This document shows, in pieces, positions 1 to 64,000 of a stretch of DNA of 64,000 nt. The stretch is from positions 55,671 to 119,670 of the forward strand of contig PXQV01000012.1 of the NCBI GenBank assembly GCA_003021175.1, in the 5' to 3' direction. This DNA is from Halobacteriales archaeon QH_7_66_36 (GTDB taxonomy: Archaea > Halobacteriota > Halobacteria > Halobacteriales > Haloarculaceae). Numbering within the stretch: position 1 is the stretch's first letter; every line of letters starts with the position of its first letter. A program made the position numbers and the translations under genes. A model generated the notes under the pieces. It was not told where the DNA came from. It saw only the letters and a program-made list of their open reading frames with translations, and ran no database searches.

Positions 1-121
1 GGGCCGAGGCGACGCCGTCGCCTCGCGGCTTGCGTCGCCGGGGCCGGATCGAGCGACTGGCCCCTCTCAGTCCCACCCACCGCAGTTGTTCCGTCAAGCG
101 ACGCCTCAGTTATTTGAACAC
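1..121 (+). repeat. TIR-repeat family copy 1 (cut by window edge)
   Basis: Right-hand part of the dispersed repeat. It shows the conserved core (CCCCTCTCAGTCCCACCCAC at 61-80) and ends in TTGAACAC at 114-121, matching the CTGAACAC terminus of other copies. The left end lies outside the window. Bases 1-60 are the GC-rich variable centre. It lies just beyond the 3' end of the uS10-like gene. Confidence 0.8.
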
Positions 122-174
122 CGCCCAGTTTGGGAGGCGGTCGGTGAACATGCCGAAGCGACAGGTATCGAAGG

Positions 175-483
175 TTACGTCCGTTCGACGCTCGCCTCGA
201 TGTGGACGCTCGACGGATAGTCGTCGCCGGCGACATCGCGGGCGAAGTCCTCGTGTGCGTGAATCTCGATTTCGCGCGTGTAGACGCTGTAGCGCCACGG
301 CTCGAAGGAGTCGCCGGGGGCGAGCCGTTTCTGCTGGGGGGCGGACACCTGCGTGGCTGGCTGGGGATGGGGTCCCTTCAGCTCCACGCCCTTCCGCTCA
401 GCGCGCTCCTTGATCTCGGTCACCACGCGGTCGAGCACCTCTCGGTCCCCGCTCTCGAACGTGAGCTTGGTGACGAAGGGCAC
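175..483 (-). CDS. uS10-like ribosomal-fold protein (paralogue)
   Basis: Protein of 102 aa resembling the haloarchaeal uS10/mL48-like family: MPFVTKLTFESGD at the N-terminus, KGPHPQP near residue 45 and an FEPWRYSVYTREIEI strand typical of S10 folds. It is not the canonical uS10 of the ribosomal operon, so a paralogue role is likely but unknown. The GTG at 481-483 was chosen over an upstream in-frame ATG because a TATA-like box (506-514, minus strand) sits about 28 nt from it, which fits a leaderless transcript. It is divergent from trpC, with an 89-bp shared promoter region. Confidence 0.72.
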   Translation of the reverse strand: MPFVTKLTFESGDREVLDRVVTEIKERAERKGVELKGPHPQPATQVSAPQQKRLAPGDSFEPWRYSVYTREIEIHAHEDFARDVAGDDYPSSVHIEASVERT

Positions 484-505
484 GTTCGAACGGTCGATAG
501 CCGCA

Positions 506-514
506 CTCAAAAGC
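506..514 (-). promoter_or_regulatory. TATA-like box of the uS10-like gene
   Basis: GCTTTTGAG on the minus strand lies 23-31 nt upstream of the GTG start. This is the normal archaeal box A spacing for a transcript starting at or next to the start codon. Confidence 0.45.
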
Positions 515-540
515 GCCCCGTTCGGGCGACGGCACAACTC

Positions 541-550
541 TTTTGTACAA
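541..550 (+). promoter_or_regulatory. TATA-like box of the trp operon
   Basis: TTTTGTACAA lies 23-32 nt before the trpC ATG, which predicts a leaderless trpCBA-aroA' mRNA. A second GTACA (565-569) sits next to the start codon; whether it is an operator is unknown. Confidence 0.5.
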
Positions 551-572
551 ATCAGTCCGTCGTTGTACACAC

Positions 573-1331
573 ATGAACATTGACGGAGTGGCACCCGAGG
601 TCCGATCCATCCTCGATGCCGCGAGAGAACGGGGCGGGGGTGGCGAGCGCGTCGACGTGGACGCTCGCTCGCTGTCGGCCGCGTTCGCCGACGCCGAGGC
701 CGACGGGCGCGTTCCGCTGATCGCCGAGGTGAAGCCGACGAGTCCGACGACCGACGGCGAACGCGACGACGACCCGGTCGCGCTCGCCGAGGAGATGGTC
801 GCGGGCGGTGCGAGCGCGCTGTCCGTGCTGACCGAACCCGACCACTTCGGCGGGTCCCCCGAGACGCTGGAGCGCGTGCGTGCGGCCGTCGACGTGCCAG
901 TCCTCCGGAAGGATTTCGTGCTCGACGAGGCCGGACTGGACGTGGTCGGCGCGGACGTGATACTGCTCATCGCGCGGTTCGTCGGCGACGACCTGCCCGA
1001 TCTCGTTCGGGCGGCCCGCGAGCGCGGCTTTCAGGTGCTCGTCGAGACGCACACCGAGGCGGAGCTGGAGCGGGCGGTCGCGGCCGGCGCGGAGTTCGCC
1101 GGCGTCAACAACCGCGACCTCGCGGCGCTTGAGGTCGACCTCGACACGTTCGGGTCGGTCGCACCGGCGGCACCCGGGAGCGTCACGCTGATAGCGGAGA
1201 GCGGCATAACTACACGAGACGACGTTCGCCGAATGCGTGCGGCCGGGGCCGACGCCCTGCTGGTCGGTTCGGCGATCATGGACGGTCGCGTCCGCGAGAA
1301 CACCCACCGATTCACCCATGTCAGAGAGTAA
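573..1331 (+). CDS. trpC: Indole-3-glycerol-phosphate synthase
   Basis: Converts carboxyphenylaminodeoxyribulose phosphate to indole-3-glycerol phosphate in tryptophan synthesis. The 252-aa TIM barrel has the family signatures AEVKPTSP (residues 51-58, catalytic Lys), LRKDF (111-115), GVNNRDL and ESGI, and a final phosphate-binding LLVGSAIM. The ATG at 573 begins [10 protein letters not shown] and sits at the expected distance from the TATA box. It is the first gene of the operon, and its end overlaps the trpB start by 14 bp, which suggests translational coupling. Confidence 0.95.
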
Positions 1332-2525
1332 ACCCGACCCGGAGACCGAGGCCGACGCGAAGTTCGGCGACTACGGCGGGCAGTACGTGCCCGAGGCGCT
1401 AATGCCGGCCATCGAGGAGCTACAGGACGCCTACGAGCGGTACGTCCTCGGCAACGAGGACGGCTTCATGGACGAGTTCCGCCGGCGACTGCGCGACTTC
1501 GGCGGCCGCCCGACGCCGCTCCAGCGCGCAGACACCCTCTCGGATCAATACGACCGCGACGTGTACCTCAAACGGGAGGACCTGCTCCACGGCGGCGCAC
1601 ACAAGCTCAACAACGCGCTCGGCCAGTGCCTGCTCGCGAAGTACATGGGCAAGGAGCGCATCATCGCGGAGACGGGGGCCGGGCAACACGGCACCGCGAC
1701 CGCGATGGCCGCCGCCCATCTCGGGATGCCCTGCGAGATATACATGGGCCGGCGCGACATCAACCGCCAGCGGCCCAACGTGTTCCGGATGCGCATCAAC
1801 GGCGCGGAGGTGAACCCGGTGACGACCGGTCGCGGCACGCTGAAGGAGGCCATCTCCGAGACGATGCGCGACTGGGCGACGACGGTCGAGGACACCCACT
1901 ACGTCATCGGCTCCATCGTCGGCCCGGCACCGTTCCCCGCGATGGTGCGTGATTTCCACAGCGTCATCAGCGAGGAGACGCGCAAACAGGCCAAAGAGCA
2001 GTACGGCCGACTCCCCGACGCGGTGCTCGCGTGTGCCGGCGGCGGCTCGAACACGATGGGTATCTTCGCGGACTTCGTGGACAGCGGCCCAGAGAGCGCG
2101 AGCGGGCGCCCAACTCCGCGTCGCTGTCGACCGGCAGCGAAGGGGTACTTCACGGCGCGCGCACGAAACTCCTGCAGGACTCCGACGGCCAGATCATGGA
2201 GTCACACTCCGTCTCCTCGGGGCTGGACTACGCCGGCGTCGGGCCGGAGCTCGCCCACCTCGTCGACGAGGAGCGCGTCGAGGCGGTCAACGTCGACGAC
2301 GACGCCGCGCTCGAAGCGTTCCACCGGCTCTCGCAGGCGGAGGGGATCATCCCCGCGCTGGAGACGGCTCACGCGCTCGCCTTCTTGGAGGAGACGAACC
2401 GCGACCTCGGCGAGTTCGTCGTCATCAACGTCTCCGGGCGGGGCGACAAGGATCTGGAGGCCGCGCTCGAAGAGACCGAGCAACGCGGCATCCCGAACGC
2501 CCCCGAGATGGAGGTGTTCGAATGA
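1318..2525 (+). pseudogene. trpB: Tryptophan synthase beta chain, disrupted by internal deletion/frameshift
   Basis: Normally makes tryptophan from indole and serine with PLP. Residues 1 to about 260 read as a good Trp[31 protein letters not shown] with PLP Lys96, ETGAGQHG and the GGGSNTMG phosphate loop. After FADFVDSG (about 2080-2095) the frame leaves the family. The rest of TrpB ([47 protein letters not shown]) resumes in another frame from about 2110 to the stop at 2523-2525. The family normally has some 20-25 residues here, including a VEAGG stretch, and these are missing. The frame change implies loss of 3n+1 bases. As read, it encodes an inactive hybrid ending at 2598. Sequencing or assembly error is an alternative. 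Confidence 0.85.
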
Positions 2526-3511
2526 GCGACATCGAGGCGGCGTTCGAAGACGGCCCCGCGTTCGTGCCGTATCTCGCGGCCGGCGACCCGGACGCTGACG
2601 CCTCGCGAAAGCACGTCGAGGCGCTGGCGGCCGGCGGCGCAGACGTGATCGAACTCGGTCTCCCCTTCTCGGAGCCTATCGCCGAGGGGTCGACCATCCA
2701 GAGCGCCATCGTCCGCTCGCTGGAGGGCGGGATGACCGTCGACGGCTACTTCGAGTTCGTCGACTCGCTCGACGTGGACGTGCCGGTCGTCTGTATGACC
2801 TACTACAACCTCATCTACCAGTACGGGGACAGCGAGCCGCGGGGCGGCTCGGACAGCGCGAGCAGCGCGGAGCAGAGCTCCGCGAGCAGTTCGAGCAGCG
2901 AGGGACGGAGTCCCTCGGGCCGTGCGAGCGGCCAAGGGCCGCGAACAGACGGGCAAGGCCCGCAAGAAGACGGCGAAGCCGCGAGCGAGCGTGGTCCCGC
3001 GCCGTTCGTCCGCAAGGCAAAGGAGGTGGGTATCGACGGCTTCGTCGTGCCGGACCTCCCGGCCGAGGAGGCCGACCCGCTCCGGACCGCCTGTGACGAG
3101 GCGGGTCTCGACCTGATATTCATCGTCGCGCCGACGACGGACGACGAGCGGCTCGACCGGCTGGTGTCGCTCTCCTCGGGCTACGTCTACGTGCAGGCGC
3201 GACTCGGCGTCACCGGCGCGCGCGAGGGCGTCAGCGAGCGGACGACCGCCAGCCTCGACCGCCTCGCCGGCTACGACCTGCCGAAGGCGGTCGGCTTCGG
3301 CATCAAGAGCGGCGAGCAGGCGCGCGACATCGTCGCCGGCGGTGCCGACGGGATCATCGTCGGGTCGGCGCTCGTCGACATCGTCGCGGAGGGCTACGAG
3401 AGCGACGAGCCGGTCGAGGAGACCGCGGACCGACTCGAAGCGCTGTGTCGCGAACTGAAGCAGGGTGCCGTCGCCGGCGCGCAGGACCGGCCGACACCGG
3501 AACGAACTTGA
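2522..3511 (+). CDS. trpA: Tryptophan synthase alpha chain with low-complexity insertion
   Basis: Cleaves indole-3-glycerol phosphate to indole for TrpB. The 329-aa protein starts at the ATGA overlapping the trpB stop. Catalytic Glu44 lies in [15 protein letters not shown] (41-55); the position of the second catalytic acid (Asp in ADG of bacterial enzymes) is Glu. Other TrpA motifs are [24 protein letters not shown] and [11 protein letters not shown]. After YGD (about residue 103) there are about 56 residues rich in Ser, Gly, Glu and Gln before the barrel resumes at [11 protein letters not shown] (about 159). TrpA is usually about 265-280 aa, so the excess equals the insertion. The frame is open, so function may be kept. 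Confidence 0.92.
2828..2995 (+). repeat. Low-complexity in-frame insertion inside trpA
   Basis: About 168 bp built of GCGAGCAG/GGAGCAGAGCTCCGC-like units and GAGCGGCCAAGGGCCGC, encoding a Ser/Gly/Glu/Gln-rich stretch. Its reverse complement resembles the CTCGCTGC/GCTCC-type centres of the intergenic repeats in this window. It interrupts a loop after the YNLIYQYGD strand. The edges are approximate and come from where the family sequence stops and resumes. Confidence 0.6.
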
Positions 3512-3522
3512 ACCACTCTGCC

Positions 3523-3528
3523 GGAGGG
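3523..3528 (+). promoter_or_regulatory. Shine-Dalgarno of aroA'
   Basis: GGAGGG lies 8 nt before the ATG at 3537. It is one of the few clear ribosome-binding sites in this window and decides the start of an internal operon gene. Most genes here look leaderless. Confidence 0.6.
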
Positions 3529-3536
3529 TGACACAT

Positions 3537-4331
3537 ATGCACACAGGCGTCTCGGCGCGGCTCGACCGCATCAGCACGGACGGCTCGTTCCTCGTCGTCC
3601 CGATGGATCACGGCATCACGATGGGGGCGGTGAAGGGGCTGAAAGACATCGAATCGACCATCGACGGCGTCACGCACGGCGGTGCCGACGCCGTCCTCAC
3701 GCAGAAGGGTATCGCCCCCCGCGTCCACGGGAACAAGAACGGACAGGGGTACATCGTCCACCTGAACGCCTCGACCACCATCGGTCCCGACGAGAACGAC
3801 AAGCGGCTCTCGGCCACCGTCGAGGAGGCGGTTCGGGCCGGCGCGGACGCCGTCTCGCTGCACATCAACGTCGGCTCCGACTACGAGCCGAAGCAGTTGG
3901 AAGACCTCGCTTCCGTCACCAGCGAGGCGGAGCGACTGGGGATTCCCGTCCTCGCGATGGCGTACGCGCGCGGCCCGGGCGTCGACGGCTCCGACCCGGA
4001 GGCGCTGGGCCACGCCGTCCGCTTCGCCGAGGAGCTGGGTGCCGACGTGGTGAAGACCGGCTACTCTGGCGACGCCGACAGCTTCGAACACGTCGTCGAG
4101 TCCACTCGACTGCCGGTCGTCATCGCCGGCGGGTCGAAGGGCACCGACCGCGAGACCGTCGAGGCCGTCCGCGGCGTGATGGACGCCGGCGGCGCCGGGG
4201 TCTCGATGGGTCGCTCCATCTTCCAGCACGACGACCCCGAGGCCATCACGACGGCCGTCAGCGCCGTCGTCCACGACGACGAGGGGATCGACGATGCGCT
4301 CGACCGCGCCGGCCTCGCCGTCGAAGCCTGA
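3537..4331 (+). CDS. aroA': 2-amino-3,7-dideoxy-D-threo-hept-6-ulosonate synthase
   Basis: Class I aldolase of 264 aa that opens the archaeal alternative shikimate route, making ADH from an aspartate-semialdehyde-type and a sugar-derived precursor. Family motifs: VVPMDHGITMG near residue 20, VLTQKGI, SLHINVGSDYE, the Schiff-base Lys in DVVKTGYSGD, and VVIAGGSK plus GVSMGRSIFQ for phosphate binding. It is the last gene of the trp operon, so aromatic precursor and tryptophan synthesis are transcribed together. AroB', the next enzyme, is encoded at 25-26 kb. Confidence 0.93.
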   Translation: MHTGVSARLDRISTDGSFLVVPMDHGITMGAVKGLKDIESTIDGVTHGGADAVLTQKGIAPRVHGNKNGQGYIVHLNASTTIGPDENDKRLSATVEEAVRAGADAVSLHINVGSDYEPKQLEDLASVTSEAERLGIPVLAMAYARGPGVDGSDPEALGHAVRFAEELGADVVKTGYSGDADSFEHVVESTRLPVVIAGGSKGTDRETVEAVRGVMDAGGAGVSMGRSIFQHDDPEAITTAVSAVVHDDEGIDDALDRAGLAVEA

Positions 4332-5015
4332 CTACAACACGCTCGCCAGTTCGTCCAGCGAGGACAGCGTGTGGTCCGGCGCGTGCGTGGTCGGCGTCGC
4401 GTCCCGGTCCGACTCCCGGGGGAACCACGCGGCCCGCAGGCCTGCGCCTTTCGCGCCCTCGATGTCGTGGTGGAGCGAGTTCCCGACGTACAGCGTCTCC
4501 CGTGGCGTCGCGTTCAGCTCCGTCACCGCGCGGTCGAACGGTTCGCGGGCCGGCTTCGGGCGCGTCTCCGCCCCGGCGTACACCTGCGTCGCGAACGCGC
4601 CCGTCAGTCCGAGCGTGCGGAGTTTCGTCCGCTGCACGTCGCGGCCGCCGTTCGTGATCAGCCCCACCGGGCCGAGGTCGCGGGCGGCCGCCAGCGCGGC
4701 CTCTGCGCCCGGCCGGAAGGAGACAGCGGTGTGGTCGGTCGCCGCCTCGTAGGTACGGGCGAGCGTCGAGGCGACCTCTCTCGGCCCGCCGAACCGGTCG
4801 GCCGCCTCACGGAACAGGTGGGTGAGAAACTGGTGGTCGTCCTCGGCGTCGGGGGTGTCCGACGCGACGGACCACAGTTCCTCGGGCGTACAGAAGGAGC
4901 CGACGCCGGCGCGGTGAAACGCCGTCCGCAGTATCTCCTCCGGGTCGTGGTCGTAGCTGATGAGCGTGTCGTCGAGGTCGAAACAGACCGTATCGACGGC
5001 AGGCGTGGAACTCAT
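4332..5015 (-). CDS. HAD-superfamily hydrolase
   Basis: Predicted phosphatase of 227 aa. HAD motif I is FDLDDT (residues 12-17, nucleophile and acid/base Asp), motif II is in LITNG, motif III Lys in TRPKP, and motif IV is VGNSLHHDIEGAKGAG. The helical cap between motifs I and II is typical of subfamily I. The substrate cannot be read from sequence. Its stop abuts that of aroA' (convergent genes with no gap). Confidence 0.85.
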   Translation of the reverse strand: MSSTPAVDTVCFDLDDTLISYDHDPEEILRTAFHRAGVGSFCTPEELWSVASDTPDAEDDHQFLTHLFREAADRFGGPREVASTLARTYEAATDHTAVSFRPGAEAALAAARDLGPVGLITNGGRDVQRTKLRTLGLTGAFATQVYAGAETRPKPAREPFDRAVTELNATPRETLYVGNSLHHDIEGAKGAGLRAAWFPRESDRDATPTTHAPDHTLSSLDELASVL

Positions 5016-5067
5016 TGCATACTAACGGGGCTATCGTCGGATAAGGGTTCGCTCCTGGTCGTGGGTC

Positions 5068-5345
5068 GTCTCTATTGAATCGATTGCTGGCTAAAGAACT
5101 GGTCGGGGTGGGACTGGAAGGGGCTGTGCGTGCGCGGCGGCGCAGCCGCCGCGACCATTCGAGGCCGGCGAAGCCGGCCTCGCACTCGACGACGACGGGC
5201 GACGTAAGCAGTGAGGTGGCCGAGGAGACCGCACCGCGAGCACCGCGAGCGGGCGGACCGCAGCGAGCCTATCGAGTCGGGCGTGCAGGGGCTTCCGAAC
5301 CCCTCGTCGCTCCAGTCACCGCGAGTTTAAGAATTAACTAAACAG
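5068..5345 (-). repeat. TIR-repeat family copy 2, reverse orientation, longest centre
   Basis: Conserved left block GGTCGGGGTGGGACTGGAAG and right block GCAGGGGCTTCCGAAC frame an unusually long GC-rich centre (about 5130-5280) with small palindromes such as GGCCGGCGAAGCCGGCC. The right terminus reads CTAAACAG (5338-5345). The left edge is degenerate and set by alignment to the copy at 63012. It fills the 437-bp divergent region between the HAD and DUF302 genes, where no other gene is visible. Confidence 0.75.
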
Positions 5346-5452
5346 CACCTGCTCATGGCTGGTCACTGATGTCCGAGTTGTGACCGGCCACTCGCCACGG
5401 AGCGTTCGAAACGAGCCGTGCACGCTTTCAGCCTTCTCGCCGTAGGTCGGCT

Positions 5453-5902
5453 GTGCTCCCAATCGACCCGACGCAGTTCGACGCCGAGGACATCGGCGAG
5501 AAGCGCGCGACGCTCCACATGGACCACGAGGCGGCCGTCGACCACGTCCGCGAGGCGTTCCTCGATGCCGGCTTCGGCGTCGCGACGGAGTTCTCGCCCT
5601 CAGAGTTGCTGAACGAGAAGGTCGATGCCGGCCGCGACCCGTACCACGTGCTCGGGGCGTGCAACCCGAACATGGCCGACCGCGCGCTCGACGCCTCTGA
5701 GAGGCGGATCGGCGGGCTGTTCCCGTGTAACGTCGTGGTCTGGCAGGAGGAGCCCGGCGTCCAGACGGTGTATCACGTCTCCATCATGAAGCTAGCGCGG
5801 CTGACGGGGATGGCCCCCGACGACGAGACGATGGCGGGAATCATCGGCGACACGGGCGAGTTGGTCGAGGCGGCGTGGGCGAATCTCGACGCGGCAGAGT
5901 GA
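5453..5902 (+). CDS. DUF302 domain protein
   Basis: A 149-aa protein of the DUF302 family: RATLHMDHEAAVDHVREAF, GFGVATEFSPSELLNEK, YHVLGACNPNMADRAL and GGLFPCNVVVWQE. Two conserved Cys (in GACNP and FPCNV) recur in haloarchaeal relatives. Function is unknown; no signal peptide or membrane segment is seen. A GTG start at 5453 is used because no ATG precedes the conserved LPIDPTQFD. Confidence 0.8.
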   Translation: MLPIDPTQFDAEDIGEKRATLHMDHEAAVDHVREAFLDAGFGVATEFSPSELLNEKVDAGRDPYHVLGACNPNMADRALDASERRIGGLFPCNVVVWQEEPGVQTVYHVSIMKLARLTGMAPDDETMAGIIGDTGELVEAAWANLDAAE

Positions 5903-5945
5903 CGGCTCGCGGTCGCTACTCCGACTCGGTGATTGCGTCGCGCCT

Positions 5946-7223
5946 TCAGAGGCCTTCTCCTCGTGTGTAGTCGGCGAGGCTCGACTGGACGCCGGCCACG
6001 AGTTCGGAGTTGCGGCGGAGCGTGTCGAGGCCGACGGGCCACTGGTCGAGGAGTTGGCGGACGGCGTCGTGGAGCGACTCCGCCGTACCGGGGTCGCCCT
6101 CCTCGAAGGCGTTGCGGACGGTTTCACGCACCTGCCAGACGCCCGCCGGTCCCCAGTAGTCGGGCGTGACGTGCCGGACGATGAGCACCTTCGCCTGTCG
6201 ACCCCGGTCGGCGAGCTGTTCGAGCGCGCCGAGCTTCGCCGCGAAGTACGCGCCGGCCGTCTCGTCGACGTACTCCGCGCGGCCCTCGAATCCCTCGTAG
6301 TCGCTGGCGACGTAGTAGCCGCGGCCCGACGGATTCCAGACGGAGCCGGGGGCTTTCAGCTCGACGAGCTCGTACTCGAAGTCGCCCGGCGCGAGCACGA
6401 CCCAAAACTGGTTGCCGAGATACTCGTTGTACCACACCTCCGTCTTGTCGACGCTGGGCCGGTTGTACAGCTGGCCGCGCAGGAACCCACAGATGGTGTC
6501 GTCGACGGCGGTGATCGACCAGCGGGTAGGGACGAGCTTCCGGTTCTGCGCCTCGCCGAGCGCGCCCGCCGAGAGCACGTTCTCGATGTCGTACACGTCC
6601 AGCCCGCGGTTGTAGAGGTAGGTGATGGCCCCTTCCGCCTTCCAGTCGTCATCGGAGAGGGTGTACTCGACCGGCTTCGGAACGTGGGGATTCTCCGCGA
6701 GGTCGGCGTACTCGGCGGTCGCTCGGGGTCCAGTCGGCGTGGAGATGTCGGCGAAGGAGACGTCCATATCCACCTCCGGGCGGCCGTCGAGACCGACCTC
6801 CACGTCGACCGGGCGGTCGGCGATGGCGACCTCGCGCTGGACGCCGGTGAAGCCGTCCCACTCGTCGGCGACGTGGACGTTCGTCCGGCGCGAGGAGTTG
6901 AGCAGGTTCGTCCGCGACTGAAACACGTCGTCGATGGTGTAGCCTCGCTCGTACCAGTGAGGACCGGTCTCGAAGGCGGCCGCGCGGTCCGGCTCCGACA
7001 CCGGCGCGAGCACGCCCGCCGACACGTCCGGATACGACGACCGGCCGACGAACACGCTGGGTGCGGTCGACCCGAACAGCGCGTCGCCCTGTAGCGTCTC
7101 GTCCATCGACTGCTCGACGTCCTCGAGATGCTCCGTGATCGCGTACGACTTCTCCTCGGCGAGCTTGCGGCGGCGCTCCCGCTCGCCGTCGTCGAGCGTC
7201 TCGATGAACTCGTCGAGCTGCAT
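5946..7223 (-). CDS. nreA: NreA-family DNA repair protein with C-terminal PIP box
   Basis: A 425-aa protein of the archaeal Nre family (DUF650/DUF651), linked in Haloferax to DNA damage resistance. Family blocks include FVGRSSYPDVSAGVL, SRTNLLNSSRRTNVHVAD, LVPTRWSITAVDDTICGFLR and the LAPGDFEYELVELKAPGSVW region. The C-terminus has Q-x-x-L-x-x-Y (Gln413-Tyr419), a PCNA-interacting motif known for this family. I see no clear N-terminal zinc finger, unlike some other family members. It is convergent with the DUF302 gene. Confidence 0.92.
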   Translation of the reverse strand: MQLDEFIETLDDGERERRRKLAEEKSYAITEHLEDVEQSMDETLQGDALFGSTAPSVFVGRSSYPDVSAGVLAPVSEPDRAAAFETGPHWYERGYTIDDVFQSRTNLLNSSRRTNVHVADEWDGFTGVQREVAIADRPVDVEVGLDGRPEVDMDVSFADISTPTGPRATAEYADLAENPHVPKPVEYTLSDDDWKAEGAITYLYNRGLDVYDIENVLSAGALGEAQNRKLVPTRWSITAVDDTICGFLRGQLYNRPSVDKTEVWYNEYLGNQFWVVLAPGDFEYELVELKAPGSVWNPSGRGYYVASDYEGFEGRAEYVDETAGAYFAAKLGALEQLADRGRQAKVLIVRHVTPDYWGPAGVWQVRETVRNAFEEGDPGTAESLHDAVRQLLDQWPVGLDTLRRNSELVAGVQSSLADYTRGEGL

Positions 7224-7321
7224 TCACCAGTCGTTCGGGGGTCACGCTCTTGAACAGTTCGCCGTCGGCCGCGCCAAGGGATCGGTAAAGAGTTTTGTCG
7301 GCCGTGGGCGTACTCCGGTAT

Positions 7322-7660
7322 ATGACCGACTACGTCGTGGAGTTCGTCGGGACGGGCGAGACGATGACCTGTTCCGACAAGGACACCATCCTCTCGCGCT
7401 GTATCGAGGAGGGGATCGCACAGGAGTACTCCTGTCGCGTCGGGATGTGTCTCGCCTGTACCGCGAAGATACTCGAAGGGGAAGTCGAGCAGACGGTCGC
7501 CGAGAAGCGGGCGTTCACTGAGACCGAAGCCGAAGAGTACGCGCTCACCTGTATGGCCCGCCCGCAGTCGGATCTGAAGCTCGAACGCGGGAAGTATCCG
7601 CCCAGCATCGAGAACGACGCCGCGGCCGAGGGTGCCGGGTCGGCGTTCGCCGACGACTGA
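7322..7660 (+). CDS. Plant-type 2Fe-2S ferredoxin
   Basis: A 112-aa ferredoxin with the plant-type ligand pattern Cys38-x4-Cys43-x2-Cys46 and Cys77 (YSCRVGMCLAC ... TCMAR). It carries electrons in the cytoplasm; the partner is unknown. It lacks the long acidic N-terminal extension of the main haloarchaeal ferredoxin and so belongs to the short paralogue group. The ATG at 7322 gives the usual MTDYVVEFVG start. Confidence 0.9.
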   Translation: MTDYVVEFVGTGETMTCSDKDTILSRCIEEGIAQEYSCRVGMCLACTAKILEGEVEQTVAEKRAFTETEAEEYALTCMARPQSDLKLERGKYPPSIENDAAAEGAGSAFADD

Positions 7661-7789
7661 GGGCAGTCGCCGAGGAGAAGTACGAGACAGTCGTGTGACG
7701 GTGCGAGGCACACCGAAATCGACGGCTGTCAGGCCGCGTTCACGCTGGCAGACGGCGACTGGCGGCTAACTCGGAGGCACGGCTCGCAG

Positions 7790-9235
7790 CTACTGGAGCT
7801 CCGCATACGCCGGCGCCCACGGATTCTCGCGTTCGAGCGCCGCCGCGACCGCGAGCAGATCCGCCTCGTTGTAGCGGTTTCCGACGATCTGTAGCCCGAT
7901 CGGGAGTCCGTCGTCCGTGCGGCCGGCGGGGACGCAGACGACCGGGTGACCGGTGACGTTGAACACCCACGGGAGCGACCAGTCGGTGAGCAGGCCGTTG
8001 GCGGATTCGCCGGCGATCTCGTCGGGATCGTCCTCGTCGAGCGGGAACGGCGGCACCGCGAGCGTCGGGCAGACGAGCGCGTCGCGCTCGCCGATGGCCG
8101 CCTCGATAGCGTCGTAGGCGGCCGTCCGGACGACGTTCCGTTTGTTGAACTCGACGGCGTCGTGGCCCTGACCCAGCGCGATGGTCGCGAGCAGCGAGTC
8201 GGAAACGTCGTCGGCGTGGTCGTGGAGGTCGATCCCGTGCTCGTCGTCGATCTGCTCGGCGAGTGCCGCGAACTTCGCCGTCGCCTGCAGCGTGAACGCC
8301 TCGTTCAGCGTCTCCTTCTCCGGCAGGTCGACGGCGGCGCGGTCGACGGTCGCGCCAGCATCGTCCAGCGCCGTCACCGCGTCGCCGACGGCGTCACGCA
8401 CCGCCGCCTCGACGGCGAACGCGTCGAGGTCCGGCGAGTAGGCGACGGAGAGGTCGGCCGTGGGGCGGTCGAGCGCGCCGCGGTAGTCGGCGTCGGGAGC
8501 AGGCACCGAGAACGGGTCGCGGTCGTCGGGACCGACGAGCACCTCCAACACGACCGCGAGATCCGCGACCGTCCGGGCCATCGGCCCGACGACGCCGGTC
8601 GGGGTGTGCGAGGAGAAGGCGTCGGGGCGGCGCGCGTTGGGTATCAGGCCGAACGTCGGCTTCACGGACGCGACGTGACAACAGGAGGCGGGGACGCGCA
8701 GGGAGCCGCCGACGTCCGACCCGGTGGCGACGGTCGCGAGGCCGTCGGCGAGCGCGGCGGCCGACCCGCCGGAGGAGCCACCGGCGATCCGGTCGGGCGC
8801 GAACGGCGTTCCGGTCGCCCCGACGAGTTCGTTGTCCGTCCGCGGCTTGTGGCCGAACTCGGGGGTGTTCGTCTTGCCGAGGACGATAGCCCCCGCCGCT
8901 TCGAGTCGCTCGGTGATGACCGCGTCCGCGTCGGCCACATGGTCGGCGAACGGCTTCGCGCCGAACGTCGACCGGACGCCGGCCTTGTGGGCGTAGAGGT
9001 CCTTCAGCGCGAGCGGGACGCCGTGGAGCGGGCCGTCCGCCTCGCCGGCTTCGACCGCGCGCTCGGCTTCCCGGGCCGCCTCGCGGGCGTCCTCCTCGAT
9101 GACGGTGATGTACGCGTTCGTTCGGTCGTTGCGCTCGTCGACTCGGGCGAGCATGGTGTCCACGAGATCGACCGGGGAGAGGTCACCGGCCTTCACCGCG
9201 GCGGCGGTCGCAACTGCACTCCGGTACGTGTCCAT
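7790..9235 (-). CDS. Amidase (amidase signature family)
   Basis: A 481-aa hydrolase with the Ser-cisSer-Lys triad: Lys78 in PLALKDLY, cis-Ser154 in GGSSGGSAAAL and nucleophile Ser178 in DVGGSLRVPA. The C-terminal FNVTGHPVVCVPAG block is also typical. The gene is solitary and does not belong to a gatCAB operon; its length fits a stand-alone amidase. The substrate is unknown. The start is the ATG at 9235; an earlier in-frame codon would add 16 unconserved residues. Confidence 0.88.
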   Translation of the reverse strand: MDTYRSAVATAAAVKAGDLSPVDLVDTMLARVDERNDRTNAYITVIEEDAREAAREAERAVEAGEADGPLHGVPLALKDLYAHKAGVRSTFGAKPFADHVADADAVITERLEAAGAIVLGKTNTPEFGHKPRTDNELVGATGTPFAPDRIAGGSSGGSAAALADGLATVATGSDVGGSLRVPASCCHVASVKPTFGLIPNARRPDAFSSHTPTGVVGPMARTVADLAVVLEVLVGPDDRDPFSVPAPDADYRGALDRPTADLSVAYSPDLDAFAVEAAVRDAVGDAVTALDDAGATVDRAAVDLPEKETLNEAFTLQATAKFAALAEQIDDEHGIDLHDHADDVSDSLLATIALGQGHDAVEFNKRNVVRTAAYDAIEAAIGERDALVCPTLAVPPFPLDEDDPDEIAGESANGLLTDWSLPWVFNVTGHPVVCVPAGRTDDGLPIGLQIVGNRYNEADLLAVAAALERENPWAPAYAELQ

Positions 9236-9322
9236 GGTGGCCCATCGACCCGGGGTAATCAAAGAGGTTCGCCCGGCTGACACGCGGGAGATTCTTTGCC
9301 TGTGGCCGACAGAGACGAAGAC

Positions 9323-9877
9323 GTGTCTCGCGTGGTCGCCGTCGCGCTGTGCCTGCTACTGGCGGGGTGTGGTACCGCGCCGAGTACCGGGAGCGACGAC
9401 CGTCCCACCGCGACGACGGTCACGCCAGCGCCGGTGCCCGACCAGCCGACGGCCGCGACCGACGCGGTTTCGCCGGCGGTCGCCCTCGCCGCCGAGCCGA
9501 CCTGTGAGCGCCCGCCCGAGCGGGTCGTGGCGATACAGCTCGCGGCGCTGCGCGCCGAGAACCGCACGGCCGGCGTCGAGACGGCGTGGCGGTTCACCGC
9601 GCCGGCGAGTCGGAAGCGCGTGGGCTCGCTATCGACGTTTCGCGACCTATTGGAGACCGCCTACGGCGAACTGCTGAACGCGACCGAGGTCGCCTACGGG
9701 CCGGTGATCGTGATCGACGACGAGGCACAGCGGGAGGTCGAGGCCCGCTCGGCAGACGGCGACGGCACGGTGTTCCGGTGGGTGCTCGAACGACAGGTGG
9801 GCGGCCGCTACGACGGCTGTTGGATGACGACGCGGATCACGAGAGAGCGCGACAGAGAAGCGGGACCGAATCGGTGA
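9323..9877 (+). CDS. Predicted lipoprotein, unknown function
   Basis: With a GTG start at 9323 the 184-aa protein begins MSRVVAVALCLLLAGCG, a lipoprotein signal whose lipobox Cys is residue 16. A Thr/Pro-rich linker follows and then a globular domain (FTAPASRKRVGSLSTFRDLL ... GRYDGCWMT) that resembles the DUF4864 type. Earlier TTG/GTG codons at 9296 and 9302 would place charged residues before the signal. It probably faces outside on the membrane surface. Confidence 0.65.
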   Translation: MSRVVAVALCLLLAGCGTAPSTGSDDRPTATTVTPAPVPDQPTAATDAVSPAVALAAEPTCERPPERVVAIQLAALRAENRTAGVETAWRFTAPASRKRVGSLSTFRDLLETAYGELLNATEVAYGPVIVIDDEAQREVEARSADGDGTVFRWVLERQVGGRYDGCWMTTRITRERDREAGPNR

Positions 9878-9883
9878 GCGGCG

Positions 9884-10942
9884 TCAGTCGTCGGCCGGCT
9901 CGGGGTCCGTCCTGTCGACGGGCGGGGCCGACGTCTCGGCGTTGTGTTCCAGGGCGCGCCGGCGGAGTTCGTCGGAGATGCCGGGCGCGGCGTCGGCGGA
10001 CACCTCGCCGCCGTGCTCGTCCAGTTCCTCGACGGACATCGGGAACGTCCGGAGGTCGTAGTGGTTCTGAATGCCACAGCGAGCCCCCTCCCCCATCGCG
10101 GTCGGGATCTGGTTGTGGCCGGGGGTGATGTCGCCGACCGCGTAGACGCCTTCCGTGCTCGTCTGCCCGTGGTCGTCGACGGCGATGGTGCCGTCGTCGT
10201 TGAGTTCGGCACCCAGCGACTCCGCAAGCGCGGTGTTGTAGTCGCTGCCGTACATCGGGAAGCCGCCGCGGTACTCGCGGGTCTCGCCGCTCTCGAAGGT
10301 GAACGACTCCAGCCAGCCGTCTTCGCCCTTGTCCATCGACTCGATTTCCGAGTGAACCACGTCGACGGGGTGGCCGTTGAGCTGTCGCTGGGTCTCCTCG
10401 GACCACTCCGGGTCGTCGCCGCGCGTGAGCACGTCCACGTCGTCGGTGAAGTTCAGCATGATCATCGCCACCTTCGCGGCGGCTTCGCCGGCTCCCATCA
10501 CGAACACCGGCTGGTCGACGAACATATAGGCGTCACAGTGGAGACACCAGTGGAGGCCGCGCCCCGTCCGCGGGAGCGGCGGGTCCGGGCGCACGTCCGA
10601 GAAGCCCGTCGCGAGCACGACGTGGTCGCTGACCACCTCGACGTTACCGGCGGTCACGTCGAAGCGGCCGTCCTCGCGCCGCTCGATGTCGCTCACGAAG
10701 TCCTGGTGGTAGTCGGCGCCGTACGCCTGAATCTGCTCGCGGGCGGTCTGGAGGAACTCGTTGCCGGACACGTCCTCCGTGACGCCGATGACGTTGTGGG
10801 TGTCGAGCATCATCGCCGCGCGACCGCCGCCACGGTTGATCATCGTGGTGTCGTGGCCGAGTCGCGTCGTGTACAGCGCCGTCGTCAGACCGGCCGGGCC
10901 GCCGCCCACGACCGTCACCTCGTACTCCGGAGTCGTTGACAT
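9884..10942 (-). CDS. FAD-dependent NAD(P)/FAD oxidoreductase, thioredoxin-reductase-like
   Basis: A 352-aa flavoprotein with an N-terminal FAD-binding VVGGGPAGLTTALY, a CLHC motif near residue 133 at the place of the redox Cys pair of thioredoxin reductases, VFVMGAGEAAAKVAM in the NAD(P)-site position, and YAVGDITPGHNQIPTAMGEG at the end. The NAD(P) loop is not a perfect GxGxxG, so the electron donor is uncertain. It is convergent with the lipoprotein gene, six bases apart. Confidence 0.82.
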   Translation of the reverse strand: MSTTPEYEVTVVGGGPAGLTTALYTTRLGHDTTMINRGGGRAAMMLDTHNVIGVTEDVSGNEFLQTAREQIQAYGADYHQDFVSDIERREDGRFDVTAGNVEVVSDHVVLATGFSDVRPDPPLPRTGRGLHWCLHCDAYMFVDQPVFVMGAGEAAAKVAMIMLNFTDDVDVLTRGDDPEWSEETQRQLNGHPVDVVHSEIESMDKGEDGWLESFTFESGETREYRGGFPMYGSDYNTALAESLGAELNDDGTIAVDDHGQTSTEGVYAVGDITPGHNQIPTAMGEGARCGIQNHYDLRTFPMSVEELDEHGGEVSADAAPGISDELRRRALEHNAETSAPPVDRTDPEPADD

Positions 10943-11138
10943 AAGAAACAGTAGCGTCGCCAGCCGTATAACTCCGACGTGAGCAGGTGGTAACCGGAAG
11001 TGATCGGGCGTCGTAACGGGCGCGAACGAGCGCTACCTGTTGGCGAGTTGTCTTGATGATCGCAGCGGTATATCGGGGCGGAGCCGGCGATCAGATCCGG
11101 TTTCGTCTCGAATGATCCTCAAATGAACAAGGCGAGAC

Positions 11139-11150
11139 ACTATAAGTACG
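11139..11150 (+). promoter_or_regulatory. TATA box upstream of the DUF7110-type gene
   Basis: ACTATAAGTACG is followed by a second AT-rich box (CATATATA, 11156-11163). The second box would start transcription about 30-35 nt before the ATG at 11218, giving a short leader. No other feature is seen in 10943-11217. Confidence 0.4.
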
Positions 11151-11217
11151 CGGTCCATATATACTGGTGACCCGATATCGTGCGGGGGCCGCGCCCCTGT
11201 GAGGGACGAGGGATACC

Positions 11218-11844
11218 ATGACCAGCCGCGTATTCAGACTCCATTCGACACTCGAACTGCCACTCGACGACGTACACGAATTCTTCGACGAGGTCGAACT
11301 TCCCGTCGAGATCGACGACATCGACATCACTCGCCGAAACAACACGCTCATTATCAAGGCCGTCTCCGCCGAGGAGAACATCTCGAAGTACACGCCGACG
11401 GCGCAACTGAAGGCGAGCGTGACCGACAACCGCGTCTACGAGGACGAGGACGGCGAGTGGGTCGAGGAACCACCCGAGGAAGCCGGATCCAGTTTCGGTG
11501 GCGGCGGTGGCGGCGACGGCCCGTCGTGGGGGAGTCTCGCACAGGAGGAAGAAGAAGAGGAGGTCAACTCCAAGCTCCGCGAGTACGCCTGCTTCAAGGG
11601 TGACCGGGAGACCGTGCTCCAGAACACGGCAATTCAGTATCCGATGTTCGAGGTGCTCCGAAAGCTCGCGCTCTACGCGGAGAGCGGTGAGTTGACCGCC
11701 ATCGCGGCAGTCGACGGCGAACTCAACGCTCACCGCATCGTCGACGGTGAGGAGCGTGCCGCGTCCATCGAGATCGTCGAAGACCCACGCGAGCGGGACG
11801 CCGACGACTCCGTCGAGTGGCGCGACAACAAGTTCATCAACTAA
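11218..11844 (+). CDS. Haloarchaeal conserved protein (DUF7110-like)
   Basis: A 208-aa acidic soluble protein: an N-terminal domain (about 1-80), a flexible Gly-rich and acidic linker (about 88-118, GGGGGGDG then a Glu run), and a C-terminal domain starting SKLREYACFKGD and containing an ALYAESGELTAIAAVDGELN block. It resembles proteins common in haloarchaea (DUF7110); I know no function. No catalytic motif is visible. Confidence 0.65.
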   Translation: MTSRVFRLHSTLELPLDDVHEFFDEVELPVEIDDIDITRRNNTLIIKAVSAEENISKYTPTAQLKASVTDNRVYEDEDGEWVEEPPEEAGSSFGGGGGGDGPSWGSLAQEEEEEEVNSKLREYACFKGDRETVLQNTAIQYPMFEVLRKLALYAESGELTAIAAVDGELNAHRIVDGEERAASIEIVEDPRERDADDSVEWRDNKFIN

Positions 11845-11876
11845 CTCCCTCCCTTTCGTCTGGTCACCCAGCGCAG

Positions 11877-11891
11877 TCTCTTCTTTTCTCT
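11877..11891 (+). terminator. U-rich terminator after the DUF7110-type gene
   Basis: TCTCTTCTTTTCTCT lies 33 nt past the stop, pyrimidine-rich and T-rich without a hairpin. This is the kind of site used by archaeal polymerase and FttA, which is encoded in this window. Confidence 0.4.
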
Positions 11892-11976
11892 CGCGCACGC
11901 GCACACGCGACGGCCCTCAACGGCCGTGTCGATTCGAAAACGGTTTACGGCCGCTAATGAGATGTAATTACAGACG

Positions 11977-12948
11977 ATGAGCGAGTTTCCCGACTACCTG
12001 AACGTCGACTACACCGACGGCGAGGGTGAATCGCCCGACGAGTATCCGAGCATCGAACACAAGATCGAGAAGGCGCTGGAGGTCGTCGAGACCGGCCTGC
12101 GCGAGTACGAGAACCCGGCCGTCATGTGGACCGGCGGGAAGGACTCGACGCTCACCCTCTACTTCGTGAAGGAGGTCGTCGAGCAGTACGACGAACTGGA
12201 GATGCCGGCCACGGTGTTCATCGACCACTTCCAGCACTTCGACGAACTCATCGAGTTCGCGGAGCGGTGGGCCGACCGCTGGGACGTGGAACTCATCTAC
12301 GCCCGCAACGACGATGTCGGCAGCTACGTCGACGAGCACGGGCTGGAGCCCGGCGACGACATCCCCGTCGAGGACCTCTCCGAGCACAACCGACACCACA
12401 TCCGGAACATCCTCGAATACGAGGAGGACACGTTCCCGTTCCTGCTCGACACCTACGTCGGCAACCACCTCCTGAAGACGGTCGCGCTCAACGACACCCT
12501 CGAATCCGAGAACATCGACGGCATCATCTCGGGCATCCGCTGGGACGAGCAGGAGGCTCGCGCCGACGAGACGTTCTTCTCGCCGCGCCACGACCCGGAC
12601 ATCTACCCGCCCCACGACCGGGTCCAGCCCATCCTCCAGTTCATGGAGGCGGACGTGTGGGACGCGTTCTGGTACTTCGTCGTCCCGGAGACGGTCGACG
12701 CGTACCCGGACGACGGCTACGTCCCGCAGGGCTTCGACGACCTGCCGAACGACCTCACCCACGAGGACATCCCGGTGTCGCCGAAGTACTTCGCCGGCTT
12801 CCGGTCGCTCGGCAGCGAGATCTCGACCGACAAGTCCGCCGAGGAGCCCGCGTGGCTCCAGGACATGGCGAACACGACCGAGCGCGCCGGCCGCGCCCAG
12901 GACAAGGAGGACCTGATGGAGCGGCTGCGCGACCTCGGCTATATGTAA
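11977..12948 (+). CDS. PAPS-reductase-family PP-loop protein
   Basis: A 323-aa protein of the phosphoadenosine phosphosulfate reductase superfamily with an ATP pyrophosphatase loop MWTGGKDSTLT (residues 50-60), HFQHFDELIEF, and GIRWDEQEAR. It binds an adenylated substrate, but I see no C-terminal Cys of true PAPS reductases, so a sulfotransfer or nucleotidyl-transfer role is equally possible. The start ATG follows an AT-rich stretch (11946-11976). Confidence 0.8.
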   Translation: MSEFPDYLNVDYTDGEGESPDEYPSIEHKIEKALEVVETGLREYENPAVMWTGGKDSTLTLYFVKEVVEQYDELEMPATVFIDHFQHFDELIEFAERWADRWDVELIYARNDDVGSYVDEHGLEPGDDIPVEDLSEHNRHHIRNILEYEEDTFPFLLDTYVGNHLLKTVALNDTLESENIDGIISGIRWDEQEARADETFFSPRHDPDIYPPHDRVQPILQFMEADVWDAFWYFVVPETVDAYPDDGYVPQGFDDLPNDLTHEDIPVSPKYFAGFRSLGSEISTDKSAEEPAWLQDMANTTERAGRAQDKEDLMERLRDLGYM

Positions 12949-12952
12949 CCAC

Positions 12953-13120
12953 CCACTTTTTGCACGCTCGCCGCCGCTTCGCGGCGGCTCGCGGCAAAAA
13001 CTTGGGGAAAATATGCGGGCGTGCTCCTGCCGCGGCGCAAACCGCGCGCCGCGTTAGTCCGCGCCCTACGGGACTCGCTTCGCTCGTCCCGTGAGTCGCG
13101 TGGTGGCTCCGCCGACAACC
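12953..13120 (+). repeat. Hairpin-led repeat, copy A
   Basis: Starts 5 nt after a stop codon with CCACTTTTTGCA and a hairpin whose arms are GCCGCCG/CGGCGGC, closed by an outer TTTTTGC/GCAAAAA pairing. GGGGAAAATATGCG, a GC-rich middle and CGCGTGGTGGCTCCGCCG follow. The same order of blocks occurs at 34022-34141. The 3' end overlaps the last codons of the membrane-protein ORF on the minus strand. Confidence 0.75.
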
Positions 13121-13659
13121 CACTGGCGGATGCTCAGCATTTTATACATCGTCGAGCATGTCGGTTCGAAGAAAATAGAGGAACAGCGCGGTTCCCACGA
13201 ACGGGTACAGAGCAGCCCGATGGAGGAAAGTTGAATTGCCCTCTCAAGGAGGAGAATTGCGAGAACCCAGAATCCGGAGTGCACGAACAGCGACTGCGGG
13301 ATACCTCGTAACCCGGTTCTGTCAAGCCTGACGTGCTGTAACATCGTGTCGTAGGTTCTGACTTCGAGAATCGGTAAAAACACGAGTACGACGACAAGCG
13401 CGATGGCTACGACAGATATGGGAGTGTCACCGACCGACGCCTCGACAAAGAGTAATGTCGCATAGAGCAGCATCGAGACGAACAGGTGGATCACTGTTAG
13501 CCTCCCGAAACGGAACGGTCGAATACCCTCACGCGTGAGTACGTATCGACTCGGAGGGATGCGTTCACTCTCCCGAACTGCGGAGGTCAGTTCGACCGCG
13601 ACGACGATAACGACCGTTGCCAGTACCGTGGCTGCGGAGGCGAACTGCGGCGATTGCAT
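13066..13659 (-). CDS. Predicted membrane protein, 3' end running into a repeat
   Basis: A 197-aa protein with about four hydrophobic segments (7-25, 55-75, 82-98 and 128-143). I recognise no family. The last 20 or so residues (from IRQWVVGG) lie in the hairpin-led repeat, and the residues before them are Cys/Ser-rich and unlike a membrane-protein tail. The original C-terminus may have been replaced when the repeat arrived. The start ATG at 13659 is plausible. Less GC-rich than its neighbours. Confidence 0.5.
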   Translation of the reverse strand: MQSPQFASAATVLATVVIVVAVELTSAVRESERIPPSRYVLTREGIRPFRFGRLTVIHLFVSMLLYATLLFVEASVGDTPISVVAIALVVVLVFLPILEVRTYDTMLQHVRLDRTGLRGIPQSLFVHSGFWVLAILLLERAIQLSSIGLLCTRSWEPRCSSIFFEPTCSTMYKMLSIRQWVVGGATTRLTGRAKRVP

Positions 13660-13723
13660 ATCTGTTTCCGATGCCGCTGCTATTTGTTTGCTTGCACGAG
13701 AGAAATCGGTGATCCCGAGAAAT

Positions 13724-13918
13724 CTATCTCGCGGTCCGGTGTTCCCCGTGTTTGACCCCGATACCCAGACAGATAGCCCCGAACAGCAGCATCGACGGGG
13801 CGACCATCATCAGTATCGTGCCTGTCGCCATGGGGAGCGGTGCGCCGACGAGCGCGCCGACGCCGAGCGCGACGAATCCGAGAAACGCGACTGCCGTAGT
13901 GGTGCGGTCGAACTCCAT
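13724..13918 (-). CDS. Small two-helix membrane protein (DUF7333-like)
   Basis: A 64-aa protein with two transmembrane helices (about 8-25 and 33-54) joined by APLPMATG and ending IGVKHGEHRTAR. This matches a small haloarchaeal family I know only as conserved membrane proteins. It lies 32 bp downstream of the six-helix membrane protein on the same strand, so the two may be co-transcribed. Confidence 0.7.
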   Translation of the reverse strand: MEFDRTTTAVAFLGFVALGVGALVGAPLPMATGTILMMVAPSMLLFGAICLGIGVKHGEHRTAR

Positions 13919-13950
13919 ACGCCCAACAGGTACGGGACGACAAAAACGGT

Positions 13951-14721
13951 TCAGGAATCGGCCGCGTCCTCGTCGCCGGTCGGCCGCACCACGTCCGCGA
14001 GGGTGACGACGAGGCCCAGCAGCCAGCCGAGCGGCACGGCGACGGCGAACCACATGATGACGTACGCGACCCCTTCGAGGTCGTACTGCGAGCGGAGGAA
14101 CGTCGCCAGACTCGACGGCGCGACGTTGTCGAGGAACCACACCGCGAGGTCGAAGCTCCGCGGCAGGACGGCGTTCGCGACCGTCGGCGAGTACAGCGCC
14201 GCGACAACCGGCGGCAGGAACACCGCGGTCGTCGCGAACGGATACGCGAAGATAACGGTGACGGGCCGACCGTCGACACGGAGGAAGCCGTACGCGAGCA
14301 GACTCGCGATGACAGCCGTCACGGAGGCGGCCGCGACGGCATAAAAGCCCTCGGCGGTCGCGCCGAACCGTATCCGGGCGAGCGCGGTCAGGCCACCCCA
14401 GACGACGACGCCCACCACGAGGACACCGACCGCACCGATGCGGGTGACGCCGCTGTCGATGCGACGGGTGTAGAATCGGGTCGCGAACCCGACCAACGCG
14501 AGCGGATACAGTATCGCGATGATCGGGACACCGATCGCCGCCCACACCCTGTACTTGAGCCGGTCGCCGGTCGTCGACGGCGTCCACTTGCCGAGCACGG
14601 AGTGGGCGTGGCCGCGCTGACGCGGGAACACCAGTTCCATCCACGTCTCGTGGAGCGTCACGACATCGAACTTGATGCCGCTGACGAGTCCGTCACGCTC
14701 CCGGCCCTGCTCGGCTGCCAT
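13951..14721 (-). CDS. Multi-pass membrane protein, unknown function
   Basis: A 256-aa protein with a soluble N-terminus (LHETWMELVFPRQRGHAHSVLGKW) and about six membrane helices; an acidic tail follows the last helix. The N-terminal block looks like Yip1-type haloarchaeal proteins, but I would not assign the family. It lies downstream of TFB on the same strand with a 116-bp gap. Confidence 0.62.
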   Translation of the reverse strand: MAAEQGRERDGLVSGIKFDVVTLHETWMELVFPRQRGHAHSVLGKWTPSTTGDRLKYRVWAAIGVPIIAILYPLALVGFATRFYTRRIDSGVTRIGAVGVLVVGVVVWGGLTALARIRFGATAEGFYAVAAASVTAVIASLLAYGFLRVDGRPVTVIFAYPFATTAVFLPPVVAALYSPTVANAVLPRSFDLAVWFLDNVAPSSLATFLRSQYDLEGVAYVIMWFAVAVPLGWLLGLVVTLADVVRPTGDEDAADS

Positions 14722-14837
14722 ATCCGATACGACCGGCCCGCCGTACCTGAAAGTTCCGGCCCGATCTGCGGCTCGAATCGCGGCAAAATGTCGTGACTGC
14801 TCGCCGGTCGCCGCGGGTGAACGCGACCGAGACGACG

Positions 14838-15800
14838 TTAGGCCATCGGAAGGCCCTGCTCTGCCTCCAGCAGCTCGTGGTAGCGGTTGCGGATGGTGAC
14901 CTCGGAGATGTCGGCGACTTCGCTGACTGCCGCCTGCGTCGTCTTCTCGTTCGTCAGGAGCGCGGCGGCGTACACCGCGGCGGCCGCGAGGCCGACCGGC
15001 GACTTGCCGGAGTGGACGCCCTGCTCCTTGGCGTTCTGGAGGAGCTGGCGCGCGCGGTTCTCCGCCTCGTCGGAGAGGTCCAGATCGGAGGCGAACCGCG
15101 GGACGTAGCTCTCGGGGTCGGCGGGCGCGACTTCGAGCCCGAGTTCACGGACGACGTAGCGGTAGGTCCGCGCGGTTTCGTCCTTCTCGACGCGGGACAC
15201 CTCGGCGATCTCGTCGAGCGAGCGCGGGACGCCCGCCTGTCGTGCCGCGGCGTAGACGGCAGAGGTCGACACGCCCTCGATGGAGCGGCCGGGCAGGAGA
15301 TTCTCGTCGAGCGCGCGCCGATAGATGACGCTGGCCGTCTCGCGGACGTTGTCGGGGAGGCCGAGGGCGCTCGCCATGCGGTCGATCTCGCCGAGCGCCT
15401 GTTTGAGATTGCGTTCCTTGGAGTCGCGGGTGCGGAACCGCTCGTTCCACTTGCGGAGTCGCTGCATCTTCTGGCGCTGGTTCGACGAGAGAGAGTTGCC
15501 GTAGGCGTCCTGGTCGCGCCAGTCGATGTTGGTCGACAGCCCCTTGTCGTGCATCATGTTCGTCGTCGGGGCACCGACGCGGGACTTCTCGTCTTTCTCC
15601 GCGGCGTCGAACGCGCGCCACTCCGGCCCGCGGTCGATATTGTCCTCCTCGACGACGAGCCCGCAGTCGTCACACACCGTCTCGTGGTCGGCGCTGGCCG
15701 TGAGAGTGCCGCCACACTCGGGACACCCCTCTGTTCGCTCCTCCGTCTGTTCGTCTTCCTGCTCGTCCGTGCTCTGGTGGGTTCGAAGGTACTCGCTCAT
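14838..15800 (-). CDS. tfb: Transcription initiation factor IIB (TFB)
   Basis: Recruits RNA polymerase to TBP-bound promoters. The 320-aa protein has an N-terminal zinc ribbon (Cys26, Cys29, Cys43, Cys46), the B-reader/linker GPEWRAFDAAEKDEKSRVG, and two cyclin folds (about 125-215 and 220-310) ending VTIRNRYHELLE, a helix-turn-helix that reads the BRE. Haloarchaea encode several TFBs; which paralogue this is cannot be told here. Confidence 0.96.
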   Translation of the reverse strand: MSEYLRTHQSTDEQEDEQTEERTEGCPECGGTLTASADHETVCDDCGLVVEEDNIDRGPEWRAFDAAEKDEKSRVGAPTTNMMHDKGLSTNIDWRDQDAYGNSLSSNQRQKMQRLRKWNERFRTRDSKERNLKQALGEIDRMASALGLPDNVRETASVIYRRALDENLLPGRSIEGVSTSAVYAAARQAGVPRSLDEIAEVSRVEKDETARTYRYVVRELGLEVAPADPESYVPRFASDLDLSDEAENRARQLLQNAKEQGVHSGKSPVGLAAAAVYAAALLTNEKTTQAAVSEVADISEVTIRNRYHELLEAEQGLPMA

Positions 15801-15968
15801 TGGTGGTACGCTGGCTAGGACTATCTGGGACGGCGCGACCGCCGGAGAAAACCCGGATAGCTTCGCTTACCCAAAGTTCGGAAACAGATTTCATAAACGT
15901 GTCGGTCGGTTTCCGTGGCCGGCCGGCTCGTCGGCGGAGACCAGCGGGCCACCGAAGCGGCGCACCGG

Positions 15969-15977
15969 TTTATAAAT
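15969..15977 (+). promoter_or_regulatory. TATA box of the XTP/ITPase gene
   Basis: TTTATAAAT is a near-perfect archaeal box A. It lies 55 nt before the ATG at 16024, so the mRNA should have a leader of about 25 nt. It is the strongest TATA match seen in the window. Confidence 0.6.
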
Positions 15978-16023
15978 GCGACGCGGTATCAAGAGCCAAG
16001 CCGGTCGCTCTGCGAGCGGTCGT

Positions 16024-16524
16024 ATGTACGTCGCAGTCGGAAGCGACAACCCGGTGAAGCACGACGCCGTCGCGGAGGCGCTACCGGAAGCGCGAGTCGA
16101 GACAGAACCGGTCGACTCGGGCGTCGGCGAACAGCCGTACGGACTCGCAGAGACCATCGAAGGCGCAGAGACGCGGGCCGAGCGCGCGTTGCCCGGCTAC
16201 GACCTCGCGGTCGGCATCGAGGGCGGCGTGGCGCGACTCCCCGACGCCGAAGGGCTCTGGCTCGTCATGTGGGCCGCCGCGACGGACGGCGACGAGTGGG
16301 GACGCGGCGGCGGTCCGTCGGTACGACTCCCCGAGGACATCGCGCGCCGCGTCGCGGCCGGGGCGGAACTCGGCCCGGTGATGGACGACGTGCTCAACGA
16401 GGAGGGCGTCGGTCGCGAACAGGGCGCTGCGGGCGCGCTCACCGGCGGCGTCACCGACCGAACGGAGGCACTTCGAACGGCCGTCGGCGGCGCGCTCGGG
16501 CCGTTCCTCACCGCTCACTACTGA
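16024..16524 (+). CDS. Inosine/xanthosine triphosphatase (YjjX/DUF84 family)
   Basis: Predicted house-cleaning phosphatase of 166 aa that removes non-canonical purine triphosphates. Family features: an N-terminal VAVGSDNPVKHDAV nucleotide loop, the ETIEGAETRAERAL helix, VGIEGGV with the acidic metal site, and DRTEALRTAVGGALGPF at the C-terminus. The ATG at 16024 is preferred to an upstream in-frame start because the upstream codons overlap the TATA-leader region. The 3' end overlaps that of the broken aglD by 17 bp (convergent). Confidence 0.85.
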   Translation: MYVAVGSDNPVKHDAVAEALPEARVETEPVDSGVGEQPYGLAETIEGAETRAERALPGYDLAVGIEGGVARLPDAEGLWLVMWAAATDGDEWGRGGGPSVRLPEDIARRVAAGAELGPVMDDVLNEEGVGREQGAAGALTGGVTDRTEALRTAVGGALGPFLTAHY

Positions 16525-18239
16525 CCGGGTCCTCCACATCGGCGGCCCCCTCGACGGCCTCGACGAGCGAGACGTTGAACACGAGCGTCGCCGCGACGCC
16601 GCCGACCACGGTGACGGCGTTCTTGACCGCGTGGTCGACGATGGAGACCGCCAGCGCGACAGCGGCCGTCAGCCCCGGCACCGCCGTGAGCCCGACGACG
16701 ATGAGCGTGAACGCCCCCTCGTAGAGGCCGAGACCGCCCGGCGACAGCGGCACCACCTTCGCGAGGTTGCCGACGCTGACCGCGAAGAAGAGGACGGCGA
16801 CGAGATACGGCGTCAGGCCGAAGCCGAAGGCCGCGAGTACGCCCACGGCCGCCGCCACGTCGATGCCCCACACGAGGAGGCTGGTCGCGCCGACGCGGGC
16901 GAAGGCGTCACGGTCGCCCGCGATGGCCTGTACGTCGGCGACGAACCGGCCGACGATGCCAGAGACGTAGTCGGCGTACGAGTCGTCGCTCACCGCCCGT
17001 ACCGCGCGGGCGACGAGATCCGTGTCCCGGCGCGCGCTGGCGACGATGACGGCCACGCCGCCGAGTGCGACGGCAGCGACCCCCACTGCGACGCGCAGCG
17101 CGGTCCGGGCGGCAGTTCCCGGCTGGACCGTCTCGCCGCCGACGGCGATGGTGCCGATGTCGGCGGCGATGGCCGCCGCGAGACCGTCGGTGCTACCGGT
17201 CGCGAACAGGCCGACGAGGACGCTCCCCGCGAGGACGGTGATGGCGAGCAGGTCGAACACCCGCTCGATTGCCAGCGAGGCGAAGCCGCTGGGGTACGGC
17301 ACCGAGCGTCGTGCCTTGACGACGTACGCGCGGATGGCGTCGCCGGCCCGCGCGGGGAAGACGAGGTTCCCCGTCTGCGAGATGAACACCGCGCCCGTGA
17401 GGAATCCGACCTCCCCCTCGTAGCCGAGTTCGGCGAGGATGTCGCGGTAGCGCGCGCCGCGGAGCGGCCACGAGAGCGCGTACACGAGCGCCGTCGCCGC
17501 GACGACTCGCCGGTCGGCACCCGCGATGGCATCCAGCACTGAGGCGGGGTCGAGATACACCGTCATCAGCGCGAGCGCGACGACGGCGAGCAGTGCGCCG
17601 GTCGCGAGCCCGACGCGACGGGTGGCGCGCGGCTGGACGGAGAACTCCCACCAGACGCGGAGTATCTGACTCCCCATCCCGAGCACGTCGCGCACGAGGT
17701 CGACCGTCGTGTCGCCTTTCGGCGTCCACTGGACGGGAAACTCCTTCACCCGGTAGCCCGCGCGCTGGGCGCGCACGAGCACGCAGGAGCAGTCGCACCA
17801 GTCCGTTGTAGCCCGTCGAGGCGACGCCGCGTTCCGGTTCGCGCGCCTGCTTCTTGCCGGGCATCCGACGCGATCCGGTCGCCACGTCGTACCCCTCGGT
17901 TCGGACGGACTCGACGAGCTCTTCGAGGTGTGACATGTCCGTCGCGAGATCCGTGTCGAAGTAGACGAGCGTGTCGCCGTCGCTCGCCCGGAAGGCGCGT
18001 TCGAGCGCGCCGCCGCGACCCAGTCGGTCGTCGCTGTGGAAGTGTCGCACCCGGTCGTCCTCGGCGGTGAGTCGGTCGGCGATCTCGGGGGTGCGGTCCG
18101 AACAGCCGTCCTCGGCCACGATGATCTCGAACGAGTCACAGAAGGAGGCGAGGGTGTCGAGCGTCGTCTCGACGGTGTGTTCGATGGTGTCCTCCTCGTC
18201 GTACGCCGGGAGGACGACGCTCACCTCGACCTCGGTCAT
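16508..18239 (-). pseudogene. aglD: AglD-like glycosyltransferase/flippase-domain protein, frameshifted
   Basis: AglD of Haloferax acts late in N-glycosylation, charging dolichol phosphate with a hexose. Here the GT2 domain (residues 1 to about 145: EVSVVLPAYDEEDTIEHT, VAEDGCSDRT, FDTDLATD, ATGSRRMPGKK, GYNGLVRLLLR) is in one frame. The rest (VLVRAQRAGYRVKEFPVQWTPKGD, then about eight membrane helices of the UPF0104/LPG-synthase type) is in another. The break lies at 17774-17792. About 30 residues normally found between (an HQCGFKAF ... WFWDTE stretch) are missing, so this is a deletion, not a single-base slip. As read, no full enzyme is made. Confidence 0.88.
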
Positions 18240-18415
18240 TGCCTCTGGTTGTAAACGTCCGGGTATGAACTTTCTGGGACGCACTGTGAGACCAGCGACG
18301 ACCCGACAACAGGATGGATAGCGACACGTATCGGTCCACTCTACACCACTTGATGGTAACGAGTGGTTTTGCACACCAAGGATTATCCGTTCGGAGCGTC
18401 TTGTCAATAGTAGAG

Positions 18416-19081
18416 ATGACAGAGAACACGTCCACCACTCCGATTGAGACCGCATTCGAACTCCAGCGCAACGCCATCGAACAGAGCCAGCAGGCGCTCG
18501 AACGCAGCGTCGAAGTCCAGCGGGAGGTCGGCGAGGCGATGCTCGAAACGGCACAGCCGGAGGAACTCGACCGACTGCCCGGCGTCGACTTCGTGCAAAC
18601 GACCATCCACGGCCAGCTCGACGCGCTCGAAGCCGCCGCGCCCGCCGACGCTGCCCCCGTCGACGAGATGCGTGAGACCATCGACGAGCAGTTCCAACGG
18701 CTTGAAAGCCAGCAGGAGGAGACGCTCACCGCCGCCGAGGAGGCGTTCGAGGGCACCGCGGAAGGGTACGAGCAGTTCGCGACGGAGTATCTCGCGGCCG
18801 TCAACGAACAGCTCGGTGCGCTGCTCGAAGCCCACGAACAAATCGAGGGCCGGACCCTCGAAGCGTTCGAACAGGCCGAGAGCCAGTTCGACGACGTGCG
18901 CGCCCGGTACGAGGAGGGCAGCGAGGAACTGCAGGACCACCTCGAAGCGCAGGGCGAGGAGCTGCAGGCGCAGTTCGAACAGCTCGAATCGCAGTTCGAG
19001 GCGCAGTTCGAGCAGTTCCAGTCACAGATCGAGGAGATGCAGAGCCACGTCGAGTCGCTCCAGTCCGAGTCCGACGACTGA
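18416..19081 (+). CDS. Coiled-coil, phasin-like protein
   Basis: A 221-aa hydrophilic helical protein. The N-terminus (TPIETAFELQRNAIEQSQQALERSVEVQREV) resembles haloarchaeal phasin-like proteins that coat polyester granules. The C-terminal half (about 130-215) is a long Glu/Gln coiled coil with repeated QFEQ/LESQFEAQFEQF units. No enzyme motif, signal peptide or membrane segment. No PHA synthase gene is in the window, so the granule role is only a guess; a structural or scaffolding role is the alternative. Confidence 0.6.
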   Translation: MTENTSTTPIETAFELQRNAIEQSQQALERSVEVQREVGEAMLETAQPEELDRLPGVDFVQTTIHGQLDALEAAAPADAAPVDEMRETIDEQFQRLESQQEETLTAAEEAFEGTAEGYEQFATEYLAAVNEQLGALLEAHEQIEGRTLEAFEQAESQFDDVRARYEEGSEELQDHLEAQGEELQAQFEQLESQFEAQFEQFQSQIEEMQSHVESLQSESDD

Positions 19082-19088
19082 CCGCGGA

Positions 19089-19100
19089 TTTCTCCTTTTT
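19089..19100 (+). terminator. T-rich terminator after the coiled-coil gene
   Basis: TTTCTCCTTTTT begins 8 nt past the stop codon. It is hairpin-free and T-rich, consistent with archaeal termination. Confidence 0.4.
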
Positions 19101-19160
19101 CAGCCGTCCGGAGCGGTGTCGCCGGCACAACGACCTTTGGCCGTGGGCACCGTCTCCTGT

Positions 19161-19289
19161 ATGCGCGGGGTCACGCACACGGCGACCGGCCCGGTCAGGC
19201 TCGGTGCGGACGACACCAACGGCAAGTACGGCGACATCGCAATCTGCGTGTGCGACTCGTCAACGACGAGGGAAGCCAGCACACGGTAG
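19161..19289 (+). pseudogene. Remnant of a CDGSH iron-sulfur protein gene
   Basis: The 42-codon frame starts MRGVTHTATGPVRL and continues KYGDIAICVC-DSSTTRE. Haloarchaeal CDGSH proteins start in this way and continue with C-x-C-x2-S/T-x3-P-x-C-D-G-x-H. Here the C-x-C pair is followed at once by D-S-S-T-T-R-E, so the middle of the cluster-binding motif (third Cys region and His) is gone and the frame stops soon after. It looks like a small internal deletion plus loss of the 3' part. It could not bind a 2Fe-2S cluster as read. Confidence 0.6.
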
Positions 19290-19316
19290 GCTGAGCCTCC
19301 GTGTGGAACGACGAGT

Positions 19317-19730
19317 CTACGTCGCTACTCTCCGAACAGCCGCTCCGATTCCGAACCCGAGCGTTCCGAGGATGGCGGCCCCGATGCACCCACCGACGAT
19401 TGCGAACCCGAGTAACTCCAGCACTCCCGGTCCCGACCCGGTGAGACCGATACCGCCGTAGTTCAGGATGACACCGGCTACGGCCCCGAACGCGAGTAGC
19501 CAGCTCACCACCAGTCCCCCGTTGGAGTACGCCTGTCCGGTGATGAGAGCGACGAGGAGGACCGCGTAGCCTTCCCACCAGAGCACGAGATGGACCGACG
19601 GATAATTGACGAGCTTCACCGCCGCGAAGTAGACGAGAGACGCCGAGAAGAGCACGACCACACCGAGACCCCACCGCTTAGTCCCTCGCTCGTTTCTCCC
19701 GAAGAGAGTGTCCGTATCGGCGGTAACCAT
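19317..19730 (-). CDS. Small multi-pass membrane protein
   Basis: A 137-aa protein with four hydrophobic helices (about 18-36, 43-60, 71-90, 100-125), Gly-rich helix packing (GFAIVGGCIGAAILGTLGFG) and a short basic C-terminus (RRVAT). I recognise no family. The ATG at 19730 is chosen because a TATA box sits 21-30 nt upstream; the longer in-frame ORF upstream has no support. Confidence 0.6.
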   Translation of the reverse strand: MVTADTDTLFGRNERGTKRWGLGVVVLFSASLVYFAAVKLVNYPSVHLVLWWEGYAVLLVALITGQAYSNGGLVVSWLLAFGAVAGVILNYGGIGLTGSGPGVLELLGFAIVGGCIGAAILGTLGFGIGAAVRRVAT

Positions 19731-19750
19731 GCGGTAGCGTAGTCTCCTCT

Positions 19751-19760
19751 GAATAAAAGC
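19751..19760 (-). promoter_or_regulatory. TATA box of the 19.3-kb membrane protein gene
   Basis: GCTTTTATTC on the minus strand, 21-30 nt before the start codon at 19730, fits a leaderless transcript. Confidence 0.5.
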
Positions 19761-19895
19761 GTGGCTGCGGTACCGATGACCCCGATGTAGCGTTTGTGAC
19801 ACTCGTACGACGGTCTCCAAACGAGTTGTTTCCACGGGTGATTCGATGGCTCAGCCGTTCGAAGGAATCTGCATCGTCACACGGGAGGCCGGGAG

Positions 19896-20156
19896 TCACT
19901 CAGCGACGTTCGCTGAAACCGATTGTCGAACGGCGAGCCCCGAGACGAGCAAGAGGATCAGTCCTGCGACCGTGTACTCAATTCGCAACGAGAGTGCAGT
20001 AGCTGGCGAGACTGGGTGAGATTGTGCGTAGACGAACTCCAGTGCCGTTCCGATCCCGATGAAAAACAGGAGCAACCCACCAAGGCCGAGTAGAGAACCG
20101 ACGCCGAACAGTATCATCTGTCGCCGAGTCGTTGTTGACGTTTGGTTGTGATTCAT
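19896..20156 (-). CDS. Small two-helix membrane protein
   Basis: An 86-aa protein with a Thr/Arg-rich N-terminus and two long hydrophobic segments (about 14-43 and 58-76). No family is recognised. The surrounding 19.3-20.3 kb is richer in A and T than its neighbours and holds only small membrane proteins, so it may be an accessory patch. Confidence 0.5.
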   Translation of the reverse strand: MNHNQTSTTTRRQMILFGVGSLLGLGGLLLFFIGIGTALEFVYAQSHPVSPATALSLRIEYTVAGLILLLVSGLAVRQSVSANVAE

Positions 20157-20320
20157 CGGGGGGTTCGTTCGCCACTATCCGGAGGAACTGACAAAACGGT
20201 ACGGATGAGTGAACTACCACGACACACCGGGTTTAGGACTACCCAGCCCTTTCTTGCCGGGGCTGGTAGGTTCTGCTTCCGCGTCGGAGTCAGCTCCCGC
20301 GCCGCGAGGTCGCCGGTCGG

Positions 20321-22042
20321 CTACGGTTGGACGGACGGGCCGACGGTAAAGAAGTCACCGAGCTGTGTTCCGGCGGCGTCCACGGCATCGAGGCTCTCGT
20401 GCGGGCGGTCGACGACGATGTCGCCGGCGCGTCTCTGTCCGATACCCGGCACCGCGGTCAGTTCGTCCAGCGACGCGCTGTTGAGATTGAGCGGATGTGG
20501 CACGGCGGCGACGGAGCGGTAGCCGTGGCCGGTGACCGCCACGTCGGTCGTCCGGCCGAGTTCCCGCTCGCCTGGGACGGCGACGAGGAGCGCGTAGGTG
20601 CCGGGTTGACGGCCGAAGGTTCGGCCGTCCTGATGGTACTCGAGGTGGACGTTCGGGAGACGGGTGCCGACCGGCGCGACCCGGCGCAACATCGGCTCGT
20701 CTATCTCCTCGCGCACCTCCCGCTTGTAGGATTTGAAGTTGCGCTTGTGCTCCTTGGCGATGTCCGCGCCCGTCTCGGCCATCTCCGTCCCTTCGAAGGC
20801 CATCACCTGTCGGATGTTGATGCGCCGGAGCATGAGTCCCTCGTCGAGCACGCGCCGGAGGAACCGCTTGTTGTGCTCGTACGTCGCCGGGCGCTCGCCC
20901 ATCAGCCCGTGGACGAGGTTGATGCCCGGAAGCAGCTTGGGGAGGCGATTGGGCGCGTCCGCACCGTAGGAGGGCGCATCGGCCGGGGCCTCGCCGGGTC
21001 GCCAGCCGCCGGCCTCGTTGACGACGCGGACGGCCTCCAGACACTCCTCGACGGTGACGAGCAGGTTGTTCTCCTCCCGGACCACGGGGTCGGCCGATTC
21101 GAGGCCGAACGCCGCAGTGTCGCCCGGCGTGTTGTGTTCGGCGATGATCCGTATCGCCGCCCGCGACCGCTCGGGGTAGTCGACGACGGTGACGGGGTTC
21201 ATATTGTCGAGATGGAGCGTGCCGAGGTCGGGGGCCACGTCGCGGATCCCGCCGTACAGCTCTCGGAGGGCGTCCGGGTTCGGTGCCTCGCCGTCGCCGC
21301 CGTACGCGAGGATGTCCGCCTGTCGCCCGAGTCGGAGGTGGCGCACGCCGCGGTCGTATAGGCTCTGCACCTCGTCGACGACGGCCTCCGGCGAGCGGAA
21401 CCCCGGGTCACCGTACATCGGCTCCGTGCAGAACGAACACCGGTAGGCACAGCCCCGCGAGGTCTCCATCTCGCAGATGAGATAGTCGGGGTGGTTCGGG
21501 TGTTGCTCGACGACGAACGCGCCCTTCGCGGCCCAGCGGGCGATTTCCTCGTTCGAGCGGTAGCGGTCCTCGAAGCCTTCGAGACCACCGTGTGCGAGGT
21601 CGTACGCCGCTGCCTCAACGTCCGCGAGCGCGAGGAAGTCGAAGTCGAGGTCGTCGCGCTCGGTGTCCTGTGCGCCGGCGTTCTCCTCGCCGACGCCGAA
21701 GCGGACCGGCCCGCCCATCACGCTCGTCCCGTCGGCGGTCCACGCGAGTTCGCGCACCTCGTCGGGTTCGGCGGGCGTACCGCCGACGTAGCTGCCGGGG
21801 ACGGTCATGCCGCCGACGTAGACGAACAGGTCGGCCGTCTCCACGTCCTGCCACTTGCGGCGGTCCTCGCGGAGTTCGTCGATGGTGTGGTAGGTGATCC
21901 CCTCGGGAGGGACGCCGGCGTCGACGAGCGCGCCCGCCGTGTAGCGGGGATACGTCGAGATGTACGGCGGGACGCCGAAGTGGGCCGGCTCGTCGACGTA
22001 GCCGTCCACGAGCGTCACGGAGAGGTCGGCCGGATCGTCCAT
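20321..22042 (-). CDS. Radical SAM protein with C-terminal helix-hairpin-helix (COG1031 type)
   Basis: A 573-aa protein. The N-terminal domain (1-190) resembles a B12-binding-like fold. The radical SAM cluster motif CAYRCSFC follows ETSRG near residue 200; then come the TIM-barrel core, with GINLVHGL and INIRQVMAFEGTEM, and a C-terminal HhH domain (LNLNSASLDELTAVPGIGQRRAGDIV, about 520-545) of the DNA/RNA-binding kind. The archaeal family has no settled function; nucleic-acid modification is likely. TTG/GTG alternatives are not needed; the ATG at 22042 is good. Confidence 0.85.
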   Translation of the reverse strand: MDDPADLSVTLVDGYVDEPAHFGVPPYISTYPRYTAGALVDAGVPPEGITYHTIDELREDRRKWQDVETADLFVYVGGMTVPGSYVGGTPAEPDEVRELAWTADGTSVMGGPVRFGVGEENAGAQDTERDDLDFDFLALADVEAAAYDLAHGGLEGFEDRYRSNEEIARWAAKGAFVVEQHPNHPDYLICEMETSRGCAYRCSFCTEPMYGDPGFRSPEAVVDEVQSLYDRGVRHLRLGRQADILAYGGDGEAPNPDALRELYGGIRDVAPDLGTLHLDNMNPVTVVDYPERSRAAIRIIAEHNTPGDTAAFGLESADPVVREENNLLVTVEECLEAVRVVNEAGGWRPGEAPADAPSYGADAPNRLPKLLPGINLVHGLMGERPATYEHNKRFLRRVLDEGLMLRRINIRQVMAFEGTEMAETGADIAKEHKRNFKSYKREVREEIDEPMLRRVAPVGTRLPNVHLEYHQDGRTFGRQPGTYALLVAVPGERELGRTTDVAVTGHGYRSVAAVPHPLNLNSASLDELTAVPGIGQRRAGDIVVDRPHESLDAVDAAGTQLGDFFTVGPSVQP

Positions 22043-22094
22043 TGACCGAAGGGAACGGACGGAGAAGTAAAACGCCGCCGGTCCACGGCCTTAG

Positions 22095-22973
22095 TTGTTG
22101 GAAGGTTCCTCTACCGGTACGGCGCAGGGCGACCTCCAAGCCAGCACGCGTGTCGGTCGCGTCGCGCTCGGGGTCGCCGACCTCGGCCGCATGACCGACT
22201 TCTACGTCGACACGGTCGGCCTCGCTGTCCACGAGCGCACCGACGACCGAGCGTGTCTCGGCCCGAATGGGGGCGACCCGATACTCGAACTCCACGCGAG
22301 CGACGCGCCGGCCCGTGCGTCCGACGTGGCGGGGCTGTTCCACACGGCGTTTCGCGTGCCGGACCGTGCGGCGCTCGGTGCAGCGCTCGACCGGATCGAA
22401 GCCCAGTGGCAACTGGGCGGCGCATCGGATCACGCCGTCAGCGAGGCGCTGTATCTACAGGACCCCGAGGGAAACGGCATCAAACTCTACCGCGACACGC
22501 CGCGAAACGTGTGGCCGACGACGGCGGACGGCAGTGTCAACATCAAGTCGTATCCGCTGGATCTCGACAGCATCCGGGCGGCCAGCGACGGAGCGGCGAG
22601 CGTCCCCGCGGAGACGGACGTTGGCCACGTCCACCTCGAAGTCACCTCGATTCCCGCGGCCCGCGAGTTCTACGTCGACGCGCTCGGCTTTCGACTCTGC
22701 GACACGCAGACGCAGGGGACCGACACGCAGGCGCTGTTCGTCGCCGCGGACGGCTACCACCACCACCTCGCCCTGAACACGTGGCGCGAGCGAACCGCTC
22801 CGGCGGGAGGACGCGGCCTCACGCGGTTCGAACTGCTCGTGCCCGACGCGGCCGCGCTGGACGGCCTCCGGACGCGACTCGACGTGGCCGGCGTCGGCTT
22901 CGACGCCGACGGGTCGGAACTGACGGTGCGCGATCCGGACGGCATCGAACTCCGTGTTCGGACTCAGACGTAG
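22095..22973 (+). CDS. Two-module VOC (glyoxalase/extradiol dioxygenase-like) protein
   Basis: A 292-aa protein with two VOC halves, RVGRVALGVADLGRMTDFYVDTVGL (about 19-43) and VGHVHLEVTSIPAAREFYVDALGF (about 177-200), each followed by a DPEGN/DPDGIEL block with the metal-ligand Glu. It resembles CatE-type catechol 2,3-dioxygenases in layout; substrate unknown. No ATG or GTG precedes the domain, so a TTG at 22095 or 22098 must be used, or the true start codon has been lost. Its 3' end overlaps the DUF429 gene by 10 bp (convergent). Confidence 0.75.
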   Translation: MLEGSSTGTAQGDLQASTRVGRVALGVADLGRMTDFYVDTVGLAVHERTDDRACLGPNGGDPILELHASDAPARASDVAGLFHTAFRVPDRAALGAALDRIEAQWQLGGASDHAVSEALYLQDPEGNGIKLYRDTPRNVWPTTADGSVNIKSYPLDLDSIRAASDGAASVPAETDVGHVHLEVTSIPAAREFYVDALGFRLCDTQTQGTDTQALFVAADGYHHHLALNTWRERTAPAGGRGLTRFELLVPDAAALDGLRTRLDVAGVGFDADGSELTVRDPDGIELRVRTQT

Positions 22974-23770
22974 ATGTACCCTTCAAGCGGGTCGTAGCGG
23001 TCCGGATTCGTGTCGAACGCTCGCGCGACGGCGCGCGCGACGGCGACCGTACCGACCACGGCGTCCAGCGCGTTGCCGCCACCCTCCTCGACGAGGGTCG
23101 TCGCGGTCGCGTCGTCGAGTTCGACGCCCCACTCGCGGAGGCCATCGACGATGGTCGCGCGGCGCGCTCGCTCCCCCTCGTGGGTGCCGCCCTTGTACTT
23201 CTCGTCGGGGAGACCGAGCGCTCGGAGCGTACTGGCGGGATATATCTCACACAGCGGGTCGTCGTCGGGAGCCATCGGTGCGACGGCCACGCCTCGCTCG
23301 CGGACGAGCGGCGCGAGCACGTCCCGGATGCCGTGGAGCGTCTGGTAGCGCGTAATGAACGAGTAGGGCGACGACGCGCCGGTCGGCCGGTCGGTGACCC
23401 GCTTCAACTCGACGCCGTCGGCTGCGCCCTCGCGGGCCCGCTCCTTCAGTGCCGTCTGCATCTCGCGGGCGTCCCTGCCGGCGAACGCGTCGGCGAACCA
23501 GTCGAGGAACGCGCGCCAGTCGTCCACGGCCGGGAGGAGCGGCCGGGGCAGTCCGAACGACACGTCGAGCCCGACCGGGCCGTCCGCGTCGGCCAGCCAG
23601 TCGCGCAGCGACGCGAGGACGACGCTCCGGTCGCGACCGCTCGCGTCGAACGCCGTCGCCGCGGAGCGACACGCCTCGACGCGGAGGCCATCTGCCGTCG
23701 GCGTGGCGCTCGCCAGCCAGATGTCGTCGGCCGGCTTCGCCGCGCCGCTGAAGTCGACGCCATGATACAC
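22964..23770 (-). CDS. DUF429 family protein
   Basis: A 268-aa protein with an RNase H-like fold: HGVDFSGAAKPADD at the N-terminus, VGLDVSFGLPRPLLP with the second acidic residue, CEIYPASTLRALGLP, and NALDAVVGTVAVARA with the last Asp. The acidic residues match a nuclease or ATPase-like site but no function is known. The start is a GTG at 23770 (MYHGVDFSG). The ORF upstream of it reads through a repeat and is not coding. Confidence 0.78.
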   Translation of the reverse strand: MYHGVDFSGAAKPADDIWLASATPTADGLRVEACRSAATAFDASGRDRSVVLASLRDWLADADGPVGLDVSFGLPRPLLPAVDDWRAFLDWFADAFAGRDAREMQTALKERAREGAADGVELKRVTDRPTGASSPYSFITRYQTLHGIRDVLAPLVRERGVAVAPMAPDDDPLCEIYPASTLRALGLPDEKYKGGTHEGERARRATIVDGLREWGVELDDATATTLVEEGGGNALDAVVGTVAVARAVARAFDTNPDRYDPLEGYIYV

Positions 23771-23813
23771 GGGTCGGCGTACGAGGGGGCCGGACAAGCC
23801 GGTTGCGACGGTA

Positions 23814-23934
23814 GTGTTCAGCCAAGGGTGAGTTCGGCGATTAGTCGGTGGATAAGGTGTCGAAAGCGCCCGGCCCCTTTCAGTCCCTCCCGGCACGGTT
23901 TCTCGGCTGAGCGACGACCTGCGTACCTGAACAC
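23814..23934 (+). repeat. TIR-repeat family copy 3 (short form)
   Basis: A compact 121-bp copy with perfect termini, GTGTTCAG at 23814-23821 and CTGAACAC at 23927-23934. The inverted repeat extends outwards as ACGGTA/CCGCCGT with two mismatches. The core GGCCCCTTTCAGTCCC is intact and the variable centre is absent. It lies between the divergent DUF429 and DUF5789 genes, where it may affect both promoters. No target-site duplication is evident. Confidence 0.9.
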
Positions 23935-23978
23935 CGCCGTCCGCAACGGTTAACCTCCGGCCACCGGAACCGACGGGT

Positions 23979-24263
23979 ATGGCTGACGACGAGGAAGAAG
24001 GCACCGAACCGACCGTCGAACTCGGCGACGGACCGGAGGTCGAGGGCGTGCCGCTGGCGCAGGTCACCTCGCGGCTTCACTTCGGCATCGAGAAGAGCGA
24101 GGTAGACCGACGCGAAGGCGATACGACCATCCGGACGCCGGACGGGCCGCGCGACCTCTCGGCGGTACTCGGAGAGACGGACGAGACGTACTTCTCGACC
24201 AGACAGGCGTTCGAGACGGCCGTTCGCGACACCGTCGACACCGGTCCCGTCCCGACCGAGTAG
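23979..24263 (+). CDS. Haloarchaeal DUF5789 family protein
   Basis: A small acidic protein of 94 aa: an acidic N-terminus, then PEVEGVPLAQVTSRLHFGIEKSEV, RTPDGPRDLSAVL and a conserved C-terminal YFSTRQAFETAVRDTVDTGPVP block. The family is widespread in haloarchaea with no known role. The CPBP gene starts seven bases after its stop, so the two are probably one operon. Confidence 0.78.
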   Translation: MADDEEEGTEPTVELGDGPEVEGVPLAQVTSRLHFGIEKSEVDRREGDTTIRTPDGPRDLSAVLGETDETYFSTRQAFETAVRDTVDTGPVPTE

Positions 24264-24270
24264 CCCAGTC

Positions 24271-24987
24271 GTGGACGGGTCCGAGCCGAGTGATCGGGGG
24301 GTGTTCGCCGGGCGCACGGGTCGCGAGCCGCTTCCAGCGCCGCTGTCTGGGTTGTCGTGGCTCCAGCGCGCACTGCTCGCGGGCGCGGCCATCGCCGTCG
24401 CGTGGACGCTCTGGAACTCGAACGGGCTGAACGAGCGCGTCGGGAAGGACCTCCTGTTGTTCGTGGCGCTGCCGGCGGCGCTCGCGGCCGCCCACGGACG
24501 AAGCCTCGGCTGGCGAATCGACCGGACAGCCGTCCGGAACGCAGTCCTGCTCGCCGTCTTCGTGACGCCCTTCTATCTGGTCGGGTCGACGCTCCCGACG
24601 GTGCGGGCGTTCTATCCGATGTGGGGTGGCACGCTGGCGACGTATCCGAGCCACGTGCTCAAGCAGTTCGCCGTCGTCGTCGCCGCGGAGACGTACTATC
24701 GCGGCCTGCTCTGCGTGAGCGTCAAGAAGCTCGGCCGCAAGGCGGCGCTCATCAGCCCGGTCGTCTACGCGTTCCACCACATCTACAAGCCGCCGATAGA
24801 GCTGGTGTTGTCGGGACCGACGGACGTGCTGTTCGGCCTCGTCGACTACGAGTCCGACTCGATCCTCCCGTCCGTCGTCGCACACGGCGGCGGGCTGGCG
24901 CTGCTCGACTGGCTGGTGCTTCACGAGCCCATCTTCCCGCCGGAGCAGGTGCTCGAATGGCTCTCGTGGCTTCCGCTTCCGTTATAG
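24271..24987 (+). CDS. CPBP-family intramembrane protease homologue
   Basis: A 238-aa membrane protein with about six helices. The CPBP signature is present in the form VAAETYYRGLL (canonical EExxxR, here AETxxR) near residue 140, followed by YAFHHIYKP (His motif) and LPSVVAHGGGLALL. One Glu of the usual pair is Ala, so proteolysis is not certain. The GTG start lies 7 bp after the DUF5789 stop. Confidence 0.7.
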   Translation: MDGSEPSDRGVFAGRTGREPLPAPLSGLSWLQRALLAGAAIAVAWTLWNSNGLNERVGKDLLLFVALPAALAAAHGRSLGWRIDRTAVRNAVLLAVFVTPFYLVGSTLPTVRAFYPMWGGTLATYPSHVLKQFAVVVAAETYYRGLLCVSVKKLGRKAALISPVVYAFHHIYKPPIELVLSGPTDVLFGLVDYESDSILPSVVAHGGGLALLDWLVLHEPIFPPEQVLEWLSWLPLPL

Positions 24988-25031
24988 GTGGCTTCCGCCA
25001 CGTTCAATACCGAACCTGCCGACCGTCGGGT

Positions 25032-26192
25032 ATGACACGCTCCGTGTGGCTGAAGGCCGACGACGATGTCGGCGACTGGGAGACGCGACGCAAACGCATC
25101 ACCGCCGGCCTCGAAGCCGGCGTCGACGCCGTGCTCGTCGACCGTCGCGACGTGGAACGGGTGCGCGAACTCGGACAGGTGACCGTCGCCGCCTTCACCG
25201 GCGACGACGTGCACGTGATGGACGCCGACGAGGAGAGCGCGGAGCCGGATATCCGCGTCGTCGGCAAGGACGGCGAGGGCGACGGCACCGTCGAACTCCC
25301 CGCCGATTTCTCCGGCAGCGCCGACCTGACTACACTCCGGCGCGATGGTGGCGACGCCTCGTTCGTCCGCATCCTGGACAAGGAGTACGAGGCGTTCGCG
25401 GAGGCGGCCGCGACGGAGACCGACTACACCGTCGTCGTCGGCGAGGACTGGACGATCATCCCGCTTGAGAATCTCATCGCGCGCATCGGCGACGAGACGG
25501 AACTCGTGGCCGGTGTCCGGAGCGCAGAGGAGGCGCGGACGGCCTTCGAGACGCTCGAACTCGGCGCGGACGCGGTGTTGCTCGACGCCGACGATCCCGG
25601 CAGCATCCGCGACGTGGTGGAAGTGCGCGACGAGGCGGAACGCGAGAGCCTCGAGTTGGCGCACGCGACCGTCACCGCCATCGAGGAGACCGGCAGCGCC
25701 GACCGGGTCTGTGTCGACACGGGGACGATGATGACCGACGACGAGGGGATGCTCGTCGGCTCGATGTCTCGCGGGCTGTTCTTCGTCCACGCGGAGACCG
25801 CCGAGTCGCCGTACGTCGCCTCCCGGCCGTTCCGGGTGAACGCCGGCGCGGTCCACGCGTACGTCCGCACGCCCGGCGGCGGAACGAAGTATCTCGCCGA
25901 ACTGCGCTCCGGCGACGAGGTACAGGTGGTCGACACGAACGGCAACACCCGCGAGGCCATCGTCGGGCGCTCGAAGATAGAGAAGCGGCCGATGTTCCGC
26001 GTCGAGGCGGAGACCGAGGACGGCGACCGGGTCGAGACGCTGCTCCAGAACGCCGAGACGATCAAGGTCGCGACGAGCGAGGGCCGGACGGCCGTCACCG
26101 ACCTTGAACCCGGCGACGAGCTGCTCGTCCACTACGAGGACACGGCCCGCCACTTCGGCGAGGAGGTCGACGAGAGCATCATCGAGAAGTGA
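25032..26192 (+). CDS. aroB': 3-dehydroquinate synthase II
   Basis: Second enzyme of the archaeal shikimate variant: NAD-dependent oxidative deamination and cyclisation of ADH to 3-dehydroquinate. The 386-aa protein has the family blocks SVWLKADDDVGDWETRR, EDWTIIPLENLIA, CVDTGTMMTDDEGMLVGSMSRG, RPFRVNAGAVHAYVRTPGG and YLAELRSGDEV. The ATG at 25032 follows the family start; the much longer upstream frame is the CPBP gene's shadow. It is convergent with aroD, whose product uses its product, and the stops abut. Confidence 0.95.
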   Translation: MTRSVWLKADDDVGDWETRRKRITAGLEAGVDAVLVDRRDVERVRELGQVTVAAFTGDDVHVMDADEESAEPDIRVVGKDGEGDGTVELPADFSGSADLTTLRRDGGDASFVRILDKEYEAFAEAAATETDYTVVVGEDWTIIPLENLIARIGDETELVAGVRSAEEARTAFETLELGADAVLLDADDPGSIRDVVEVRDEAERESLELAHATVTAIEETGSADRVCVDTGTMMTDDEGMLVGSMSRGLFFVHAETAESPYVASRPFRVNAGAVHAYVRTPGGGTKYLAELRSGDEVQVVDTNGNTREAIVGRSKIEKRPMFRVEAETEDGDRVETLLQNAETIKVATSEGRTAVTDLEPGDELLVHYEDTARHFGEEVDESIIEK

Positions 26193-26870
26193 CTACGCGT
26201 CGAGTTCCTCGATTAGTCGCGCGAGCGTCGCGAGGTCGTACTGGCCGGGCGCGGTCGCCTCGGCCGGGTCGACCGGCGCGTAACCGATCCGAGAGCCGTA
26301 CAGCGGCGCGACGGCCCGCGTGTGTCGCCCGGCTTCGCCCATCGCCATCGTCGCGACGGTCGCCCCCTCGGCGGCCATCGCCTGCGTGATTGAGAGCAGT
26401 CGGAGCGTATCCTCGCGCGAGTCGGCGGTGACAGCGAGTTTGCCCACGTCGCCGGCGGCGACCGCGCGGGCGAGCAGGCGCGCGAGTTCGTCGCTTTCGG
26501 GCGTTGCCTCGAAGTCGTGGACCGACGCGATCACCTGCGCGCCGTGGTCGTGCGCGTGGTCGAGTGTCGGCTGTGCACCCTCCTCGATGGCGATCACCTC
26601 CACGTCGATTGCGACGACCGCCTCGTGTTCGGCCGCGGTTTCGAGCGCGGCGAGCCGTCGCTCGTCGTCGGTGGCCTCACCGCCCTCCCACGCCGCGCGG
26701 TTCGTACACAGGAGCGGGAGGTCGCCGTCGTAGTCGTCGAGCGCTTCGAGCGGCGCGTCCGCGAGGTCCATCCGGAACTCCACGAGGCCGGCGTGGTCGC
26801 GGGCGGTCGGCTCGACGGACAGGTCGGCCGTCGGCGCGGCGAGGTGAAACGAGTCGAAATCGAGGTGCAC
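26193..26870 (-). CDS. aroD: 3-dehydroquinate dehydratase, type I
   Basis: Dehydrates 3-dehydroquinate to 3-dehydroshikimate through a Schiff base. The 225-aa protein has the type I residues: EFRMDLAD, catalytic His in ASVHDFEATP (about 118) and Schiff-base Lys in GKLAVTA (about 143), plus MAMGEAGRHTRAVAPLYGS at the C-terminus. It lies tail to tail with aroB'. A repeat copy (26922-27037) sits in its upstream region. Confidence 0.93.
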   Translation of the reverse strand: MHLDFDSFHLAAPTADLSVEPTARDHAGLVEFRMDLADAPLEALDDYDGDLPLLCTNRAAWEGGEATDDERRLAALETAAEHEAVVAIDVEVIAIEEGAQPTLDHAHDHGAQVIASVHDFEATPESDELARLLARAVAAGDVGKLAVTADSREDTLRLLSITQAMAAEGATVATMAMGEAGRHTRAVAPLYGSRIGYAPVDPAEATAPGQYDLATLARLIEELDA

Positions 26871-26921
26871 ATCGGTCGGTGTGTGCCGACGGGCAAAAGC
26901 GTCGCGGGCCTTCAGGCGGTC

Positions 26922-27037
26922 GTGTTCAGCTACGCGATGGCCGAGTGAGTGCTGTCGGGTGGGACTGGAAGGGGCCGGCAGGGGCTTCCAAGCTCGTCAC
27001 ACCAGCTGTGCCGGCTCATTCGACCTTAGCTGAACAC
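26922..27037 (-). repeat. TIR-repeat family copy 4 (short form, reverse)
   Basis: The best-preserved termini of the family: GTGTTCAGCTA at 26922-26932 and TAGCTGAACAC at 27027-27037, an 11-bp perfect inverted repeat. The reverse core GGGTGGGACTGGAAGGGGCC (26956-26975) is next to CAGGGGCTTCCAAGC. It lies between aroD and the CTAG methylase gene (both minus), 8 bp from the methylase stop. At 116 bp it is the smallest complete copy. Confidence 0.92.
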
Positions 27038-27044
27038 TACCCGT

Positions 27045-28046
27045 TCAGACCGGCTCGTAGGTCGCCGTCCACTCGCGGCCGTCATGGGCTACCTCTTGCA
27101 CTTCGTACAGCCGGATCGCTCGCTCCATCTTCGTCTTCACGCCGAAGTCGTAGTGGTCGGCTTCGTAGCGCGTCTCGTTGTCCGCCGAGAAGGCGCGCTG
27201 GGCGGCGAGCCGCTCCTGCACCACCTCACGCGAGAGCGACGGCGTCTCGGTCGCGGCGTCCGCGAACGCGCCGACGAGGTCGGGGTCGCGCTCGTAGCCG
27301 ACGCTGTTGCGCCCGGCGACGAGCGCGGCGAGCGTCGTCGTTCCCGTCCCCCAGAACGGGTCGAGGACGGTGTCGCCGTAGACGGAGAACATCGACACCA
27401 GCCGGTACGGCACCTCGAAGGGGAACGCGCCCGAGCGGTCGCGCCCCTCGCCGGGCAGCGCCTGTCGCTCGCCGCGTATCTCCCACAGGTCGGAGAACCA
27501 CTCGTTGCGCTCCGCCCAGAAGTACGCCGACTCGTAGCGCGTCTCGTCGCTCGGCGGAAACGAGCGCGGGCCGCCCTTGCGGAACAGGAGTATCTGCTCG
27601 TGTTCTAAGGTCGGGTAGGCGTTCGTCGGGAGCATGCCGCTACCCATGAACTTCGCCGCCGAGTTCGCCGGCTTGCGCCACAGCAGGTCCGGGAGCGTCC
27701 CGAAGCCGTGCGCGCGCATCCGCCGCGTGATCTCCGCGGCGTTCGGATACTGCTGGAACTCGTCGATGTTCCGGGTCGCGTCGCCGACGTTGATGCCGAC
27801 GACGCCCCCCTCCCGAACCACGTCGGCGAGTCGCGCCCACACCGCGTCGAGCAGGTCGTGCATCAGTTGGAAGGCGCGGTCGCCCTCGCCAGCGTCGAGC
27901 GCTCGCCCGATTTCCGGGTCCTGCGCCCGGAAGCTCTCGTCCCACATCTCCACCATCGGATACGGCGGCGACGTGACCACGAGGTCGATTTCGTCGCTCT
28001 GGAGGTCGCGTGCGTCCGCGACGTGCACCTCGTGGCGCGTCTGCAC
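27045..28046 (-). CDS. zim: Beta-class DNA methyltransferase, likely orphan CTAG N4-cytosine methylase
   Basis: A 333-aa amino-methyltransferase. Catalytic motif IV TSPPYP (25-30) precedes the SAM motif DPFWGTGTTT (229-238), the order of the beta class. Family blocks PMVEMWDESFR and WRKPANSAAKFMGSGMLPTNAYPTLEHEQILLF match haloarchaeal proteins responsible for CTAG methylation in Haloferax (HVO_0794). No restriction gene is nearby, so it is an orphan. The CTAG specificity is inferred from family and gene context, not seen. Confidence 0.85.
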   Translation of the reverse strand: MQTRHEVHVADARDLQSDEIDLVVTSPPYPMVEMWDESFRAQDPEIGRALDAGEGDRAFQLMHDLLDAVWARLADVVREGGVVGINVGDATRNIDEFQQYPNAAEITRRMRAHGFGTLPDLLWRKPANSAAKFMGSGMLPTNAYPTLEHEQILLFRKGGPRSFPPSDETRYESAYFWAERNEWFSDLWEIRGERQALPGEGRDRSGAFPFEVPYRLVSMFSVYGDTVLDPFWGTGTTTLAALVAGRNSVGYERDPDLVGAFADAATETPSLSREVVQERLAAQRAFSADNETRYEADHYDFGVKTKMERAIRLYEVQEVAHDGREWTATYEPV

Positions 28047-28114
28047 ATCGACTCCGGAGGAGGGTGCGGCTTACGGCTCTTGCGGTCCCAGTCGCGGTGA
28101 AAAGTGCGTCGGGC

Positions 28115-28948
28115 TCAGTCCCAGTCGGGACCGAAGTCTGGATCGACGCGGCGGTCTCTGCGGTCGATATCGTCGATGGTCGCCACGTCCTTCGCGTCGA
28201 GTTCGACGCCGAGACTCCGCCAGTTGTCGCGGATGTGCGCCTCGCTCGTCGCCTTCGGGATAGCCGTGACGCCCAACTCGTTGAGCCACGCGAGGCTCAC
28301 CTGCGCCTCGCTGGCGTCGTGTTTCTCCGCGACCTCGCTCAGCTCCGGCACGTCGAACACGCCGCCGCGGGCCAGCGGCGAGTAGGCGACGAGTTCGACG
28401 TCGTACTCGGCGGCGTACTCGCGCAGTTCCGTCTGCGGGAGCATCGGATGCATCTCCACCTGATTCGCGAACGGCTGGCCGCCGAGCGCGTCGCGGGCCG
28501 TGTCGAGGTGGTGCGGCTCGAAGTTGGAGACGCCGATCCGGTCCACGAGGCCGTCGTCCTGCAGTTCGGCGAACGCCGGCAGCGTCTCCGCGGGGTCGTA
28601 CTGGTCGGCCGGCCAGTGGACGTACATCAGGTCGACGTACTCCGTGCCGAGTTTCTCCAGACTCTCGCGGGTGGACGCGGCCGCCTCCTCGGGCGCAAGC
28701 TTGTCGATCCACACCTTCGAGGCGAGGAACACGTCGTCGCGGTCGACATCGGCCGCGGCGATGCCGTCGCCGACGCCCTCCTCGTTGCGGTATATCTGTG
28801 CGGTGTCGACGTGTCGGTACCCCATGTCCAGGGCCGTCGTCACGCTGTCTGCGCACTGTGAGAGGTCGTCGTTCTCCCACGTCCCGAGCCCGAGCATCGG
28901 CATCCCGTCGCGGGCCGGCACGTCGAACGACTGGCTTTGCTGTGACAC
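28115..28948 (-). CDS. Aldo/keto reductase
   Basis: A 277-aa NAD(P)H-dependent oxidoreductase of the AKR superfamily. The tetrad is in place: Asp and Tyr in HVDTAQIYRNE (about 47-56), Lys in FLASKVW (about 78) and His in YVHWP (about 110). GVSNFEP and IPKATSEAHIRDNWRSLG form the cofactor-binding end. The substrate is unknown. It lies 68 bp upstream of the methylase gene on the same strand. Confidence 0.92.
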   Translation of the reverse strand: MSQQSQSFDVPARDGMPMLGLGTWENDDLSQCADSVTTALDMGYRHVDTAQIYRNEEGVGDGIAAADVDRDDVFLASKVWIDKLAPEEAAASTRESLEKLGTEYVDLMYVHWPADQYDPAETLPAFAELQDDGLVDRIGVSNFEPHHLDTARDALGGQPFANQVEMHPMLPQTELREYAAEYDVELVAYSPLARGGVFDVPELSEVAEKHDASEAQVSLAWLNELGVTAIPKATSEAHIRDNWRSLGVELDAKDVATIDDIDRRDRRVDPDFGPDWD

Positions 28949-29038
28949 GGACGTGGGTACACAGGTGACGGAGAAACGCTTTGCGATATGGGGGAGGGAG
29001 GAAGCGGATGGCGGCGCTCTCCCGCGGCGTGTGTCGCC

Positions 29039-29515
29039 TCACTCGACGGCGAAGGGACTGTCCGACTCGGTCCAGTCCCAGCCGGGGAGCCGGGTCTGGA
29101 AGCCCGCCGCCAGCGCGGCGTCGAGGTCGTCCTGCCCCGCCGGCGCGTCGTCGCGGTGGACGTGTGCGTCCGCGACGTGGAAGGTCGCCTCCGCGAGCAG
29201 CGACAGCGGCCGACCACCGGCGACGGTGCCGGCCAGTTCTCGCCCGAGCAGTTCGTCGACGACGAAGCCCGGATAGTCGTCAGCGACGTGGAGGTCACGC
29301 AGGAGTCCAGCGAGTGCGGCGACGTTGACAGCGCGGTCGCCGTCCGCGAACACCGTCTCGACCTCCTCTCTGTAGGCGGCGACGGAAACGTGGTCCACGT
29401 CCGTCTCGGACAGTTTCGCGAGCACGGCGCGCGTGTCGTTGATGAGCGGGACGATCCGGTCGTTGTCGCGCAGGCGGTCGCGCTCGGCCCGGACGACTTC
29501 CGGCGTCAGTTGCAT
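29039..29515 (-). CDS. Haloarchaeal hypothetical protein
   Basis: A 158-aa acidic, mostly helical protein (ERDRLRDNDRIVPLINDTRAVLA ... FVVDELLGRELAGTVAGG). No motif or membrane segment that I recognise. The ATG at 29515 is set by a TATA box (29536-29544, minus) at leaderless distance. Divergent from the FttA gene. Confidence 0.65.
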   Translation of the reverse strand: MQLTPEVVRAERDRLRDNDRIVPLINDTRAVLAKLSETDVDHVSVAAYREEVETVFADGDRAVNVAALAGLLRDLHVADDYPGFVVDELLGRELAGTVAGGRPLSLLAEATFHVADAHVHRDDAPAGQDDLDAALAAGFQTRLPGWDWTESDSPFAVE

Positions 29516-29535
29516 ACCTGTTGCGTTTGCGAAGC

Positions 29536-29544
29536 CTTTTATAC
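29536..29544 (-). promoter_or_regulatory. TATA box of the 29.0-kb hypothetical gene
   Basis: GTATAAAAG on the minus strand, 21-29 nt before the start codon; a close match to archaeal box A. Confidence 0.55.
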
Positions 29545-29718
29545 AGTCAACGGTGTAGCCCGGGACAAGCGGGTTTTCCGGCACAGTATCCCGCAGTCAC
29601 CGTAGTGAGCGGCATCCTGCACGGAGAACGGTAGCATGACGGCTCCCACATCGTACACGGCGGGTCCGGGCGACCCCCCGGGAGCGGTGCGTCGCGGGCC
29701 GGAACCCCTCCACTACAT

Positions 29719-31644
29719 ATGAGCTCAGTAGAGCGGCAACTCGACGACTTACAGGCAGAGATAGAAGACGAAGTCCGGGCCGACATCACCATCTCGGACG
29801 TCACCTACGAGGGACCGGAACTGGTCGTCTACACGCGCGACCCGAAGGAGTTCGCCAGCGACGGCGACCTCGTCCGCCGGCTCGCCTCCAACCTCCGCAA
29901 GCGGATCACCGTCCGGCCCGACCCGGACGTGCTCTCGCATCCCCGGGAGGCCGAAGAGCAGGTCCGCGACATCATCCCGGACGAGGCGGGCGTCACCGAC
30001 CTCGACTTCCACGCCGACACCGGCGAGGTCGTCATCGAGGCGGAGAAGCCCGGCATGGTCATCGGGCGGCACGGCTCCACGCTCCGCGAGATCACACAGG
30101 CGGTCGGCTGGACGCCCGAGGTGGTGCGGACGCCGCCCATCGAGTCCTCGACCGTCTCCAACGTGCGGAACTTCCTGAAACAGGAGCGCGACGAGCGGCG
30201 CGACATCCTCGAACGCATCGGTCGACAGATCCACCGCGAGGAGATGGCCGACGACGAGTGGGTGCGGATCACGACGCTCGGCTGCTGTCGCGAGGTCGGC
30301 CGCGCGAGCTTCATCCTCTCGACGCCCGAAACTCGGATTCTGGTCGACTGCGGCGACAAGCCGGGCGCGGACGGCGAAGTCCCCTATCTGCAGGTGCCGG
30401 AGGCGCTCGGTGCCGGCGCGAACACCATCGACGCCGTCGTCCTCACCCACGCACACCTCGACCACTCCGCGCTCATCCCGCTCCTCTTCAAGTACGGCTA
30501 CGACGGCCCGATCTACTGTACGGAACCGACGCGTGACCTGATGGGGCTGCTCACGCTGGATTATCTCGACGTGGCCGCCAAGGAGGGGCGCGCACCGCCG
30601 TACGACTCCGAGATGGTCCGGGAGGCGATCAAACACACCGTTCCCATCGAGTACGGCGACGTGACGGACATCGCGCCGGACGTGAAGCTCACGATGCACA
30701 ACGCCGGCCACATCCTCGGCTCGGCGGTGTGTCACTTCCACATCGGCGACGGCCTCTACAACGTCGCCTTCTCCGGCGACATCCACTACGACGACACCCG
30801 GCTGTTCAACGGCGCGGTCAACGAGTTCCCCCGCGTCGAGACGCTCGTCATGGAGTCCACCTACGGCGGCCGCAACGACTACCAGACGGACCAGGAGGAC
30901 TCGGAGCGCCACCTCAAGCGCGTCATCAACGAGACGTACGAGGACGACGGGAAGGTGCTCATCCCGGCGTTCGCGGTCGGTCGGTCACAGGAGATGATGC
31001 TCGTCATCGAGGAGGCGATGCGGTCGGGCGACATCCCGGAGATGCCCGTCCACCTCGACGGGATGATCTGGGAGGCGACGGCCATCCACACCACCTACCC
31101 CGAGTACCTGCGCGACGATCTGCGCGACCGCATCTTCCACGAGGACGAGAACCCGTTCCTCGCCGAGCAGTTCAACCACATCGACGGCGGCGAGGAGGAG
31201 CGCCAAGAGGTGGCCGACGGCGGCCCCTGTATCGTGCTCTCCACCTCGGGGATGGTCACCGGCGGTCCCATCATGTCGTGGCTTCGTCACTTCGCCCCCC
31301 AGCCGGACAACCGGATGGTGTTCGTCGGCTATCAGGCGCAGGGGACGCTCGGCCGCCGCATCCAGAACGGCTGGGACGAGATCCCCGTCAGCGACCCGAA
31401 CTCCAACTCGCGGTCGAAGAAGCTCTCGCTGGAGATGGGCGTCGAGACGGTCGACGGCTTCTCCGGCCACGCCGACCGCCAGGGGCTGGAGAACTTCGTC
31501 CGCACGATGAACCCCCGCCCGGAGAAGGTGCTGTGCGTCCACGGCGACGAGTCGTCCGTGCAGGACTTCTCCAGCGCGCTCTACCACGAGTTCAACATGC
31601 GGACGTTCGCGCCGAAGAACCTCGAGACGTTCCGGTTCGAGTGA
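29719..31644 (+). CDS. fttA: FttA/aCPSF1, transcription termination ribonuclease
   Basis: Archaeal CPSF1-type beta-CASP nuclease (641 aa) that cuts nascent RNA at U-rich sites and releases RNA polymerase. Domains: two N-terminal KH domains (about 1-150, with GMVIGRHGSTL), a metallo-beta-lactamase core with the zinc motif THAHLDHSA near residue 242 and HNAGHILGSA, the beta-CASP insert (LIPAFAVGRSQEMM), SGHADRQGLENF and the C-terminal VHGDE. The start ATG at 29719 is followed at once by the usual SSVERQLDDLQAEIE. It is followed 48 bp later by a lipoprotein gene. Confidence 0.96.
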   Translation: MSSVERQLDDLQAEIEDEVRADITISDVTYEGPELVVYTRDPKEFASDGDLVRRLASNLRKRITVRPDPDVLSHPREAEEQVRDIIPDEAGVTDLDFHADTGEVVIEAEKPGMVIGRHGSTLREITQAVGWTPEVVRTPPIESSTVSNVRNFLKQERDERRDILERIGRQIHREEMADDEWVRITTLGCCREVGRASFILSTPETRILVDCGDKPGADGEVPYLQVPEALGAGANTIDAVVLTHAHLDHSALIPLLFKYGYDGPIYCTEPTRDLMGLLTLDYLDVAAKEGRAPPYDSEMVREAIKHTVPIEYGDVTDIAPDVKLTMHNAGHILGSAVCHFHIGDGLYNVAFSGDIHYDDTRLFNGAVNEFPRVETLVMESTYGGRNDYQTDQEDSERHLKRVINETYEDDGKVLIPAFAVGRSQEMMLVIEEAMRSGDIPEMPVHLDGMIWEATAIHTTYPEYLRDDLRDRIFHEDENPFLAEQFNHIDGGEEERQEVADGGPCIVLSTSGMVTGGPIMSWLRHFAPQPDNRMVFVGYQAQGTLGRRIQNGWDEIPVSDPNSNSRSKKLSLEMGVETVDGFSGHADRQGLENFVRTMNPRPEKVLCVHGDESSVQDFSSALYHEFNMRTFAPKNLETFRFE

Positions 31645-31692
31645 GCACCCGTGAAGCGACAGGCTGAGACCGCTCGCGCGTCTACGTCACGT

Positions 31693-32400
31693 ATGCCGCT
31701 CTCTCGCCGCTCGCTGCTCACGAAGTTCGGCGCAGGCGCGACGCTGCTCGCTGGCTGTGTCCGCGGTGACACCGCCGGCGGCGCGATCGAGACGCCCGGT
31801 GCCCCGCCGGACGGTCCAGTCGCGAACGCACCGCTGCCCGACGTGCCAGACGAGGCCCGCTATCAGACGATCGGGGCGAGCGCGCCGGTGGTCACCTACT
31901 TCAGCAACCCGAAGTGCCCGTTCTGTGCCGAGTTCGCCGTCGGCTCAGAGCGCGTGCTTCCGCTGGCGACGCTCGTCGAGGAGTACGTCGCGTCTGGTAC
32001 TGTCCAGTTTCGCCACCGTGGCGTGGCGTACACGACCGATGGCGAGCCATTCCTCGGTCCCGACGCGCCGCGGGCCGTCCGGGCGGGCCTCGCCGTCTGG
32101 GAGATTGACCCCGGCGCGTACTGGCGCTACCACGAGTATCTCGCCGCGAACCAGCCGCCGGAGTCGAAGCGGTGGGCGACGACCGACCGACTGGTCGCGT
32201 TCGCGGACGGTGCCGGCGTCGACGACACAGAGGCGGTTCGCGCTGCGGTCGAGGCAGAGCGGTTCGGAGACCGACTCGACGCGACGACGACTGCCTTCGC
32301 CGACGTCGATGCGGACGGAACGCCGACAGTGGTCGTGGACGGGACGCCGTACTCGCCGTTCGAACCGGCGAAGCTCAGGGACGCGCTCGACGCGCTCTGA
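31693..32400 (+). CDS. DsbA-like thioredoxin-fold lipoprotein
   Basis: A 235-aa protein exported by the Tat route and lipid-anchored: SRRSLLTKFGAG (4-15) with the twin Arg, then LLAGC with lipobox Cys22. A DsbA-type domain follows with redox motif CPFC (75-78) and the cis-Pro region DGTPTVVVDG near the end. It probably makes or reshuffles disulphides outside the cell. The ATG at 31693 gives the Tat signal directly. Confidence 0.85.
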   Translation: MPLSRRSLLTKFGAGATLLAGCVRGDTAGGAIETPGAPPDGPVANAPLPDVPDEARYQTIGASAPVVTYFSNPKCPFCAEFAVGSERVLPLATLVEEYVASGTVQFRHRGVAYTTDGEPFLGPDAPRAVRAGLAVWEIDPGAYWRYHEYLAANQPPESKRWATTDRLVAFADGAGVDDTEAVRAAVEAERFGDRLDATTTAFADVDADGTPTVVVDGTPYSPFEPAKLRDALDAL

Positions 32401-32418
32401 GCCCGGCGAGCTCGCTTG

Positions 32419-32832
32419 CTACGCGACCCGGAGGACGCATTCGAGGTGGGCCCCGTCGGCGAGCGCGTCGACGAGCGCGCGGTTCACGTCTGCGGCGGCC
32501 GCGTCCGCGTCGACCATGACCGTCTGGTCGTCGACGTAGTCGCTCGTCCGCGCGACGAGCGAGCGGTCGTCGGCGAAGGTGAGATCCGGGTGACCGGAGC
32601 CCTCGATCACCTGCTCGTGGCCGTCGACGCGCAGAGTCGCCTCGATGACTGCGCCGCTGTCCTGACAGGCCGCGACGAACGCCTCGTCGAAGTCGGCCGG
32701 GACGGTGTCGGCCTCGACACCGAGGATACAGTCGCCAGCGGGCGTCAGCCAGTCGTCGCTCGTTAGCTCCCACGTGCTGGCGTGCTCGGCGCGGACGTGT
32801 TCGTGCCCCCGCGCACGGACGAGTTGCTCCAT
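32419..32832 (-). CDS. DUF371 family protein
   Basis: A 137-aa protein with the DUF371 pattern: HEHVRAEHASTWELTSDDWLTPAGDCILGVEAD, CQDSGAVIEATLRVDGHEQVIEGSGHPDLTF and ARTSDYVDDQTVMVDADAAAADVNRALV. The family is archaeal, with no known role; the strongly conserved blocks suggest an enzyme. Convergent with the DsbA-like gene. Confidence 0.82.
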   Translation of the reverse strand: MEQLVRARGHEHVRAEHASTWELTSDDWLTPAGDCILGVEADTVPADFDEAFVAACQDSGAVIEATLRVDGHEQVIEGSGHPDLTFADDRSLVARTSDYVDDQTVMVDADAAAADVNRALVDALADGAHLECVLRVA

Positions 32833-32880
32833 ACCGTCGGTGTGGGGTCGGTCGCCTTCAGCCCGCGGCTTCGGGGCGAC

Positions 32881-32890
32881 ATTTATATAC
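32881..32890 (-). promoter_or_regulatory. TATA box of the DUF371 gene
   Basis: GTATATAAAT on the minus strand, about 49-58 nt before the start codon, implying a leader of some 25 nt. Confidence 0.5.
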
Positions 32891-32970
32891 CCGTCCGACA
32901 GTGTGGCAACCGTTAGCGGGGGAGTAGACGCCCCATGTCAGTTGTTTACAGCCGTCTCGACAGGGAAAGA

Positions 32971-33022
32971 GTTTAAATATGGGTGCGATGAATACATAGA
33001 CACCAGAACGCCTCCGGCGTTC
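32971..33022 (+). promoter_or_regulatory. Promoter and leader hairpin of the coiled-coil gene
   Basis: GTTTAAATAT (32971-32980) is a good TATA box but lies about 150 nt before the ATG at 33129, so the transcript should carry a leader of roughly 120 nt. A perfect 7-bp hairpin (GAACGCC/GGCGTTC, 33006-33012 and 33016-33022) sits near the expected 5' end. No other gene is visible in 32833-33128. Confidence 0.4.
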
Positions 33023-33128
33023 AGCATCGCCAGCCAACCAGAATGACAGGGAATCAGCTTGTCCGAGGTTGCTCACTTCTTTCGAGCCGGTGCTGTACTC
33101 GGAGCGGTAATGGGATAGATTCGTAACC

Positions 33129-34019
33129 ATGGCAGAAAGCATCGAAGAGAGCGACAATATCTCGCTCACCGACGAAGAACTCGAGACGGACAACAAAGGA
33201 CAGCTCATCAAGAAGGCCGGCCAGCTCCGCGACCGACGCAACGAGCTGAATCAGATGGCCTCCGAGCGTGCCTCGGAGCGCGACGAACTCAACGCGAAGA
33301 CACGCGAGAAGGTCGACGAGGCACAGGAGCACCGCGAGCAGCGCGACGAGCTCAACGAGCAGGTACAGGAGCACAAGGAGCAGCGCAACGAGCTCAACGC
33401 GAAGGCCAACGAGCTGTTCGACAAGGTCGACACGCTGAAGGACGACCTCGAACTCAACGAGGGGAAGTCCGTCGACCAGCTGCAAGACGAGATCGAAGAT
33501 CTCGAGTTCAAACAGCAGACGGAGGTCCTCTCCACCGAGGACGAGCGCGAACTCATCGAGGAAATCGAGGAGAAGCGCGAGAAGCTCGCCGACCGCAAGG
33601 AGAAACTCGATCAGTCCGGCGAACTCGAAGAGATCAAGGAGAAGGCCCAAGAGGTCCGCGCGGAAGCCTCCGAGCACCACCAGAAGGTGACGGAGCTCGC
33701 CGACAAGGCCCAAGAGCACCACAACCAGATGATCGAGGCCTACCGCGAGGCCGACGAGATCCGCGACGAGGCCGACGAGTGGCACGAGAAGTTCGTCGAC
33801 GCCCAAGAGGCGGCCGACCGCCACCACGAGGACTTCGTCCGCGTCCAGAAGCGACTCCGCGAACTCGACGAGGAGGAGGAAGCCAAGGAGAAGGAAGCAC
33901 AGGAAGCCAAGGAAGAGGAGGCCCGCGAGGAGGCCGAGGAGATCTACGAGGCGTTCCAGAACGGCGAAACCCTCGACACCGAGGACCTGATGAAGCTGCA
34001 GAAGACGGGTCTACTCTAA
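33129..34019 (+). CDS. Long coiled-coil protein (DUF7121/COG1340-like)
   Basis: A 296-aa protein that is almost entirely charged heptad repeats (about residues 20-270: Arg/Glu/Lys/Gln-rich, for example ERDELNAKTREKVDEAQEHR), with a short C-terminal EAFQNGETLDTEDLMKLQ motif. It resembles conserved archaeal coiled-coil proteins of the COG1340 type, which have no proven role and are sometimes mislabelled as phosphatases. The C-terminal block is reminiscent of short docking motifs. A hairpin-led repeat starts 3 nt after its stop. Confidence 0.75.
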   Translation: MAESIEESDNISLTDEELETDNKGQLIKKAGQLRDRRNELNQMASERASERDELNAKTREKVDEAQEHREQRDELNEQVQEHKEQRNELNAKANELFDKVDTLKDDLELNEGKSVDQLQDEIEDLEFKQQTEVLSTEDERELIEEIEEKREKLADRKEKLDQSGELEEIKEKAQEVRAEASEHHQKVTELADKAQEHHNQMIEAYREADEIRDEADEWHEKFVDAQEAADRHHEDFVRVQKRLRELDEEEEAKEKEAQEAKEEEAREEAEEIYEAFQNGETLDTEDLMKLQKTGLL

Positions 34020-34021
34020 GC

Positions 34022-34141
34022 GCACCTTTTGCACTTCCTTCGCGTTCGCTGACCTCGTCAGCGAACGCTCAGTCAGGCAAAAACGTGCGGAAAATATGCG
34101 CGGCGGAGCCGCGCCGTGAATCGCGTGGTGGCTCCGCCGCC
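34022..34141 (+). repeat. Hairpin-led repeat, copy B (terminator-like)
   Basis: Begins CACCTTTTGCA two bases after a stop codon, followed by a perfect 12-bp stem (GCGTTCGCTGAC at 34041-34052, GTCAGCGAACGC at 34056-34067, 3-nt loop), then GGCAAAAACGTGCGGAAAATATGCG and CGCGTGGTGGCTCCGCC. The same blocks in the same order follow the stop at 12948. The stem sequence differs between copies while pairing is kept, which points to a selected RNA structure. Confidence 0.8.
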
Positions 34142-34257
34142 ACGGAGTAGGTTGCCGGCGGAGCCGGCAACCCGCTCAAAGGGACACGTCCTATGAACTG
34201 TCGGCGCGACTAGTTCTGCCGGTTCGTCGTCACCGTGGTAGCAGACGGTCTGACTGC

Positions 34258-34494
34258 TCAGTCCCGTCCGGCAATGAGGTAGATGACGACGACCAGCAGC
34301 GCGCCGAGGAGGTTCCCGACCAGTCCGCCGAGTAGCGTCGCAACTCCCCAGAGCGCGGCGTTGTCGTTCTGCCGTCGCTTGGCATCCCGGTAGACGAGGT
34401 ACGTCGGGACCGCGACGAGGACGAGGCTGATGAGGAGGACGATGAGCAGTTCCGGTCCGCCCGGAATGCCCATCTGGAGCGGGAACGCGAGCAC
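34258..34494 (-). CDS. Small membrane protein with TatA-like N-terminus
   Basis: A 78-aa protein with the N-terminal FPLQMGIPGGPELLIVLL block that also opens haloarchaeal TatA proteins, then a first helix, a basic loop YRDAKRRQNDNAALWG and a second helix. TatA has one helix and an amphipathic segment, so this is not TatA itself. A conserved small haloarchaeal family is likely. GTG start at 34494. Confidence 0.6.
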   Translation of the reverse strand: MLAFPLQMGIPGGPELLIVLLISLVLVAVPTYLVYRDAKRRQNDNAALWGVATLLGGLVGNLLGALLVVVIYLIAGRD

Positions 34495-34573
34495 GGTCGC
34501 CGCTCTCGATGAGTTCTGATAAGCGTTCCGTGAGTAACGGGGGTTTCTTCATCGACGCCTCCCACGCAGGGGT

Positions 34574-35566
34574 ATGAACGACACGACGGACACGCTCGGC
34601 CGGGGGGCGCTCCTCGGACTCGCGCTCGTCGTCGGCGCGGTCGCCGGTTGGGCGCTCTTCGTGCGGTTCCCGGCCGACCTCGCGGACCTGCTCGGCGTCC
34701 TGTTGCTGCTGGCGACGCTCGGCGTCGCGGTTCGTATCGCGGGCAACGTCGCCGCCGCGAAGTTCCCGGCGTACAACGTCGCACAGGTGGCCGTCGAGGG
34801 GGCGATCACCCGTGACGGCGACGGCGGGCCGGTGCCGTCCTCGCCGACCACGCCCGGCGCGGACGAGATAGTCGAACAGATCGAGCGGGCCGACGGGGAC
34901 CCGAACGCGGACGCCCTCGTCGTGAAGCTCAACACGCCGGGCGGCGCGGTCGTCCCGAGTGACGACATCCGACTCGCCGCCGAGCGGTTCGACGGGCCGA
35001 CGGTCGCGTACGCGACGGACACCTGCGCGTCGGGCGGCTACTGGATCGCCAGCGCGTGTGACGAGCTGTGGGCCCGCCGGGGAAGCATCGTCGGTTCCAT
35101 CGGCGTGCGCGGCTCCCGGTTCACCGCCACCGACCTGCTGGACCGAGTCGGCGTCTCCTACGAGCAGTTGACGGCCGGCGAGTTCAAGGAGGCCGGCGTC
35201 CCGTTCACCGACCTCGACGACGAGGAGCGGGAGTATCTCCAAGGACTCATCGACGGCTACTACGACGAGTTCGTCGAGCGGGTCGCCGAGGGGCGCGACC
35301 TCGACCCCGAGTTCGTCCGCTCGACGGAGGCGAAGGTGTATCTCGGCGAGGAGGCCAACGAACTCGGCCTGATCGACGAGATCGGCACCCGCGAGGACGT
35401 GGAGGCGCGGCTGGAGGACCGACTCGACGCCGAGGTCGCCGTCGAGGAGTTCCAGCCCGGCGAGGGACCGCTCGGGCGGCTCCGCGGCGGGGCGAGCGCC
35501 ATGGCGTACGCCTTCGGCAACGGTATCGCCGACGCGGTGGACGGCGACGCCGACTTCCGGCTGTAG
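34574..35566 (+). CDS. sppA: Signal peptide peptidase SppA (S49)
   Basis: Membrane serine protease of 330 aa that degrades cleaved signal peptides. Two N-terminal helices (about 12-30, 36-55), then the S49 core: LVVKLNTPGGAVVPSDDI, nucleophile Ser in CASGGYWIAS (about 152-161), GSIGVRG and the general-base Lys in TAGEFKEAG (about 201-209). It matches the short archaeal single-domain SppA. The ATG at 34574 is the family start. Confidence 0.9.
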   Translation: MNDTTDTLGRGALLGLALVVGAVAGWALFVRFPADLADLLGVLLLLATLGVAVRIAGNVAAAKFPAYNVAQVAVEGAITRDGDGGPVPSSPTTPGADEIVEQIERADGDPNADALVVKLNTPGGAVVPSDDIRLAAERFDGPTVAYATDTCASGGYWIASACDELWARRGSIVGSIGVRGSRFTATDLLDRVGVSYEQLTAGEFKEAGVPFTDLDDEEREYLQGLIDGYYDEFVERVAEGRDLDPEFVRSTEAKVYLGEEANELGLIDEIGTREDVEARLEDRLDAEVAVEEFQPGEGPLGRLRGGASAMAYAFGNGIADAVDGDADFRL

Positions 35567-35620
35567 TCGCCCTCCCGGTCACCGCTGCTGGCTCGATACC
35601 GCCGGTGAACGACTGGAAAG

Positions 35621-35630
35621 CTTTTACTGG
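35621..35630 (+). promoter_or_regulatory. TATA box of the DUF373 gene
   Basis: CTTTTACTGG, 21-30 nt before the GTG at 35651. It supports a leaderless transcript and the GTG start. Confidence 0.5.
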
Positions 35631-35650
35631 CCCGCACCCTCCGCTCGGCC

Positions 35651-36775
35651 GTGAGCACGCTGGTGGTGTGCGTCGACCGAGAGGGGGGCCTGACCGACGA
35701 ACCGGTCGTCGGCTGGGAGGCGGTCCGCGCACTCGTCACGGATGTCGGCATCGACGACCCCAGCGACTCGCGGGTCAACTCGCTGTTAGAGGCGCTGAAG
35801 GTGGCGCGCGACCTGCGCGACGAGAACGAGGCCGTCGAGGTGGCGGTCGTCTCGGGGAGCGGCGACGCGGTGCGGGCCGACCGCGCCGTCGCGCGCGGCG
35901 TCGACGAGATAGTCGAACGGTACGACCCGGAGTCGGCGGTGGTCGTCGTCGCCAGCGCCGAGGCCGAGCGGCTCGTCCCCATCGTCGAGTCGCGGCTACA
36001 GGTCGACGCCGTCGACCGCGTGGTCGTCCGCCAGAGCCACGACATCGAGTCGACGTACTACCTGCTGAAGCAGTTCCTCGCCGACGAGGAGCTCCGCTCG
36101 ACGGTACTCGTCCCGGTCGGGGCGACGCTGCTCGCCTTCCCGATACTCCTCTTCTTCGTCGAGTCGGCCGCGGTCGCGGTCGCGGTGATGGTCGCCGCGC
36201 TGGGCGTGTTCCTGCTGTACAAGGGGCTCGGGGTCGACGAGTTCGCCGCCTCGGTCCCGGGTCGGCTCCGGGAGGCGTTCTACTCCGGACAGGTGTCGCT
36301 CGTCACCTACGTCGTTGGCGCAGGACTGGCGGCCGTGGGACTGTTCGTCGGGGCCATCGCCGCCTCGGATCTGGCGACGGCCAGCGTGTTTCTTGACGCG
36401 ATGCAGTTCGTCTTCGCGGCCGTCCCGTGGCTGGCGACGGCGGCGCTGGCCGCCTCGACCGGCCGTCTGATCGACGAACTGCTCGGCGACGAGGGAGTTC
36501 GCTCGGCGCTCCTGAATCTCCCCTCCGGCGTCGTCGCCGTCGGCCTCGTGGTGCGCGGCTTCGCGGCCTACTTCCTCGAACGCGGCGAGATCATCGGTCC
36601 TGCCCGCGCACCGGGCATCTCGGCGGGGCCGGTGACGGTCGCACCGCTCGCACTCGGCGGCTTGGAACGGCTCGTCGTCTTCGTGTTCGCGAGCATCGCC
36701 ATCTCCGTCGCCGGCGTCGTCGTCGCCTCGTATCTCACTGGCCGCGACGTGGCTGCGGAGTTCCAGAGTCCGTGA
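35651..36775 (+). CDS. DUF373 family membrane protein
   Basis: A 374-aa protein: an N-terminal soluble domain (1 to about 145; TLVVCVDREGGL, VAVVSGSGDAV, VVVRQSHDIESTYYLLKQFL) followed by about seven membrane helices. This is the archaeal DUF373 layout; the function is unknown. Between SppA and Dph6 genes, same strand. Confidence 0.85.
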   Translation: MSTLVVCVDREGGLTDEPVVGWEAVRALVTDVGIDDPSDSRVNSLLEALKVARDLRDENEAVEVAVVSGSGDAVRADRAVARGVDEIVERYDPESAVVVVASAEAERLVPIVESRLQVDAVDRVVVRQSHDIESTYYLLKQFLADEELRSTVLVPVGATLLAFPILLFFVESAAVAVAVMVAALGVFLLYKGLGVDEFAASVPGRLREAFYSGQVSLVTYVVGAGLAAVGLFVGAIAASDLATASVFLDAMQFVFAAVPWLATAALAASTGRLIDELLGDEGVRSALLNLPSGVVAVGLVVRGFAAYFLERGEIIGPARAPGISAGPVTVAPLALGGLERLVVFVFASIAISVAGVVVASYLTGRDVAAEFQSP

Positions 36776-36813
36776 GCCGTCAGCCGTAAGCCGCGCCGTC
36801 GTCAACGCTGCAC

Positions 36814-37530
36814 ATGACCGACGACCCGTGGGTGTCGCTGTTCTCCGGAGGAAAAGACTCCGCGTGGGCGCTCCACCGGGCGCTGGAGGCGGGCCACCCC
36901 GTCGAGCGACTCCTCACCGTCCATCCGACGGGCGACTCGTACATGTACCACACGCCGGCGACGGAGTTAGCTCGACTCGCGGCCGAGGCGATCGGCATCG
37001 ATCTCGTGGAGGTGTCGCCGGACGACTTCGGAGCCGACGAGGCTACCGACGCGAGCGCGCAGGGCGACCGCGAACTGGAGCCGATGGAGCGCGCGCTCGG
37101 AGCCCTCGCCGAGGAGTGGGGCGGTATCGGCGGCGTCACGGCCGGCGCGGTCGAGAGCGAGTATCAGACCTCACGCATCGAGGCGATGTGTAACCGGCTC
37201 GACGCCGAACTGTTTGCCCCGCTGTGGCAGGTGGAGCCGCGCGCCCTCGCCGACGCGATGCTCGACGCGGGCTTCGAGGTTATCGTCGTCCAAGTGGCCG
37301 CCTACGGACTCGACGAGTCGTGGCTCGGGCGCACGCTCGACGAGGAGGCGTTCGCGGAGTTGGAACGGCTCAACGAGGAGTACGACGTCCACCTCCTCGG
37401 CGAGGGCGGCGAGTTCGAGACGTTCGTCGTCGACGGGCCACACACCGACCGGCGGGTCGACCTGACCTACGAGACGGTGTGGAACGGTGACCGCGGCCAC
37501 CTCGAAATCACGGACGCCGCGCTTCGCTGA
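36814..37530 (+). CDS. dph6: Diphthine-ammonia ligase-type PP-loop protein
   Basis: Amidates diphthine on elongation factor 2, the last step of diphthamide synthesis, using ATP. The 238-aa protein has the PP-loop LFSGGKDSAWAL (9-20), GGVTAGAVESEYQTSRIEAMC in the middle, LFAPLW and the C-terminal GEGGEFETFVVDGP signature. The length fits the archaeal family. The ATG start lies 38 bp after the DUF373 stop, so co-transcription is possible. Confidence 0.9.
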   Translation: MTDDPWVSLFSGGKDSAWALHRALEAGHPVERLLTVHPTGDSYMYHTPATELARLAAEAIGIDLVEVSPDDFGADEATDASAQGDRELEPMERALGALAEEWGGIGGVTAGAVESEYQTSRIEAMCNRLDAELFAPLWQVEPRALADAMLDAGFEVIVVQVAAYGLDESWLGRTLDEEAFAELERLNEEYDVHLLGEGGEFETFVVDGPHTDRRVDLTYETVWNGDRGHLEITDAALR

Positions 37531-37534
37531 CGCG

Positions 37535-38500
37535 TCACCGCCCGTTCGTCAACTGCGAGTGAGCGCCCAAGAGTGCGCCCGCGAGGTCGACGTCCTCGAC
37601 GCGGCTCTCCTCGTCGACGATGGAGTCGTGAATCTCGCAGTCGAGCACCGTCGCGTTCGGGAAGACGACGGTGTTCCGGAGCGTGGAGTCGACGACCCGA
37701 GCGCCGGACATGACGTGGACGTTCGCGCCGAGGTCGCTGTCGACGACGGTGGCGTCGTCGGCGACGAGCGCGTCGCCGTCGAGTGCCCACGCGACCGCCT
37801 CCAGATACGACTCGGGCGTGCCGATATCGAACCACGCCGCCTCGAAGGGAAACGCGTACACCTCGTCGCGGTCGACGAGCCACTGGACGAACCAGCCCGG
37901 TTCGTCGGGATTGTTGCCGTCGGCGAGATACTCCTCGAAGCGGAGCGACTCGCGGGGGAACGCGTAGCAGGCGATGGAGACGAGCGTGCTCGGCGGGTCG
38001 TCGGGCTTCTCCTCGAAGTCGACGACCTGACCGGCTTCGGTGTCGATGACGCCGTAGGCGGTGGCTTTCTCGCGTGTCTCCACGTCGTAGGCGGCGAGCG
38101 TCGGCGCGTTGTTCGTCTCGAAGGCGTCGACGAACTCGGCGAGGTCGAAGCCGATGAGGTTGTCGCCGGCGACCACGACGAGGTCGTCGTCGATACCCTC
38201 CCTGTCGACGAGTTGCGCGAGCGCGCCGACGACGCCGAACTTCTCGTTTTCTTCCGTCGTCTCCTCGACGGAGAGCGTCGGCTTCGTGAACTCGCTGTCG
38301 GCGAGATACGTCTCGAACTCGTCGGCGAAGGCGGCGTTGGTGGAGACGAACACCTCGTCGATCCGGTCGTCGGCTTCGAGTTCGGCGAACACGCGGTCGA
38401 TGACCGTGGCGTCGCCGATCGGGAGCAGCATCTTCGGCCGGTGACGGGTGATAGGCCAGAGCCGTGTTGCGAATCCCCCGGCGAGCACGACTGCTTTCAT
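37535..38500 (-). CDS. Sugar-1-phosphate nucleotidyltransferase
   Basis: A 321-aa enzyme that activates sugar 1-phosphates for surface glycans. N-terminal nucleotide-binding AVVLAGGFATRLWPITRHRPKMLLPIGD (4-31), GDNLIGFDLAEF, EEKPDDP, WFDIGTPESYLEAV, then a C-terminal left-handed beta-helix (about 245-320; repeated hexad pattern in VDSDLGANVHVMSGARVVDS). The exact sugar (glucose, mannose or other) cannot be told. Convergent with dph6. Confidence 0.88.
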   Translation of the reverse strand: MKAVVLAGGFATRLWPITRHRPKMLLPIGDATVIDRVFAELEADDRIDEVFVSTNAAFADEFETYLADSEFTKPTLSVEETTEENEKFGVVGALAQLVDREGIDDDLVVVAGDNLIGFDLAEFVDAFETNNAPTLAAYDVETREKATAYGVIDTEAGQVVDFEEKPDDPPSTLVSIACYAFPRESLRFEEYLADGNNPDEPGWFVQWLVDRDEVYAFPFEAAWFDIGTPESYLEAVAWALDGDALVADDATVVDSDLGANVHVMSGARVVDSTLRNTVVFPNATVLDCEIHDSIVDEESRVEDVDLAGALLGAHSQLTNGR

Positions 38501-38595
38501 GATCTGAACTCACCGACGGTGCGGTTAAGGCCTTTTTCACTCCGTCCGTCACGCGTCTGACACAGTTTTTTGTCGTCTGCCGTGGAATACGGCGT

Positions 38596-39540
38596 ATGAC
38601 CAGCCTCGCTGACGTGTACGAAGGGGGAGCCGGCGGGGCAGACCGGCGGCGACTGTACGCCGGTGTCACGCTCTTCGCCGTCGGCGCCGTGCTGACAGTC
38701 GCCGGTATCCTCATCGGCACGTCGGCCGGGGAAGGGAGCGTCTTCGGCCTCTCGAAGTTCGCGGCCCGCGAACTCGCCGGCGTGCTGGCCGGACTCGGCC
38801 TCCCCGCGACGTTTCTCGGCGCGATGACCGTGCTGCCGAAGGCGTCACGCCGCATCCGCGCGGCCGGGGTGCTCGGTGCCGGCGTCGCACTCGTCGGGGT
38901 CGGCGCGTTCGTCTCCGTCTACCCCAGTCAGTGGTTCGGGATGACGCCCGACTACACGCTCCCCGTCACCGTCGTCTACTTCGTCGGCGCGATTACCACG
39001 TTCTGGTGTCTGTTCGTCGCCGTGGCGAACTTCAAGGCGCGCAACGACCCCGGCGGCACCGTCCGACTGGAGGTGACGAAGGCCGGCCGCACGAAGGTCG
39101 TCGAGGTGTCGAACAACCGTCTCCGGCAGGGCCTCGGCGGCATCGGCCTGCTCGGTAACGAACCCGACGGCGGCACGCCGACGCAGACGAACCGGAGCGA
39201 CCCCCCGAGTTCGACGGTGTCCGACGGCGGCGCGTCCGTGACGACCGCCGACGAGTCGACGTGGAGCGGCGAGCGCGGTGCATCCGCAGGGACGAGTGGA
39301 GCCGCAGACACCGGCCCCGACAGGGTGTCGACGCGACCGAGTCGCGACGCGGCGCGAACGGGCGGATCGGAGGCCGAGTCGTCCCGGTCGGTCCCCGCAG
39401 AAGACGACGCCTACTGTGGCAACTGCGAGAAGTTCCGCTACGTCCGGACGAACGACGGTCTCCAGCCGTACTGCGGGCTCCACGACGAGCGCATGGACGA
39501 CATGGAGGCCTGCGACCAGTGGCTGCCGAACACGGACTAA
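38596..39540 (+). CDS. Membrane protein with C-terminal zinc-ribbon-like tail (DUF7139-like)
   Basis: A 314-aa protein: four or so helices (about 20-145), a cytoplasmic KARNDPGGTVRLEVTKAGRTKVVEV block, a long Ser/Thr/Ala/Gly-rich linker (about 190-270), and a C-terminal domain with YCGNCEKF (Cys pair) and PYCGLH ... MEACDQW (two more Cys), a likely zinc knuckle. Function unknown. Its end overlaps the Mut7-C gene end by 4 bp (convergent). Confidence 0.75.
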   Translation: MTSLADVYEGGAGGADRRRLYAGVTLFAVGAVLTVAGILIGTSAGEGSVFGLSKFAARELAGVLAGLGLPATFLGAMTVLPKASRRIRAAGVLGAGVALVGVGAFVSVYPSQWFGMTPDYTLPVTVVYFVGAITTFWCLFVAVANFKARNDPGGTVRLEVTKAGRTKVVEVSNNRLRQGLGGIGLLGNEPDGGTPTQTNRSDPPSSTVSDGGASVTTADESTWSGERGASAGTSGAADTGPDRVSTRPSRDAARTGGSEAESSRSVPAEDDAYCGNCEKFRYVRTNDGLQPYCGLHDERMDDMEACDQWLPNTD

Positions 39541-40001
39541 AGCTCGGTAAGCGTCTCCTCAACCCGTCGCCAGTGTGACCCCTTCCAAAAGTGTTGTCCA
39601 CAGTCGCGACAGCGCCACACCGCCGTCTCCTCGGGGTCGCGTGCGTACTCGGGGACGCTCGCGCCCGCCGGCACGCGCTCGACGGGGCCGTTGCACACCC
39701 CACACCGGGCCGGTCGCTCGTTCAGCGTGAGGTCGAGTCCCGCGGCGGCGAGTTCACGGAGTTGGTCCTCGACAGCGCGGTCGTGGAGCAGGAAGCCGCG
39801 GTCGCCGGCCCGTTCTGCCAGCGCCACGTCCCGCGTGAGGAGCCGTCGGTCCTCCTCGCGGGCCAGCGCGAGTATCGCGTCGTCGGCCTCCACCTCGCGG
39901 TCGAGCGCATAGGCGGCGTCGTAGCCACAGAAGCGGAGGTAGGTGGCGAGTTTGCCACACATCACGTCGAGCAGGAACGGGTCTGAGAGCGACGAGCTCA
40001 C
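39537..40001 (-). CDS. Mut7-C RNase-like domain protein
   Basis: A 154-aa protein of the Mut7-C family: a PIN-like domain with DVMCGKLATYLRFCGYDA (about 13-30), DDAILALA and LLTRDVALA, then a zinc ribbon (CGVC about 100-103, CRDC about 130-133) and FWKGSHWRR. It is a predicted ribonuclease. The GTG start overlaps the polX stop (GTGA), so it is the third gene of a DUF5788-polX-Mut7-C operon. Confidence 0.88.
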   Translation of the reverse strand: MSSSLSDPFLLDVMCGKLATYLRFCGYDAAYALDREVEADDAILALAREEDRRLLTRDVALAERAGDRGFLLHDRAVEDQLRELAAAGLDLTLNERPARCGVCNGPVERVPAGASVPEYARDPEETAVWRCRDCGQHFWKGSHWRRVEETLTEL

Positions 40002-41734
40002 AGTCCGAGGAAGTCGGCGACGGCGTCGGCGTCGCGTGTGTTGAGCACGTCGTCGGCCTCGGCCCAGCCGCGACGGGCGGTGTGGACACCGAACCGGGCG
40101 AAGGAGAGATTCGACGCCGCGTGCGCGTCGGTGTCGATTACGACGGTCGCCCCCGCCTCGATGGCCTGCTTCACGTAGCCGCCACGGAGATCCAGCCGGT
40201 GGGGATTCGCGTTGATTTCGAGGGCGGTGTCGTTGGCCGCGGCGGCCGCGGCGACCGCCTCCATGTCCACGTCAAGTCCCTCCCGGCGGTTGAGCAGGCG
40301 GCCGGTCGGGTGGCCGAGGACGTTCACCTCGGGGTGTTCGACCGCGGCGAGCAGGCGGTCGGTGCCGTCGCCGTCGAGAGAGACGTGCGGGGACGCGACC
40401 ACGCAGTCGAGTTCCGCGAGCACGTCGTCGGCGACGCTCACCTCACCGCCCGCGCCGATGTTCGCCTCGACGCCCGTGAAGACGGTGAGATCGGTGTCGG
40501 CGGCGGCCGTACGGACGCGCTCCGCGAGTTCCAACAGCGCGTCGTCGTCGACGCCGACGCCGCCGACCATGCCCGGGCCGGTCGCGTGGTCCGTGACGGC
40601 GAGGTAGTCGTAGCCCCGGCGCGCGGCTCCTTCGATCATTTCCGCTACCGTGTCGTCGCCGTCGGAGGCGTCGGTGTGGAGATGGAGGTCGCCCCGCAGG
40701 TCGTCCTCGGTGACGAGCGCCGGCAGGTCGTCGTTCGCGGCCGCCTCAATCTCGCCGCGGTCCTCGCGGAGTTCCGGCGGCACGAGCGGCAGGTCGAGCG
40801 CCGCGTACATCGACTGTTCCGTCTCGCCGGCCACGCGCTCGCCGACGCGCTGGCCCGCGTCGGGGTCGCCCACGTCCGAGATGTCGAACACGCCGTACTC
40901 GTTCACCTTCAGATCGCGCTCGATGGCGCGGTTCCGGACGACGATGTTGTGGTCGCGACTCCCGCTGAAATACTGGAGCGCCGCGCCCCACTCCGAGGGT
41001 ACGACGACGCGGAGGTCGACCCGCATGCCGTTGGCGCGGAGGCTCGCCTTCGAGGTGCCGGCCTCGATCACCGTCGCCTCGAAGTCGGTGAAGTGCTCGA
41101 CCACCGCTTCGCCGTCGTCGCTCGCCGCGAGGATGTCCACATCACCGACCGTCGGCCGCCAGCGGCGCAGCGACCCCGCCGTGTCCGCGGCCTCGACGGC
41201 GTCGTGGTCGCGGAGGTGTGCCAGCACGCGGTCGGCGAGCGGCTGCGCCTCGCCCAGCAGTTCGCGCTCGTGGCTCTCGCGGGCGAAGTCGATGTTGTCG
41301 AGGATGTTCTGCTCGGTCCTGGGACCGAACCCCTTCACCTCCTGTATCTCGCCGGCCTCGGCGGCCGCTTCGAGGTCGTCCAGCGTCTCGACGCCGAGCG
41401 CCTCGTAGAGGTCCGCGGCGGTCTTCGGGCCGACGCCCTCGACGCGCGTGACCGCCTCGATGTCCACCGGGAGTTCCTCGCGCAGTGCTTCGAGTTCCTC
41501 GATCTCACCTGTCTCGATGTACTCGACGACCTTCGCGGCGATGGCGTCGCCGACGCGGTCGATCTCCTCGACCGTCTCCTTCCCCTCCGCGGCGAGCGTC
41601 TCGACCGCGACGGTGTGTCCGCGGATGTTGTCGGCGGCCTGTCGGTAGGCGCGCGGCTTGTACTCGACGCCGGTCGCCTCCAGTCGGTCGGCCATCTCGT
41701 CGAGCAGCGCCGCCACCTCGGCGTTGCGGCTCAT
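39998..41734 (-). CDS. polX: DNA polymerase X with PHP phosphoesterase domain
   Basis: Family X repair polymerase of 578 aa. Order: HhH/8-kDa region (about 1-110, with VEGVGPKTAADLYEALG), polymerase palm with GSLRRWRPTVGDVDILAAS (the Asp pair) and DLRVVVP, and a C-terminal PHP domain (about 345-575) with GDLHLHTDASDGDDT, DHATGPGM and VIDTDAH, the metal ligands of a 3'-5' exonuclease or phosphodiesterase. It probably fills gaps in base excision repair. The start ATG overlaps the DUF5788 stop by 4 bp. Confidence 0.95.
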   Translation of the reverse strand: MSRNAEVAALLDEMADRLEATGVEYKPRAYRQAADNIRGHTVAVETLAAEGKETVEEIDRVGDAIAAKVVEYIETGEIEELEALREELPVDIEAVTRVEGVGPKTAADLYEALGVETLDDLEAAAEAGEIQEVKGFGPRTEQNILDNIDFARESHERELLGEAQPLADRVLAHLRDHDAVEAADTAGSLRRWRPTVGDVDILAASDDGEAVVEHFTDFEATVIEAGTSKASLRANGMRVDLRVVVPSEWGAALQYFSGSRDHNIVVRNRAIERDLKVNEYGVFDISDVGDPDAGQRVGERVAGETEQSMYAALDLPLVPPELREDRGEIEAAANDDLPALVTEDDLRGDLHLHTDASDGDDTVAEMIEGAARRGYDYLAVTDHATGPGMVGGVGVDDDALLELAERVRTAAADTDLTVFTGVEANIGAGGEVSVADDVLAELDCVVASPHVSLDGDGTDRLLAAVEHPEVNVLGHPTGRLLNRREGLDVDMEAVAAAAAANDTALEINANPHRLDLRGGYVKQAIEAGATVVIDTDAHAASNLSFARFGVHTARRGWAEADDVLNTRDADAVADFLGL

Positions 41735-42168
41735 CGGCCCCCCGCCCGCGGGCCGTCGTCGCGCCCGAGCGCCTGCTGCAGGAAGTTCATCCACCGCTTC
41801 GTGTCCGCCGCCTCCTTGCGCTGCTGTTCGGTCTCGATGTCGGTCGGGCCGAGCGACTCCAGCGCGTTTAACGCGCGGTCGATACCGATGACCGCGCCCG
41901 CTATCTCCTCCCCCTCATCGAAGTCCACCTCTCTGTCTTCGATCAGTTGCTTTCGCTCAAGTCGTTCGCGCCGGAGATTCTTCTTCGCACGCTCGACGCG
42001 TTCGCGTTCGCCCGGCGGAACCGTCTCGCGGCGCTTGATCTCGAAGACGAACTCTTGGAGATCGACCGACTCGCCCTGCACGTCGATGCGCTCGGGTATG
42101 TCGGCACCGACGGTCGCCCCGTCTCGCCCGATGCGTTCGAGGAGTATCTCCCGTTCGTACTCTTTCAT
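41731..42168 (-). CDS. Haloarchaeal DUF5788 family protein
   Basis: A 145-aa charged protein: MKEYEREILLERIGRDGATVGADIPE, DVQGESVDLQEFVFEIKRRETVPPGE, then a basic/acidic helix with repeated Arg/Glu. It is found next to polX in haloarchaea; function unknown. It is the first gene of the operon with polX and Mut7-C, with 4-bp overlaps at both joins, which hints at a shared repair task. Confidence 0.8.
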   Translation of the reverse strand: MKEYEREILLERIGRDGATVGADIPERIDVQGESVDLQEFVFEIKRRETVPPGERERVERAKKNLRRERLERKQLIEDREVDFDEGEEIAGAVIGIDRALNALESLGPTDIETEQQRKEAADTKRWMNFLQQALGRDDGPRAGGR

Positions 42169-42240
42169 TGTCCGACCTGACGGTCGCCACGAGTAAAATA
42201 CGCCCGCTCGGCCGGATCGATCCGAGACAGGCGGGCTCAA

Positions 42241-42400
42241 CCACTCCGACCCACCGAACCCGTAAACCGCATGTTACGATAGCAAATTGCTGGATGGGAT
42301 TGCAGCGTCGGCGCTCAACTAGCGATCCTCGTTGGTTCCTATCATCTGAGGATAATTTCAGGCAGAACAGGTCGTAGCGCCTTTGCGCGACGAGTCGAAC
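42241..42400. other. AT-rich intergenic patch
   Basis: Within 42180-42410, bases 42270-42370 are clearly richer in A and T than the surroundings (GCATGTTACGATAGCAAATT, then CTATCATCTGAGGATAATTT). No intact gene is seen. A minus-strand reading gives a stretch (RRYDLFCLKLSSDDRNQRG) that could be an old coding remnant but matches no family I know. It may contain the dtdA promoter. Confidence 0.35.
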
Positions 42401-42410
42401 GACGAGACGA

Positions 42411-43745
42411 ATGTTAGCCGTCGTCGTCTCGCGGGCGGACCGGGCCTCCGAACACATCGGTGAGCGGTTGCTCGACCTCGGCGAGTGGACCGAGTGCGAG
42501 GACGGGTCGGTGCCGGACGCCGAGGGCGGCGGCACCTACTACCGGACCGAGGGCGCGGAGCTCCGCACCTTCGACGACCTCCACATCTACGCGGAGGGAG
42601 TAGCGGATCCGTTCGACGACCCCGATCTGCTGTTCGTCGCCTCGCGTCACTCAGGTGGGACCGGGCCGCTGCTCACTGCGCATCCGACTGGGAACGCCGG
42701 GGCGGCGGAGTTCGGCGGGGAGTCGGGCGCGTTCGCGCGAGCGGCCCCGAACGCGCTCGCGGCACTGGTTCGGGCCTTCGACGACCACGCGCCGGAGGGG
42801 TACGGCGTCGGGATGGAGTGTAGCCACCACGGGCCGACCGACATCGACGTTCCCTCGCTGTTCGTCGAACTCGGCTCGGACGAGGCGCAGTGGGACGACC
42901 CCGCGGGCGCGACGGCAGTCGCGCGGGCGATCCTCGACTGTCGGGACGTGCCGGCCGAGCGCGACCGCCAGCTCGTCGGCTTCGGCGGCGGCCACTACGT
43001 CCCCCGGTTCGAGCGAATCATCCGGGGGACGGACTGGGCTGTCGGCCACGTGCTCGCGGACTGGTCGCTCGACGACATGCCCCACCCGCGCGAGGCGACC
43101 GACACGCTCCGGCGAGCGTTCGAGCGCTCGGGTGCCTGTCGCGCGGTCATCGACGGCGATCGACCGGTGCTCCGGGAGGTGATCGCGGACCTCGGCTACC
43201 GGGTCGTGAGCGAGACGTGGACCCGGGAGACGACGGGCGTGCCGCTGGCGACTGTCGAGTCGCTGGAATCGCAGCTGTCGACTGTCGACGAGGGGCTTCG
43301 GTTCGGAGACGCAGCGGCGGGATACGAGGGAGACGCGGTCGTTCGGTCGCTTCCGGCCGAGCTGACGGCGGAGGCGGCCAACGTCGACGCCGACGCGACC
43401 CGGGCGGCCGTCGCAGGGCGAGCGCTCGCCTTCGAGACTGAGGAGGGTGGCACCCGTCCGGCCGGACAGGTCGCGCTCGCGACGGCGGACACGTTCGACG
43501 CGCTCGTGCGCGACCTCGTGGGCGTGCTCGAATCAAAGTACGACGAGGTCGCCATCGAGGAGAACGGGGTCGTCGCGGTCAGAGAGACGTTCGATCCGGA
43601 GGCGGCCACGGAACTCGGCGTCGGCGAGGGACCTGCGTTCGGACGGCTGGCCGCGGGCGAGTCGGTCGATATCGACGGTCGGACAATCGAGCCGAGTGCC
43701 GTCCACGAGCGACGCGAGACGCGATTCCCTGTGGAGCGTTGCTAA
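42411..43745 (+). CDS. dtdA: D-aminoacyl-tRNA deacylase (archaeal DTD2 type)
   Basis: Removes D-amino acids wrongly attached to tRNA. The 444-aa protein has the archaeal DTD2/DUF516 blocks: FVASRHSGGTGPLLTAHPTGN (about 75-95), MECSHHGPTDIDVPSLFVELGS (about 134-155) and GFGGGHYVPRFERI (about 197-210). The C-terminal third is variable, as in the family. The ATG at 42411 gives the normal MLAVVVSRADRASEHIGE. Confidence 0.93.
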   Translation: MLAVVVSRADRASEHIGERLLDLGEWTECEDGSVPDAEGGGTYYRTEGAELRTFDDLHIYAEGVADPFDDPDLLFVASRHSGGTGPLLTAHPTGNAGAAEFGGESGAFARAAPNALAALVRAFDDHAPEGYGVGMECSHHGPTDIDVPSLFVELGSDEAQWDDPAGATAVARAILDCRDVPAERDRQLVGFGGGHYVPRFERIIRGTDWAVGHVLADWSLDDMPHPREATDTLRRAFERSGACRAVIDGDRPVLREVIADLGYRVVSETWTRETTGVPLATVESLESQLSTVDEGLRFGDAAAGYEGDAVVRSLPAELTAEAANVDADATRAAVAGRALAFETEEGGTRPAGQVALATADTFDALVRDLVGVLESKYDEVAIEENGVVAVRETFDPEAATELGVGEGPAFGRLAAGESVDIDGRTIEPSAVHERRETRFPVERC

Positions 43746-43914
43746 GCGGGAAGGGTCGGCCGGCGAACCATCGCAACTGAAGAACCTCCGACGGGCCAGC
43801 ACGTGCAGGAGGTGGCCCGCGCACGGAATTCGCCACCGAGTCTGCGCGAGAGCGTCGGGTTGGACGACGTGACGACGAGGAGCCGATGCGGGTTTATTCC
43901 GCTTCTGCCACAAA

Positions 43915-43924
43915 GAATTTTACT
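43915..43924 (+). promoter_or_regulatory. TATA box of the 43.9-kb lipoprotein gene
   Basis: GAATTTTACT, 22-31 nt before the GTG at 43946. It supports that GTG rather than the upstream in-frame ATG at 43886 as the start. Confidence 0.5.
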
Positions 43925-43945
43925 CTCCACTTGCAACGGCAAATC

Positions 43946-44455
43946 GTGCAACGCGACATCAGTCGACGGTCCGTCGTCAAGGGAACCGTGACAGTAGCAA
44001 TCGCTGGGCTCGCCGGGTGTTCCGAGTCTGGCTCCGGCGGTGATGATGAAACCAGTGGTGGCAGCGATAGCGACACGGCGACAGACGGCAGCTCCGGCGG
44101 GAGCGGCTCGTCGTCGGACGCCTACGAGTACACGTTCACCGACAGTGACGACGTGGTCGGGAGTTCGCTCACGGGGATCCGCACGAACTACCCGGACGGA
44201 TCTGGCGCTGTGAGCGACGCGAGTCTCGCCAGCGTGACGCTCGCCGGGATGGACATCTCGGACGATTCCGACGGGCTCAGTGCGTCGAACAACGAGAGCA
44301 GCCTCCGGATCGATTTCGGCGGGAGCTACGACGTCGCGGCCGGTGACACGCTCTCGTTCGAACTCTCGGGGATCGACGAGCCCGACGGCTCCTACACCGT
44401 CGAGGTCGTGGTAAATCCGCAGTCTGGCGGAACCACGTTCCAAGCTGAGTTCTGA
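43946..44455 (+). CDS. Tat-exported lipoprotein, unknown function
   Basis: With the GTG at 43946 the 169-aa protein begins MQRDISRRSVVKGTVTVAIAGLAGC: a twin-Arg motif (SRRSVVK, 6-12) and lipobox Cys25. A Gly/Ser/Asp-rich linker follows (about 27-62), then a beta-rich domain (AYEYTFTDSDDVVGSSLTGI ... GGTTFQAEF). Such proteins sit on the outer membrane face; no family is recognised. Less likely start: ATG at 43886. Confidence 0.7.
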   Translation: MQRDISRRSVVKGTVTVAIAGLAGCSESGSGGDDETSGGSDSDTATDGSSGGSGSSSDAYEYTFTDSDDVVGSSLTGIRTNYPDGSGAVSDASLASVTLAGMDISDDSDGLSASNNESSLRIDFGGSYDVAAGDTLSFELSGIDEPDGSYTVEVVVNPQSGGTTFQAEF

Positions 44456-44470
44456 CCCGTCGGGGTCGCC

Positions 44471-44494
44471 GTTTCCCGTCTTTCTGCTTATTTT
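44471..44494 (+). terminator. T-rich terminator after the lipoprotein gene
   Basis: GTTTCCCGTCTTTCTGCTTATTTT, a pyrimidine-rich run starting 15 nt past the stop, without a hairpin. The remaining 44495-44740 before ftsZ1 shows no gene; AGATACAATA (44706-44715) may be its TATA box. Confidence 0.4.
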
Positions 44495-44740
44495 CGACTG
44501 TGACTGAACGTCGGACAGCGGCAGGCTTACTCAACGACAGCTGTCTAAGGAAGACTGAGCCGACCGTCGGTCGACCGAAATCCAGAGGTCGGAGTGCGGT
44601 CGTTTCGTATCGCGGCTACTGGTTTATCGACGAGAGCGCCGAGATCTCGATCTGGGGCCGAAATTCGGCGTCAATCGCACGACGCGCGTCAGACGCTGAG
44701 GGAAAGATACAATACCGGCATGTGTGTAAGCGCTTTTCAA

Positions 44741-45949
44741 ATGGATTCGATCATCGACGACGCCATCGACGAGGCCGAGGACGGGGAGGCGCCGGTCGCC
44801 GAGGAACCACCGGCCGACGCGGACCAGTCTCCGAACGCATCGGGGACGATGACCGACGAGGAGCTGGCAGGCGTCGTCAAGGACCTCGAAACGAAGATCA
44901 CCGTCGTCGGCTGTGGCGGGGCTGGCGGCAACACCGTCACCCGAATGGCCGACGAAGGCATCCACGGCGCGAAGCTGGTCGCCGCCAACACGGACGCCCA
45001 GCATCTCGCCACCGAGGTCGAGGCCGACACGAAGATCCTCATGGGTCGCCAGCGCACCGGCGGTCGCGGTGCGGGCTCCGTCCCCAAGATCGGCGAGGAG
45101 GCGGCACAGGAGAACATCGAGGACATTCAGGCGTCGATCGACGACTCGGACATGGTGTTCGTCACCGCCGGTCTCGGTGGTGGCACCGGCACCGGGAGCG
45201 CCCCCGTCGTGGCGCAGGCCGCACAGGAACAGGACGCGCTCACCATCGCCATCGTCACCATCCCCTTCACCGCGGAGGGTGAGCGCCGCCGCGCGAACGC
45301 CGACGCCGGTCTCGAACGGCTCCGCGCGGTCGCCGACACGGTCATCGTCATCCCGAACGACCGACTGCTCGACTACGCGCCGAATCTCCCGCTGCAAGAC
45401 GCGTTCAAGATCTGTGACCGCGTGCTGATGCGCTCGGTCAAGGGGATGACCGAACTGATCACGAAGCCGGGCCTCGTCAACGTGGACTTCGCCGACGTGA
45501 AGACGATCATGGAGAACGGCGGCGTCGCGATGATCGGTCTCGGCGAGTCCGACTCGGAGAACAAGGCACAGGACTCCATCCGGTCGGCGCTCCGCTCGCC
45601 CCTCCTGGACGTGGAGTTCGACGGCGCGAACTCCGCGCTCGTCAACGTCGTCGGTGGCCCGGACATGTCTATCGAGGAAGCGGAGGGCGTCGTCGAGGAG
45701 ATCTACGACCGCATCGACCCCGACGCCCGCATTATCTGGGGCGCGTCGGTCGACAACAGCTTCGACGGGAAGATGGAGACGATGATCGTCGTCACCGGCG
45801 TCGAGTCGCCGCAGATCTACGGCAAGAGCGAGGCCGAACAGGAGAAGGCCATCCAGCGCGGCGGGACGGGCGACTCCCGTGTCGCAGGCGACCGCTCGGC
45901 GTCCACGACCCCCGACCCCGCGGAGAGCGACACAGAGTTCATCGAGTAA
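44741..45949 (+). CDS. ftsZ1: Cell division protein FtsZ1
   Basis: Tubulin-like GTPase of 402 aa that forms the midcell ring scaffold. An acidic N-terminal tail ([20 protein letters not shown]), then [18 protein letters not shown], the tubulin signature [29 protein letters not shown], the T7 loop [14 protein letters not shown] and a C-terminal acidic tail. The ATG at 44741 gives the conserved MDSII start; an in-frame ATG at 44720 is possible. It lies upstream of secE-spt5, the same order as I recall for Haloferax. Confidence 0.95.
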
Positions 45950-46079
45950 CGGGCCGAGCTTTTCGCCTGTACCGCGGGTATCGCAGACTCACCGGAGTGT
46001 GCCGGCTGGCGTCCGAGCGCGACTGAACCCGCCGTAGGCGGACCAACAGGTATAGAAAGCCCGGCGCGGAACGTCGGAT

Positions 46080-46253
46080 ATGGACGTTCCGTACGATCTC
46101 GGCAGCTACGTGCGGGTGCTGAAGCTCGCCAGCACACCGTCGTGGGAGGAGTTCTCCCGCGTGGCGCTCATCGCGAGCGCCGGCGTCGCGCTCGTCGGCC
46201 TCATCGGCTTCCTGATCTTCGTCGTGATGTCGTTCATCCCGGGTGGTCCCTGA
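46080..46253 (+). CDS. secE: SecE, protein translocase gamma subunit
   Basis: A 57-aa protein: an amphipathic N-terminus (YVRVLKLASTPSWEEFSRVALI) and one membrane helix (about 29-52), the archaeal SecE/Sec61-gamma layout. It belongs to the SecYEbeta channel. Its TGA overlaps the ATG of spt5 by one base (TGATG), so the two are translationally coupled, as in most archaea. Confidence 0.9.
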   Translation: MDVPYDLGSYVRVLKLASTPSWEEFSRVALIASAGVALVGLIGFLIFVVMSFIPGGP

Positions 46254-46690
46254 TGGGTATCTTCGCCGTCAAGACCACGGCCTCGCAGGAACGCACCGTC
46301 GCCGACATGATCATGAACAAGGAGGAGCCGAGCATCCACGCCGCGCTCGCGCCCGACAGCCTCACCTCCTACGTCATGGTCGAGGCGGAAGACGAGTCCG
46401 TCTTCGACCGCATCCTCGACGAGATTCCCCACTCGCGGGGTGTCGTCCCCGGCATGTCGGACATCTCCGAGGTGGAACACTTCCTCTCGCCGAAGCCGGA
46501 CGTCGAGGGCATCGCCGAGGGCGACATCGTCGAACTCGTCGCCGGCCCGTTCAAGGGGGAGAAGGCACAGGTCCAGCGCATCGACGAGGGGAAGGATCAG
46601 GTGACCGTCGAGCTGTACGAGGCGACCGTTCCGATTCCCGTGACGGTCCGTGGCGACCAGATTCGCGTGCTGGACAGCGAGGAGCGGTGA
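46253..46690 (+). CDS. spt5: Transcription elongation factor Spt5 (NusG)
   Basis: A 145-aa protein: an NGN domain (about 1-85; GIFAVKTTASQERTVADMI, HFLSPKP) that clamps RNA polymerase with Spt4, and a KOW domain (about 90-145; GDIVELVAGPFKGEKAQVQRID). The start ATG at 46253 overlaps the secE stop. A T-rich terminator follows the gene. Confidence 0.95.
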   Translation: MGIFAVKTTASQERTVADMIMNKEEPSIHAALAPDSLTSYVMVEAEDESVFDRILDEIPHSRGVVPGMSDISEVEHFLSPKPDVEGIAEGDIVELVAGPFKGEKAQVQRIDEGKDQVTVELYEATVPIPVTVRGDQIRVLDSEER

Positions 46691-46720
46691 AGCCCTGAGA
46701 TAGCGAAGGGCGGTAATCGC

Positions 46721-46741
46721 GCATTTTACTTTCAGTTTTTT
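46721..46741 (+). terminator. T-rich terminator after spt5
   Basis: Two T runs (TTTTAC and TTTTTT, 46724-46741) start 34 nt past the stop. No stable hairpin. A truncated repeat copy follows directly. Confidence 0.5.
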
Positions 46742-46751
46742 ACGTCCAATA

Positions 46752-46884
46752 GTGTTCAGTTAAGAGTGACTCCGGCGAACAGGAATACGACGAGGTGTAG
46801 AAAGCCCCCGGGCGCTACGGTCGCGCGGCTCGCTGTGCTCCGCAGCCTCCCTGCGGTCGGCTTGCGGTGCTTACGTCGCCGTGC
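46752..46884 (+). repeat. TIR-repeat family copy 5, truncated at the XPB helicase start
   Basis: The left terminus GTGTTCAGTTAAGAGTGACT (46752-46771) and the AGAAAGCCCCCGGGCG block are intact, followed by the CGCGCGGCTCGCTG-type centre and GTCGCCGTGCTTCCC (46876-46890 region). Then the family sequence ends abruptly in CTGACGTACGACGACGGG, the first conserved codons of the helicase. The right half with the CCCCTTTCAGTCCCACCC core is missing. Confidence 0.8.
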
Positions 46885-48219
46885 TTCCCCCTGACGTACG
46901 ACGACGGGACGATCCGGGTCGACGGTGACCCGGGGACGCCGCTCCCGAGCGTCGAGCGCGACCCGCGCTCCGAGTCCGGCCGCGCGCCCGGTTACGAGTA
47001 CCCCCGGGTGCGCGACGCGCTCCGGCCGCTCTCGGTCGACGTGGACGACCGCGTGCTCGACTTGCCGACAGTGCCGCCGCTGGCGTCCTCGTACGAACTC
47101 CGCGAGTACCAGCGCGAGGCGCTCGACGAGTGGGAGGCGGCCGACCGGCGTGGCGTGGTCGAACTGCCGACCGGGAGCGGCAAGACCGTCATCGCCATCG
47201 GCGCGATGGAACGGCTCGCGACCCCGACGCTGGTGGTCATCCCCACCATCGACCTGCTGAACCAGTGGCGAGAGGAACTGGAGACGGAGTTCGACACGCC
47301 AATCGGGCAACTCGGCGGCGGCGAACAGCGCATCGAGCCGCTGACGGTCGCCACCTACGACTCGGCGTATCTGCGCGCGGACGAGTTGGGTGACCGGTTC
47401 GGTCTCGTCGTTTTCGACGAGGTCCACCACCTCGGCGGCGAGGGATACCGCGACATCGCGCGACTGCTCGCGGCACCGGCGCGTCTCGGCCTCACGGCGA
47501 CGTTCGAGCGGCCGGACGGGGCACACGAGACCGTCGCGGAACTCGTCGGTTCGAAGGCCTACGAACTCGACGTGGACGACCTCGCGGGCGACCACCTCGC
47601 GCCGTACGACATCAAGCGCATCGAGGTGGAACTCACGCCCGAGGAGCGCGACCGCTACGAGGAACAACAGGGTATCTTCACCGACTACCTCCGCTCGTCG
47701 AACATCCAACTCCGGTCCGGGTCGGATTACCAGAAGTTGGTGAAACGCTCGGGGAACGACCCCGAGGCGCGGCGCGCGCTGCTCGCCAAACAGCGGGCAC
47801 GCGAGGTGATGATGAACGCCGACTCGAAGGTGGAACGGCTCGCGGCCCTGCTCGACCGCCACACCGACGACCGGGTCATCGTCTTCACCGCCCACACGGA
47901 CCTCGTCTACCGGCTCTCCCGGCGATTCCTCCTGCCGGCGATCACGAACGAGACGGGCGCGGCCGAGCGCCGGGAGATTCTGGAGCGGTTCCGCGAGGGC
48001 ACCTACTCACGGGTGGTGGCGGCGAACGTCCTCGATGAGGGCGTCGACGTGCCGGACGCGAACGTCGCGGTCGTGCTCTCCGGGTCGGGGAGCGAGCGGG
48101 AGTTCACCCAGCGGCTCGGCCGCGTGCTCCGGCCGAAGGCCGACGGCGGACGTGCGATCATGTACGAACTGGTGACCGAGGAGACGGCCGAGGAGCGCGT
48201 CGCGGCACGGAGGCGCTGA
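46867..48219 (+). CDS. xpb: XPB/Rad25-type DNA helicase
   Basis: SF2 helicase of 450 aa that opens DNA at lesions with its partner Bax1. The N-terminus LTYDDGTIRVDGDPG leads into helicase motifs Q (ELREYQREAL), I (LPTGSGKT), II (FDEVHHLGG, DEVH box), III (LTATF), then the C-terminal lobe with IVFTAH, NVLDEGVDVPDANV and QRLGRVLRP. The only start codons (GTG 46867) lie in the truncated repeat, so residues 1-8 are repeat-encoded. The stop overlaps the bax1 ATG by one base. Confidence 0.9.
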   Translation: MLTSPCFPLTYDDGTIRVDGDPGTPLPSVERDPRSESGRAPGYEYPRVRDALRPLSVDVDDRVLDLPTVPPLASSYELREYQREALDEWEAADRRGVVELPTGSGKTVIAIGAMERLATPTLVVIPTIDLLNQWREELETEFDTPIGQLGGGEQRIEPLTVATYDSAYLRADELGDRFGLVVFDEVHHLGGEGYRDIARLLAAPARLGLTATFERPDGAHETVAELVGSKAYELDVDDLAGDHLAPYDIKRIEVELTPEERDRYEEQQGIFTDYLRSSNIQLRSGSDYQKLVKRSGNDPEARRALLAKQRAREVMMNADSKVERLAALLDRHTDDRVIVFTAHTDLVYRLSRRFLLPAITNETGAAERREILERFREGTYSRVVAANVLDEGVDVPDANVAVVLSGSGSEREFTQRLGRVLRPKADGGRAIMYELVTEETAEERVAARRR

Positions 48220-49766
48220 TGCTGACCAAGGACCTCCTCCGCGTGTCGCGGGCCGGCGGCGGCTACCACCCCGAGTTCGTGGCCGGCGACGACGCGGCAC
48301 GGAAACTGGCGGCCCGCGTCCTCGGCACGTATCAGGGCCACGTCGGCGAGACGCGCGGCACGCTCGACGCGGCGCTGACAGACATAGAGCGGGAGGCCGA
48401 CGATTTCAAACTCGTGCGCGGCTTCGCCAAGCTGCTCGAACGGGAGGCGACCTTCGAGACGCGCGCGCCGGTCGACCCCGAGCGCGCACGCCGCGCTGCC
48501 TTCGAGGCCAGCGAGGCGGCAGGCGTCGTGACGGAGCCGGACCGGAAGGCCGCGCTCGACCGGGCGGGCGACCGACTCCACGTCCCGTCCGACGACATCG
48601 AGTCGTCGCTGTACGCCGACCGCGAGACGAATCAGGTGCTCGCCGAATTCGACTCGCGGTGGAACCCGGAGGAGCTTTGTGTGCAGTACGACCTTTCGCT
48701 GGCGGCGACGGCGCTGTTCGACGCGACGGAGCTTCGGGTGCGCTCGTCGGACCCAAAGGCGCTCGTTTCGGCGGTGAAGCGGCTCCGGCTGCTGTACGAG
48801 ATTCGGCGGACGGACGCGGGCCGAGAGGTCGTCGTCACCGGTCCCGACGCGCTGTTCCGGCGGTCGCGCCGCTACGGAACCCAGTTCGCGCGCCTGCTTC
48901 GGACCGTTGCGACGGCGGAGTCGTGGTCGCTGACGGCGACCATCGACGACCGCGGCACGGAGCGTATCCTGCGGCTGGACGACGGCGACGTGACCGTGCC
49001 CGGCACGGAGCCGACGACGGAGATGACGTTCGACTCCGGCGTGGAGGCGGACTTCGCCGCGCGGTTCCGCTCGCTCGACCTCGACTGGTCGCTCGTCCGC
49101 GAGCCGGAGCCGCTCGCGGCGGGCGAACACGTCGTCATCCCGGACTTCGCGTTCGACTGGCAGCCGACCGACGGGCACGAAGATGGGTCGTCGTTCCGCG
49201 TCTTCTTCGAGATCATGGGCTTTTGGACGCCAGAGTACGTCGCGAAGAAGCTCTCGCGGTTCCGCGAACTCGAAGACGTGGCGTTTCTCGTCGCCGTCGA
49301 CGAGTCGCTCGGCGTCGGCGAGGAGGTGGGATCGCTCACCGACGGCGCGATACCGTACACCGGGACGGTCAGGGTGAAGGACGTGGTCGACGCGCTCCGC
49401 GAGTACGAGACCGACCTCGTGGCCGACGCCGCGGCGGCCCTGCCGGCCGAACTCTCCCCCGAGGCCGATGTCGTGACCCTCGCGGACCTCGCGGCCGACC
49501 GAGGCGTCAGCGAGGCGGCGCTGGCGGACAAGCGGTTCCCCGACCACGAACTGGTCGGGCGCACGCTCGTCCGGCCCCGCGTACTCGACGCGCTCGGCGA
49601 GCAGATCGAGGCCGGGATGGCCCTCGAAGGCGCGGAGCGCGTGCTCGCCGAACGGGACATTAACGACGCGAGTGCGGCCCTCTCGGCGCTGGGCTACCGG
49701 GTCGCGTGGGAGGGACTCGGCGGCGGGACGGTTCACCCGAAGGAGGAAGAGGAGGAACGAGATTAG
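48219..49766 (+). CDS. bax1: Bax1-type nuclease (DUF790)
   Basis: A 515-aa protein of the DUF790/Bax1 family, the nuclease that binds archaeal XPB. An N-terminal region MLTKDLLRVSRAGGGYHPEF, a Bax1-specific middle, and a PD-(D/E)xK-like site in VIPDFAFDW (Asp), FFEIMGFWTPEYVAKKLSRF (Glu, Lys). A short helical C-terminus follows. It forms a two-gene operon with xpb, with a TGATG junction, which strongly supports a helicase-nuclease complex. Confidence 0.9.
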   Translation: MLTKDLLRVSRAGGGYHPEFVAGDDAARKLAARVLGTYQGHVGETRGTLDAALTDIEREADDFKLVRGFAKLLEREATFETRAPVDPERARRAAFEASEAAGVVTEPDRKAALDRAGDRLHVPSDDIESSLYADRETNQVLAEFDSRWNPEELCVQYDLSLAATALFDATELRVRSSDPKALVSAVKRLRLLYEIRRTDAGREVVVTGPDALFRRSRRYGTQFARLLRTVATAESWSLTATIDDRGTERILRLDDGDVTVPGTEPTTEMTFDSGVEADFAARFRSLDLDWSLVREPEPLAAGEHVVIPDFAFDWQPTDGHEDGSSFRVFFEIMGFWTPEYVAKKLSRFRELEDVAFLVAVDESLGVGEEVGSLTDGAIPYTGTVRVKDVVDALREYETDLVADAAAALPAELSPEADVVTLADLAADRGVSEAALADKRFPDHELVGRTLVRPRVLDALGEQIEAGMALEGAERVLAERDINDASAALSALGYRVAWEGLGGGTVHPKEEEEERD

Positions 49767-50257
49767 CTCTCGACGACGTTCAGGCCGGTCGGCGTGTTGC
49801 GCAGTTCGAACAGCGTCCGGTCGCGGTGGCGGACGGTGACGCCGAACGGCTCGCCGCCGCGGTGTGGCACCTGAAACGCGGTCTGTGTGGCGACCACCGC
49901 CTGCTCGCCGTCGGGACAGGTCGCGTCGCCGGTCGCCGCCTCGTAGGTCAGCGTGTAGTTCGCCAGCCCCGTCTCCGCGAGCGTCGCGTTCCGGATGCGA
50001 CTGTCGGGGCCAGCGACGGTCACGTTCGTGCGGACGAGGAGGAACGACCCGCGCGTCGTGTTACCGATGTCGACGTCCGGCGTCGTGTCGGGCGACGCGA
50101 CGCAGGTCGCCGCGGTGCTGTTGAAGCTCGTCACCGTCGCGTCGACGCGGGGTTGCTGGTCGAACAGCCCCATCCCGCCGAGAAACACCCCCGCGCCGAC
50201 GCCGGCACCGAGCAGGAGCACCGACGCGGCGACGGTCGCGGCGAACCGCCGATCCAT
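49763..50257 (-). CDS. Secreted or membrane-anchored haloarchaeal protein
   Basis: A 164-aa protein with an N-terminal membrane anchor or signal (FAATVAASVLLLGAGVGAGVFLGG, about 5-28) followed by a beta-rich outer domain with two Cys pairs candidates (ATCVAS, ATCPDG). No family recognised. Its end overlaps the bax1 stop by 4 bp (convergent). Confidence 0.65.
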   Translation of the reverse strand: MDRRFAATVAASVLLLGAGVGAGVFLGGMGLFDQQPRVDATVTSFNSTAATCVASPDTTPDVDIGNTTRGSFLLVRTNVTVAGPDSRIRNATLAETGLANYTLTYEAATGDATCPDGEQAVVATQTAFQVPHRGGEPFGVTVRHRDRTLFELRNTPTGLNVVES

Positions 50258-50368
50258 ACCCGGTCTGCGTGGGGACGGCGTATCAGCGTACCGCTATAGT
50301 GGAAACCGAACGCAGTGACACACCCGACGAGCAGACGGACGGCTCTTCGGTGTGGATAGCGATTTCTA

Positions 50369-50881
50369 CTACAGGTCGCGCTGACGGCCCTTCGGCATCT
50401 GCGAGCGGAGTTCGCCGTGGAGATACAGGCCAACGCCGACCGGCTCCCGCTCGCCCGCGAGTTCGTGCGCGACGATCAGATACCCCCAGTCGCCGTCCCA
50501 CCGCGGGAGGTCCTGGTCGTGGCCCGCGAGGAACGCCTCGGCCTCGCCCGCGGAGAGGTCGATGACGCAGTCGGTCGCGAGCCGCCCGAACCGCTGGACG
50601 GCGTTCGTCCGCGGCTTCCAGTGCTCGCCGTCGGTTCGCAGTATCGGGATGCCGAGGCCCTGTATTCGGGCGGGCGAGTCCAGTTCACCCCGGAACGCCC
50701 AGATCTTCCCCGACCCGCGCTCCCAGAAGCTGTACGCCTCCCACGTCGCCCGTGGAATTCCGTACCGCTCCGCCCAGTAGTCGACGACGCTGGCCCGCGA
50801 CGGCCGGCCCGCGACTTCGCGCTCGTCGTCTGTCGCCGGTAGGCGGCCGAACTGGTGGCCGTCGTTGTCGCGCAGGCTCAT
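50369..50881 (-). CDS. PUA-like protein paired with RNA m5C methyltransferase (DUF7122-like)
   Basis: A 170-aa protein: HQFGRLPATDDEREVAGRP, a globular domain with YWAERYGIPRATWEAYSFWERGSGKIWAF, and a PUA-like C-terminal part (AGEAEAFLAGHDQDL, GVGLYLHGELRSQMPKGRQRDL). NOL1/NOP2 relatives carry a similar RNA-binding tail; here it is a separate gene directly after the methyltransferase with an ATGA overlap. It probably helps bind the RNA target. Confidence 0.75.
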   Translation of the reverse strand: MSLRDNDGHQFGRLPATDDEREVAGRPSRASVVDYWAERYGIPRATWEAYSFWERGSGKIWAFRGELDSPARIQGLGIPILRTDGEHWKPRTNAVQRFGRLATDCVIDLSAGEAEAFLAGHDQDLPRWDGDWGYLIVAHELAGEREPVGVGLYLHGELRSQMPKGRQRDL

Positions 50882-51783
50882 GCGCCCACCGTTAGTTTTG
50901 CACAAAAGAACCCGCCCGTGTCGTTCAGGTGCGGGTAGACGCGCTTGGCCGCCCGAACCGACGGGTCGAACTCCTCCCCGTTCCACTCGGTCACGCCAGG
51001 ACGCGTCTCAAGCGGCAGGTCGTACTCGACGAGGGCAACGTCGTACTCGGCGAGCGCGTGGTCGAGGACGGCCTCGTTCTCCTCGGGCACGAAGGTACAC
51101 GTCGAGTAAACGACCGTTCCGCCCGGCCGCGTCACCTCGATTGCCCGGTCGAGGATTCCCTTCTGGACGCTGGCAACCCCCTCAACGTGGTCGAGCGTCC
51201 ACTCGTCGAGCGCGTCCGGGTTCTTCCGAACCGTCCCCTCACACGAACACGGTACGTCGACCACCGCGCGGTCGAACTCGCCGGGGAACGGCTTCAGCGA
51301 GAAGTTCCGCGCGTCGGATTTCGTGACGGCGACGTTCGTCAGCCCGCACCGCTCGGCGTTCGACCGGAGCGCCGACAACCGGCCGAGATTCGAGTCGTTC
51401 GCCACCAACAGTCCCTCGTCGTCCATCAGCGCCGCGAGGTGGGTCGTCTTCGACCCCGGGGCCGCACACGGGTCGAAGACCCGCTCGCCGGGCGCGGGGT
51501 CACACACCGCCGCCGGGATGGCCGACACCTCCTCCTGTCCGTAGAGCCAGCCGTGGACGTACGGCCACGTGTTCCCCGGCTTGCCGTCGATTTCGAACAG
51601 CCCGTCGTGCCACCCGACAGAATCGTGCTCAACTGGGGCGGCTTCGAGCGCCGCGTCCGCTCGCTCGACGCTCGTCTTGAGCGTGTTCACCCGGACGACC
51701 TGTGGCAGCGGCCGGTCACAGGCAGCCCGGAACGCCGCGTAGTCGTCGAGAAGCGGTTCGTACCGCGCGAGCGGGTCGTCCAT
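50878..51783 (-). CDS. NOL1/NOP2/Sun-type RNA (cytosine-5) methyltransferase
   Basis: A 301-aa SAM-dependent enzyme. SAM site DPCAAPGSKTTHLAALM (about 104-120), DARNFSL, catalytic motifs VDVPCSCEGTVRKN (about 173-186) and VVYSTCTFVPEENE (about 227-240) with the two conserved Cys. N-terminal RVNTLKTS region fits the family. Substrate (tRNA or rRNA) unknown. The following PUA-like gene overlaps its stop by 4 bp. Confidence 0.92.
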   Translation of the reverse strand: MDDPLARYEPLLDDYAAFRAACDRPLPQVVRVNTLKTSVERADAALEAAPVEHDSVGWHDGLFEIDGKPGNTWPYVHGWLYGQEEVSAIPAAVCDPAPGERVFDPCAAPGSKTTHLAALMDDEGLLVANDSNLGRLSALRSNAERCGLTNVAVTKSDARNFSLKPFPGEFDRAVVDVPCSCEGTVRKNPDALDEWTLDHVEGVASVQKGILDRAIEVTRPGGTVVYSTCTFVPEENEAVLDHALAEYDVALVEYDLPLETRPGVTEWNGEEFDPSVRAAKRVYPHLNDTGGFFCAKLTVGA

Positions 51784-51847
51784 ACCGACCTGCCGTCGGC
51801 CGCGTGCTTGTGAATTTCGGGTCGGTGCGACAGCCGGTCGGAGTGGC

Positions 51848-52033
51848 TCAGTCGTACACCTGCAACGCGACGATCAGCAGCGTTCCGGCGAGCATCGCCA
51901 CCGCGAACCCCCAGCCGGACGCGACCTGCTGTTCGGTCAGCGACGCGGCCAGCATGACGCCCGCACCGAGCAACCCGAGCACTCCGAACAGCATGCTGAG
52001 GCCGATCCGACGGTCCGAACCCTGCGTCTCCAT
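51848..52033 (-). CDS. Small two-helix membrane protein (DUF7525-like)
   Basis: A 61-aa protein with a short polar start (METQGSDRRIG) and two helices (about 9-30 and 39-58), separated by SLTEQQVASGW. It resembles a small conserved haloarchaeal membrane family of unknown role. Divergent from the LEA-2 gene, with a repeat copy between. Confidence 0.6.
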   Translation of the reverse strand: METQGSDRRIGLSMLFGVLGLLGAGVMLAASLTEQQVASGWGFAVAMLAGTLLIVALQVYD

Positions 52034-52084
52034 ACCGTCGCTTCCCGCGACGGTCACTTAATCCTCGCGTTCGTGTCGGACGTG

Positions 52085-52295
52085 GTGTTCAGGTAAAGTG
52101 ACTCCGGCGAGTAGGATAGTAACAGGATGTAGAAAGCCCCCGGTCGGTACGGTCGCGCGGCTCGCTGCGGTCCTCGTCGTTCGCTTCGCTCACTCCTGCG
52201 GTCCTTGCGTCGCCGTGCTTCCCGTACCGACCGGCCCCTTTCATTCCCACCCACCACAGTTGCGAAGTCGAGCAACGACCCGCATGTCTGAATAC
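52085..52295 (+). repeat. TIR-repeat family copy 6 (long form)
   Basis: GTGTTCAGGTAAAGTGACTC at 52085-52104 and CTGAATAC at 52288-52295 form the ends. AGAAAGCCCCCGG, the CGCGCGGCTCGCTGCGGTCC-type centre and GGCCCCTTTCATTCCCACCC are all present. It occupies most of the region between two divergent genes and therefore their promoters. Confidence 0.9.
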
Positions 52296-52340
52296 TACAT
52301 GTCGGGAAGGTTTTGAGCCACGCCCGCGTGTCTCGGCGTG

Positions 52341-53432
52341 ATGAGCCTGCGCGCGCTGGTGCTCGGGAGCAAACTGAAGGCCGCGCTCGCGGCGGTCGGT
52401 CTCCTCGTCGCCGGCCTCGGCGGTGCGTTCGCCCTCGGTGCCATCGGTGCGCCGAGCGTCGTCGCCGTCGACAACGCCTTCGGCGAAGCCACCAACGAAA
52501 CCACGGTCGTTCAGACGGAGTTGGTCGTCAACAACCCGAACCCGGTCGGCGTCCGCCTCGGCGAGACCGACATCGACTACACCGTTCGGATGAACGACGT
52601 GTCGATGGCGACGGGGAACAAGACCGGGGTCGCGGTCGGCACGGGCAACTCGACGCTCGCGTTCACCACCCGGATGGACAACGAGCAAATCCCGCCGTGG
52701 TGGGCCAGTCACATCAACAGCAACGAGACCACGAACGTCACCATCGACGCTCACGTTCGCACCTCGCTACTCGGTGACCGCGAGTTCGACCTCCAGCAGA
52801 ATCGACAGGTGACGACCGATCTCATCAGCCAGTTCAACTCCGAGCAGACGCGACCGGTGTCCGGGCCGTCCAACCCCGTCTACAGCAACCCGGTGTTGTG
52901 CGTCAACGAGACGAGCGCCGAGTGGGGCGACGTGACCACGGAGCGCACGCCCATCGAGATGGCGTTCGTCGTCTACAACCCACAGCTGGAGCCGTACACG
53001 CTCACGGAGGTCGGCTACGAGATCACGATGAACGGCATCCCGGTCGGGAGCGGGACGACCGACCAGTCGTACGTCATCGAGGGGCAGACCACCGAGACGG
53101 TTCGGACGACGCCGACCATCGACAACGGGAAACTGCCGGCGTGGTGGGCCTCACATCTCCGTGCGAACCAGACGACGCAGCTCCGCATCGACTTCTACGC
53201 CCGCCTCGAACTCCCGGCGGGCGGGACGGTGCGGCTCCCGCTCGACGCACTCGCGTACGAGCGCACCATCGAGACGGATATCTTCGGAAGCGACGCGACC
53301 GGAGCGGACGGCGAGACAGTGACGCCGACAGCGACCGGGGACACGGAGACGACAGCCACGCAGACAGAGACGGCGACGCCGGCACCAACGCCAACCCCGA
53401 CGCCGACAGAAACTGACGACGGACTGCTGTAG
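52341..53432 (+). CDS. Double LEA-2/WHy-domain membrane-anchored protein
   Basis: A 363-aa protein with an N-terminal membrane anchor (about 10-37, ALAAVGLLVAGLGGAFALGAI) and two WHy/LEA-2 beta-sandwich modules (about 45-150 and 190-305). Each module ends with a near-identical block (IPPWWASHI near 112-120, LPAWWASHL near 258-266), so the protein arose by domain duplication. A Thr/Pro/Glu-rich tail (about 315-360) is probably extracellular and glycosylated. Such domains are linked to desiccation and stress. The ATG at 52341 is used; a GTG precedes it directly. Confidence 0.82.
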   Translation: MSLRALVLGSKLKAALAAVGLLVAGLGGAFALGAIGAPSVVAVDNAFGEATNETTVVQTELVVNNPNPVGVRLGETDIDYTVRMNDVSMATGNKTGVAVGTGNSTLAFTTRMDNEQIPPWWASHINSNETTNVTIDAHVRTSLLGDREFDLQQNRQVTTDLISQFNSEQTRPVSGPSNPVYSNPVLCVNETSAEWGDVTTERTPIEMAFVVYNPQLEPYTLTEVGYEITMNGIPVGSGTTDQSYVIEGQTTETVRTTPTIDNGKLPAWWASHLRANQTTQLRIDFYARLELPAGGTVRLPLDALAYERTIETDIFGSDATGADGETVTPTATGDTETTATQTETATPAPTPTPTPTETDDGLL

Positions 53433-53496
53433 GACGCGTGGCGGCCGTGTCTGCGTCGAGCGGCAGGTCTTTTTACGCCCCGGCGGAAGCAGGCGC

Positions 53497-53910
53497 ATGG
53501 TCACCCTCGGGTTGGTCGTCGCGCAGTACGCCAAGAGTGGGGTCACCCACGAGATGGAGGCGGCGGCGCGCGAGGCGGCCGCAAAACGCGACGCGGAGAT
53601 ACGCGAGACGGTCGAGGTACCGGGGGCGTACGACGCGCCGCTGGCCGCCGACCGGCTCGCGCGCCGCTCCGATATCGACGCCGTCGCCGTACTCGGGGCG
53701 ATCGTCACCGGTGACACCGACCACGATCAGGTGATCGCCGACGCCGCGGCACAGGGGTTGACAGACGTGTCGCTGGAGCGTGACACCCCGGTCGCGTTCG
53801 GCGTCACCGGTCCCGGCATGAGCGCGGCCGAAGCCGAAGAGCGGATCCCGAAGGGTGCAGAGACGGTCGAGAGCGCAATCGACCTCGCGGCAGAACTCAA
53901 AGACGTATGA
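53497..53910 (+). CDS. ribH: 6,7-Dimethyl-8-ribityllumazine synthase
   Basis: Penultimate enzyme of riboflavin synthesis. The 137-aa protein has LGLVVAQYAKSGVTHEM, VEVPGAYDAPLAADRL, LGAIVTGDTDHDQVI (His about 76) and the C-terminal PKGAETVESAIDLAAEL helix. The length fits the compact archaeal form. Its stop overlaps the following aminotransferase start by 4 bp. RibL is encoded at 59.2 kb, so flavin genes occur twice in this region. Confidence 0.93.
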   Translation: MVTLGLVVAQYAKSGVTHEMEAAAREAAAKRDAEIRETVEVPGAYDAPLAADRLARRSDIDAVAVLGAIVTGDTDHDQVIADAAAQGLTDVSLERDTPVAFGVTGPGMSAAEAEERIPKGAETVESAIDLAAELKDV

Positions 53911-55058
53911 ACTGGACATTCGCGGACCGAGTCGAACGTGTCGAACCGAGCGCGACGCTCGCCATCTCGAACGCCGCCGCCGAACTGGAGGCAGACGGGA
54001 TCGACGTCGTCGATCTATCCGTCGGCGAACCGGATTTCCCAACGCCGGAGAACATCGTCGACGCCGGCAAGCAGGCGATCGACGAGGGGTACACCGGCTA
54101 CGCCCCGTCGGACGGGATTCCGGAACTGAAAGAGGCTATCGCAGAGAAGTTCGACGACGACGGTCTCGACTACGCGACGGACGAGATAATCGTCACGCCC
54201 GGCGGGAAACAGGCCCTCTTCGAGACGTTCATGACCCTGCTCGACGAGGGCGACGAGGTGGTGTTGCTGGACCCGGCGTGGGTGAGCTACGAGGCGATGG
54301 CGAAGATGGCCGGTGCCGACATCAAGCGCGTCGACCTGTCGCCACACGAGTTCCAACTGGAACCCGCCCTCGACGAACTCGCGGCGACCGTCAGCGACGA
54401 CACCGACTTCCTCGTCACCAACAGTCCGTCGAACCCGTCGGGAGCCGTCTTCTCCGACGCCGCGCTGGAGGGCGTGCGCGACCTCGCCGTCGACCACGAC
54501 TTCGCGGCGCTCGCCGACGAGATCTACCAGCGCATCGCCTACACGGACGACACGCCGACCTCGCTGGGCAGTCTCGACGGGATGGGCGACCGGACGGTGA
54601 CGCTGAACGGCTTCTCGAAGGCGTACTCGATGACGGGATGGCGGCTCGGCTACGTCGGAATGCCCAAGCCCCTGCGCGAGCAGGCGTCGAAGATACAGAG
54701 CCACTCCGTCTCGTGTGCGACCCACTTCGTCCAGCGCGCCGGCGTGGAGGCGCTCCGAAACACCGAGCGCGCGGTGGCCGAGATGCGGTCGGCGTTTCGC
54801 GAGCGGCGCGACATGCTGCTCGACCTGTTCGCCGACCACGGCAAGGAGGTGCCGTTCCCCGACGGCGCATTCTACATGATGCTGCCCGCCGACGAGGACG
54901 ATCAGGCGTGGTGTGAGGGGGCAATCGAGGAGGCACACGTCGCGACGGTGCCGGGCAGCGCCTTCGGGACGCCCGGCTACGCGCGACTCTCGTACGCGGC
55001 CAGCGAACAGCGGCTACGCGAGGGCGTCGACCGACTGGTCGACCACGGCTATCTCTGA
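53907..55058 (+). CDS. PLP-dependent class I aminotransferase (aspartate-type)
   Basis: A 383-aa fold-type I aminotransferase. VDLSVGEPDFPTPENI, GYTGYAPSDGIPELKEAIA, NSPSNPSGAVFS, the PLP Lys in NGFSKAYSMTGWRLGYVG (about 234-251) and the substrate-binding Arg near the C-terminus (GYARLSYA). It probably transaminates aspartate or aromatic amino acids; the exact substrate is unclear. ATGA overlap with ribH. Ends over the HTH regulator's stop by 10 bp (convergent). Confidence 0.9.
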   Translation: MNWTFADRVERVEPSATLAISNAAAELEADGIDVVDLSVGEPDFPTPENIVDAGKQAIDEGYTGYAPSDGIPELKEAIAEKFDDDGLDYATDEIIVTPGGKQALFETFMTLLDEGDEVVLLDPAWVSYEAMAKMAGADIKRVDLSPHEFQLEPALDELAATVSDDTDFLVTNSPSNPSGAVFSDAALEGVRDLAVDHDFAALADEIYQRIAYTDDTPTSLGSLDGMGDRTVTLNGFSKAYSMTGWRLGYVGMPKPLREQASKIQSHSVSCATHFVQRAGVEALRNTERAVAEMRSAFRERRDMLLDLFADHGKEVPFPDGAFYMMLPADEDDQAWCEGAIEEAHVATVPGSAFGTPGYARLSYAASEQRLREGVDRLVDHGYL

Positions 55059-56578
55059 GCGTCGACGAAGGCGCTCACGAGGCCACTTTCTGCCCGGCGG
55101 AGATGGTAGTGGAGCGTCGCGGCCGAGATGTCGAGTTCCGCCGCCACCTCCTCGGCCGTCGCGTCGCGCGGCCACTCGAAGTAGCCGGCGTCGAACGCCG
55201 CGGCCAGCGCGTCTTCCTGTCGGTCGGTGAGTTCGAGCTCGTCTGTCCACCGCGAGATCGGGTTCTGCTCGCCGGGGTCGTCGAGCGTGCGCTTCGCGAC
55301 GAGTCGCGTCTCGGGGTAGACGGAGCGGATGCTCCCGAGCACGTCTCGAACGTCGGTCGCCGGCGGCGCGGTCGCGGTGACCAACACCGCGGTGCCGTCC
55401 GTCCTGATGCCCTGAATCTGCACCCCGGCGTCGAGGAGTTTGCCCGCCGCCGACTGGTACAGCGTTACTTCGTACAGCTTCGCCTCTTCGTCGACCAGCC
55501 GACAGGTGTGGGTGTGGTCGACGGCTTCCCACGCCGCGATGGCCGTCTCCGGGTCGGTCCCGTCGATGGTGAAGTACTCGACGACGTCGCCGGCCTCGTT
55601 CTGCGTCATCCACTCCATCTGTCCGGTAGCGCCCTCTTTCGCGGCGAGCGTGGCGAGCGGCACCTCGTCGCCGGTCAGGCGGAACTCCAACTCGATGCTC
55701 GGCTCCGAGAGGAGGATGCGCTCGGTCTGGGCGGCTCCGAGCGCGATGCTCGCGATGCGGCCGAGCTGTTCGAGCACGTCGGCTTCGAACTCGCCGAACG
55801 CGTCCGTCCGGTCGGTGTACACGATGAGCGCGGCGTTGGTCATCTCGCCCGACCCTATCGGGATGCCGATCCCGGAGACGATGCCGTGTTTCGCGGCGAA
55901 CTCCCGGACCGGTTCCGGCAGGTCGGAGTTCGGGATGTCGCGGACGATTGTCGGGGCGGCGTCGTCGATAACGGCCTGTGCCGGTCGGTCGGCGTCGAGG
56001 GTGTCGTACAGGTCGGCGAGTTCCTCGATTGGCGTGGTCGCCGGACCGACGGTCGTCGTCGCCTCGATGCGCCCGTCGCGGTCCGAGTGGCCGATCCACG
56101 CGCCCCTGTACAGTCCGGTCTCGATGAGTCGCTCACACAGCGCCCGCTCTATCTCCGCCTGCGTGCCGGCGCTGACGAGCGCATCGACCGTTTCACCGAG
56201 GATACCGACGACCGCTTCCCGGACATCGAGGCGACCGTCGGGGTCGTCGGTTCCGTCCGCCTTCTCGTGCGTTCCCCCGTCCGTCGCCACCCGCTTGCCC
56301 CGATGCGTGAACGGAGCGGTCACCGCCGGCAGGCAGGCATCTCGCTCTCGTCGATGACGCCGGATCGCGCGCACCTCGGCCCGGAACGCGTCGGCGAACA
56401 GCTTCGGTCGGGAGATGCTGTCGGGCGCGTCGCGGGACTGTCGAGAGCACGGCGAGAGCCGGCGGGCGTACGGGGAGGGACTGGAGTCGTCGAGAGCGGT
56501 GGAGCCGAGGAACACGTCGGACGACTCCGAGACTGGGCGGTCACCGTGGGGGGAATGTGCGTGAGGGCCACCCTGCAT
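55049..56578 (-). CDS. GAF/bat-type HTH-10 transcription regulator
   Basis: A 509-aa regulator of the haloarchaeal bacterio-opsin-activator type: a GAF domain (about 120-275; ALCERLIETGLYRGAWIGHSD, VSGIGIPIGSGEMTNAALIVYTD), a bat-type sensor (about 290-430), and a C-terminal HTH-10 (about 450-505; LTDRQEDALAAAFDAGYFEWPR, AEELDISAATLHYHLRRAE). The first 95 residues are Ser/Pro/Arg-rich and fit no domain I know. The ATG at 56578 is supported by a TATA box at 56601-56610. It senses an unknown signal. Confidence 0.85.
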   Translation of the reverse strand: MQGGPHAHSPHGDRPVSESSDVFLGSTALDDSSPSPYARRLSPCSRQSRDAPDSISRPKLFADAFRAEVRAIRRHRRERDACLPAVTAPFTHRGKRVATDGGTHEKADGTDDPDGRLDVREAVVGILGETVDALVSAGTQAEIERALCERLIETGLYRGAWIGHSDRDGRIEATTTVGPATTPIEELADLYDTLDADRPAQAVIDDAAPTIVRDIPNSDLPEPVREFAAKHGIVSGIGIPIGSGEMTNAALIVYTDRTDAFGEFEADVLEQLGRIASIALGAAQTERILLSEPSIELEFRLTGDEVPLATLAAKEGATGQMEWMTQNEAGDVVEYFTIDGTDPETAIAAWEAVDHTHTCRLVDEEAKLYEVTLYQSAAGKLLDAGVQIQGIRTDGTAVLVTATAPPATDVRDVLGSIRSVYPETRLVAKRTLDDPGEQNPISRWTDELELTDRQEDALAAAFDAGYFEWPRDATAEEVAAELDISAATLHYHLRRAESGLVSAFVDAQR

Positions 56579-56600
56579 ACTGTACAGTGATACGTCACGG

Positions 56601-56610
56601 CCAATAAAAG
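56601..56610 (-). promoter_or_regulatory. TATA box of the HTH-10 regulator
   Basis: CTTTTATTGG on the minus strand, 23-32 nt before the start codon. The regulator has its own promoter although the upstream gene on the same strand ends only 44 bp away. Confidence 0.5.
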
Positions 56611-56622
56611 GCCGTCACACGG

Positions 56623-58521
56623 TCACTCGATCGGCGTCGAACGGAGCGCCTCGTCGATTTCCGCGTCGCTCATCTTCGCCACCAGTTCCGTGAGCACCTC
56701 CTCGCGAGCGCCGGGGACGAACTTGATCGACCCGACGACGAGGTGGCCGCCGCCGCTGACGCCCGCGCCCGGAAGCTCCTCGGTGAGTTCCGTCACCATC
56801 TCCGGAATGTCGAGCCGGACGCCGTCCGACCGGAGCACGGCGAAGTCGGGACCGTAGCCGATGGTGATGACGGGGTCGCCGGTCTCCGTCACCTTCCGGT
56901 CGTGGATCTCGCCGGTCGTCTTCCCGGGGGCCGGGTAGATGAACCGGTGGGCGAACTCGTCGACGTCGGCCCGGTAGAGGTGGGCGTCGTTGTCGAGGCG
57001 TTCGTGTTCGAGGTGGGGCAGGGCGTCCTCGACCTGTCGCTCCACGTCGCGTTCGGCACGGGTCGACAGGAACTCGACCAGTTCGGCGTGCCGGTCGGGG
57101 TCGCCACCGAGGTTCAGCGCGTCCTCGATGAGTTGATCGCCGGCGTCGTAGCGGAGCCAGTGGGCCGCGTAGTCGAGCGCCTCACCGATGTCGCGGAGGT
57201 CGCTCTCATCGTAGCCGGCGTCGGCCGCCAGCGCGAGATACTCTGCCATCGCGTCGGCCTCCGAGCGGTCCGAGAAACCGGCGACGGCGGGGACGTGCTC
57301 CAGCGAGTCGGACAGCGACGGGTCGATCATCCGCGCGAGCTCGACGCACATCATCCCCGTCGTGATCCGGTAGTCCTCGCCGTGGAGGTAGGGGTTGACG
57401 TGGGCGTCGAGCAGCGGGTCGACCGCTTCTGGGTCCGGGTGGTGGTGGTCGACGACGACGACCGGGATGTCGTACTGGGCGAGCGCGCGGTAGGCGGCCG
57501 TGTCTTCCTTCGTCGAGCCGTTGTCGACCATCAGCAGGAGTGGCAGCTTCTGGCCGTGCCGCTCGCGGTCCTCTAACGCGAAGTTGAGATCGCGCGTCAC
57601 GTCCTCCATCTCGTAGAACGGCGCCTTGGAGGGGAGTCGCTTGAACAGGTGGCGGGGGGCCTTCGCGTCCTCGTGGATCTCGGCGATGAAGCTCTGGAGC
57701 GCGAGCTGGACGGGGACGGACGCACAGATGCCGTCGCCGTCGGCGTGGTGACGCATCCGGATCGGGCGGCCTTCGAGCACGGCCCGGCGGAGTCGTTCGG
57801 CCACGTCGGCCAGTTCCTCGCGGATCGGCTCGAACGCCGCCCACTCGACGAGCGGGTCGACCTCGGCGGGCGCGGCCGTCTCGGCGACCGTCGCTTCTAG
57901 GCGGTCGCGCACCGCGGCGGCCGTTTCGCCGTCGAGTCGCGCGATGTCGTCGGTCTCGACCTGCAGTGCGCCGTCGCGCGTCTCGACGTCGCCCGTGACG
58001 CGGACGATGTCGTCGACCTCGATGTCGGGGTACGCGCGGACGCCCGCCTCCTCGAAGGCGGCACACGGAACGACGCCGGTACCGTCGCGCACCTGAAACA
58101 GCGTCGGGCCGCCGGTCTGCTTGATGCCGACGACCTCCCCCTCGACGTGGACGGCGTGACCGACCTTCTTGGCGAGGTCAGCGACGCCGACCTCCTCGCC
58201 GTGGGTCACCTCGACGGTCGTCGCGTCCTCCGGGGCCGCCTCGTGGAAGGAGAGGTCGCCGTCCTCGCGGACCTCGGCCAATTCGACGACGAGTTCGTCG
58301 CCGACCGCGTAGTCGCCGTCGAGCACGGAGTCGTGCACCAGCCCGGAGACGTGCTCCGAGAGGTCGACGAAGGCGCCGTACTCGACGACGCCGTTGACGG
58401 TCGCGTGGTACAGCGACCCCTCCTCGATATCCTCGAACGTACACCCGGGCGCGAGCTCGTGAACGACGGGTCCCGAGCCGCCCGTACTCTCCGTCGTACC
58501 GGCGTCGGCAGGTGAAGTCAT
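56623..58521 (-). CDS. RecJ-like DHH phosphoesterase with S1 and OB domains
   Basis: A 632-aa protein. An S1 domain (about 32-95; GSLYHATVNGVVEYGAFVDLSEH), an OB-fold (about 120-200; HVEGEVVGIKQTGGPTLFQVRDGTGVV), then a DHH/DHHA1 core with RHHADGDGICAS (motif I), VDNGSTKEDT, VVDHHHPDPEAVD (DHH motif) and a C-terminal GGHLVVGSIKFVPGAR. Members of this archaeal group act as 5'-3' nucleases or in the GAN/RecJ repair and replication setting. Long for a plain RecJ because of the two nucleic-acid domains. Confidence 0.9.
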   Translation of the reverse strand: MTSPADAGTTESTGGSGPVVHELAPGCTFEDIEEGSLYHATVNGVVEYGAFVDLSEHVSGLVHDSVLDGDYAVGDELVVELAEVREDGDLSFHEAAPEDATTVEVTHGEEVGVADLAKKVGHAVHVEGEVVGIKQTGGPTLFQVRDGTGVVPCAAFEEAGVRAYPDIEVDDIVRVTGDVETRDGALQVETDDIARLDGETAAAVRDRLEATVAETAAPAEVDPLVEWAAFEPIREELADVAERLRRAVLEGRPIRMRHHADGDGICASVPVQLALQSFIAEIHEDAKAPRHLFKRLPSKAPFYEMEDVTRDLNFALEDRERHGQKLPLLLMVDNGSTKEDTAAYRALAQYDIPVVVVDHHHPDPEAVDPLLDAHVNPYLHGEDYRITTGMMCVELARMIDPSLSDSLEHVPAVAGFSDRSEADAMAEYLALAADAGYDESDLRDIGEALDYAAHWLRYDAGDQLIEDALNLGGDPDRHAELVEFLSTRAERDVERQVEDALPHLEHERLDNDAHLYRADVDEFAHRFIYPAPGKTTGEIHDRKVTETGDPVITIGYGPDFAVLRSDGVRLDIPEMVTELTEELPGAGVSGGGHLVVGSIKFVPGAREEVLTELVAKMSDAEIDEALRSTPIE

Positions 58522-58682
58522 TTGATACTGTATCGGGACCGTCCGCGGTTAAGGGTTGTTACTCGTCGTTTCGGCCGTTTCCGGCTTCGACGCATCTCCT
58601 GTCGGGTGATTTCACTTCGCCGTAACGGGCCACGAACCACCCCTATCGGAACCCTTAGTTGCTGGCCGGCCGAACCTCGGGT

Positions 58683-59171
58683 ATGCGGCTGTTCCGGTCG
58701 AGCGAGATTATCGGCATCGCGGAGGACGCCCTCTCTTTCGTGTTATCTGCCTCCGAGGACGCCCACCCGGACGAGTATATGGGCCTGCTGCGCGGCGAGG
58801 CCGCGAGCGACCTCGGATTAGACCGGGACGGCACCGTCGTCACCGACGTGCTCGTCATCCCCGGCACCGAGTCGAACCCGGTCAGCGCCACGGTCAAGTC
58901 GAACATGGTGCCGACGGGCTCGGGGCGGGTCGGCTCCGTCCACTCCCACCCGAACGGAGTGCTTCGCCCCTCGAATCAGGACCTGCAGACGTTCGGCCGC
59001 GGCAAGGTCCACATCATCGTCGGCGCGCCCTACGGCCGCGACGACTGGCGCGCGTTCGACCGCGAGGGGGAACCCCGCGAGCTAGAGGTCGTCGACGTGC
59101 CGCTGCCCGAGGACACCTTCTTCGATTTCACGCAGGCGGACATCGACGCCGAGTTGGGTGACCGGCGATGA
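58683..59171 (+). CDS. JAMM metalloprotease (desampylase-like)
   Basis: A 162-aa JAB1/MPN+ protease. Glu31 in EYMGLLRGE and the zinc motif [14 protein letters not shown] (His87, His89, Asp100; Ser97) are complete. In Haloferax the relative HvJAMM1 removes SAMP proteins from targets and frees them for reuse. It is coupled to ribL by an ATGA overlap. The ATG at 58683 fits [15 protein letters not shown]. Confidence 0.9.
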
Positions 59172-59596
59172 CGCGCGTCGTCGCGCAGGGCACCTTCGAC
59201 CTGCTCCACCCCGGCCACCTCCACTATCTCCGGGACGCCGCCGGAATGGGCTCGGAACTCCACGTTATCGTCGCCCGCCGGTCGAACGTGACACACAAGG
59301 AACCGCCGCTCCTCCCCGACCGCCAGCGCCGCGACATGGTTGCCGCATTAGACCCCGTCGACGAGGCGCATCTCGGCCACGAGGAGGACATCTTCGTCCC
59401 CATCGAGCGGATCGGCCCGGACGTGATCGCGCTCGGCCACGACCAACACCACGACGAGGCGGCCATCCGGGCGGCGCTCGACGAGCGCGGCATCGACAGC
59501 GACGTCGTCCGCGCGACGCCCCGCGAACCGGAGTACGACGACGAGGTGTTGTCGACGGGCGACATCGTCGAGCGGATCGGCGAGGAGCGCTGCTGA
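59168..59596 (+). CDS. ribL: FAD synthase RibL
   Basis: Adenylates FMN to FAD, the last step of archaeal flavin synthesis. The 142-aa cytidylyltransferase-like protein has [18 protein letters not shown] (HxGH, residues 14-17), [22 protein letters not shown] and [12 protein letters not shown]. It fits the archaeal RibL length. ATGA overlap with the JAMM gene and 44 bp before truD suggest a small operon. Confidence 0.93.
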
Positions 59597-59640
59597 AGCG
59601 GGAGCGATTTACCCCGCGAGCCGAACCGTCCAGAAATCAC

Positions 59641-61017
59641 ATGCGCGAGGCACACGACCGCGAGCAGGCGACCGGCGTCGACTACTACGTCAGCGACGCC
59701 GACGGGACGGGTGGCCGCCTCCGGGCCGCCCCCGAGGACTTCCGCGTCCGCGAGCTGGAGGCGTTCGACTACGAGCCGCTCGACGCCGACCCGGGGTCGT
59801 ACGCCCATCTCGCGTTTCGGGCGACCCTGCGCGGCTGGGACACGAACGACTTCGCGGGCGCGCTCGCCTCGAAGCTCGGCATCTCTCGCGAACGGGTGTC
59901 GTGGGCCGGGACGAAGGACAAGGACGCGGTGACGACACAGCTGTTCTCCGTCCAAGGGATCGCTCCCGACGCGCTCCCGACGCTCGGCGAGGCCGACATC
60001 GAGCCGCTCGGCCGCGCGGGACGGCCGGTGCTGTTCGGCGACCTCGCGGGCAACGCCTTCGAGGTGACCATCGCCGACCCCGACACGCCGGCGAACGCCG
60101 CCCGCGTGACGGCGCAGTTGGGCGCGTTCGGCGGCAGGGAGGGCGACGCCGCGGACGACACGGGTGAGCGCCGGATCGGCGTGCCGAACTTCTACGGCCC
60201 ACAGCGGTTCGGGAGCGCGCGACCGGTGACCCACCGGGTCGGGCTGGCGCTCCTGCGCGGCGAGTGGCAAGACGCCGTCCGGACCTACGTCTGTCACCGC
60301 ACGGACGCGGAGCCGGCCGAGAGCGCCAGCGCTCGCGAACGGGTCGCCGAGCGCTGGGGCGACGACCCGGGGGCGCTGACCGAACTGCTCCCCGGTCGCC
60401 TCCGCTACGAGCGGTCGCTGCTACAGGGACTCGCAGAAGCGGGCGGCTACACCGCCGAGGACTGTCGGCACGCGCTGGAGCGTCTGCCGTCGAATCTCCA
60501 GCAGCTGTTCGTCCACGCCGCGCAGTCGTTCGCGTTCAACCGCATCCTCTCCGCGCGGCTGGAGCGCGGCCTGCCGTTCGACGAAGCCGTCGCGGGTGAC
60601 GTCGTCTGCTTCGCCGACCGAGACCGGACCGTCTCGACCGGCGACGCGGCCCTCGCCGTACCGGACCCCGACCGCGCACAGCGGGTCGACGCCGACCGCG
60701 TGGCGACGGTGAACCGGCACGTCGAGCGCGGCCGAGCCTTCGTCACCGCGCCGCTGGTCGGCACGGACACCGAGTTCGCGGACGGCGAGCCGGGGGAGAT
60801 AACTCGGTCGGTGTTGGACGACCTCGACCTCGCCCGCGCGGATTTCGACCTCCCCGGCGAGTTCGGCTCGGACGGGACGCGCCGCGCGATACTTCTCACC
60901 ACCGACCTCGCCGTGCGCCGCGACCCGCTCACCTTCTCCTTCGCGCTGCCGAAAGGGAGCTACGCGACGACGCTGCTGCGCGAGTATCTGAAGACGGATC
61001 CGACGGCACTAGGCTGA
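59641..61017 (+). CDS. truD: tRNA pseudouridine(13) synthase TruD
   Basis: A 458-aa enzyme that makes pseudouridine at tRNA position 13. The catalytic Asp is in [16 protein letters not shown] (about 86-101), then [18 protein letters not shown], the TRUD insertion domain (about 200-340), [13 protein letters not shown] and the C-terminal [30 protein letters not shown]. The ATG at 59641 is the family start; the longer frame upstream is the shadow of ribL. Confidence 0.94.
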
Positions 61018-61043
61018 GTGGTTCGCTCCGAGGGCGGGCGGTG

Positions 61044-61206
61044 GTGTTCAGGTGAAGGCGATTCAGTTGGATGAGTCAGCAACAGGGTGGAGAAAGCCCC
61101 CGGGCGCTGCGGTGCTTGCGTCGTCGGGCTTCCCGCAGCGCACGGTCTCTTTCAGTCCCACCCACCACGGTTGCTCGGCCAAGCGACGACCCGCTTATCT
61201 GAGCAC
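61044..61206 (+). repeat. TIR-repeat family copy 7
   Basis: GTGTTCAGGTGAAGGCGATT at 61044-61063 and CTGAGCAC at 61199-61206; outer bases extend the inverted repeat (GGTG/CACC). AGAAAGCCCCCGGGCG, a short centre (GCTTGCGTCGTCGGGCTTCC) and TTTCAGTCCCACCCACCACG are present. It is intermediate in length because the centre is short. Between truD and the broken methyltransferase. Confidence 0.9.
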
Positions 61207-61282
61207 CACCGGGCCGGGGTAACTGACACTCGTTGACACACGACCCACGCGCTCAAGCCCCCGTCTCGACTCTCCGAGGACG

Positions 61283-62005
61283 ATGATACTCGACGAGCGC
61301 GAGGACGCCTACGGTGCGGCCATCCGCGACCACCACGCGGGCGAGGAGACGGTCGAAATCATCGAGCGCGACGACGGGTGGATCGGGATTTCGGCGGGGA
61401 CGGACCTCTACTTCTCTGAGTACGACGCGTGGAGCGACAGCGAGCGGGCCGCAGTCGCCCGCGCTGAGGGCCGCGTCCTCGACGTGGGCTGTGGGCGGGG
61501 CGACACGCGCTGTACCTGCAAAAACGAGGCCACGAGGTCGTCGGCATCGACGTGTCTCCCGGCACAGTCGAGGTGAGCCGGGACCGCGGCGTGGACGCCC
61601 GCCCGCTCGACGTGGCCGAGGTGCGCGAACTCGACGCCGAGCCGTTCGAGACGGTCGTCATGTTCGGCAACAACTTCGGGCTGGTCGGCACTCGGGCGAC
61701 CGCACCTCGCGTCCTCGGCGGGCTGGCGGCCGTCACGACCGACGACGCGCGATCCGTACGCGACCGACGACCCGAACCACACCACGTACCACGACCTCAA
61801 CCGCGAGCGCGGGCGGCTCGGCGGCGCGCTCCGCATCCGGACGCGGTACGAGCGGCGCGCCGCCCCGTGGTTCGACTATCTGCTCGTCGCCCTCGAGGAG
61901 TTGCGCGAGGTCGTCGCCCCGACGCCGTGGGACGTCGCCGAGATTCTCGAACCCAATCGGCTCGACGAGACGGGGGACTACGTCGCGGAACTGCGGAAGG
62001 CGTAG
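61283..62005 (+). pseudogene. Class I SAM methyltransferase, two frame breaks
   Basis: Three reading frames join to give one methyltransferase of about 240 aa. Frame 1 ends at VLDVGCGRG (SAM motif I, about 61490). From about 61500 the next frame gives RHALYLQKRGHEVVGIDVSPGTVEVS ... FETVVMFGNNFGLVGT ... AAVTTDDAR. From about 61745 a third frame gives RDPYATDDPNHTTYHDLN ... ELRKA and the stop at 62003-62005. The first break needs one extra base in a G-rich run; the second looks like a small deletion. It cannot make an active enzyme unless the sequence is in error. Confidence 0.82.
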
Positions 62006-62049
62006 TCACACTCCACGGCGCTTATCCGCTGTCGTGGCCTCGTTCGCGT

Positions 62050-62775
62050 ATGGACTGCCGGCAGTGTGGCACGCCGCTCGACCGCCCGGGCGACTTCTGT
62101 CTCACCTGCCGGACCCCGAACACGGACGCGGTCGTGCTTGATCTAGCCCGCGAGCGCGCGACCGTCACCTGTCTGTACGACGGCGAGGTCGTCGCCCAGC
62201 GCGCGGTGACGACCCACCCCGAGGACGACCCGGAGCAGGAGCCACGCGAGCTGCGCAACTTCGCCGGCCTCGTCGCCGACGAGGTCCACCGCAAGCGCCC
62301 GGAGGAGGTGTACGCGGGCGGCGACCGAGACGTACTCGACGCCGTCCGCGGCGAACTCCACTACTCGCTGTACCGGGTCGCGGACGACAACCCCGTCGAA
62401 GCCGTCCGGGCGCGACAGGGCGACGCGCCCTTAGAGGTCGTCGACAAGTCCGTCGGCGAGAAGATCGGCGGCAGTCACTCGACGCTCATCGGCGACCGGG
62501 CCGGCCGGCGCGCGATACAGACGGTCGGCGGCCACCCCCACGTGAAGAAGATCATCCCCGGGCCAATCGACGCCGGGGGCTCCGGCTCGCGGTCTGGCGT
62601 CCGCGCGAAGGCGACCCGAGCCGACACGAACGGCAACGTCCGCCTACTCCTCCGTGACGGCTCGTCGGTGCAGGAGAACCGCGTCGTCACGACGGCCGGT
62701 GACCGCGAGATGGGCGAACACGTCCGCGACGATCTGAACGACGCGCTCCGCGACGCCGAACTGCAGGAGAACTAG
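62050..62775 (+). CDS. Zinc-ribbon DUF2103 protein
   Basis: A 241-aa archaeal protein with an N-terminal zinc ribbon (CRQCGTPLDRPGDFCLTCR, residues 3-21), a middle domain (DAVVLDLARERATVTCLYDGE) and the DUF2103 core GEKIGGSHSTLIGDRAG (about 136-152), PHVKKIIPGPID. Basic C-terminus (SGVRAKATRADTNG). RNA or ribosome binding is plausible; no function known. Start set at the ATG before the zinc ribbon. Downstream repeat copies follow after 16 bp. Confidence 0.82.
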   Translation: MDCRQCGTPLDRPGDFCLTCRTPNTDAVVLDLARERATVTCLYDGEVVAQRAVTTHPEDDPEQEPRELRNFAGLVADEVHRKRPEEVYAGGDRDVLDAVRGELHYSLYRVADDNPVEAVRARQGDAPLEVVDKSVGEKIGGSHSTLIGDRAGRRAIQTVGGHPHVKKIIPGPIDAGGSGSRSGVRAKATRADTNGNVRLLLRDGSSVQENRVVTTAGDREMGEHVRDDLNDALRDAELQEN

Positions 62776-62791
62776 CGCTTCGTGATGGATA

Positions 62792-62996
62792 GCGTTCGGG
62801 TAAGGCTGACTTCGGAGATTGGGAGGCCAACAGGGTGTAGAAAGCCCCCAGGCGCTGCGGTCGCGCGCCTCGCTGCGCTCCTTGCTCACTGCGTTCGCTG
62901 CGGTGCTTGCGTCGTCGGGCTTCCCGCAGTGCCCGCCCCTTTCAATCCCACCCACCATGGTTTCTCGGTCGAGCAGCGACCCGATTGTCCGAACAC
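62792..62996 (+). repeat. TIR-repeat family copy 8 (long form)
   Basis: GCGTTCGGGTAAGGCTGACT (62792-62811) and CCGAACAC (62989-62996) form the ends. AGAAAGCCCCCAGGCG, the CGCGCGCCTCGCTGCGCTCC-type centre and CCCCTTTCAATCCCACCCAC are present. It stands tail to tail with copy 9, 15 bp apart, at the 3' end of the DUF2103 gene. Confidence 0.9.
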
Positions 62997-63011
62997 TACC
63001 CCATGATGGGC

Positions 63012-63216
63012 GTGTTTGGTGAGCGATTACTGGCGAGAGAACCGCTCGGGGTGGGACTGGAAGGGGCTGTGCGCTCGACGAAGCGCGCCGATATAAGGAC
63101 CGCACCGCGAGCGAAGCGAGCGGGAGGACCGCAACGAGGCGCGCGAGTCGAGCGTGCAGGGGCTTCCAAAACCGTCGCCGCTCCGTTCACAACGGCTCCA
63201 AGACTTCACTAAACGT
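63012..63216 (-). repeat. TIR-repeat family copy 9 (reverse, long form)
   Basis: Reverse copy: GTGTTTGGTGAGCGATTACT (63012-63031), GGGGTGGGACTGGAAGGGGC, a centre rich in GAGCGAAGCGAGCGGG, GCAGGGGCTTCCAAAACC and CTAAACGT (63209-63216). The last base touches the stop codon of the sugar dehydrogenase. Together with copy 8 it makes a nearly 425-bp inverted repeat. Confidence 0.9.
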
Positions 63217-64000
63217 TATCCCGTGATGCGGACGAGCACGTCGTCGCGCTCCAGCGGGAACTCGCCGTCGGCACGGCCATCGCGGTTCGACGTGATCGCG
63301 TACAGCGCGCCGTCGGGTCCCTGTTCGAGGTGGCGCACGCGGCCGAGCGTCTCGGTCAACAGGTCGTGGCTCGTCACGGTGAGCTCGCCGTCGAGCCAGT
63401 CGGCGTCGTGGCGCGTCCCCGTCTCGCCGAGCGGCGGCATCTCGCCATCGCGCGTGAGCGTGAACGCCTTCACGCGCTGGCTGGCGAGAGTGCCGACGAG
63501 ATAGCGGCTGGCGAGCGCGTCGACTGCGCCGGTGTAGAACACCGATCCCGACGGCGCCCACACGGTCTCCTCGACCGCACTGCTGGCGATCGGCCGCTGA
63601 TAGTCGGTGCCGGGGTACTCCTCCGGTTCGCGGGCGTCGGGCCAGCCGTAGTCGCCGCCGGCGGTGAGTCGGTTCACCTCGTCCGGGCCGGGGCCGTGCT
63701 CGTCGATGACCGGCGTCGCGTCCGGGAGCCAGTCGATCCCCTGCGGGTTGCGGTGGCCCATCGTGTACACCTCGCTCGCCACGAAGCCGGGATTGTCCGG
63801 CGCGGGGTCGCCCTCGGGCGTGAGACGGAGCACCTTCCCGGCCAGCGACCCGGGATCGGCCGCGAGCGCCTTCTCGGCGCTGTCGCCGGTCGTCACCCAG
63901 AGATAGTTCGCCGGGCCGAAGGTGATCCGCCCGCCGTTGTGGATATTGGACGCGGGCGTCTCCAGCAGCGTCTTCGTGTGTCGGCCGGGGTCGTCGGCGC
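63216..64000 (-). CDS. PQQ-dependent soluble sugar dehydrogenase, C-terminal part
   Basis: C-terminal 260 residues of a six-bladed beta-propeller aldose dehydrogenase of the YliI/Asd type. Visible blocks: ASNIHNGGRITFGP near the window edge, LWVTTGDSAEK, GKVLRLTPEGDPAPDNP, YTMGHRNPQGIDWLP, GGDYGWPDA and GPDGALYAITSNRDGR (metal-loop type). The N-terminal part and signal peptide lie beyond the window. The stop codon abuts repeat copy 9. Confidence 0.88.
   Translation of the reverse strand, partial: ADDPGRHTKTLLETPASNIHNGGRITFGPANYLWVTTGDSAEKALAADPGSLAGKVLRLTPEGDPAPDNPGFVASEVYTMGHRNPQGIDWLPDATPVIDEHGPGPDEVNRLTAGGDYGWPDAREPEEYPGTDYQRPIASSAVEETVWAPSGSVFYTGAVDALASRYLVGTLASQRVKAFTLTRDGEMPPLGETGTRHDADWLDGELTVTSHDLLTETLGRVRHLEQGPDGALYAITSNRDGRADGEFPLERDDVLVRITG

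Follow-up and report, generated by a model that had tools for sequence, protein, structure and literature searches.

The question raised by this locus is whether a haloarchaeon has lost AglD or whether the gene was broken only in its draft genome. In the 64,000-nucleotide stretch of DNA analyzed here (the window), aglD is found on the minus strand in two pieces that lie in different reading frames. The initial annotation had described the gene as broken by a deletion at a short direct repeat, and the loss of AglD was expected to change the N-glycans of surface proteins. The source genome (G000) is haloarchaeal, is assembled in 18 contigs (2.6 Mb, 96.7% complete), and falls in a genus group with Halosegnis rubeus and the MAG QS_9_67_17. 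It was compared with a sister MAG (G001, read from L034), which is ~95% identical in nucleotide sequence to the window across the aglD region, and with a complete congener, G004. The features of the locus are as follows.

18239-17783, minus strand: GT2 (GT-A) N-terminal part of aglD, residues 1-152 (reading frame; PF00535, E = 5e-27)
17782/17783, minus strand: aglD joint, frame lost (alignments to the sister G001/L034 and the congener G004)
17792-17782 and 17781-17770, minus strand: two near-identical segments, head to tail, CTGCTCCTGCG and TGCTCGTGCGCG (direct reading)
17782-16508, minus strand: C-terminal part, comprising the end of the GT2 domain and the flippase-like membrane domain (PF03706, TIGR00374)
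17193-17782, minus strand: arginine-rich out-of-frame tail, read by the GT2 frame before its stop (frame reading)

The naming of the gene as aglD was borne out. The sister protein is 61% identical over 600 amino acids to a Halobacterium salinarum protein (in L106) that, from its sequence, is taken to be VNG0318G, and a TFB gene is conserved near aglD here and near the Hbt. salinarum counterpart. VNG0318G replaces AglD in Haloferax volcanii (PMC4335974). The intact protein shares with H. volcanii AglD (HVO_0798) and VNG0318G a GT2 domain with DXD, DHQCGFKA, and WDTE motifs and a flippase-like membrane domain; unlike these proteins, the version in this assembly is without residues of about 153-188 and is broken in frame. 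Intact aglD encodes a dolichyl-phosphate hexosyltransferase of the GT2 type with a flippase-like membrane domain fused to it, predicted to add the terminal hexose to dolichol phosphate for N-glycans. The source genome also has aglB and aglJ, two genes of N-glycosylation.

The GT2 part opens with the ATG at 18239, and its match to PF00535 stops at position 126 of the 168 in the profile. The DXD motif is intact (DTD at residues 95-97), with D95 and D97 corresponding to D110 and D112 of H. volcanii AglD at the constant offset of 15 between the two numberings. The membrane part matches PF03706 (LPG_synthase_TM, E = 5e-37) and TIGR00374 (E = 3.5e-21), and its frame is uninterrupted from the joint to the stop at 16508. 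The LPG_synthase_TM/UPF0104-type domain is present, but in a frame different from that of the GT2 part. The break described in the initial annotation is therefore found in the sequence, with the two halves in different frames at 17782/17783. The joint itself contains no N and is otherwise undamaged.

Across the joint, the window has 251 nt and the sister has 358 nt; the 107 nt that are absent (35.7 codons) agree with the loss of about 30 conserved residues noted earlier. The same 107 nt occur in aglD of G004, and the segment is carried by the 108 homologues examined. The absent residues, about 153-188, include the invariant motifs DHQCGFKA and HWF(W)DTE. Within these, D158 and D186 are invariant in 105 of 105 aligned homologues, and both are absent in the window; three further homologues (two from Halosegnis rubeus and one from a Halorientalis MAG) keep the segment and read DHQCGFKS. 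At the same offset of 15, D158 and D186 correspond to D173 (structural) and D201 (catalytic base) of H. volcanii, the latter having been assigned by mutagenesis (PMC2877612). Judged by these residues, aglD as assembled could not yield an active AglD. The source genome was searched for the intact paralogue proposed as a check, and no second AglD was found elsewhere in it. Nor is there a copy of the missing 107 nt elsewhere in the assembly, as expected from a dropped stretch and equally from a real deletion.

Near-identical segments do meet at the joint, as had been claimed: CTGCTCCTGCG (17792-17782) abuts TGCTCGTGCG (from 17781), and the two are alike at 9 of 10 positions. They code for portions of two conserved stretches, RLLLR and VLVRA. 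In a control with random 107-nt excisions from related haloarchaeal DNA, a comparable near-tandem was obtained in 525 of 200,000 trials (0.26%). The near-tandem is thus uncommon, yet it is no explanation of the joint. When a deletion arises between repeats, a single copy is left. In favor of slippage or recombination at these short direct repeats are the likeness of the 10-mers and an arrangement that is rare by chance, but here both near-copies remain, and the proposed mechanism is unsupported for that reason. Furthermore, alignment to the sister and to G004 places the breakpoints where just 1 nt is shared, and the intervening DNA of the sister shows no apparent third copy. We consider this mechanism to be extremely improbable.

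The source genome contains at least three other conserved genes with the same kind of gap.

2082-2106 of the window, plus strand: trpB joint, 82 nt absent at 2105/2106 and 12 nt more a few bases upstream, frame lost (sister alignment)
G000:C10:34779 (L137): moeA-type molybdopterin gene (NF011068), 128 nt absent relative to G004, frame change
G000:C15:109340 (L158): Hvo_1808-family surface protein gene (NF038145), 118 nt absent relative to G004, frame change

The trpB gene is single-copy in the source genome, where the family model otherwise gives weak, partial matches, and the trp genes that flank it are readable. The joints of the trpB, moeA-type, and Hvo_1808-family lesions share 0 nt. Together with aglD, the four gaps measure 82, 107, 118, and 128 nt, share 0-1 nt at their breakpoints, and ignore the reading frame.

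Orthologues were screened for frame changes in both directions, using 800 kb of the source genome and 1.68 Mb of G004. The screen of the source genome gave eight candidates, of which four were true. The others (C10:17178, C10:124.5 kb, C10:170.4 kb, and C14:110.0 kb) are overlong or shadow open reading frames across gene boundaries and not breaks; these four artefacts were removed manually, by eye, after the candidates were known. The count leaves out an in-frame deletion at C10:155 kb, which falls in an acidic linker of low complexity. The reverse comparison gave a single candidate, which is the aglD of the window seen from the other side, so that breaks in G004 number zero. Frame-breaking gaps therefore occur in 4 of ~188 orthologues in the source genome versus 0 of 209 in G004 (Fisher p = 0.049, with one comparison genome), an excess that is suggestive but not strong. 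It gains weight from the nature of the lesions: the four gaps are alike in size, in their bare joints, and in their disregard of frame, and in real genes neither small frameshifts nor internal nonsense codons were convincingly found; the listed stops were judged by eye to be N-terminal over-extensions or antisense frames.

The source contigs also contain runs of N, 43 N at C10:55628-55670, adjoining base 1 of the window on its upstream side, and 2 N at C15:120168-120169. These runs show that the contigs are scaffolds, joined by estimated gap size. The contig of the sister likewise begins close to base 33 of the window. We infer that the four joints arose in the assembly rather than in the cell. 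Most likely the scaffolder joined two contigs without Ns across a short stretch that had stayed unassembled between their ends; if the gap at such a join had been estimated as zero, ~100 nt would have been dropped and a bare joint left behind. The same joining process would have cut the trpB, moeA-type, and Hvo_1808-family genes by 82-128 nt. Short local scaffolding errors occur in draft or metagenome assemblies (PMC5079060). The present joints resemble them in that short stretches are absent where contigs sharing no sequence meet, irrespective of gene function and frame; they differ in being known here from sequence comparison. It is thus probable that the organism carries an intact aglD and that the 107-nt gap is a local assembly error. 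Against this stand the unusual near-tandem at the aglD joint (0.26% by chance) and a Fisher test that is marginal, with one comparison genome. An assembly collapse had been named in the initial annotation as the outcome that would undo its reading. An error of assembly is now the leading explanation, but of the scaffold-join type; the repeat collapse was rejected, as the breakpoints share only 1 nt.

The chief alternative is a real, very recent 107-nt deletion by nearly homology-free end joining; with the catalytic-base segment and the frame lost, AglD would be null and the terminal hexose of the N-glycan would not be added. The clean joint, with neither N nor other damage, speaks for such an event, and H. 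volcanii mutants deleted for aglD are viable (PMC2877612). The fused protein also goes undetected in a few near-complete relatives (e.g., G023, G133, G150, and G167), and its absence may therefore be tolerated. However, the same kind of gap recurs in three further conserved genes, one of them the sole trpB; the screen gave neither small frameshifts nor convincing nonsense mutations; and both halves of aglD have stayed under purifying selection. The assembly error is accordingly judged likelier than a real recent deletion, which is possible but unlikely. The biological loss of AglD, and with it the predicted change in N-glycans, is doubtful because frame-breaking gaps of similar size hit unrelated conserved genes of the same genome, the only trpB among them. 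Were all four gaps real, the lineage would have recently acquired recurrent near-blunt deletions of ~100 nt that removed the AglD, TrpB, MoeA-type, and Hvo_1808-family proteins, which we regard as improbable. The strain would then depend on tryptophan and carry truncated N-glycans, and an unusual end-joining process would be indicated.

A further reading takes aglD as a pseudogene, old or adaptive, or as a gene divided into separate working GT2 and flippase proteins; it could draw on the GTG codons that lie in frame just past the joint in the membrane frame and on the flippase-like proteins without a GT2 part that are known in relatives. However, the GT2 fragment would be without the region of the invariant D158 and D186. 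The protein identity to the sister is 95% for the GT2 half and 98% for the membrane half, with omega values of 0.14 and 0.045, respectively, indicating strong purifying selection on both, and no second lesion was found in either half. This reading is very improbable.

If the annotation were taken at face value, it would predict a haloarchaeon without AglD, the beta subunit of tryptophan synthase, and a MoeA-type protein. Recognizing a shared class of lesion in one draft genome avoids false claims of gene loss, and the comparison offers a check for any conserved gene of a draft genome that seems short by ~100 nt.

Of 146 family genomes, almost all have a full-length AglD in a single frame. It appears to be cut by contig ends in G026, G127, and G166. 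In the near-complete genomes G023, G133, G150, and G167, the best AglD match is a flippase-like protein, ~48% identical, with no fused GT2 detected, which suggests the natural absence or replacement of the fused AglD in those lineages. Two homologues besides the one here look broken, with the change of frame near residues 404-430 in both: G031:C22:4345-6053 and G079:C1:3022025-3023796, the latter carrying one TGA as well.

Differences were also observed in the other direction. The 69 nt at 12545-12613 of the window are absent, in frame, from the sister MAG, and the breakpoints share 4 nt; the gene affected (11977-12948, 323 amino acids) looks to be of the PAPS-reductase type. A stretch at 9446-9564 of the window is also absent from the sister. 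At G000:C10:124450-124720, an intergenic short tandem repeat (about GGAGCGGTCACTGACCGCCGAATGAA) is located just upstream of an open reading frame resembling peptidyl-tRNA hydrolase 2.
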